The notes under the pieces were generated by a model, which was not told the DNA's origin, did not search any database, and saw nothing but the letters and a program-made list of their open reading frames with translations. Source: a virus. Taken from it: a stretch of DNA of 33,308 bases. The position numbers and the translations under genes are program-made. How positions within the stretch are numbered: position 1 is the first letter of the stretch; the number at the start of each line of letters is the position of its first letter. This document shows positions 1-33,308 of this stretch, in pieces. The DNA lies in IMG/VR virus record IMGVR_UViG_3300031539_000167, positions 1 to 33,308 of that record, one strand, 5' to 3'.

Positions 1-1418
1 TTTGGCGAGAAGGAGTTCGGGTCCAGCACGGTTGGAGTGCTGAGTAGTGGGATGTAAGGTGCGTAGAAGTAACCCGCATCCAACACTGAACTTCCCTTGA
101 AGCCAAGCAGGACCTTGCAGTTCGGGAACAGCGGGTCCTTGTAAAGAGTCATCTTGCCTTGAATGGTACCGGCCTTGGAAATACCAATGTCCATTCCGTC
201 CATCGTAAGGGCGTCCGAACCACGGAAGTCGTTCAGCTGCTCATACTTGGAAGCAATATCAGCACTGGTCACAATCCAGTTAGCTGGACCACGCAGGGTT
301 GTGCGGTGAATGATATTGGCTACTTCCAATGTTTTGTAAAGTAGCGCAATGTTGCGGTCCGTGAAGTTCACGGCAGCACCGGCACCAGTTGCGAAGTTGT
401 GTGACGCACGAACGGCAGCGGAGATGATTAGATCGTTGATGATTTCACGATCGATTTCCGCAACCATTTCGTCAGCCATCAAGTCGCTCAAGGTCTGTTC
501 AGCATCAATGTTGTGAACGGCCTTAAGGTCCTGTGCAGCTTCCAGCGACCAAGTGGTTTTCAGCTTACGAGTCGTTGCTGAAACCGTGTCACTGTCGATG
601 CTCAGGGTCAGTTCTGGCTGAAACGGGTTATCTTCCAGGTCGTACTCGTAGTCTGCTCTCGCGATTAGACCAGTAGCATCGCCTGCTGAAAGAACAACCG
701 TTGCAAGACCTGTCGTGTTGCTAAAGCTTGATGCGCCAGTATCGACTGTAAGTGCCGCAGCCGCTGTTGCATCTGACTTAAGAACGTTGTCAACGGTACC
801 ATCTGAACCGAAGGTAACGGTAACAAGCGCAACTGGATCGTTGCAATCATCAACATCACTTTCGAAGATGTTGACAACAACAGTACCAGCAAGGATCGGA
901 CGATGAAGCAGGGTGCCAGTAATACTTGCACCACCACCAGCAATCGTTAGATCTTCACCGCGTACTTGCTGTGAGGAGTAGTACGGATCAAGTGCCCAAC
1001 CATTCTGGCGTGAGAACGCCTGACTGGTGTTTTGGCGCATGATCTGCGTGCCTGCAAGCGTTTGACCCTTCGAAATCGCATAGCGATATCTTAGATAGAA
1101 AATCAACGCTGCTGGTTGATTCATTGGCTGAACACCAACAAGGCTGTCGGCAATCAGCTTAGCATAGCTCTTTCTGATTAGAGGAAGAGCAAAGCGCGTA
1201 AAGTCAGCTACGTCAGCGGTTGTCGTCGCATCTTCTGTAAGCATGCGTGAGCCACCCTTCGGGGCTACCATGCTGTTGTACTGATTTTCAAGAATTTGGG
1301 ACATAAGACCAATCTTGGAACGACTGGCCTTGATCTCACCCATCTTCTTGAGAACCGGCGACCACTTTGCTGCTAGCTGATTACGCTTGGCTTCAAGCAT
1401 TAGGTAATCGGCTTTCAT
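1..1418 (-). CDS. 23: Major capsid protein, T4 gp23-like (C-terminus cut by window edge)
   Basis: This is the hexamer-forming shell protein of the T4-type head. I translated it by hand from ATG at 1418; 472 codons are visible and the frame runs open off the left edge. Residues about 60-120 match gp23 closely: an LTE protease site (L60-T61-E62), then a segment with GVQPMNQPAALIFYLRYRY, which parallels the T4 GVQPM...Y block. Further on are INDLIISAAVRASHNF and LRGPANWIVTSADIASKYE, and the visible end is YAPYIPLLSTPTVLDPNSF, typical just before the gp23 C-terminus, so only a short tail is missing. AAGGA lies 7 bases before the ATG. It directly follows the scaffold gene, as in T4. Base use is richer in G/C (33 of the first 60 bases) than in most of the window, fitting a very highly expressed gene. 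Confidence 0.95.
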   Translation of the reverse strand, partial: MKADYLMLEAKRNQLAAKWSPVLKKMGEIKASRSKIGLMSQILENQYNSMVAPKGGSRMLTEDATTTADVADFTRFALPLIRKSYAKLIADSLVGVQPMNQPAALIFYLRYRYAISKGQTLAGTQIMRQNTSQAFSRQNGWALDPYYSSQQVRGEDLTIAGGGASITGTLLHRPILAGTVVVNIFESDVDDCNDPVALVTVTFGSDGTVDNVLKSDATAAAALTVDTGASSFSNTTGLATVVLSAGDATGLIARADYEYDLEDNPFQPELTLSIDSDTVSATTRKLKTTWSLEAAQDLKAVHNIDAEQTLSDLMADEMVAEIDREIINDLIISAAVRASHNFATGAGAAVNFTDRNIALLYKTLEVANIIHRTTLRGPANWIVTSADIASKYEQLNDFRGSDALTMDGMDIGISKAGTIQGKMTLYKDPLFPNCKVLLGFKGSSVLDAGYFYAPYIPLLSTPTVLDPNSFSP

Positions 1419-1445
1419 TTATTTTTCCTTGTTTAGTAAAAACTT

Positions 1446-2153
1446 CTATTCGTCCATCGATTTAGCAATGTCTTCAATCGATAGCGTTGCTTGTTGTTTT
1501 GCCTCAGTAACAATCTTTGAAGGAGCACGCTTCACTTTGTCTAAAGCTGGCTTCTTCGCTGTCTTTTTATCGGTTGACTCTATAACAACCTTGCCCTTTG
1601 AATCCTTGGACTCATCCTTGGATTCAACAACCTGACCCTTCTTGGCTTCTTCAAGTTGCTGTTCGTAAAGTCTAACTTTACGAATCGACTTAGCTGCAAT
1701 GTCGTTAGTCTTAGCCAACTTCGATTCAAGATCACGATTACCCTGAGTCAATTCTTTCAGTCTGCTTTCAAGCAACGAATAGCGCCTCTTCGCGGCCTTG
1801 AGTTGTCCATTCGCGTCATCAACCGTTTTGATATCAAGCCCTTCAAGTATTGTTGCAACTTGACGAAGCTTGTTGGCTGACTCGGACTCCTCCATTGCCA
1901 ACTGTTTGGATCTTGACTTAGCTACGCGATCAGAAACGCTCTGCAAGTAGGTTTCAACCTTCTTAGCAAGGCGTGCCTTTTCTTCTGAAACTGCCTTCAC
2001 ACAGACACCTTTCATTTCTTTAACTTTGGTGTCATAATTTTCTTTAATCGCCTTCTTCTCATCAGCAACATGCTCATCAATGAGAGTGAGGAATTGCTGT
2101 GCAAATTCGTCACTACCACTAAGTTTGGTGAGGGCGTCCTTAATCTTTTTCAT
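1446..2153 (-). CDS. 22: Prohead scaffold/core protein, T4 gp22-like
   Basis: Predicted internal scaffold of the prohead: it would build the core around which the capsid protein assembles and then be degraded by the prohead protease. The 235-aa product is highly charged (Lys, Glu, Asp, Gln) with long heptad-like helical stretches, about residues 20-190, and almost no aromatic residues, which is typical of gp22 (269 aa in T4). Several L/I-x-E tripeptides (for example I-L-E in ATILEGLD and L-L-E in SLLESRL) could be cut by a gp21-type protease. The gene lies between protease and capsid genes exactly as in T4. The start is ATG at 2153 with GGGAG close upstream. Identification rests on composition and position; scaffold sequences diverge fast. 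Confidence 0.75.
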   Translation of the reverse strand: MKKIKDALTKLSGSDEFAQQFLTLIDEHVADEKKAIKENYDTKVKEMKGVCVKAVSEEKARLAKKVETYLQSVSDRVAKSRSKQLAMEESESANKLRQVATILEGLDIKTVDDANGQLKAAKRRYSLLESRLKELTQGNRDLESKLAKTNDIAAKSIRKVRLYEQQLEEAKKGQVVESKDESKDSKGKVVIESTDKKTAKKPALDKVKRAPSKIVTEAKQQATLSIEDIAKSMDE

Positions 2154-2197
2154 CTCATGCTCCCTTGACGTACTTATTTTTGCTTAAAAGTACACAG

Positions 2198-2220
2198 CGT
2201 AAATAATAAGTTTATTTACG
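2198..2220 (-). other. AT-rich hairpin over the protease stop codon
   Basis: A perfect 9-bp inverted repeat (CGTAAATAA and TTATTTACG, 5-base loop) spans the last codons and TAA of the protease gene and the start of the 58-base gap before the scaffold gene. It is too AT-rich and lacks a following T-run, so it is unlikely to be a strong terminator. An mRNA-processing or stability role is possible but not shown. Confidence 0.4.
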
Positions 2221-2880
2221 AAGGTAATCAGTTAGTGCACGAAGAGCATTATGCTCAATGTGCTTACGAGTACTGGCTTCACGAACATTATTTCTAGCCC
2301 TGATTCTAGATTCCATCACTGAGAGATCAGTGCCAGAAACAGAAGGTTCAGCAACGGCATCAAATGTAATGAGATTGTAGCCATCTAACACCTTAAAGTA
2401 CTGCTTACCTTCCATAGTAACAGATTCCATGTCACCAACACCGCGAGAACTTACACCAACTGTTACACCCTGCATCAACAGTCCTTTTAACTGTTGACCG
2501 TAGGTGGTGAATTCAAGAATTTCAGCCTCGCCTAACACCCGATTGTTATCAACCCACAGCTTTGTTATCAGATGTGAAACTCTATCTAAATGCAGTTTGG
2601 CATCGGAAGGATGGTCAAATTCACCAAGAACTCTTCTTGCGTTTAGATCGTTTTGCAATGATGCAACTGCATGCTCCAACACATTCTTAGGATAAATCCT
2701 CGAATTAGCGTTTGGAGTCTCTGCTTCTTGGAAAACGCCGGTAACTCTCATCACCGACATCTGTTTCTTCTTGCCGTTTTGAATACTTTCACTAATCACA
2801 TTTTGAATATCCAAAACCTCAAGAGGTCTGGAATCCACAATGCAGGGATGGCTCTCGGCTATGATTAACTTTTTGTCCAT
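2212..2880 (-). CDS. 21: Prohead maturation protease, T4 gp21-like (S78 family serine protease)
   Basis: This protease becomes active inside the prohead, cleaving scaffold, core proteins and the capsid N-terminus after L/I-x-E. The catalytic blocks are visible: GEFDHPSD holds the conserved His, and VGVSSRGVG holds the nucleophilic Ser, followed by FDAVAEPSVSGTDLS, a typical S78 motif. The preceding NANSRIYPKNVLEHAV is also characteristic of gp21. I chose ATG at 2880, giving 222 aa, because it forms a TAATG overlap with the stop of the preceding gene. A GTG four codons upstream (2892) is the only extension and has no better ribosome site. T4 gp21 is 212 aa. The position between the acidic core protein and the scaffold matches T4. 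Confidence 0.92.
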   Translation of the reverse strand: MDKKLIIAESHPCIVDSRPLEVLDIQNVISESIQNGKKKQMSVMRVTGVFQEAETPNANSRIYPKNVLEHAVASLQNDLNARRVLGEFDHPSDAKLHLDRVSHLITKLWVDNNRVLGEAEILEFTTYGQQLKGLLMQGVTVGVSSRGVGDMESVTMEGKQYFKVLDGYNLITFDAVAEPSVSGTDLSVMESRIRARNNVREASTRKHIEHNALRALTDYLRK

Positions 2881-5800
2881 TATTTGCCCCACTTATACTT
2901 GCCCATACCCTTACTCTTCTCGCCTTTTACTCCACTATCGGAGACTGAAGGCTTCTTACTGGCAGGGGCATTTGGAGCGCCCTTTGATCCACTTTCGCTA
3001 TCTTGCTTAGCAGATTGAGCCTTGTTCTTCTTCTTGCCGTCGCCCCACGAGTCCGCTGGCTTTTTCGAGGTATAGCTTGCATTTTTCGGATCAACGAACT
3101 CTTCGTCTAAATCCTCTTCGCAATCACTCTCTTCATCCAACTCTTCGGTTTCTTCTTGCTCTTCAACTTCTTCCGATTCAATAACAAATTGGCTTATTGT
3201 GCCAATCACCCCACAGTTCCCACACTTGCCTTCAGATTCCTTGATCGTGATATCCGAACTATCGCAGATCGGACACTTCGATTCCGTTTTGGTACCAGAT
3301 GACTGAATTCCCTTACCATCTTGGTCCATCTCGGTATCATGTGAATCACCAGAGCTAGGTGAAGCACTTGATTTCGCGTCAGTTTTGCTGACCGACTTTT
3401 TCTGAACGCCACCACTTCCCTGTAAATCGTCCATTCTTTCATCACCACCAATTTTACCTTCGGCCCCGCCTAAATCATTCGAGGTCTTGGTGGTCATACC
3501 TTGAGTGTGCGTTTCATCTAGTTGGTCATCTTTTGATTCGGCTTCACCCTTTTCGTCATCATCGCTATCTTCGTCTTTCTTGCCTGCCTTTTCATCCATC
3601 TTCTTTTTGATGAAATCAGGAAGTTCGCCCTCGTCTAAATCCTCTTCTTCAGTCAAGGCATTAGACATATCGCGAATCATGGCAGTGTCAAAAACTTCTT
3701 TGGCAGAATGCTCATCAGCAAGTATGGACGTTAACCACTTCTTTCCTTCTGTAACGAAGCTGCTATCAGATCCAAGCTTGAAATCGAATTTTCCGGCACC
3801 ATCACCGATACTGACCTTGCTTCCACCCGGACCCTGAATGTAGAAACTACCATTTTCGGCTAAGAAGCCCTTATATCCAAAATTTTCCACAACCGATTCT
3901 TTAACAGGATTGATTGACGATCTTCCATATCCAGATCTCTTGCCCTGACCATGACGCTTTGTTCCATGCTTGTATTGATCTTCATCTAGATCGTCGTCAT
4001 CGTCGTCATCATCGTCGCTGGAGTCGTCGCTGGAGTCGTCTGAATCGTCGTCTCCATCGTCATCGTCGTCCCCACCAAAGTCTGGGGGGCCATCGGAATC
4101 GTCTGCGTCGTCGCCTTCAGCGTCGTCGTCGCCTTCGGCATCATCTCCGCCAAATGGAATTGCATCTCCACCAGCGTCATCTTCTGTATCTTCTATGCCT
4201 TCAAGATCGTCTTCACCTTCAATGCCATCATCGACGATATCTTCAACACCAGCATCGGCTTCTTCATCACCCATTTCACCAGTGTAATCAGCAGCGATAT
4301 CCATGTCATCGCCAGTGGCAACGGCGTAGCCATCATCCATTGCGCCTACTTCAGGCTCAGCACCCGGCATTGAAGCGCCTAATTCACCACCAGAGGCAAA
4401 AGCTTGAACTTCAGCTTGCAGTTCTTCATAGTTACTTCTTAGGATAGCACCCTTTTCAGCAATTTTTTCTGCTGAAGCTATGGCGGCTTCGATTTGGCCC
4501 ATTCCGCCGTCAATGCCCTCTTCGGCAAGGAACTTATCCCAGTTTTCTGTCACAAACTTATAATGCTTTTCGAGAGCGGCCTTGATCTGTTTTCCAGATT
4601 TGGCTACTCTTGCCTCTCTCATGAGCTTGGCGCTCTCAGTGATAGGCTTGGCGTTCTTTTTCTTACTTTCAAGTTCAATTTCTTCATCGCCACCTTCGTC
4701 GTCAATGTCGATGTCTTCCTCATCACCGAAATCATCACCGCCGAGGTCACCGCCTTCATCACCGCCTTCATCACCGAAATCATCAGCGAATTCGTCATCA
4801 TCACCACCGATGTCAAAGTCAAGGTCATCTTCATCACCAAGATCTTCAGCACCTTCGCCTTCAATAGCACCCTCTGGCGCAACCAGCTCATCCTCGTTTT
4901 CGCCACCGGGGATTTCATCAAAGCTGGAAAGATCATCTGCTCTTGTGAGCAACTCGTGACTAACACCAGCCATAAGTGACTCAACTTCATCACGCAGGGC
5001 ATCGTCAGCAGTGTCAAGCTCTTGTAGTCGGACCTGATAATCTCTTACTTGATCCAAGAATTCTGAATCGGCAGAGTCACCATTATTATCAAGAATCTTC
5101 TCAGCGAACTTAAGCGACATCATGTACATGTCGTTATCCGCTCTTTCATTAAGGATTTTATTTAAGAATCCCTGATAATCCTTTTCGAAACTGGTTGATT
5201 CCTTTAGTGTCATCACTTCATGTGAAAACGCTGGATCGCCAGTTTTATCTGCGGTCTTTTCCCACGCTTCTAGGATATCGCTTCTATTCGCTTTAACGTT
5301 AGTCTTAAACAGAAGCTTTGCAACGTGATCAGCAACAATTCCGTTCATGCAGTTAATGGACGCAAGCGTATTGTCAACCAACTGCGCTGTTTCTTCTTCA
5401 TTTAGAAGGCAGAATTCTTGATACTCTTCAAGGAAAACCTTAGACTTTTTAACAGCTTCGTTTAGCTTTCCTTTTGAAACCAAGCTAGAAACATTCTGCA
5501 CGAATCTTTGGAATGACGGATCACGCCAAGCATTCGACGCGACATTTTTCATATCGCGTGCAACGACTCTACGACGAGTATATTCGTTAACTGGCCACTG
5601 AACAGTCTTATCATCTTCTGCAATCATCGCAGTGACGATATTGCCATCTGTGCCGATTTCATGAGTTTCGGAAATAAGATCCGAAATTCTCATAATCAGC
5701 TTGGACATTTTGTTTTCTGGCAATACTTCGTTATCAACACGAATTCTGTGGACATTGCCATCCTTCGTGCGAACGATTCCGCTTTCTGGAATAACTTGCG

Positions 5801-6209
5801 GTCTAAATCTGCTAGATTCAATCTTATCAAAGACTCTACCGGCTCTGTTGAAATTGTCATCAGAAACAGCTTCAACCAAGTCCTTACAGAACGATGAAAA
5901 ATCATCACTCTTAGCAGATTCAGTTACTACGACGCGCTTGGCATCTTTAATAGCATAACGGTTTCCCTTATGCTTAGTAACTGTCGCTTCGTAATATGTG
6001 TTAGTTCCGACGTTTTCATAAATAAGAGTATTCTTATTTATAGAAACAAGTCTTAAATTTTTATTTTCTTTTTGCCCCAATCTCTTAAGCTGATTTTCAA
6101 ACAGCCTGTGCTTGGAAGCGACACCATCGTTAATCTTGCCCAGAAGATCGCGGGCGTCATACACAACGGACGCCTGAGATGTCTTCTGATTGGCATTGTT
6201 CTTCTTCAT
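2880..6209 (-). CDS. Large acidic prohead-core/structural protein with a zinc ribbon
   Basis: A 1109-aa protein occupying the slot held in T4 by the small acidic core proteins gp67 and gp68, between portal and protease. Residues 1-400 look globular. From about 430 on it is dominated by Asp/Glu/Gly, including a nearly pure Asp/Ser tract at about residues 710-742. Near the C-terminus are C979-P-I-C982 and C996-G-N-C999, a CxxC-x13-CxxC zinc-ribbon pattern, in a Lys/Asp/Ser-rich setting, and the last 60 residues are basic. By position it is probably an internal core protein processed by the S78 protease. No enzyme motif is seen. Start is ATG at 6209 with GGAG just upstream. It is far longer than gp67 or gp68, so homology is not claimed. 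Confidence 0.6.
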   Translation of the reverse strand: MKKNNANQKTSQASVVYDARDLLGKINDGVASKHRLFENQLKRLGQKENKNLRLVSINKNTLIYENVGTNTYYEATVTKHKGNRYAIKDAKRVVVTESAKSDDFSSFCKDLVEAVSDDNFNRAGRVFDKIESSRFRPQVIPESGIVRTKDGNVHRIRVDNEVLPENKMSKLIMRISDLISETHEIGTDGNIVTAMIAEDDKTVQWPVNEYTRRRVVARDMKNVASNAWRDPSFQRFVQNVSSLVSKGKLNEAVKKSKVFLEEYQEFCLLNEEETAQLVDNTLASINCMNGIVADHVAKLLFKTNVKANRSDILEAWEKTADKTGDPAFSHEVMTLKESTSFEKDYQGFLNKILNERADNDMYMMSLKFAEKILDNNGDSADSEFLDQVRDYQVRLQELDTADDALRDEVESLMAGVSHELLTRADDLSSFDEIPGGENEDELVAPEGAIEGEGAEDLGDEDDLDFDIGGDDDEFADDFGDEGGDEGGDLGGDDFGDEEDIDIDDEGGDEEIELESKKKNAKPITESAKLMREARVAKSGKQIKAALEKHYKFVTENWDKFLAEEGIDGGMGQIEAAIASAEKIAEKGAILRSNYEELQAEVQAFASGGELGASMPGAEPEVGAMDDGYAVATGDDMDIAADYTGEMGDEEADAGVEDIVDDGIEGEDDLEGIEDTEDDAGGDAIPFGGDDAEGDDDAEGDDADDSDGPPDFGGDDDDDGDDDSDDSSDDSSDDDDDDDDDLDEDQYKHGTKRHGQGKRSGYGRSSINPVKESVVENFGYKGFLAENGSFYIQGPGGSKVSIGDGAGKFDFKLGSDSSFVTEGKKWLTSILADEHSAKEVFDTAMIRDMSNALTEEEDLDEGELPDFIKKKMDEKAGKKDEDSDDDEKGEAESKDDQLDETHTQGMTTKTSNDLGGAEGKIGGDERMDDLQGSGGVQKKSVSKTDAKSSASPSSGDSHDTEMDQDGKGIQSSGTKTESKCPICDSSDITIKESEGKCGNCGVIGTISQFVIESEEVEEQEETEELDEESDCEEDLDEEFVDPKNASYTSKKPADSWGDGKKKNKAQSAKQDSESGSKGAPNAPASKKPSVSDSGVKGEKSKGMGKYKWGK

Positions 6210-6270
6210 TAGGATGTCTCCGTGACTACAATTTTCTTACTTTTGATAAAACAGTAACTATTGTAATATG

Positions 6271-8280
6271 TTAATTTCCAGTTGCTTCACGCACATCATT
6301 ATTCGTAATTTCTTGATCTTCGGTAACAGGATTCTGTTCCTCAGATTTCGTTTTCTTACCTAACATCTCAAGTAAAATTTCTTTTGCTTCATCCTTTGCT
6401 TCATCTGCTTCATCTTCTGAAACATAAGAAACAATCTCTACATTGTTATCTTTGCCGGATAACCCATCTAATTCGCCATTGTTGAGCAATGAATGTGTTG
6501 GATCTCTATATTTATCCCAAGGTCTATAATTTTCCATTAGATTAATTATATCTAACAAATCTTCTTTCTTACTAAGCGCCATATTTTTGATTAATTCTGG
6601 TGTAATATTTTCTTCTTCAATACCTAAAGTATCAACAATTTCATTAATCATACGCCTTTTATCGATTGAAGTATATGATTTGTGAGTTTCTATTATTGTG
6701 CGAAGTTTCTTCTTTTTAGTTTCAAGTTTGGGTTCTTCGGCTTCGTCGCCACCCTCTCCACCCAAATCCAACTCTTTATCCCCGCCTTCAAGACCGCCGC
6801 CAAGATCACCGCCGCCGCCACCAGCGAATCCCGGTAATGACAAACCACCGCCTCCTCCACCGCCACCGCCGCCACCTAATCCGCCTTCTTCTTCATCACC
6901 TTCGTCTGAGGCCATTTCACGGCGTTGTATTTCCAACAGTTCAATTTCATCAGCAGTCATATCAGTGAAGCGAGATAATATCCATTCCGGTGTGAAATAT
7001 CCAGTATCTTTCAATTGTACTATCACATCGGCTCTGCTTTTCCAAGTCTCAATGCGATATAATTCATCAATAGCAGAGCTTGATGTCATAGCAATATCAA
7101 AACTCTTCATCTGCTCAGTAGTATAGCCTTTTAATGCCAAATGTACTAATGCTACTTTCTTTAATCCAATACCAACTTCGCGCTGGATATGTTGAACAGC
7201 TTTTGCAAATTCAGGTGCAACTTGAGATAGCGATTGTCTAGAATCTTCTGATTGATCGCCAATACCAACTCTAGCGAATGGTACTTTTAATGCTGATATC
7301 ATTTTCTTTTTGAAGTATTCAATGTCAGCAATTTGATCCAAATTCTCAGCACCCGGAAGGGTGTCTACTTTTGGACCACTACCATCTGGCCTAACTGGCA
7401 ACCAAAAATCATCTTCTTGCAGATGTGGCGACCATCTTTCGTTCATATCGCCACTGGCCGGATCGAAAATTTTCTTGCGCTTAAACTGACGTGATACCAT
7501 TTCCATATAATTTGGTATTTCACGAGTTGGAATATTACCAATAGGAATGGTAAATACTCGCTTTTCTGGTGCTCTCGTCAAGCGATAGATAATCGCTGCA
7601 TCTTCCATCAATCTCAGTTGTTTAAATGCCTTTCTAGCTCCATCCAGTATCGAACGTCCATAAGGGTGGTATATGTTCTCATAACTTGTCAACCTCATAT
7701 GCATTACTTGCCAAGGATGAAAAAACACTGGGCTCGATGTCATTTCATCTTGGAAAAAGAAACCAACTAAGTCATTTTGTCTTGTCTCAATTCTAGTGAA
7801 ATTGTAAATATTAAGATGCTTTAATGCTTGAACGCTATCTCTATTTTCTGATGTTAATATCTCAAACGCCATGTCACCATATTTAACTAGATATCTTACC
7901 ATAGACCTTAAATGCATATCGATAGTAAGAATATCATAAAACAAATGTTCTAATTCTTCCTTAACTTCTTTATGCTTGGAACGAATGAATATTACGTGCT
8001 TGCGCTCTGGATCAGTAAGCGATGCTTCATCAGCATAAAGATCAAGTGCTAACGAAATTTCACCAATTTCGTCCATTTGGTCGAAATCTTTATACCTCTC
8101 TAGCCTGTTAATTTGAAGATTGGTTTGTTCTAGTAATGAATAGCTATTCGACTGATTTACAACATCACCAGTCGATGTGATTCGTGTTAAATCTGTTTGA
8201 TTAGATAATAAATTTTCATGGCCATAAATCCTACCACGTTTTAGGTATGCTCTTAGTCTATCCCAAAATTGGTAGCTCAT
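6271..8280 (-). CDS. 20: Portal vertex protein, T4 gp20-like
   Basis: Forms the dodecameric portal at one capsid vertex, through which DNA enters and to which the neck attaches. The 669-aa product carries the gp20 landmarks in order: FDQMDEIGEISLALDLYADE (about residue 65), the stretch through DILTIDMHLRSMVRYLVKYGD, HPWQVMHMRL with YHPYGRSILDGARKAFKQLRLMED, and KVPFARVG after DIEYFKKKMISAL. T4 gp20 is 524 aa; the extra length is a Gly-run linker (about residues 470-505, DNA near 6770-6890) followed by an acidic and Lys-rich C-terminal extension of about 150 residues. Start is ATG at 8280. It follows the large terminase by 37 bases. Confidence 0.93.
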   Translation of the reverse strand: MSYQFWDRLRAYLKRGRIYGHENLLSNQTDLTRITSTGDVVNQSNSYSLLEQTNLQINRLERYKDFDQMDEIGEISLALDLYADEASLTDPERKHVIFIRSKHKEVKEELEHLFYDILTIDMHLRSMVRYLVKYGDMAFEILTSENRDSVQALKHLNIYNFTRIETRQNDLVGFFFQDEMTSSPVFFHPWQVMHMRLTSYENIYHPYGRSILDGARKAFKQLRLMEDAAIIYRLTRAPEKRVFTIPIGNIPTREIPNYMEMVSRQFKRKKIFDPASGDMNERWSPHLQEDDFWLPVRPDGSGPKVDTLPGAENLDQIADIEYFKKKMISALKVPFARVGIGDQSEDSRQSLSQVAPEFAKAVQHIQREVGIGLKKVALVHLALKGYTTEQMKSFDIAMTSSSAIDELYRIETWKSRADVIVQLKDTGYFTPEWILSRFTDMTADEIELLEIQRREMASDEGDEEEGGLGGGGGGGGGGGLSLPGFAGGGGGDLGGGLEGGDKELDLGGEGGDEAEEPKLETKKKKLRTIIETHKSYTSIDKRRMINEIVDTLGIEEENITPELIKNMALSKKEDLLDIINLMENYRPWDKYRDPTHSLLNNGELDGLSGKDNNVEIVSYVSEDEADEAKDEAKEILLEMLGKKTKSEEQNPVTEDQEITNNDVREATGN

Positions 8281-8303
8281 GCCACTCTCTTATTGATACC
8301 TAG

Positions 8304-8313
8304 ATATATATTT
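8304..8313 (-). promoter_or_regulatory. Candidate AT-rich promoter element before the portal gene
   Basis: The minus strand reads AAATATATAT 23 bases before the portal ATG in the 37-base gap after the terminase stop. A related AAATATAGAT lies before the gene at 30407. It is not the T4 late consensus TATAAATA, and AT-rich runs are common here, so this is a weak call. Confidence 0.2.
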
Positions 8314-8317
8314 GTGA

Positions 8318-11300
8318 TTATCTATTCTTCTTATTAGATACTATTTTTTGGGATGAAAACCCAAGATTTTCTTGCTTCTTACTCTTAGCCACCGATTCTG
8401 GCTTTGTTAAAGTAATCTGTTTAACAATTTTCTTAGACGCTGGCTTTTTATTTACATCTTCCCTAAGTCTAAGCCTTTGGTCGTCTACTGATTCACCTTT
8501 CTTCCTATTAAACCCACCAATCTGCGATGCAAATTTAGTCAGTTCATCCTTATAAACAATTTTCATATCTGTTTCGTCTTCAAATCCCAACCCACTAAAA
8601 GGCATCATGGCCATTGCGTTGCCAAATCTAGCATGGGCTTCACCAATATCAGTAGGTACGTCACCGTAACTTTGCGAACCAGCCCTAAATGGCGCTAACG
8701 CATCACCACTAAAAGCATGTATATCGCCAAGAGCGAAAAATGCTAATGCGGTAGCAAGAACGCAATCATCACTATTGCCGGGTCCCGGTTCATTTCCAGT
8801 TTTACCATTACCAAAATTAACATAAATAGTAAGTTGCTTATATAATCTAGACGAATGGATTACGAATCCATCCACGCCAAGATTCTCCCGTAGTGCTCCA
8901 TTAAGTTTTGGCTTTGAACCAGTGGAAATGGCCAATCCTACTTGGCCCTTATCTTTTGGTTTCTTTTTAGATCTCCACAAACTGGGGTAACAGATTTCAT
9001 TTTCTAAATCTTTAGCCAATGTTTCACCAATACCAGTCTTATCAACAGCGACCAACGCTGTGTTATACCATCTACCAAGATAATCAATCATATACTTAAG
9101 CTCGGCAACATTAACTCTAATATTCAATTCTGCTACTTGTTCTTGTGTATCAATATCAAATATTTCAATGGCTGAATAATCTTTATTGTCACCACCAGAC
9201 ACGTCAACACCCATCACGTAACTGTGACCCTTTGTTCTATCCGTATGATGGACTGGTTTTTCCCAAATCCACAAATGTTTATCAAAGTCGATATACCGAC
9301 TTTCACCAGTCGTTGGATCTTCATAATCTACCGTACTTAACGTGTACTTCGATTTCTTTACTTCTTCTTGATTTTCACCAATATATCTCAATACTGATGG
9401 ATCAACAACAGTATTGCCAGACCCAAGAAATTCGGCCAGCACTTCCTGCTTAAATAGATGGCCCTCGCCTCTTCTTTGAAGAGCCTTATATTGTTCTTCT
9501 AGCCAAGGCGACCACCAAGGACCATATCTGTCTTTTTCTTCCTCCGATTTTGTTCGTCGTATGTCTTTTCTTGGACTAATTTGGACTATTTCACCAGTAT
9601 CACTTTCATATTCAATAGTCCAGTTCATATCCCACCAATTAATTTGGATAGGATTAAAAACAGACTCTTCGGCAACAGCGTCCATCCACGTTGCCCAATA
9701 CCAGTTACCAACACCTTTACACGTTGAAATGACAATACAAGAACCACCGTGCATGAGAGTGTTGTGTGAAATGAACCCATTAGCTATGTATGTGCTAGTT
9801 TCTGGCACAGAAATATCACCAGTATGAACTGTTACTTGCTTAATATCTTCAATCATATCTATGTAAATATTATTCGATACCAAAAATCCTAGTTTAGTTT
9901 CTTCTAAATCATGCTTATCGCACAATTCAACAGCAGTTTCATATGGGATTGATCCATTTTTAATATAGTACGTTAATCTATTATATTCAAGAGTTCTTGA
10001 TTTATAGTACGACCGTGCCTTTTTAGCAAATTCACGTACTACATTGTGTTTAATCGGTTTTGAATTAGTCGATTTAACATTATTAAGTAGATCATTTTTC
10101 CGATCAGACAAAAACCCAACTTCATTTCTAAATCTCAACAAATTAGCGGAGTCTGCTATAAACAACTCATAATAAATATCTTTACTAAATCTATTATCAG
10201 ACTGTCGCACGTGCGTGTTTGTTATTATGCCAAGCGATAACAATGCTGTTCTAACTTCATCAACCAGTTTACTAGATGAAGTAGAAAACCCGACCTTTTT
10301 GTATTCGCTATTTGCACAATACCCATCTGCTTCAAATAATCCACGTAAGAATGCTGCAATCACTAACCTGCCAGAACGTAATATTAGCTTAGGAATTGAA
10401 GCATTTCTTGAATTATCTTTCGATAATAGCCCAATTTCATTTAAATGATCAACGAATTTGGCATTATTAAGTCTTACATCAATTGTCCCATTGCCTTTTT
10501 GCTCATAAGCATTTACATCTATACTTTTTAATTTCTCTATTAATTTTATTCTAAGATCAACATCTTTTGGGTCGGTGCTTAAAATGAGCCTCTTTGGTCT
10601 TGACTTATACGCAGTACCATCACCTATATAATATCCAATTATCTCAGCCAAATTTTCATCTATAACATCATTACTACCACTACACGTATCCATTTTCATA
10701 CATATAGCATCACCAAATTTCATATCCTTCATATATCGCCACGTATATTCTCCATTTTGATCAATAACTCTTAATCTGTGATCTGATGTTGCCGATATTT
10801 CATATCCCAAGTAAGTTCGAATATGTATTGCTTCTGATAATCCATTATACCACGAAGCATTTGAATTTTCAAAGCCAATATCAGTACAAACATTCAAATC
10901 ACCCTTGGTGAAATTTTTAATTCTTGATTTATCAACAATATCACCAATATCTATTAAGCCATCGCTAGTTGACAATAACGTTCCAAAAGAGACACATTGT
11001 TGCCCTCCAGCCCACATGTCTTCCATATGCTGCATGAATGCAGCTTCATCGATAATCACCAATTTAGCCGATGATGATCTTAAGGTTTCTGGGTTGGAAG
11101 TATGAGACTTAATTGTGCTTTTAGATCTAAAAGAAATTTCGTGTGCATTATATGTGCAAGTTTCATCATGAAATATGTCTTTCAAAAACTGCGGTAGTCT
11201 ATCAAAAACACCCTTAACGTTCTTTTTCAAGAACTCTTTCGCATCTTCATCTGTCTTTGATACAACCAATATTTTCTTATTCGTGCTGAACATAGCGGTC

Positions 11301-11524
11301 CATAACGCATATGCCCCAGTCAATGTTGATATACCACATTGACGACACTTTTTAAATATGTTAAAGCGATTTTCTCTGTAGTCTCTTAAAACATCTAGTT
11401 GGTATGAAAATAATTTAAATGGCATAACTCCTGCAGTTGGGTGCTCAACAGTGCAGAAGTTTTCAATAAAGAACTCGGGAGATTCTTTACACTTCTCCAG
11501 TATTTTGACTACTGTTGGATTCAT
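8318..11524 (-). CDS. 17: Large terminase (packaging ATPase/nuclease), T4 gp17-like, interrupted by an intein
   Basis: Motor that pumps DNA into the prohead through the portal and cuts concatemers. The 1068-aa precursor has the ATPase domain split by an intein (residues 177-588); the spliced enzyme would be 656 aa, near T4 gp17 (610 aa). ATPase: a deviant Walker A, KCRQCGIST (K59-T67), has Ile where the usual Lys sits, but Lys five residues before the Gly as in lambda gpA; Walker B is LVIIDE (155-160). After the intein, SCIVISTCKG is the coupling motif. The RNase H-like nuclease has D774 (GVDVSGG), D828 (VAVDKTG) and D919/D920 (NSDDCVLATAL) as metal ligands. The C-terminus is Lys-rich. Start is ATG at 11524, five bases after the preceding stop. 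Confidence 0.95.
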   Translation of the reverse strand: MNPTVVKILEKCKESPEFFIENFCTVEHPTAGVMPFKLFSYQLDVLRDYRENRFNIFKKCRQCGISTLTGAYALWTAMFSTNKKILVVSKTDEDAKEFLKKNVKGVFDRLPQFLKDIFHDETCTYNAHEISFRSKSTIKSHTSNPETLRSSSAKLVIIDEAAFMQHMEDMWAGGQQCVSFGTLLSTSDGLIDIGDIVDKSRIKNFTKGDLNVCTDIGFENSNASWYNGLSEAIHIRTYLGYEISATSDHRLRVIDQNGEYTWRYMKDMKFGDAICMKMDTCSGSNDVIDENLAEIIGYYIGDGTAYKSRPKRLILSTDPKDVDLRIKLIEKLKSIDVNAYEQKGNGTIDVRLNNAKFVDHLNEIGLLSKDNSRNASIPKLILRSGRLVIAAFLRGLFEADGYCANSEYKKVGFSTSSSKLVDEVRTALLSLGIITNTHVRQSDNRFSKDIYYELFIADSANLLRFRNEVGFLSDRKNDLLNNVKSTNSKPIKHNVVREFAKKARSYYKSRTLEYNRLTYYIKNGSIPYETAVELCDKHDLEETKLGFLVSNNIYIDMIEDIKQVTVHTGDISVPETSTYIANGFISHNTLMHGGSCIVISTCKGVGNWYWATWMDAVAEESVFNPIQINWWDMNWTIEYESDTGEIVQISPRKDIRRTKSEEEKDRYGPWWSPWLEEQYKALQRRGEGHLFKQEVLAEFLGSGNTVVDPSVLRYIGENQEEVKKSKYTLSTVDYEDPTTGESRYIDFDKHLWIWEKPVHHTDRTKGHSYVMGVDVSGGDNKDYSAIEIFDIDTQEQVAELNIRVNVAELKYMIDYLGRWYNTALVAVDKTGIGETLAKDLENEICYPSLWRSKKKPKDKGQVGLAISTGSKPKLNGALRENLGVDGFVIHSSRLYKQLTIYVNFGNGKTGNEPGPGNSDDCVLATALAFFALGDIHAFSGDALAPFRAGSQSYGDVPTDIGEAHARFGNAMAMMPFSGLGFEDETDMKIVYKDELTKFASQIGGFNRKKGESVDDQRLRLREDVNKKPASKKIVKQITLTKPESVAKSKKQENLGFSSQKIVSNKKNR
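9761..10996 (-). mobile_element. Full-length class 1 intein with LAGLIDADG homing endonuclease
   Basis: In-frame 412-residue insertion in the large terminase. It begins with Cys (C177, block A), has a block B-like TSDHRL at about 246-251 and ends with ...STYIANGFISHN (N588), with penultimate His and Thr as the first downstream extein residue. Two LAGLIDADG helices are present: EIIGYYIGDGTA (about 294-305) and AFLRGLFEADGYC (391-403), both keeping the acidic residue, so it may still be an active homing endonuclease. Removing it joins ...WAGGQQ to TLMHGGSC, restoring a continuous gp17-like ATPase just after Walker B. All splice residues look intact, so splicing is expected; endonuclease activity is inferred. 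Confidence 0.95.
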
Positions 11525-11529
11525 TCAAG

Positions 11530-12162
11530 CTACTTCTTCTTTTTCTTATTTAGTATATCATGTAATGCTTGTTCTGGTATAAGAACATTGCTATCTTTAA
11601 TGCTAATATTGCTCTTACGGGAATTTTTTAGTTTAACAAGTAGTTCAGCCGCTCTTACTTTGGTGTTAAGTGCAGTTGCCTTTGTTTGAATAGCAGAAAT
11701 ATAGCCTTCAACAACAATATCTCTTCTAGCAACGTTATCCTCAAATTCTTGCCTTAAGCCATTTATAGCATGCTGAGCTTCTTCTCTGTCCAAATTGCAA
11801 TCATTAATAATATCAGTAAATGTGGTAAAGATTTTCTCAGTTAATTTTTCATCTAATTCATCGAGCTGTACTTCTTCATTGGCAGCTTCAAACGCATCTA
11901 CTGGATTGTCTCCAACTCTGCGAACATCAGCTACTATTTCTCTATCGCTCTCTATATTACCAGACACATCAATAATTTCAGTATCCAGAACCTCACTACG
12001 TGTTGTCTCGTCGTGCTTTAACTTCTTACTATTTGGCTTTTCTATTTTCGGTTCTACTATTTCCTTTGGTTGTGGCACTTGTTTTGGCTTATCAGAAACT
12101 CTATCTAGCAAATCGGCCAGTTCGTCTGGTATGTCTATATTGATTTCGTCGTCACTACTCAT
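11530..12162 (-). CDS. Putative small terminase subunit (gp16-like by position)
   Basis: 210-aa protein immediately before the large terminase, the place of gene 16 in T4, where the small subunit recognises DNA and regulates the motor. The first 90 residues are acidic and low-complexity (SSDDEINIDIPDELADLL, Pro/Lys-rich linker). Residues about 105-185 are predicted helical, with LTEKIFTTFTDIINDCNL and a long GYISAIQTKATALNTKVRAAELLVKLK helix suited to oligomerisation. It ends in NKKKKK. The ATG at 12162 overlaps the preceding gene by 8 bases. No diagnostic motif separates it from another packaging accessory protein, so the name rests mainly on context. Confidence 0.45.
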   Translation of the reverse strand: MSSDDEINIDIPDELADLLDRVSDKPKQVPQPKEIVEPKIEKPNSKKLKHDETTRSEVLDTEIIDVSGNIESDREIVADVRRVGDNPVDAFEAANEEVQLDELDEKLTEKIFTTFTDIINDCNLDREEAQHAINGLRQEFEDNVARRDIVVEGYISAIQTKATALNTKVRAAELLVKLKNSRKSNISIKDSNVLIPEQALHDILNKKKKK

Positions 12163-12970
12163 CCGATTTTTCTTCTTTTTTCTTACGTTGATTTGTCTGA
12201 CTTCTGCTTACATTGATAGAATTTTTAAAATTCTTAGGCTTCTTGGAAGAACTTTTATTGTTCTTTGTTTTTCTATAACTCAGCCTAGTTTTCTTGGCAA
12301 CTTTTTCTGCTTTATTTCCAATTCTACCAAAATGCATTTCCTTCAAGTGCATCACCTTGCTCTTAACATCATCGATATTAATTTCGCCATCTGATACTAG
12401 CACTTTCGCAGCTACCATTGGCGACAGTTCGCCATCCTCTATAATTTGGACCGGTATATAAGCCGATTTGCATTTATCATCACCCATCAAGTCAATATCA
12501 TCCATGACTATTATGTTGCTAAATTCTTCTTTTAATGCTAATTTAATATCATTACTGTAATCTGGAATGGATCGCAACTTCTCTTTTTCTTCAAAAAATA
12601 GCAGCGATTTCTCAAAAATCACATTAGCATCGTATACTAGTTTTCTGGATGTTATATTATCTTTAGCCTCTACTAATTCGCTACTACATCCATTACGTGT
12701 TACAGTAACGTCACATTCGGCAACCGTACCGGCAACATTGACATAAGCGCGTATGTCGGTACTTCTAGTATTTCTTATAGTATTCCATACCAACACATCA
12801 CCACCAACACTGAGTTCAAGGGGTGGACCATGCAATTCATGTTCGGCTAGATATTTAATTATATCATCTTTTGATATAAACCCATTAACATCGCCAGCAA
12901 CTTTGTACTTGTCGCCAACCGATATTGGGTGAATATTTAGCTCTTTATCCTGATTGCTATATCTTATCAT
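12155..12970 (-). CDS. Unknown protein with a very basic C-terminal tail
   Basis: 271-aa protein that I do not recognise. Residues 1-200 look globular and mixed alpha/beta, slightly acidic, with a GPPLELSVGGDVLVW strand-rich segment and a helical EEKEKLRSIPDYSNDIKLALKEEF. The last 60-70 residues are dominated by Lys, Arg, Ser and Asn (KKTRLSYRKTKNNKSSSKK and onward), probably disordered and nucleic-acid binding. It lies between the sigma factor (2-base gap) and the putative small terminase (8-base overlap), so it is co-translated with both. A role in late transcription or DNA packaging is possible from context alone. Start is ATG at 12970. Confidence 0.7.
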   Translation of the reverse strand: MIRYSNQDKELNIHPISVGDKYKVAGDVNGFISKDDIIKYLAEHELHGPPLELSVGGDVLVWNTIRNTRSTDIRAYVNVAGTVAECDVTVTRNGCSSELVEAKDNITSRKLVYDANVIFEKSLLFFEEKEKLRSIPDYSNDIKLALKEEFSNIIVMDDIDLMGDDKCKSAYIPVQIIEDGELSPMVAAKVLVSDGEINIDDVKSKVMHLKEMHFGRIGNKAEKVAKKTRLSYRKTKNNKSSSKKPKNFKNSINVSRSQTNQRKKKEEKSDE

Positions 12971-12972
12971 GT

Positions 12973-13908
12973 TTACCAGTCTTCATCGTCTATATTATAT
13001 TTTCTCGTTGAACCACCCGGATTCCCTATCCAAGTCTTTTCTGTATTGGTTGGTGAATCGGTGAATTCTGACTGGCATTGCCTTAATTTTTTAAGATAAG
13101 ACACTATTTTCATTCTCGATAAATTTGTTGATTCCTGTATTTTGGAAACTAAACCGTTTGAAGCTGATTCGAGGCCATGTTCTGCGATATTGGCTATCGA
13201 ACTTAATATCTGCAATTCTTCATCATCAAAATTGGAAAAGGATTTGGCTTCCTCTAGAAATCTTGAAAGCTTCTTACCCTCGCCTATTGGTCTATATTTC
13301 AAGTATCCACTATAATTATTATAGTTCTTCTTATCTCTGGTTTCTTTTTTAATGTAGGCTAAAACGACGGTTTTTACAACTTGCGACCACATATTAAAAG
13401 CTTTGGTATTATCATATCTTCTTGACACTATGCTATTAACGTTTAGCGCCATCAAACATCCGTCTTTAAATGTTATTTCATTACCACCAAAATCATAAAT
13501 ATTATCTCTTGTCAATCTTATTGTGATATATTCGTTATTCCTATTAACAACACACCCTCTTATTTTGTATTTTCTTTTTTTATCGCTGACCATACAGGCC
13601 AATGTAAATATTTCGGAGTAATCGAACTTATATAATGTTTTCTCTATTTGAACCCAAGCCACTTGGAAAAGATCGTGAAACGATGATTCACCGCCACCAT
13701 ACGTGTGATCTAGGCCGTGAGTTCTAATGACTTGTCTTATTAATTCACCAGCGTGACTCATTATCTCATTACGCAAGGTGATATGTACACACCCATTCAA
13801 TACATATTCACGCAATAAAGATTCAACAAGCGGATTGTCGAAATACATGTTCCGCTTTTTCTTTATTGGCTTAAGTTTTGTCGGTTTTGGTGTGCTTAAT
13901 TTAGCCAT
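12973..13908 (-). CDS. 55: Late sigma factor, T4 gp55-like, with an insertion between regions 2.2 and 2.3
   Basis: Predicted phage sigma factor directing host RNA polymerase to late promoters. From ATG 13908 the product is 311 aa (T4 gp55 is 185). Sigma region 2 is split: ESSFHDLFQVAWVQIEKTLYKFD (about 74-96) is the region 2.2 block, and KAFNMWSQVVKTVVLAYIKKE (169-189) followed by TRDKKNYNNY is the region 2.3-2.4 block. About 70 residues (97-168) lie between them and have no counterpart in T4. A helix-turn-helix-like segment follows (about 255-277), and the tail YNIDDEDW is acidic and aromatic, reminiscent of sliding-clamp-binding tails (inference). A TTG at 13911 is a poorer start. It sits directly upstream of the packaging genes it would serve. 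Confidence 0.75.
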   Translation of the reverse strand: MAKLSTPKPTKLKPIKKKRNMYFDNPLVESLLREYVLNGCVHITLRNEIMSHAGELIRQVIRTHGLDHTYGGGESSFHDLFQVAWVQIEKTLYKFDYSEIFTLACMVSDKKRKYKIRGCVVNRNNEYITIRLTRDNIYDFGGNEITFKDGCLMALNVNSIVSRRYDNTKAFNMWSQVVKTVVLAYIKKETRDKKNYNNYSGYLKYRPIGEGKKLSRFLEEAKSFSNFDDEELQILSSIANIAEHGLESASNGLVSKIQESTNLSRMKIVSYLKKLRQCQSEFTDSPTNTEKTWIGNPGGSTRKYNIDDEDW

Positions 13909-13911
13909 CAA

Positions 13912-13954
13912 AAATATTTACTACTGGTGACATACACTTTTGTAGTAATTATTT
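13912..13954 (-). promoter_or_regulatory. Imperfect hairpin in the leader of the sigma gene
   Basis: Arms 13912-13924 and 13942-13954 pair over 13 bp with one mismatch, around a 17-base loop. The hairpin runs from the stop of the 134-aa gene to four bases before the sigma ATG and is followed by a short T-run. No clear Shine-Dalgarno is visible for the sigma gene, so the structure could act as a weak terminator or limit translation; neither is shown. Confidence 0.35.
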
Positions 13955-14353
13955 TTGATTAATAATTAACTCCGTGGCATACTTAATATAGTCGCTAATT
14001 ACGTTAATGTAATTAGGATTGGCCATAGACACAATTTTCGGCTTGACATCAACCTCTAAATTGGTATGTACAGAAATCTTTATCTCTAAATTTCCAACCA
14101 GCCTTTGTGGTGGAGATTGGAAGGGCACGAAAAAACTGGTTTTTGGCTGATCGTCGTGCAATCCTTCTATATCAAATACTAAATTTTCATTTTCAATATA
14201 CCTAATCAAGAAATAATATTCAGTCACCCGCATAGAACATATACCGGGCGAATGATCTATTCCTAATTTATCGATTATTAGATCAGCAAATCTGGCTGAA
14301 AAATGAAACTTATTTGCAAGGGCGTGATATTTATTATATAGGTGATTGTGCAT
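13949..14353 (-). CDS. Unknown 134-aa protein coupled to the UvsW-like helicase
   Basis: Not recognised. The product begins MHNHLYNKYHALANKFHF, with a helical first third (FSARFADLIIDKLGI) and a beta-rich middle (EYYFLIRYIENENLVFDIEG and NLEIKISVHTNLEVDVK), ending in a helix. There is no signal peptide or membrane segment. Its ATG overlaps the helicase stop (TAATG at 14351-14355), implying translational coupling and perhaps a joint role, but no function can be assigned. Confidence 0.75.
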   Translation of the reverse strand: MHNHLYNKYHALANKFHFSARFADLIIDKLGIDHSPGICSMRVTEYYFLIRYIENENLVFDIEGLHDDQPKTSFFVPFQSPPQRLVGNLEIKISVHTNLEVDVKPKIVSMANPNYINVISDYIKYATELIINQK

Positions 14354-15885
14354 TACTTCTTTGATTTCGGCCTAACCCAATTTCGCTTAATTAAATCCGC
14401 ACCACTTATGTTTGCGTTGCTGAATATAACAGTAGAGTCGTACCCCATTTCGACTATTTTTTTCAATCTCTCTCTTGAATGTCTATAAAGATAACGATTG
14501 CAATACCATATAAAATCGAACACTCTAGCGCTGCCCTTTTTATTTTGGCGAACTGCTCTACCTATACGTTGTTCAAAATCAGACCCTAGTTTACCATCAT
14601 AAGCCAATATTAAATTTTCACACCCACCATCTAAGTCTAATCCGCGTTTCAGAATTTTAGACCCTATCAGCACCTTTATTTCACGGTTTTCAAACGCTTT
14701 TAATGCCGCATTCCTCTGTTTCAATGGTGTTTTGCCAAATATGAACTTAGATCCGGGTATGAATTCTTCTAAAATCCTACCATGGTATTCACGATCAACT
14801 AAAATTAAAGTGCCATCATCGGGAAATGCCTCACATATCTTTCTAATCTGTTTATGAAAATTACCATTATCAATCATCCATTCTTCAATAGCTGAATTAT
14901 TAGTTGAAGAATCATGCTTATCGCCATCTTCTTCCATTGCCACCATGTAGTAATGAACAGGAATAATCCTGCCGATTTTTTCCATCTCTGTTCGATCCGA
15001 CTTACTTATTACAGACCCAAACAACTCCCTAATGTAGAGATTTTCAACCGGCCTATCCTTATCGAATGGTGTACCAGAGAACCCGTAAATATATCTAGCT
15101 TTAGAATGCTTTCGAAACAACTCGCGATACTGCTTAGAAGAAGCTCTGTCGCATTCATCAACCATGACCATATGACATTTTGATACAAGTTTTTGCAATA
15201 ACTCAGCATTTTCTCTACGGGTTTGCCAAGCTTTATCAGTTCCCTTCTTTTTTAATTCCTTAAATCTCTCATCTTCTGTCGGTGATCTAAGAGATTGAAT
15301 CGACCCAACGATAACCAATTGGTCATTTTCAGGTCTTTTACCAGCAAAAAATTCACCAACTTTATTGACGACCTCTCTTAATTCCAATCGTTCTTTAATC
15401 TGTTGTGCGATGATAACTTCTTCAACAATAATAGCAGTGGGACAACCGGGGTAGGCTTTTATTATGCCAGCCATGATTTCTGTTTTACCCGCACCTGTCA
15501 CATGCCAATGGATACCACGTTCGTTAGCCATACACGCTTTTATTGCGCGCATTTGATGATCACCCAAAGTAATATTGGGCAACATATCCGCTCTTATTAT
15601 TGTTTCTGCTGGCCCAAATTTTGGTGCGGAGCGAGAATCAACAACATCCAGTGGAATACCATTTTCTTCACAGACTTCTTTTAATTCATTAAGAAACGAG
15701 TAATTCAATCTTTTTGTTCTAACAAAATATCTAATATGTCGGCCATCCCAAGCTTGATCCTCAACGCTTGTGATATACGAAGTCTTTGGATCAACCGCAC
15801 TAAAGTGGTTAACCAAAACCTCATCTATATCATCGGTGATGAGTTCTAAGTGGATAAAGCCAGTGTCTTTAATGTTAGCTATCAT
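14353..15885 (-). CDS. uvsW: UvsW-like SF2 DNA/RNA helicase
   Basis: Superfamily 2 helicase; in T4, UvsW unwinds R-loops, branch-migrates recombination intermediates and helps switch from origin to recombination-dependent replication. The 510-aa length is close to T4 UvsW (503). Motifs: LGDHQ upstream Q site (107-111), motif I TGAGKTE (130-136), motif II VDECD (242-246), motif III SGTPF (270-274), motif VI QRIGRAVRQ (439-447). The N-terminal 90 residues, with VEDQAWDGRHIRYFV, resemble the small UvsW DNA-binding domain. An insertion of about 35 residues (about 203-230) lies between motifs Ia and II. Other UvrB/RAD3-like helicases cannot be excluded without a search. ATG at 15885 is 17 bases after a terminator-like palindrome. 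Confidence 0.75.
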   Translation of the reverse strand: MIANIKDTGFIHLELITDDIDEVLVNHFSAVDPKTSYITSVEDQAWDGRHIRYFVRTKRLNYSFLNELKEVCEENGIPLDVVDSRSAPKFGPAETIIRADMLPNITLGDHQMRAIKACMANERGIHWHVTGAGKTEIMAGIIKAYPGCPTAIIVEEVIIAQQIKERLELREVVNKVGEFFAGKRPENDQLVIVGSIQSLRSPTEDERFKELKKKGTDKAWQTRRENAELLQKLVSKCHMVMVDECDRASSKQYRELFRKHSKARYIYGFSGTPFDKDRPVENLYIRELFGSVISKSDRTEMEKIGRIIPVHYYMVAMEEDGDKHDSSTNNSAIEEWMIDNGNFHKQIRKICEAFPDDGTLILVDREYHGRILEEFIPGSKFIFGKTPLKQRNAALKAFENREIKVLIGSKILKRGLDLDGGCENLILAYDGKLGSDFEQRIGRAVRQNKKGSARVFDFIWYCNRYLYRHSRERLKKIVEMGYDSTVIFSNANISGADLIKRNWVRPKSKK

Positions 15886-15902
15886 CTAACGTATTAGATA
15901 CT

Positions 15903-15932
15903 AATAGGGCCGGGATTAATCCCGGCCCTATT
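15903..15932 (-). terminator. Strong palindromic transcription terminator after the ribonucleotide reductase gene
   Basis: A perfect 30-base palindrome with a GC-rich arm (AATAGGGCCGGG and its complement) around an ATTAAT centre, two bases after the TAG of the reductase. A following T-containing stretch (CCCTATTAGT) is modest rather than a clean T-run. Being symmetrical it could stop transcription in both directions. It is the only GC-rich intergenic hairpin I found. Confidence 0.8.
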
Positions 15933-15934
15933 AT

Positions 15935-18442
15935 CTAGCTGCACTTAGACCAATCACAATTTCGACACTTCTTACAGCCGTCTTCGTAAACTATATTAGG
16001 TGCATCGCAGCAGCCCTCATGCATCTTAGCGTTCTTCACGTAATTGCTGAGAACTCTGGCGGTCCATCTGATTGGGTGTGTGATATCCGCACTCTTCATT
16101 AACGTTTCTACAACCACTTCCAAATCAATCCCGCTTCTGATGGATAGATTTGTTAACAGCCTCACCGCCATACCTTCATCTTGAGTAAATGATTCACGAA
16201 TTGGAATAATGGCGTCGTGCACTTGTCCCATCGTTGTTTTAATAGGATAGACTAGTGCATACGCTCTAGATCCAAGTCTGCGTATTTTGAGATCTTTAGC
16301 ATTCGTCGGTACTGGCAAGTCATCTTTATTACCAACAAAAATCTCATGAACTACATTGTCAACATGGCCAACCAACACCAAACCAGAACCATTGACTCTA
16401 TGGACATTGCAATCTATATCTGTCGGGCGCTCTTTTATTACTTTCTTCTCTTGTTTCGCAGAACTGGTCAGCACACCGTGTCTAGACCCATCAATGTAAA
16501 CCGTAACGCCTTTCAGACCTAATTCCGCCGCCTTGATGTAGAATTTTTCAACTTCTTCTTTCGATGTGCCACTGGGGAAATTGCATGTTTGGCTAATACC
16601 ATGATCAATATATTGCTGTATAATGCTAACAACATTAAGCCTATCTCTAGCATCAAGAGTTTGAGCAGTAACTTTCCACTGTGGCGGCAAACCACCAATT
16701 TTCTTATTAATGACATCCATCGCTGATTTTGGATTCTTAGCTACGCTATTATCGATAACAGCTTGTCTAATTTCCTCTTTATCAAAGCCATTTTCCTCAG
16801 CCCACGCCAATAGCTCATGATGAATCACAGCGTAGTGAATGTATCTATCACCATTGTTGATTGAATGATGTGCAACGTGGTCTTCACCGAGAAGTTTACG
16901 CTTTCTGATGTAAGCGTAATCATAAACAGGTTCTATTCCGGAACTAGTTTGTGACAACAGCGAAACGGTCCCAGTTGGTGCACAAGTCAGCAGCGATATA
17001 TTACGTCTTCCATACTTGCTCATAGCACGTACTAACGGATCTGGAAGCCTCTTGATAAATGCGCAGTTCTTTTCTTTCTCAAAGTCAAAAACAGGAAATG
17101 CTCCTCTGTCTTTCGCCATATCAACAGACTTGCTATATGCAGTGTCTCTAAACAAGCGATAAGTACTATCAACAACCTTGAGCGACATTGCACTACCATA
17201 CTCAAGACCTAATGCCGATAAACAATCAGCAAGCCCATGCGTGCCAAGCCCGGTTCTTCTACCCTTCACAGCAGCGTCTTTAATTTTATTCCACAGATTT
17301 TTCTGTACACTATATGGAAGCTTAGCTTCGTCTTCATCTTTTTCAATATTAGCAAGAATCTTATCTATAATTTCAATTTCCAATTCCACCAAATTGTCTT
17401 CCATCTGCATAGCTATTTCAACATACTTGATAAATTCTTTAGTAGTAAATTTGGCGGAATCTTTATGCTTATTGGTGACAAACCCAAGAAGATTTATCGA
17501 AATGAGTCTGCAACTATCATAGGCACTAAGGCCAATCTCAGAACATGGATTAGTGGTGAGAGTTGTGAATCCTTCTTCTTTATAGCAATGCGCTGGTAAA
17601 TTTTCACAGTAGTTGTCCCACATTAACAATCCGGGCTCGCCATTACCCCAAGCCTGTTGTACGATTTCATCCCATATTTCACGAGCCTTCACTGTCTTTG
17701 TGATCTTTGGGGTACTAGTATTAACCGGCCATTGCAAATCCCAATCTCTATCTTCCTTAACAGCAGCAATTAAATCATTAGACACACGAATAGAGACATT
17801 AGCACCAGTGACCTTCTTTAGATCACTTTTCATCTTAGTAAACGCAATAATATCAGGATGTCTATCGCTAATGGTAAGCATTAGCGCGCCTTGACGGCCT
17901 TGCTGACCAATATACCTACCAAAGTATGAAATAGCATCACAGATCGATGGTACGCCTTCTGAAATTTCGGCTGCATTGTTTACTGTAGTATACATTGGTC
18001 TATAAACACTGACATCAATACCAACACCACCCCTGCGTTTCATGATTTCCGCAGCTTCATTGATGACCATAAACAAGCCACCAATAGAATCACCAAACGA
18101 TTCAGCGTCAATAACAAAGCAATTCGATGCACTCACGTTTTTAAAATCATTACCAATCGCCATCATTGGCGATCCCTGAGGCACGACTTTATTAAAATCC
18201 TTCAACGCGTTAAAATATTCATCTTCTGAATAAATACAAGCATCATTGTTCAATGCTTTGAATTTATTATCAATTCTGTGGAATTCAGAAGCTAATCTTC
18301 GATGCATGTCGTCTGGATTCTTTTCCAGAAAATTTCCATCTTTATCCCTTAATGCATATTTCTTTCTAAATGAATCTGCGGCAAGTTGGTCACCCTTAAA
18401 GTAGGCTAGAGAGGAAGAATTAACGTCGTCTGTTGAAAACAT
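15935..18442 (-). CDS. nrdJ: Class II (adenosylcobalamin-dependent) ribonucleotide reductase
   Basis: Reduces ribonucleotides to deoxyribonucleotides for phage DNA synthesis, using a B12 radical. Active-site residues (numbered from an upstream GTG at 18493): N315-P-C317-S-E319 loop, C125 (SNCF) and C328 (SCRL) as the redox pair; the C317-to-C328 spacing of 11 matches class II enzymes. RRGGVGIDVS, RTGLGTHGLADCL and CAPTGTVSLLSQTSSGIEPVY are class II signatures. The C-terminus has a cysteine cluster (GCKKCRNCDWSKC) expected to shuttle disulphides. I prefer ATG 18442 (835 aa) because GGAG lies five bases upstream of it; GTG 18493 would add 17 residues but lacks a ribosome site. It ends two bases before the terminator. 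Confidence 0.95.
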   Translation of the reverse strand: MFSTDDVNSSSLAYFKGDQLAADSFRKKYALRDKDGNFLEKNPDDMHRRLASEFHRIDNKFKALNNDACIYSEDEYFNALKDFNKVVPQGSPMMAIGNDFKNVSASNCFVIDAESFGDSIGGLFMVINEAAEIMKRRGGVGIDVSVYRPMYTTVNNAAEISEGVPSICDAISYFGRYIGQQGRQGALMLTISDRHPDIIAFTKMKSDLKKVTGANVSIRVSNDLIAAVKEDRDWDLQWPVNTSTPKITKTVKAREIWDEIVQQAWGNGEPGLLMWDNYCENLPAHCYKEEGFTTLTTNPCSEIGLSAYDSCRLISINLLGFVTNKHKDSAKFTTKEFIKYVEIAMQMEDNLVELEIEIIDKILANIEKDEDEAKLPYSVQKNLWNKIKDAAVKGRRTGLGTHGLADCLSALGLEYGSAMSLKVVDSTYRLFRDTAYSKSVDMAKDRGAFPVFDFEKEKNCAFIKRLPDPLVRAMSKYGRRNISLLTCAPTGTVSLLSQTSSGIEPVYDYAYIRKRKLLGEDHVAHHSINNGDRYIHYAVIHHELLAWAEENGFDKEEIRQAVIDNSVAKNPKSAMDVINKKIGGLPPQWKVTAQTLDARDRLNVVSIIQQYIDHGISQTCNFPSGTSKEEVEKFYIKAAELGLKGVTVYIDGSRHGVLTSSAKQEKKVIKERPTDIDCNVHRVNGSGLVLVGHVDNVVHEIFVGNKDDLPVPTNAKDLKIRRLGSRAYALVYPIKTTMGQVHDAIIPIRESFTQDEGMAVRLLTNLSIRSGIDLEVVVETLMKSADITHPIRWTARVLSNYVKNAKMHEGCCDAPNIVYEDGCKKCRNCDWSKCS

Positions 18443-18447
18443 CTCAA

Positions 18448-18451
18448 CTCC
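18448..18451 (-). promoter_or_regulatory. Ribosome binding site deciding the nrdJ start
   Basis: The minus strand reads GGAG, then TTGAG, then ATG at 18442. This is a near-ideal Shine-Dalgarno and spacing, whereas the in-frame GTG at 18493 has none, so translation probably begins at 18442. Confidence 0.6.
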
Positions 18452-18496
18452 ATTAGTTGTAATTTTATCAGTTTCGTCTTCTATTTTTAGCACCCG

Positions 18497-18502
18497 ATTA
18501 TA
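18497..18502 (-). promoter_or_regulatory. Possible -10 box for nrdJ
   Basis: A TATAAT hexamer on the minus strand lies in the 23-base gap between the 213-aa gene stop and the GTG at 18493. No convincing -35 hexamer is at the right spacing. If used, it would leave a leader of roughly 45 bases before ATG 18442, agreeing with that start. Confidence 0.3.
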
Positions 18503-18516
18503 ATAACAGTTAATTC

Positions 18517-19158
18517 CTATAGATAGCAGTCATCACCGAGTACTTTCTTTATTTGATTTGTTTTTTCAATATCTAGTTTGGCCAATTGCTGGACAGCGAA
18601 TAGTTTATCAATTGGAGGTAATTCACTAAGCGATTCAGCATCTAATTGATTAATTGCGATGCGACTGCTCTTAGATACTGAAAGAAATGGTAGTGATAAA
18701 GTGTTAGACATGTATAGACTTACAATTCTTGGATATGCGCCGATTCTGTCTTTACCCAAGAAGTATTCAATTCTGGCATCGCTATTCATATTTATAACTA
18801 CTTTATTCGATTTAACTATGCTTTCTAAATCACGGTCATGCTTTTCAATAGATTCTTGTTCTTGACTTTCGAGTGATTTTAAAACAATGTCGTATATGTG
18901 ATTGTGCTGCAAAATAGCAGCACCCTTATGTAAAATCTTTTTCTGCTTTGCGTATTTAAGAATTGAAAACATTGCCATACGACCCAATGTGTCGTCTAGA
19001 TCGTTGCTTTCAATAAAGTCCAAAAATTTCTTAAACCATATATATTGGTAAGTTTTGTGAAAATTTTTAGATGGATCTTTAATTTTTCTATTAGCAATTT
19101 TCATCATGGCATCACGATACCAAGTAAATACTAATAGAACTTTTTCTTCTGTAATCAT
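18517..19158 (-). CDS. Unknown 213-aa, mostly helical protein
   Basis: Not recognised. The product starts MITEEKVLLVFTWYRDAMMK and is predicted largely helical and cytosolic, with FHKTYQYIWFKKFLDFIES, a charged middle (SQEQESIEKHDRDLES) and a strand-turn segment around KVVINMNSDARIEYFLG. The C-terminal half contains LPFLSVSKSSRIAINQLD and a helix-rich end. It lies upstream of nrdJ (23-base gap) and starts head-to-head with the plus-strand gene at 19174, 15 bases away. No Shine-Dalgarno is obvious before ATG 19158. No function is inferred. Confidence 0.75.
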   Translation of the reverse strand: MITEEKVLLVFTWYRDAMMKIANRKIKDPSKNFHKTYQYIWFKKFLDFIESNDLDDTLGRMAMFSILKYAKQKKILHKGAAILQHNHIYDIVLKSLESQEQESIEKHDRDLESIVKSNKVVINMNSDARIEYFLGKDRIGAYPRIVSLYMSNTLSLPFLSVSKSSRIAINQLDAESLSELPPIDKLFAVQQLAKLDIEKTNQIKKVLGDDCYL

Positions 19159-19164
19159 AGAGGA
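19159..19164 (+). promoter_or_regulatory. Ribosome binding site of the lone plus-strand gene
   Basis: AGAGGA lies nine bases before ATG 19174, in the 15-base gap between two divergent start codons. It is the main argument that the plus-strand frame is translated. Confidence 0.6.
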
Positions 19165-19173
19165 TTAACATAC

Positions 19174-19413
19174 ATGAATGAGAACAATCAAACTCTTAAA
19201 AACAACGATAATAACATCGTGATTGATGAATTGTCTGAACTACTTTTGAAACACGGAATAAACGACTTTGTAATATGCTATAAAATCATAAATGATGATT
19301 CCGAAGGCAAAGTGGTATATTTCCCATCAACTATAGACGAATATAAAGCGGCACAGATGTTGGCGCACGCTAAAAACGAGCTATCTAATATTATTGCAGA
19401 CAAGATATCTTAA
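19174..19413 (+). CDS. Small unknown protein, only plus-strand gene of the window
   Basis: 79-aa acidic protein, MNENNQTLKNNDNNIVIDE with an Asn-rich start, then ELSELLLKHGINDFVICYKI (helix then strand), a VVYFPSTIDEYKAAQML segment and a C-terminal helix. I do not recognise the family. It is supported by AGAGGA nine bases upstream, by a composition that looks like a folded protein, and because it exactly fills a 236-base space in which the minus strand has no gene. Its TAA overlaps the stop of the gp6-like gene by four bases (convergent). A promoter would have to lie within the start of the 213-aa gene; none is obvious. Confidence 0.65.
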   Translation: MNENNQTLKNNDNNIVIDELSELLLKHGINDFVICYKIINDDSEGKVVYFPSTIDEYKAAQMLAHAKNELSNIIADKIS

Positions 19414-21011
19414 ATTCGTTGCTGCGATGGTGGCTCTAAGTAATATGTTATCTTTAACGATCCAACAGTTATTAGTTCACCAAATCCTATCTTGCTCTTA
19501 TCTGTTGTCGTTGCAACATTAGCCTCTAAAACATTATCAGTTGGTTCATAAATATCAACATATTGAACACCATCAATATCTTGTACTAATTCGTACAAAT
19601 TACTTATTTTAATGCCAACACCCATATCAAGATTGTCAGTATCAAAAAACGATTCAACAGCGGCATCAACTGCCGATTTTACAGTCGGTGGATCAACACT
19701 TTTCGAAATAGACACAACCATATCGATATTGATTGGTTTAATATTTCCATCCATTACTACGACTTCATCTGTAAACACATTTATATCAGACAAAGCGTTA
19801 GCTAAACCAGTTTTCAATCCAAGACTTGGCTTTACGGGCTCACCACTGGCTCCAATAGCCAGTACGTACAATTCGATTCTGTTAATATTAATCGACGTTT
19901 TAACAGCAGCAGATGCCTTCAACACAGCGCCATACACCGGGTGCTTAAATCCCTGTGCGAATACTGCATAATCTTCGCCGCTTATGATGGAATTATGAGT
20001 GGCGGCAACCTTTGGCGCTCTACGCTTAGCTGATTTTAAACTCTCTTCGTCTGTACCACCTTGCGATGGCTCTAAATTCCTAAATCTAACTTGAACAGGT
20101 GCAGTTAGTGGTGGTTGTGGCGTAAGAAGCTTTGTTGAATTTATTAAATTACTTACAATCCTACCATTAACACCGCCACCAGTTCTATACCTGATGGTTA
20201 TCTTTTGGCCTTCCGTTGGTGCTCTACCAAATTCGCCATTACCAAAGACAATAACCATCTTGCCTTCTTCAAATCTAGCTTCGAATACTTTAGCTCCCGG
20301 ATCTGATCTTTCAATTACTTCGACTCTTGCCCATCTTTCCAAAGGGCCATTACCAGTACTAAGTTCTACAAACACTGGAGATGAAAGAATATTATCATCA
20401 ACTACCACAACCTTCTGATCAACGTCCCCACCAGAAACAGCAGTGAACGGGGTGGCAAATCTTCCTTCAATCCCATACGCTACAGTACCAGCTTTACTAG
20501 CAGGAATGATTATATTACTGTCAAAATCGCCCGGAGTTTTATATATCTCATAAAACAAACTCCCACCGTCAGCAGCCCTACCAGATAATTCAAACGTCGT
20601 ACCAGCCGAGATAATTAAATCAGTCTTTATGGGAGAATTCAAAGAGCACATTATGTTAGCAATCGCTGGCGTCGCACTTTGAATTGCCTCGCCAATAAGT
20701 TCTAAATGCTGGGAAACAGCATCTCTCGTCAGTGCTGTTGGTAAAAATGATTCGTTAGCTAGATTATCTGCTCTGAACGATAACAACTCTGTTAGATAAG
20801 ATAAAACTTCAGAAATAACAATAAAGCCGTTGTCAGAAACGAAATCGTTAAATTTATCTGGATGGTATGTTTTTGTATATTCAATAATCGCTCTTAAAGC
20901 GGTATCGAATTCAAGAGCAGTAAAATCTATTTTGCGTAATGAAGATAATGGTAAATCCAGACCGAATTCTTCCGGATTGTTTGGTAAATCGAATACCGTT
21001 TCGCTAGCCAT
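19410..21011 (-). CDS. Baseplate wedge protein, gp6/baseplate J-like
   Basis: Wedge protein linking the hub to the periphery; it corresponds to T4 gp6, P2 gpJ and their injection-system relatives. The 533-aa product begins with the typical N-terminal helical region (LDLPLSSLRKIDFTALEFDTALRAIIEYTK, YLTELLSFRADNLANESFLPTAL). It continues with a beta-rich middle, the VIVFGNGEFGRAPTEGQKITIRYRTGGG block characteristic of baseplate J proteins, and GTDEESLKSAKRRAPKVAATHNSIISGEDY before the C-terminal domain. T4 gp6 is 660 aa. The start ATG 21011 overlaps the gp25-like gene by eight bases, and gp25 and gp6 are partners in the wedge core. Confidence 0.88.
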   Translation of the reverse strand: MASETVFDLPNNPEEFGLDLPLSSLRKIDFTALEFDTALRAIIEYTKTYHPDKFNDFVSDNGFIVISEVLSYLTELLSFRADNLANESFLPTALTRDAVSQHLELIGEAIQSATPAIANIMCSLNSPIKTDLIISAGTTFELSGRAADGGSLFYEIYKTPGDFDSNIIIPASKAGTVAYGIEGRFATPFTAVSGGDVDQKVVVVDDNILSSPVFVELSTGNGPLERWARVEVIERSDPGAKVFEARFEEGKMVIVFGNGEFGRAPTEGQKITIRYRTGGGVNGRIVSNLINSTKLLTPQPPLTAPVQVRFRNLEPSQGGTDEESLKSAKRRAPKVAATHNSIISGEDYAVFAQGFKHPVYGAVLKASAAVKTSININRIELYVLAIGASGEPVKPSLGLKTGLANALSDINVFTDEVVVMDGNIKPINIDMVVSISKSVDPPTVKSAVDAAVESFFDTDNLDMGVGIKISNLYELVQDIDGVQYVDIYEPTDNVLEANVATTTDKSKIGFGELITVGSLKITYYLEPPSQQRI

Positions 21012-21411
21012 TTATTTCCCTAACTTCTTCACTAACACCACCAAACGGAACAGCTAATTCTACTAGTAAACTTCTATCTTTACTGCCATTTATGGTAACA
21101 GTCAATTTAATCACAATTTCATTTCTATCGGTATTATCAACAATATCAAGGGTCTTAACGGTCACTCTAGTTTCAAATCTTTCAATAGCAATTGTTATTT
21201 CAGCTTTTAATTCTAGCATTGCCTCAGGAGTGGTGTTTTCAAAAACAAATTTTCTTATAGGCGTGCCAAATGTCGGACGAAAAACCCTTTCACCCGGACT
21301 AGTAAGCAATAACTGAACAAGATCGTTCTTTATTAAACGATCATCGATTTGCGTATCCATGAATCTGTTTCTACGCAAAAATGGCGGATTTAGTCCTATC
21401 CATTCAGCCAT
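21004..21411 (-). CDS. 25: Baseplate wedge protein, T4 gp25-like
   Basis: 135-aa member of the gp25/GPW family that forms the wedge core bundle with gp6 and gp53 and starts sheath assembly. The family signature is clear: NDLVQLLLTSPGERVFRPTF followed by GTPIRKFVFEN, matching the GERVFxPxFG block of T4 gp25 (132 aa). A helical EAMLELKAEITIAIERFE and the strands EIVIKLTVTI complete the fold. The ATG at 21411 overlaps the previous stop (TAATG). Despite the old lysozyme label of this family, no catalytic residues are implied. Confidence 0.92.
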   Translation of the reverse strand: MAEWIGLNPPFLRRNRFMDTQIDDRLIKNDLVQLLLTSPGERVFRPTFGTPIRKFVFENTTPEAMLELKAEITIAIERFETRVTVKTLDIVDNTDRNEIVIKLTVTINGSKDRSLLVELAVPFGGVSEEVREING

Positions 21412-22127
21412 TATCTAACCAACCTACTGATTCTCAGAATTTCAGTATATTTATCATTTACTAATTGTGTAGCAGTTTTGTTTAATTCGAATAATTGATC
21501 TTTTTCTGTAGTTAAAGCATCCAATCTATCTTCTAACGTATCAAGGACAGAATCAACAAACGCATCATTACTCAGTAACTTAACAGCTTCTATTGAGGCG
21601 TTAACTTCATTGATTTGTTTTTGATTTGTTGATATTCTATTATCCAAACTCTCTAAATCAGATTTGAGCGTTGAATATTCACCCCTAAGCACATCTAGAA
21701 GTTCAGCAGTCTTAATATTTAGTTGGTCAATCTGATCACTAGTTAGCCCAGTCGATGCGAGATCGAATCTATTATTTCCGTGCTGTAGATCAACGTCTGG
21801 CGCAGATTGAGGTCTTGAAATTGCAAGTTCAATCTCACCACTATCAACTACTTGACCAACCTCAAAAAGGATTGACCCATCGCTAGCAGAGGCAGCACTA
21901 GCCGTAGTAACTGAATACATCAAATCACCACGTAACTGTCTGCTTTGGGTTTTAGTAAAATCCTTACTAGGCAATTTGCGCAATTGCGCAACTAAAGGAA
22001 ATTGTTGAATCTGAGTGTTTGGACGTAGTGGATCATCAGTGGATATGACCCACGTCACAGATCCAGCCTGTGAGGGCTTTGATGGAATCTGTCTTGAATA
22101 TAAGCCGGTAGGAAACCTAATGATCAT
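21411..22127 (-). CDS. Baseplate-associated protein with a C-terminal coiled coil
   Basis: 238 aa, not recognised by family. Residues 1-115 look beta-rich (RFPTGLYSRQIPSKPSQAGS, SVTWVISTDDPLRP, LFEVGQVVDSGEIELAIS). From about 130 to the end is a long heptad-patterned helix region (TAELLDVLRGEYSTLKSDL through LDTLEDRLDALTTEKDQLFEL) likely to trimerise or pack along the tail tip. It lies between spike and gp25-like genes, so it is probably a structural baseplate or central-spike accessory. Start is ATG at 22127. Confidence 0.7.
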   Translation of the reverse strand: MIIRFPTGLYSRQIPSKPSQAGSVTWVISTDDPLRPNTQIQQFPLVAQLRKLPSKDFTKTQSRQLRGDLMYSVTTASAASASDGSILFEVGQVVDSGEIELAISRPQSAPDVDLQHGNNRFDLASTGLTSDQIDQLNIKTAELLDVLRGEYSTLKSDLESLDNRISTNQKQINEVNASIEAVKLLSNDAFVDSVLDTLEDRLDALTTEKDQLFELNKTATQLVNDKYTEILRISRLVR

Positions 22128-22135
22128 ATATTATT

Positions 22136-24211
22136 TTAGCCTTCAACCTCAAGTGATAAATGTGACACCGGAGGTGGCGTGCCAGAAACCACTGTGGTTA
22201 ATGGTTCTTGCGTTTGATAATTATCAACTTTACCTACTTCTGCGTCATCTGGTTTCACATCATCTTTGGTGATTGGAACAGGTGTTGGATTGGCAGCAAT
22301 GGAACTGACCGGATCTTCCGTTTGAGCACCACTTCCGGCCATAGCTCCCGGAAGTTTTGCTTTAACTTCCCTACCTCTTAAATCGCCATTAGTTCCAAAG
22401 TAGCCATTAGCCAATTGTGCCGTAGTTCCACTAGCCTCAAAATTAATCTCTGTTTGAGCCTTAAAGCTTATCTTGTTCGACTTGAAATTCAATTCCTGTT
22501 CAGAAATAACCTCAATTTTACCAGCACAATATATTTGGATCACACCTTCTTCACTATTTTGAATAAGGATTTTATTAGTTCCATCATCCAAAATAACACT
22601 CATATTCTTTTCATCTTTAGATCTAAGTGATACCCTAGAATCGTTCGATGACAAATGTAATCCACGATTATCAACGTCTCTTACATCAACCCATTTTTCA
22701 TTATCTCTTACTTCAATTCCCTGTTGCTTTGGGGATTTAAGTCTTATGTATTTATCCTTTTCATGCAATAACAAATGGAATGATGACTCTTGAGCAAACT
22801 TCTTCAACATGCCAGATGCGGTTGAAAATTCGTTATCTCCCAAACCAGCCCACGGTCTTGATATATGATGTGGTAAATCAGTCGTGATAAGTACAAAACC
22901 GTCCTTATCATTAATTTCTATTAGTTTGCTATTTGGTGAATACATTTTCATAGAATTCAATTCATCTTTTTCATTGAATTCTACGCCAAAGCCTCTGTTA
23001 TCTCTTCTTCCTTTTACTAAAAACCCATTTCCTCTTGGAGTTTCTTCTATATCCGCATCAGTTTTACTAGATCCACGGTCATCTAGTACTAATTTGAAAC
23101 CATATCTAGTTGCAAGACGAATACACCTCTTATCATCAGATGGAAATTCACTTTCTCTATCAATATCATCCACTTCATCTATTGCATTTCTTGAAACAAA
23201 CGTATCATCCTGATCGAAACCAACGTCGATACATTCAATTAACATTCCTGCTTTTGTTCGAAGCTTTAACCAGCGTTGATCTTCGCCGCCTTCCGATAAT
23301 GTAACGCTATCATCAGTGTACTCTGGCCTAGATTTAGTCCAACCAACATCTCTAAGCTCGATTTTATGACCATATCTAGTAGCTAACTCAATTCTTCGCT
23401 GATCCTTGCCTGTGGGTTTATTTTCATGGTTTACTTTTTGTAAATATGTAGATCTTTTTGCCTCAAAATCGAAATCTTCTTCCGCATTGCCAGTAAATTC
23501 AGCCTGCCAATCATATCCAACATCACTGATAATAATTCTGTTACCGTATTTTGATTGTAATATTATATTCTTAAGATCAGGATTATTCTTAATTGGTTTT
23601 GCTTCTGGCGATTCAAATGGAGTACCGGCCAAAACATCATTGCCAGCATCGGTAGCAGTTAAATCGTGAGTGTTTGGAAAAAATCCAACATCATCAAGAA
23701 TAAGCATGTGCCCATATCTAGTCTTGATACCGTGAGATAGCGGCCTACCATCTTTCGGTAAGTAATCTTTATTGTAATCTGGTGGATTTGGTGGCTCTTC
23801 TATGCCACCATCAGAATTTTGATAGGCAGGTGATTGGGTATAGACAGAATCAACTACATAAGAACGAACGCGAGTTGGATCTGCCGCACCAACAATGACC
23901 GGGGCGTAAGGATGTCCACGCTCCCAAGAAACAAAAATTATATCATCAATAGCAAAGCTATTCCAAGATCCAGAACCGGTACCGCCAAGCGGCTGCATTT
24001 GCAATGCCCAAGGCAGCATATCAGTCGATAAATCTTCGTCGTGAATGTCTGGGCAACGGAATTTGACCCTATGCATATTCAATGGGTCATTAGTTTCTAC
24101 TACCACTGCCCTTAGGATTGGCTGAATACGGTTATTACTTAACCGTTTTTTCCTTGTTTCTTGGAAACGGTTTCTTACTAGATCAAGACTGTCACCGAAT
24201 GGAGTAGGCAT
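22136..24211 (-). CDS. Central spike/hub protein with OB fold, gp5/gpV-like, no lysozyme domain
   Basis: Predicted membrane-piercing spike trimer. Residues about 30-112 read as a gp5/VgrG OB fold: ILRAVVVETNDPLNMHRVKF, LPWALQMQPLGG and WERGHPYAPVIVGAAD. Between 160 and 381 there are five copies of a short motif of type T-R-Y-G-H-K-I-x-L-x-D-V-G (about 162, 220, 277, 317 and 367). Then come strand-turn repeats (VILDDGTNKILIQNSEEGVIQI, GKIEVISEQELNFKSNKISF) typical of a spike beta-helix, and a Pro/Ala/Thr-rich tail. T4 gp5 carries a lysozyme domain; none is visible in this 691-aa protein. The ATG overlaps the gp53-like stop (TAATG). Confidence 0.8.
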   Translation of the reverse strand: MPTPFGDSLDLVRNRFQETRKKRLSNNRIQPILRAVVVETNDPLNMHRVKFRCPDIHDEDLSTDMLPWALQMQPLGGTGSGSWNSFAIDDIIFVSWERGHPYAPVIVGAADPTRVRSYVVDSVYTQSPAYQNSDGGIEEPPNPPDYNKDYLPKDGRPLSHGIKTRYGHMLILDDVGFFPNTHDLTATDAGNDVLAGTPFESPEAKPIKNNPDLKNIILQSKYGNRIIISDVGYDWQAEFTGNAEEDFDFEAKRSTYLQKVNHENKPTGKDQRRIELATRYGHKIELRDVGWTKSRPEYTDDSVTLSEGGEDQRWLKLRTKAGMLIECIDVGFDQDDTFVSRNAIDEVDDIDRESEFPSDDKRCIRLATRYGFKLVLDDRGSSKTDADIEETPRGNGFLVKGRRDNRGFGVEFNEKDELNSMKMYSPNSKLIEINDKDGFVLITTDLPHHISRPWAGLGDNEFSTASGMLKKFAQESSFHLLLHEKDKYIRLKSPKQQGIEVRDNEKWVDVRDVDNRGLHLSSNDSRVSLRSKDEKNMSVILDDGTNKILIQNSEEGVIQIYCAGKIEVISEQELNFKSNKISFKAQTEINFEASGTTAQLANGYFGTNGDLRGREVKAKLPGAMAGSGAQTEDPVSSIAANPTPVPITKDDVKPDDAEVGKVDNYQTQEPLTTVVSGTPPPVSHLSLEVEG

Positions 24212-24519
24212 TAAATATTGGCAATCACTATGGTTCTTTTCGGAGCGTAGATTATGCTACCGGCTTTTGGCCAATTCATTGGGTCTAGTGGCTTATTTAC
24301 AGCTAGCAATATCCACATTAAGTTAGAAAAATTATATAATTCAAAAGAAATCTTGTCCGGTCTACCTTCCGTTTCACTATCAACTTTATATACCTGAAAA
24401 TCAATCGACTTCAAATTTTTAATCCAATTTGGCGCAGTCCATAGGCCAACAGTATCGTTCCCATCAATATTAATGATTGGAGTGTGAAAATATCTAGAGT
24501 TTGTGGTTAATCTAGCCAT
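24211..24519 (-). CDS. Baseplate wedge protein, gp53/LysM-like
   Basis: 102-aa protein from ATG 24519, which overlaps the previous stop (TAATG); a GTG three codons upstream is less likely. The segment RPDKISFELYNFSNLMWILL, then NKPLDPMNWPKAGSIIYAP, resembles the LysM-like core of T4 gp53 and of the small tail proteins (P2 gpX, Pvc7 type) that sit between hub and wedge. The start RYFHTPIINIDG is also seen in such proteins. Position before the spike gene agrees with that role. T4 gp53 is longer (196 aa), so this would be a minimal form. Confidence 0.65.
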   Translation of the reverse strand: MARLTTNSRYFHTPIINIDGNDTVGLWTAPNWIKNLKSIDFQVYKVDSETEGRPDKISFELYNFSNLMWILLAVNKPLDPMNWPKAGSIIYAPKRTIVIANI

Positions 24520-25103
24520 TAGAACCACTTACTTTTAGGACTACCAAGTAAATTAGAAGCTTGGATTTGTGACCCATCACCCGGTTTAGGATTTAATTGC
24601 GCAGTAGTTATCAACTTCATATCAATACTAACTTGATGTTTCAAATGACAAACTGTTGCGCCACTCCCGGTACCAACCAATGGGCCAGAAGGAGTCACAT
24701 TAACTGAAATTCCTCTCCACGTACCACCGCTTGGCGAATATTCATACAGTTTCAAGTTGATGATTGGGAATTTGTCCTGAGCCTCTGCCATCGATATGTA
24801 GAAATAAGCTTTTGCTTGACGTATTTCTTCCATTACTCTAGTTACTGTCCAAGGATCACCATCTACTATATATTCCCATTGAACAGTTATCAGTCTAGCG
24901 TCAGAGCCCTTATAAACCGGAAATGGTTCGAAAGTTCCTTGATAAATTTCGTCCCACGATGCTGTTTTCCCATCTTTCATCACACGTGGTGGGAATTGAA
25001 ACTTAATTTCCCTCTCACCACCATCAACGGCTGGGCCTACGAGGCTCATCTTGACATTTCGCAGTATATTGCTATCCCACTCCGCGTATTCTTGTTTAGC
25101 CAT
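24519..25103 (-). CDS. Probable baseplate/tail-tube junction protein
   Basis: 194 aa, beta-rich, no catalytic motif. Segments include EIKFQFPPRVMKDGKTASWD, DARLITVQWEYIVDGDPWTV, a helix VTRVMEEIRQAKAYFYISM and strands FPIINLKLYEYSP. The FPPR...W plus W-x-Y-I-V-D-G pattern is one I associate with small baseplate or tube-initiator proteins of large myoviruses, but I cannot name the family from sequence alone. It sits between hub and gp53-like genes, where tube-initiator (gp48/gp54-like) proteins would fit. ATG at 25103, 13 bases after the hub stop. Confidence 0.6.
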   Translation of the reverse strand: MAKQEYAEWDSNILRNVKMSLVGPAVDGGEREIKFQFPPRVMKDGKTASWDEIYQGTFEPFPVYKGSDARLITVQWEYIVDGDPWTVTRVMEEIRQAKAYFYISMAEAQDKFPIINLKLYEYSPSGGTWRGISVNVTPSGPLVGTGSGATVCHLKHQVSIDMKLITTAQLNPKPGDGSQIQASNLLGSPKSKWF

Positions 25104-25116
25104 AGGTTATTTTTGA

Positions 25117-26472
25117 TTATATTTCTTTGCGAGCCAGCGCATCCCAATCAATGCGGGCCAAATAAAGTTCAGTCTGCCAATCGTCAGTAGTTACTATATG
25201 TCTAAACCCGTACAGCAACCATCTACCAGACAGGAAATACGGATTGCCATCAATGCCAATCCACGACAGATTAACGGTAGATGCTCCAAGCAACGTACTA
25301 TCGCCAATAACGTGCCACCCAGATACATTAACTTTAATCCGCATAACGGAGTTTAACATTCCTAAAAACAATCCACGTGCTCTTCCATCTATCCAATCTT
25401 CATAGTCCACGCCCATTTCCCCACCATTCAACTCTGGAACTGGCGGGACGGTTGTTGACTGACTTAAACGTGGTTTTTCCGATTCCGGCTTTTTAAATGC
25501 TCTTTCCTGACTAAGACCAGACGGCTTAACCTTATTCGCAGTAGTGCTATCATCGACAACAGCTTTACTAATCTTATTCGGATCAATATACTTCCCATTT
25601 ACAGCACTAAGCCCAGATGTTGTTAACTTAGATTGCAAAATTCCTATATGGTTATCAGATAGTAACTCCACAAAATTTATATCATTACCACCATCGGCAC
25701 CTGCAGTGTTGATATCGATAGGTCCGTGTCCAAACCCATTGCCGGGATCGCTATAATCAAAGTTTGGAAGATCTGACCACTCTTTAATTACTAATTTAGG
25801 TTGCGCAACCTTACGATCATTGGCTTCAACTATCGTTTCACCACTTGCAATCACCCAATTCGTTTTATTTTTAGTTAAACTAGATGACCATTCAAGAAGC
25901 GAATTTATGAAAGTACGGGGATCTTGCCGCATCTGATACCAAATGCCATCCTTATTATCCTTAGTCTCAGATACCTCTACTACAATTTTGGGTTTAGGAT
26001 CTTGTTTCGTATGCTGAAAGGCTATTTTGCTGTATTTTTCTACAACCTGTTTTAAGACACTGGAAATATTGCCCTTATAGGCTCCGCCAAAAGAATCACC
26101 GTGGCTTAAAACAAAGGAAGGTGGGTCGATAGCCATAAAATTTAGCTCTCCACTACTCGATTCACCGAGTGCGGATAAGTTGGTAATATATGCGGTGATT
26201 TTAGGAGTGCTTAGGTCGGCTTTATCGCTTGCCCAACTTATGCTAAATGTTATCGGAACTGGATTAAAGCGGGCTTCTGACAAATAATCATTAACTGCTA
26301 TTTGTCTTAATCTTTCATAATAATTATCTGTTACCGTAGCTTCAACACTATACCCGGAATTAATAAATGAAGACCAAACCAATTGAACAAGGCCATCACC
26401 TATATCAACTTTATTGTCTCCTGCCCCTATCTGTAGGCGCAGGAGGGGTCCTAGTCCTCTTGGAATCGTCAA
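25117..26472 (-). CDS. Baseplate hub protein, gp27/gpD-like
   Basis: 451 aa. Order of folds suggests the hub ring that joins tail tube and spike: an N-terminal barrel (VEATVTDNYYERLRQIAVN, ITFSISWASD), then AYITNLSALGESSSGELNFM, an intermediate helical domain with DPRTFINSLLEWSSSL, and a C-terminal barrel ending GNPYFLSGRWLLYGFRHIVT, then WQTELYLARI, typical of gpD/gp27-like hubs. A Ser/Pro/Lys-rich linker lies at about 315-350. The start appears to be TTG at 26472, since no ATG lies near the beginning and an in-frame stop is just upstream; GAGG nine bases before it supports this. It overlaps the preceding gene by 62 bases. Confidence 0.7.
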   Translation of the reverse strand: MTIPRGLGPLLRLQIGAGDNKVDIGDGLVQLVWSSFINSGYSVEATVTDNYYERLRQIAVNDYLSEARFNPVPITFSISWASDKADLSTPKITAYITNLSALGESSSGELNFMAIDPPSFVLSHGDSFGGAYKGNISSVLKQVVEKYSKIAFQHTKQDPKPKIVVEVSETKDNKDGIWYQMRQDPRTFINSLLEWSSSLTKNKTNWVIASGETIVEANDRKVAQPKLVIKEWSDLPNFDYSDPGNGFGHGPIDINTAGADGGNDINFVELLSDNHIGILQSKLTTSGLSAVNGKYIDPNKISKAVVDDSTTANKVKPSGLSQERAFKKPESEKPRLSQSTTVPPVPELNGGEMGVDYEDWIDGRARGLFLGMLNSVMRIKVNVSGWHVIGDSTLLGASTVNLSWIGIDGNPYFLSGRWLLYGFRHIVTTDDWQTELYLARIDWDALARKEI

Positions 26473-26785
26473 GTGGCGCTACCTCATATTCTTTCACAAT
26501 TTCAATATTATCTTTGTTTATGGTTTTATATGACAAATTGTATGCTCTTGGCATTACCTTTCTGAGCCATATTTCTCTTTTAATCACATCCATTCTGTCT
26601 AACTTATTTACGTTCATTCTTATCAAGTTAGATTCATCTTTCGAAAGACTTTTGGTTTCTAATATATGAATTTTACTATACACTTGTCCTATTAAAAGGC
26701 CAAGTATATATTTCCTCTTCGCACGCTTTTTTCTACGTTTATCTTTTGGATTATAATTTTCGTATCGTACCCAAACTAACTTCAT
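26411..26785 (-). CDS. Unknown basic protein overlapping the hub gene
   Basis: 124 aa from ATG 26785, which overlaps the preceding stop (ATGA). A longer frame from 26830 would overlap that gene by 49 bases and is less likely. The N-terminal part is strongly basic (YNPKDKRRKKRAKRKYILG) and is followed by a short hydrophobic patch, a middle region MNVNKLDRMDVIKREIWLRK, and a Pro/Arg/Thr tail. The last 62 bases double as the start of the hub gene. No family recognised; nucleic-acid binding is only a guess from charge. Confidence 0.6.
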   Translation of the reverse strand: MKLVWVRYENYNPKDKRRKKRAKRKYILGLLIGQVYSKIHILETKSLSKDESNLIRMNVNKLDRMDVIKREIWLRKVMPRAYNLSYKTINKDNIEIVKEYEVAPLDDSKRTRTPPAPTDRGRRQ

Positions 26786-27177
26786 ACCATAGATTTGATA
26801 TGCGAAATAATAGTCGGCTCGTGTTTGCATTCCAATGTGCCGTAGTCAATCGAATGCCATATATCAAATATCAGTAAATATTTTTTAACATATTCTTCTA
26901 ACCCATCAGCATGGTTCGATAGATCGCTTTTACCGTCACCATCTATATGAAAACTAAACTTTAGCCCATCATGCGTCATATTTACAGTATACCAAATTTT
27001 TCTTGGATTTACACCGTCAGACATACGTACGAATATAACACCCTTATAATGCGTCCTAAATTTCAACTTCTCCTTTACCATTTGTTCCAACGTAAAACAA
27101 GATATGCCAGTGACATAAAGATCAGTATTGATAATCCTAATCTTGTTGGCATTAAAAATAATCTCAGTGAAATCCAT
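26782..27177 (-). CDS. Unknown 131-aa protein
   Basis: Not recognised. Mixed alpha/beta, no signal or membrane segment: MDFTEIIFNANKIRIINTD, a helical FTLEQMVKEKLKF, strands GVIFVRMSDG and KIWYTVNMTHDGLKFSFHID, then a helix EEYVKKYLLIFDIWHSID. GAGGG lies close before ATG 27177, one base after the primase-like stop, so it is part of the same transcript. Confidence 0.7.
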   Translation of the reverse strand: MDFTEIIFNANKIRIINTDLYVTGISCFTLEQMVKEKLKFRTHYKGVIFVRMSDGVNPRKIWYTVNMTHDGLKFSFHIDGDGKSDLSNHADGLEEYVKKYLLIFDIWHSIDYGTLECKHEPTIISHIKSMV

Positions 27178-27178
27178 T

Positions 27179-28282
27179 TTAATTTCCCTCTAAAATTTTC
27201 AAGAATTTCATCCTATCTCTAGGCTGCTTTTTAATTGTCAACCGAAGCTTAATTGCCACTTCTTTCGTTAATTTTTTAGCATGTTTATTGATATACAATT
27301 TCACACAATCATCTCTCTTTGCATATTCCTGCGGCACAAGATTGGGGAAGAACATGCAAAGAATATGGAAATCATTCCAATCCTTAATATTATTACCGTT
27401 CTGATCTTTTATGAGTGGCGGTTGGCAATAATATAATACATCATCGAAAATACCATGCATCAACATTCTGTTTTGGTAAATAGAAGTGGTTCCAGCTTCA
27501 TCGTTATCTGGGCACAATATCACCCTGATTGGCGAAAAAACTTTTAGTCTCATTATTTGTTTTAAATCTAGAGTGGCACCACCAGAGGCTAACCCACCAT
27601 CACCAATAGAAATAGCTCCAAATAACGATTCTGTTACGAACAAATCTGATTTATGATCTGCTCTATCCCAACCATATAAGAAACTAGTTTTTAAAACACC
27701 AGTACTGGCATCTGGGAACTCAAATCTTTTTGAATCAGTATCCCTAGTTTGCCAATATGCAACTTCGCCATATTCAATATATGGAAATACTACTTTAGAA
27801 ACGGCATACATCACGCCCCATTTTTTAATCTTTTCTAAAGTTACACATCTTCCAATTAGATAATTAAGAACCATTGTTTCCATCATAGTTCTTTTTTCGC
27901 CATCCGGTTTAAATTCCTTAGAACCCGGTGGTAATTCCAAATCACCAACTATTATTTCCTCATCCCCATCTTCCTCAGGTGTCTCTAAATATGAGGTGAT
28001 ATTAGCGTGCTTCGCAGACTTTATGTTCCTAACTGCGGCTCGATAATCGCATTGAAGATAAGCCATAACGAAATTCACGAACGGACCATCGTGATTTTGG
28101 TGGTGTGGCCTCCAATCATGAACTAAACCCTTTTTAAGGTTCACATTCATGTGAAATTTTGTATCTGGAGTGCCTGTTTCTAATTCTTGGAATGGATTAC
28201 AAATCTTAAGTTCTTTAATGCCATCTCTAACATCAAAGTTTGCCCGTACCCAATTTTCTATTTCCTTCGGGCTTATATGCAT
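27179..28282 (-). CDS. Primase-like protein with TOPRIM domain but no zinc finger
   Basis: 367 aa from ATG 28282, preceded by GGAAG five bases upstream; a TTG at 28294 gives four more residues but is weaker. The N-terminal 90 residues follow the outline of a CHC2-type primase module (FHMNVNLKKGLVHDWRPH, then GPFVNFVMAYLQCDYRAAVR) yet lack the paired Cys/His ligands. Residues about 200-310 form a TOPRIM fold: LFVTES with E218, GDGGLASGGATL, then VILCPDNDEAG with D259 and D261, and KDWND. Primases of this kind make RNA primers for lagging-strand synthesis; loss of the zinc site makes template recognition uncertain. It overlaps the Fic-like gene by 50 bases and lies inside the tail cluster, an unusual place. 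Confidence 0.7.
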   Translation of the reverse strand: MHISPKEIENWVRANFDVRDGIKELKICNPFQELETGTPDTKFHMNVNLKKGLVHDWRPHHQNHDGPFVNFVMAYLQCDYRAAVRNIKSAKHANITSYLETPEEDGDEEIIVGDLELPPGSKEFKPDGEKRTMMETMVLNYLIGRCVTLEKIKKWGVMYAVSKVVFPYIEYGEVAYWQTRDTDSKRFEFPDASTGVLKTSFLYGWDRADHKSDLFVTESLFGAISIGDGGLASGGATLDLKQIMRLKVFSPIRVILCPDNDEAGTTSIYQNRMLMHGIFDDVLYYCQPPLIKDQNGNNIKDWNDFHILCMFFPNLVPQEYAKRDDCVKLYINKHAKKLTKEVAIKLRLTIKKQPRDRMKFLKILEGN

Positions 28283-28877
28283 ATCTACTTCCAAAAACAG
28301 AATGAAAACTCTCTATCGCGTTGTAATAAGTAACAGTATCAACATCAAAATTTGATATGTCCATAAAATGTCGTAAACGAAGCATGTTGAACATCAGCCT
28401 TCCAACACGACCATTATCCGATCTAAAAGGCTGCATACATTCAAATACATTATGGACGTACCAGAAATAGTTGTTGGCGGCTACATCTCCGCTTTGAATA
28501 ATGCCATCACATAACGTTAATAAGTAATCAAACTTTTTAACGACATCGCCTAAACCAACTGGATCTGGGCATTCATACGCTCTAACTATTTTAGATTCTG
28601 TTCTTATTGCCCCTCTATCTTCTCTATTCCTATCAAGCTTATAATGTATTGCTCTAACATCATTAAATGTGATACCATCAGTAATTCTTACGCGTTCGAC
28701 CATCCAAGCATACGCAGCATACTGACCAGCAACAGATGGATATTTGGCTTCAAATGCTGGTGTTATTCTTTTGGTGGTAGTCAATAACTTGTAAATAACA
28801 TCAACAGTTTCAGATGGTTTACCATCAATAACATTGTTGTTGTGTATGAATTCAGATAGTAGTCTGAGGCTGTCCAT
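28233..28877 (-). CDS. Fic/DOC-fold protein with substituted active-site motif
   Basis: 214 aa. Fic enzymes transfer AMP or other phosphate-containing groups to proteins using HPFx(D/E)GN(G/K)R. Here residues 149-157 read QPFRSDNGR inside HNVFECMQPFRSDNGRVGRL, so the catalytic His is Gln, the metal-binding acidic residue is Ser and the first Gly is Asp; Asn, Gly and Arg remain. Upstream, HYKLDRNREDRGAIRT corresponds to the flap region. The N-terminal helix LLSEFIHNN aligns with the class II inhibitory motif (S/T)xxxE(G/N), again with the Glu replaced (by His12). Start ATG 28877 overlaps the preceding small gene (TAATG). Likely a non-catalytic or re-purposed Fic fold; target unknown. Confidence 0.75.
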   Translation of the reverse strand: MDSLRLLSEFIHNNNVIDGKPSETVDVIYKLLTTTKRITPAFEAKYPSVAGQYAAYAWMVERVRITDGITFNDVRAIHYKLDRNREDRGAIRTESKIVRAYECPDPVGLGDVVKKFDYLLTLCDGIIQSGDVAANNYFWYVHNVFECMQPFRSDNGRVGRLMFNMLRLRHFMDISNFDVDTVTYYNAIESFHSVFGSRYAYKPEGNRKLGTGKL

Positions 28878-29092
28878 TAAATTTGCCGACCATATCCCCT
28901 CGTATCGGAAGCTGAGGAGGTATCTGGCATCGTTCCCGATTTGTTTAACTGCGATAATTGTGTACTGACTTGTGTTTCATTTTCCAAGTCGTCTGTTTCG
29001 TCTTCTCTCCCATCAAAGTAATCTTCTAATCTCCTGCCCTTTTCGGAAGTTTTTCTTTTTATAGCGTCTCTATGTAGCTCTTCTAGTCTCAT
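28877..29092 (-). CDS. Small acidic protein coupled to the Fic-like gene
   Basis: 71 aa, likely largely disordered: a basic helical start (MRLEELHRDAIKRKTSEKGR), an acidic middle (DGREDETDDLENETQ) and a Ser/Thr/Gly tail. T33-D-D-L-E37-N38 fits the Fic-inhibition consensus (S/T)xxxE(G/N) exactly, as in small VbhA-type antitoxins encoded just upstream of class I Fic proteins; a chance match in an acidic stretch is possible. Both ends are coupled: ATGA with the preceding gene and TAATG with the Fic-like gene. Confidence 0.6.
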   Translation of the reverse strand: MRLEELHRDAIKRKTSEKGRRLEDYFDGREDETDDLENETQVSTQLSQLNKSGTMPDTSSASDTRGYGRQI

Positions 29093-29625
29093 TTTACCGC
29101 CGATGACATATTCGCAAACGCCGTGGCAATGAATCTTTTCACTTCTTCTGCCGAAACTAAGTCCATCTGCTTGACGGCCTCTGGGAGATATTTCTCAAAT
29201 AATCCCGGTACGTCAGATATTTTAACGTATTCTTGCTCAAATTCCTTCGGTTCCTGATGATCAGACAATTCAGCAGTGGTTTCTTCTAAAACCACCTTAC
29301 TGATTGGGGCCAAAATTCTAATGGCCCACGATGATCCAACTTTATTCTCAATCATTACCACATATTGTTTTTTCTTGCATTCAATCATAACTCTTTCAAT
29401 ATCATACGTAAGCATTCTACCATTATCAAAATGTAAAAATGGGATTGATTCAGACAATTCGTGGTGAAGGTTCTCTGACACCAACGGTACGTACATCACT
29501 TCATCTAACGCATCGAGCATGTATCCAATAACATTCGCGGCACCGGAATCAACAATCCATTCATTCACCGGTACGCCATCTTCTTTTAATGTTATCGACA
29601 ATCCGTTTTTGTCATATGGTATCAT
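29089..29625 (-). CDS. Unknown acidic 178-aa protein
   Basis: Not recognised. A beta-rich N-terminal half (NGLSITLKEDGVPVNEWIVD, FDNGRMLTYDIERVMIECKK, YVVMIENKVGSSWAIRIL) and an acidic helical C-terminal half (DVPGLFEKYLPEAVKQMDL, SAEEVKRFIATAFANM). No membrane segment. It lies two bases after the 259-aa gene and overlaps the next gene by ATGA, so it belongs to the tail transcript. A tail-assembly role is possible from location only. Confidence 0.7.
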   Translation of the reverse strand: MIPYDKNGLSITLKEDGVPVNEWIVDSGAANVIGYMLDALDEVMYVPLVSENLHHELSESIPFLHFDNGRMLTYDIERVMIECKKKQYVVMIENKVGSSWAIRILAPISKVVLEETTAELSDHQEPKEFEQEYVKISDVPGLFEKYLPEAVKQMDLVSAEEVKRFIATAFANMSSAVK

Positions 29626-29627
29626 TT

Positions 29628-30407
29628 TTAGGCCACGCTAAAATGCATCCAAGGGCTTGTTTGTCTAGTGCCATCCGGTAAGTTCATAGTGACACGGGAG
29701 CGGTAATTGCCAACCAAAAATGCAGTTGTGTCTAACTTATGCTTGAAGACGAATGGATTGGTTCTGTAACTACCTTGTCTTAGACCACAAATCATTGGCA
29801 CATTATCGACCAACAACTCACAATTATTTGTTTCTACGGTAATAGTAGCATTCGACATCAATATCGCCGGGATTGACTTATTCTGATCAAAGTCGTACAA
29901 CGGCAATGGCATAATACCAACTTCAAACCATTTTAGTTCCGGCTTATAAAATTTAGTGGTTAGTTGCTCAAACTTAAATTGTAATGACGTAAGATTGTCT
30001 GTGCAGAACCACCCACCATCTCTCAGCCAAAACTGGTTACAACATTTAAACCATAATGTTTCATCATTAATATCGCCACCGGTCCCAAGTGGTTCCGGTA
30101 GAAAATACCAGACATCAAAATAAATATCCATATCCAATTCTTGACCAGCCAGCCAAGGTAGGATATATTCGCCACTTTCAATCACGCCATCGCTATCAGC
30201 GTCCTGTTGTTGAAGTGGGGAAGGATATGATGGATCGTCGGGATCAACGATAGCTATCTCTTCTACTTTATTTTCTTCTTTTATCGACCCTTTATATATA
30301 TCAATTCTTCTTATAGCGTATGGGGCCGCTTGCACACCATCCTTGTAAAAGGATGTGTTCAAATAGACTGTAGATCCGATTCTTCCGGTCAATCTTGGAC
30401 TGGACAT
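29628..30407 (-). CDS. Putative tail structural protein with an EF-hand calcium loop
   Basis: 259 aa, beta-rich, directly after the tape measure gene. Residues 69-80, DADSDGVIESGE, are a perfect 12-residue EF-hand loop (D1, D3, D5, G6, I8, E12), so calcium binding is likely. Other features are aromatic-rich strands (MDIYFDVWYFLPEPLG, WFKCCNQFWLRDGGWFC) and a C-terminal Ig-like strand pattern (FLVGNYRSRVTMNLPDGTRQ). Four cysteines, two adjacent. AGGAG is nine bases before ATG 30407. By position a tail or baseplate component; the family is not recognised. Confidence 0.65.
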   Translation of the reverse strand: MSSPRLTGRIGSTVYLNTSFYKDGVQAAPYAIRRIDIYKGSIKEENKVEEIAIVDPDDPSYPSPLQQQDADSDGVIESGEYILPWLAGQELDMDIYFDVWYFLPEPLGTGGDINDETLWFKCCNQFWLRDGGWFCTDNLTSLQFKFEQLTTKFYKPELKWFEVGIMPLPLYDFDQNKSIPAILMSNATITVETNNCELLVDNVPMICGLRQGSYRTNPFVFKHKLDTTAFLVGNYRSRVTMNLPDGTRQTSPWMHFSVA

Positions 30408-30460
30408 AAGCTTTCACTCCTATCTATATTTGAGTATGGCCAATATCGATTGGAGCGGGC

Positions 30461-33308
30461 CTAGTTCCCCATCGCTTCTTGCGGGCCGCTATTTCGCACG
30501 GCGTATGATGTTCTCTTATTATGTTTCGCATTCTCTTGCAACGACTTCAATATACCATCAAGAGCTTTCAATTGTTCAACATCGCCCTTATCAATCAGAT
30601 CCCCGGCCCACTTATCTCTATAATCAAACGCCGCTTGAAATGCAGCCTCTTCAGAAGTAGCGCTACCGCCCTTCAGATTTCTCAGATTCATCGCATACAT
30701 CGAGTCGAATTTGTCTGTAACTTTCTGTATAATAGCGGCACTTAATTCAACCTCTTTAACTTTTTCTGGTTCCGCTTTTCCTTCTAATGCTTTATTGGCA
30801 GCATCGTTAGCATCGTATATTGTATTGTCGTTTGCAGCCTTCCTCTCCAAATGCTTATCAACCCTATCCCAATTATCACCATTCCGTAAACCACTAGACT
30901 TAAGTCCTTCTGCCGCATCGTCAATAGAACTTTTTATACCAGACTTAAATTCGTTTATGGATGGAACTATATTCTGTTTAAATCCGATGCCAGCAGATTT
31001 AATAAGTTCTTCATCCTTTTTGGATTGATATGCTTCAATTTCTTTATCTAGGGCATTCTGACGATCTTCCAACATTTTGTTATAGCTAAGATCAATAATG
31101 CCCATCTTAGCCTGACGCTTGGTTTCAGTAACAGCGGCATCAATTGAAAGTTGCTTCGCTTTAAATCCAGCCATAGCTTTAATGTCATTACTAAAACCTT
31201 TCATGCTTTGCGCAGCAGCGCCGAATTCTTTTTCAATACCACTAACATCTAAGTCACCTAACCCATCGCCTAACCCCAAAAATTTTAGGATTGGACCAAG
31301 TGCCCCATGTACAAAACCAACAACTTTCAATATTATTTTACTTATTCCTATAAATATTGGCATCAACTTAATTCCAATTGCCGCCAAAATGCTAAGAACT
31401 TGGTCTTTAATTTGGTCCATCATTCTTGTCATATTATTGTTGGACTCTTCTGACATTTTAGCCATATTTTTAGCATATTCATTTCCCTTCTCCATGGTGG
31501 CTAACCACTGTTCTCTACCCATCACTTCTTTTGTGCCAAGACTTTTCTGTTTGACTAAGAATTCATCATACATATCGCCAGTCTTAAGCAACATTTGGTA
31601 CATATTGGCATCAAGATTGTACATATCCATATAAACTTGACCCATTTTCCCCTTCATATGGGCTGGTACGTTAGCGATCTTGGCTTCTATGTCTTCTACT
31701 TTATTTATAGCTGCAGCAGCACCCTGAATAGGATCAGCGAACGATTTACCATCTGTCAGCAGAATAAACTGATCGACTTGCTTCGTTAACGCTTCCATGA
31801 ACTGAGCAGCCGTTTCAACCGGGACACCAGCTTGCTTAGCCGCAGATCCAAAGATTGCCAATGCGCTAGCATAAGCCTTAATCGTCTTATCCGAATGGAA
31901 TGATTTCATTGTTTGTAATGAATTGTTGAAACCTTCCATTAGACTAGTAACATCCTGCGATGTTAATCCATATTGTTCCATTGCCGCAGTCATAGCGCCC
32001 ATCGATTCTTTAGCATCACCAATAGACATACCAGCAACATCGAACATACGAGTAAATTTAGCTCCAACCTCAGAAGAAACGCCAGTAACTCGCGTGAAAT
32101 CAGCAACAAATCCAGACAGGTTATCCATATCCTGTCTAATGACGTTAGAGGTAAATCCGACTTCTGCTAATGCTTTCGTAGCCGCAAGTGCTTCTTCACG
32201 TAGAACACCGTGCTTCTGAGCTACAAGTTCAGTATTCATAGCCAGCATCTTAGCGCCGCCAGCAGCCTTGAAGTTAACAGTATGAAATTCTTCCAAAGCC
32301 TTACTCGCAAGTTTTGCCATTTCAATCGCTGCTTTTACAATGACAACTGCAACAATGACAGCCGCTACAACAGCGGCAATGGCAATAGCAGCGACGGCAG
32401 CGGCAGCGCTGATACCAGCCATTGCAGTGCTCATACCTCGCATACCAGCGGTAGCGGCAGCACCCCCACCGCCTCCACCACCAAACATACCCATAATTCC
32501 ATTAAGACCGCCACCACCGCCACCAGCAGCTTTACTTGCTCCAGCGGCTGTTTCAGCCCCCGTTGTCGTTCTTTTTATCTTCCCCATTTTTTCAGCGAGC
32601 TTAAGAAACTTCTCACCTTTTTCAATCTGCTTCATAGTTCCTTTAACATTATCTCCGTCAGCAACTCTTCGGTGCTTAGCCTGCAATCCCTCTTCCAATC
32701 TACGAAGAACTAACATATTTAAATATCTCTTAACTAAATTTATTTCTTTCCCAGCAGCCAAGCTAGATAATTTTAATATTACTTCTTTACCCTTTTTCCA
32801 CTTACCAACTACATAATCCCAAGCATTACCAAGCCCTAAAATATCAGCAGCGCCCTTTACTACGCCGCCCATCGCTTGTTTGGTTTCATCATATAATACA
32901 ATACCCATTTGCACAACTTTATTGTGCTCTAGTATGTGCTTTCTTCCTCTCACCAATGCTTCTTCTACAGTGCTGGTTGATCGTAATATTGAGTCGAAGA
33001 AACGCTCAGCGCCGAAAGCATCATCCTCAAAATCACCAAAGTCTATACCTTCGATATGTTTTTTAAATTTATCGGCCTTATCTCCAAGCTCTTCTATCGG
33101 AACGCCAATGTCCTCAAGACCAGATTTTATTTTGTCGGCATCTACATTAACTGCTTTAAAACTATCGGAAATTGACTCCATATTCTCTGATAGTTTTTTA
33201 CCAAAATTCATTTCATCCAGGACGCCGGTAAGTTTACTAGCTAATTTAATATTATCCTCAAGAGCCGCTTTGAGATGATCTTGAACCTTGAGTTCAATAC
33301 TTATTGCA
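30461..33308 (-). CDS. Tail tape measure protein (N-terminus beyond window)
   Basis: Sets tail length and helps DNA cross the cell envelope. The frame has no stop between ATG 33211 and the window edge, and reading on gives IELKVQDHLKAALEDNIKLA then SKLTGVLDEMNFGKKL, so the true start lies outside; 948 residues are visible. Counting from the Met at 33211: amphipathic helices first, a Gly-rich linker (about 229-250), a long hydrophobic Ala/Ile/Val segment (about 264-293) that could insert in membrane, then long helices and a second hydrophobic stretch (ILAAIGIKLMPIFIGISKII). The C-terminal 200 residues are charged coiled coil. This domain style is typical of tape measure proteins. Confidence 0.88.
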   Translation of the reverse strand, partial: AISIELKVQDHLKAALEDNIKLASKLTGVLDEMNFGKKLSENMESISDSFKAVNVDADKIKSGLEDIGVPIEELGDKADKFKKHIEGIDFGDFEDDAFGAERFFDSILRSTSTVEEALVRGRKHILEHNKVVQMGIVLYDETKQAMGGVVKGAADILGLGNAWDYVVGKWKKGKEVILKLSSLAAGKEINLVKRYLNMLVLRRLEEGLQAKHRRVADGDNVKGTMKQIEKGEKFLKLAEKMGKIKRTTTGAETAAGASKAAGGGGGGLNGIMGMFGGGGGGGAAATAGMRGMSTAMAGISAAAAVAAIAIAAVVAAVIVAVVIVKAAIEMAKLASKALEEFHTVNFKAAGGAKMLAMNTELVAQKHGVLREEALAATKALAEVGFTSNVIRQDMDNLSGFVADFTRVTGVSSEVGAKFTRMFDVAGMSIGDAKESMGAMTAAMEQYGLTSQDVTSLMEGFNNSLQTMKSFHSDKTIKAYASALAIFGSAAKQAGVPVETAAQFMEALTKQVDQFILLTDGKSFADPIQGAAAAINKVEDIEAKIANVPAHMKGKMGQVYMDMYNLDANMYQMLLKTGDMYDEFLVKQKSLGTKEVMGREQWLATMEKGNEYAKNMAKMSEESNNNMTRMMDQIKDQVLSILAAIGIKLMPIFIGISKIILKVVGFVHGALGPILKFLGLGDGLGDLDVSGIEKEFGAAAQSMKGFSNDIKAMAGFKAKQLSIDAAVTETKRQAKMGIIDLSYNKMLEDRQNALDKEIEAYQSKKDEELIKSAGIGFKQNIVPSINEFKSGIKSSIDDAAEGLKSSGLRNGDNWDRVDKHLERKAANDNTIYDANDAANKALEGKAEPEKVKEVELSAAIIQKVTDKFDSMYAMNLRNLKGGSATSEEAAFQAAFDYRDKWAGDLIDKGDVEQLKALDGILKSLQENAKHNKRTSYAVRNSGPQEAMGN

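What the first reader, a model, noticed from the sequence alone, without database searches (positions are those of the whole stretch)
28233..29092. Degenerate Fic-fold protein coupled to a small protein with an intact Fic-inhibition motif
Seen: the Fic-like protein has QPFRSDNGR where enzymes have HPFx(D/E)GN(G/K)R (His to Gln, acid to Ser, Gly to Asp), and its N-terminal helix has SEFIHN where class II proteins have (S/T)xxxE(G/N), with Glu replaced by His. The 71-aa gene just upstream, joined by TAATG, has TDDLEN, an exact match to the inhibition consensus. Known: in VbhA/VbhT modules a small upstream antitoxin supplies that motif. Inferred: a phage two-gene Fic-derived system in which catalysis or inhibition has been rewired, perhaps to antagonise a host Fic system or to use a different chemistry.
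Basis: partly seen in the sequence, partly recalled or inferred. Interest (0 to 1): 0.75.

Follow-up and report, generated by a model that had tools for sequence, protein, structure and literature searches.

The report
Phage Fic pseudoenzyme, no antitoxin partner
A tailed phage carries, among its tail genes, a Fic-fold protein that has kept the Fic shape and binding groove but lost the residues Fic enzymes use to attach AMP to proteins; the small gene beside it looks like an ordinary tail-operon gene rather than an antitoxin, so this is a modest variant of a known kind.

Summary
The Fic-like gene (28233-28877, minus strand, 214 aa) is real. It passes Pfam Fic, and AlphaFold2 gives a confident Fic fold (pLDDT 89) closest to FICD. 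The core motif is QPFRSDNGRVGR: catalytic His, metal-binding acid and first Gly are changed; N, G, R1 and R2 are kept. Two reader claims fail. (1) The class II inhibition motif is not SEFIHN but NNVIDG (residues 14-19); Asp replaces Glu, as in an intact phage Fic subfamily (SNxIDP). (2) The 71-aa neighbour is unlikely to be a VbhA-type antitoxin: TDDLEN arises by chance in 15% of shuffles and is absent from the one clear homologue, and probable homologues occupy the same place in relatives without any Fic. One syntenic relative (G002) carries small gene + Fic at 33-42% identity, with HPFEYDNGRVGR: His present, acid lost, Gly-to-Asp shared. So Gln149 is not family-wide; acid loss and Gly-to-Asp are. 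The Fic diverges no faster than neighbouring core tail genes, and its groove is strongly conserved, so it is not simple decay. Best reading: an AMPylation-dead Fic pseudoenzyme, made late, acting by binding. Degenerate Fics are known (EcFicT, C. fetus Fic2, AvrB). Moderate interest.

The parts
28233..28877 (-). Fic-fold pseudoenzyme, 214 aa; core motif QPFRSDNGRVGR (residues 149-160)
   Evidence: Pfam PF02661; AlphaFold2 pLDDT 89.4; Foldseek to FICD E 1e-6; 41-42% identical syntenic homologue in G002
28398..28433 (-). Codons for the core motif QPFRSDNGRVGR (residues 149-160)
   Evidence: codons read; alignments
28821..28838 (-). Codons for NNVIDG (residues 14-19), the position equivalent to the class II inhibition motif (S/T)xxxE(G/N)
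   Evidence: alignments to FICD TVAIEG and to phage SNAIEG / SNLIDP
28877..29092 (-). Small 71-aa gene; conserved ends MkLddLH... and RGxGRQ; not recognisable as an antitoxin
   Evidence: homologue of 64 aa in G002 (E 6e-12 for the single comparison); no Pfam or PADLOC family and nothing significant in NCBIfam, PHROGs or the PDB; AlphaFold2 pLDDT 63
29628..30407 (-). 259-aa conserved tail-operon gene used to find relatives
   Evidence: 20 viral loci encode it; only this phage and G002 have a Fic after it
27179..28294 (-). Primase-like gene that follows the Fic and overlaps its 3' end
   Evidence: PHROG 47, E 4e-29; same order and overlap in G002

Best explanation
The 214-aa protein is an AMPylation-dead Fic pseudoenzyme. 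It most likely descends from an N-terminally auto-inhibited (class II-like) Fic related to a phage subfamily in which the inhibitory Glu is already Asp. In the ancestor of this phage and G002 the metal-binding acid was lost and the first Gly became Asp; later, in this phage only, the now less needed catalytic His became Gln. The protein kept the target-docking flap, both motif arginines and the helix that closes the groove. It is encoded inside the tail operon, so it is probably made late and in quantity, and most likely works by binding a peptide, nucleotide or AMPylated target rather than by transferring AMP. Shown: predicted fold, residue changes, synteny, groove conservation. Inferred: order of losses, late expression, binding role. 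Unknown: the ligand.
For: Fold. Acid and Gly changed in both phages, His only here. Residue roles: His is the general base, D/E binds Mg, R2 pairs with the inhibitory Glu (PMC3667792, PMC5033356). No simple decay: intact ORF in both phages at 42% identity, within the range of most neighbouring core tail genes (34-55%). Identity in inhibition helix, flap and Fic loop is 67% against 26% elsewhere, ratio 2.6; 24 pairs of motif-intact phage Fics of similar divergence give 1.5-2.2. Asp in place of the inhibitory Glu also in L031, L033, L035, L037, L042, L049, L058.
Against: No ligand or activity was tested. The G002 homologue keeps His, so that branch may still be an enzyme. Losing the acid does not prove inactivity: the D/E is poorly conserved in one subgroup of presumed active FicT proteins (PMC5033356), and C. 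fetus Fic2 with a degenerate motif is toxic through its His (PMC5651007). Only two lineages were found. The conserved regions were delimited after seeing the alignment. The deeper placement in the tree is weakly supported (51/79).
Confidence: 0.5

Rival explanations
1. An active Fido enzyme with altered, perhaps metal-independent chemistry: the groove is conserved because it still catalyses transfer from another activated donor, as AvrB (a rhamnosyltransferase that needs no divalent cation) does on the Fido fold.
For: Groove conserved more than in motif-intact Fics; Asp154, new in the motif, is shared with G002; AvrB precedent (PMC10866546).
Against: His/Gln and Ser/Tyr vary at the two key positions between the only two members, which is odd for a shared new active site. 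L070 has Asp at the Gly position beside an intact His and acid, so Asp154 need not mean new chemistry.
Confidence: 0.2
2. A VbhA/VbhT-like pair: the 71-aa protein supplies the inhibition helix in trans to the Fic-like protein.
For: TAATG coupling; TDDLEN match; the small gene precedes the Fic in G002 too; small overlapping upstream antitoxins with poor motifs exist in C. fetus (PMC5651007).
Against: Motif absent in G002 and expected by chance in 15%; Fic has its own motif position filled; probable small homologues without Fic; TDDLEN modelled in a loop/helix start at low confidence, not at a helix end as in EcFicA.
Confidence: 0.07
3. A neutral remnant of a Fic gene on the way to loss.
For: Stepwise loss of motif residues; only 2 of the phages sharing the 259-aa gene carry it.
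Against: Intact ORF in two phages at 42% identity, with divergence like core tail genes and concentrated groove conservation.
Confidence: 0.12
4. A still functional AMP transferase or deAMPylase using non-standard residues.
For: N, G, R1 and R2 of the motif and the flap are kept.
Against: General base and Mg ligand both absent in the window protein (roles in PMC3667792, PMC5033356).
Confidence: 0.06

Closest known systems
EcFicT/EcFicA (E. coli Fic-YhfG; PMC5033356)
   Same: Fic fold with a degenerate motif, thought not to bind ATP; small gene directly upstream
   Different: In EcFicT, R1 is a leucine; its partner has a canonical helix-borne inhibition motif and binds it in a crystal structure. 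Here R1 is kept, His is lost and the neighbour's motif is not conserved
Phage Fic subfamily with SNxIDP and HPFxDGNGRTGR (L031, L033, L035, L037, L042, L049, L058; PHROGs 5978/11900)
   Same: Short single-domain Fic, Asp in place of the inhibitory Glu, similar flap (CPxP); L031 is 28% identical
   Different: Catalytic motif intact; no small upstream gene like the window's was seen in the flanks read
Class II Fic proteins such as FICD
   Same: N-terminal inhibition-motif position, flap, R1/R2; best sequence and fold match in the PDB
   Different: Glu is Asp; His, acid and first Gly replaced
Campylobacter fetus Fic2 (PMC5651007)
   Same: Degenerate core motif in a Fic protein
   Different: Fic2 keeps His, loses a Gly and an Arg, and is toxic in E. 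coli
AvrB (PMC10866546)
   Same: Fido fold with strongly divergent active site
   Different: AvrB is a proven rhamnosyltransferase; no activity is known here

Membership tests
Fic/Fido fold | Fic sequence family and fold | tested here: met
   PF02661 24.7 bits in genome scan, 23.7 as protein; pLDDT 89.4, Foldseek prob 1.0 to FICD
Active Fic AMP transferase | HxFx(D/E)GNGRxxR signature | tested here: not met
   QPFRSDNGRVGR: His, acid and first Gly replaced
Class II Fic | (S/T)xxxE(G/N) before the Fic domain | tested here: not met
   Aligned segment is NNVIDG: Ser/Thr to Asn, Glu to Asp, Gly kept
Class I FicTA (VbhA/VbhT) | Small upstream gene with a conserved inhibition motif | tested here: not met
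   Upstream gene present, motif not conserved in G002; no antitoxin family match
Class I FicTA (VbhA/VbhT) | Physical complex of the two proteins | not testable with these tools
Doc | HxFx(D/N)(A/G)NKR motif | tested here: not met
   QPFRSDNGR; consensus from PMC4177925
Fic pseudoenzyme | No transferase activity | not testable with these tools
   Inferred from residues only

The most novel reading that the evidence does not exclude
A phage-specific Fic-derived protein that has exchanged AMP transfer for another job in the tail-gene programme: either a binder or reader of Fic targets or AMPylated proteins, or a Fido enzyme with new chemistry built on Asp154 and the two arginines.
Probability: 0.25. 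Interest if true: 0.65.

Novelty: new variant of a known kind. Interest (0 to 1): 0.35.

Why it matters
If the reading holds, it shows a Fic scaffold kept by phages after losing its chemistry, with the substrate groove still under selection. That gives a natural test of what a Fic groove does without catalysis and could reveal phage interference with host Fic targets. As a gene pair it adds little, because degenerate Fics and upstream partners are already described.

Tried and rejected
QPFxxxNGRxGR scan of 2.9 million viral contigs: besides this phage, none of the other matches reads as a Fic in its frame. Single-protein searches of viral and genome contigs gave only this phage or nothing; the two-member profile found only this phage and G002 in viral contigs and nothing in genome contigs. 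LR756511 and XacN1, related in baseplate genes, have no Fic match. The best hits of the small protein in phages, E 2-10, were discarded as chance. VbhA-type filing of the small protein rejected (see rivals). SEFIHN as inhibition motif rejected. A search for papers holding 'Fic domain', 'phage-encoded' and 'AMPylation' found none in the held library.

Full report
What is there. The window is a virus record of 33,308 bases with its main genes on the minus strand, from a myovirus with T4-like parts: baseplate genes, Portal_T4, terminase and ribonucleotide reductase; the 916-aa protein upstream is read as the tape measure from its length, place and make-up. The Fic family match is modest by sequence but the predicted fold is confident, and its best PDB matches are FICD structures; a two-member profile also finds FICD at 2e-7.

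Register of the inhibition motif. FICD, other Fics and phage Fics align TVAIEG, SNAIEG or SNLIDP with NNVIDG, residues 14-19. So the acid is kept as Asp18, and Asp here is normal in a phage Fic subfamily with an intact catalytic motif. One of these, L031, is 28% identical and reads WWVHNCFECIHPFVDGNGR against FWYVHNVFECMQPFRSDNGR.

A syntenic relative. A scan for PFxxDNGRxGR found G002 (contig IMGVR_UViG_3300010938_000015). It has the same order: tape measure, 263-aa homologue of the 259-aa gene, 64-aa small gene, Fic-like gene of 205 aa, primase, hub and baseplate. The window's 178-aa gene is missing there. The G002 motif is HPFEYDNGRVGR. Thus His-to-Gln (CAC against CAG) is private to the window phage among the two known members, while loss of the acid and Gly-to-Asp are shared.

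The small gene. The two small proteins are homologous (E 6e-12 for the single comparison) with conserved ends, but TDDLEN aligns with GDLST-like residues and no [ST]xxxE[GN] is present. Twenty viral loci carry the 259-aa gene; only this phage and G002 have a Fic after it, and the other records hold no Fic match as far as they go (many are short fragments). L078 and L091-L093 have a 59- or 68-aa gene starting MKLSELH or MKLSDLY in the same place, without a Fic. That homology rests on a short N-terminus and position; the profile E-values are only 0.16-0.91, so it is probable, not proven.

Constraint. The Fic is 42% identical between the two phages, like the 451-aa gene (44%), gp25-like (43%) and primase (43-50%) genes. 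Inhibition helix, flap and Fic loop are 67% identical, the rest 26%. The ratio exceeds that of 24 motif-intact phage Fic pairs, with the caveats that the regions were set after seeing the alignment and that this is one pair.

Mechanism. The roles of the residues come from PMC3667792 and PMC5033356: without base and metal ligand, AMP transfer is unlikely. R1, R2, Asn and flap remain, so a ligand-binding role is the best guess (0.5), then altered chemistry (0.2), neutral remnant (0.12), antitoxin pair (0.07), residual AMP transfer or removal (0.06). [quoted passage not shown]

Noticed in passing
window 8318-11524 (-); L097:1063-2010: The terminase ORF holds an intein (Intein_splicing and LAGLIDADG matches); residues 241-532 match a stretch lying between the two halves of the ribonucleotide reductase gene in G002, so related inserted elements may sit in different genes.
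   Followed up: partly
L031, L033, L035, L037, L042, L049, L058: A phage Fic subfamily, several members on contigs over 100 kb, has SNxIDP in place of SxxxEG with an intact catalytic motif; Asp may be a native inhibitory acid.
   Followed up: partly
window 13949-14353 (-): This 134-aa gene holds 6 of the 12 differences between the two contigs of this phage in 22.4 kb.
   Followed up: no
window 29089-29625 (-): A 178-aa gene present here is absent from the same place in G002; L078, L079 and L084-L086 have a different 101-137 aa gene there.
   Followed up: no
window 28233-28294; L097:13045-13109: The primase-like ORF overlaps the 3' end of the Fic gene by about 60 bases in both phages.
   Followed up: no
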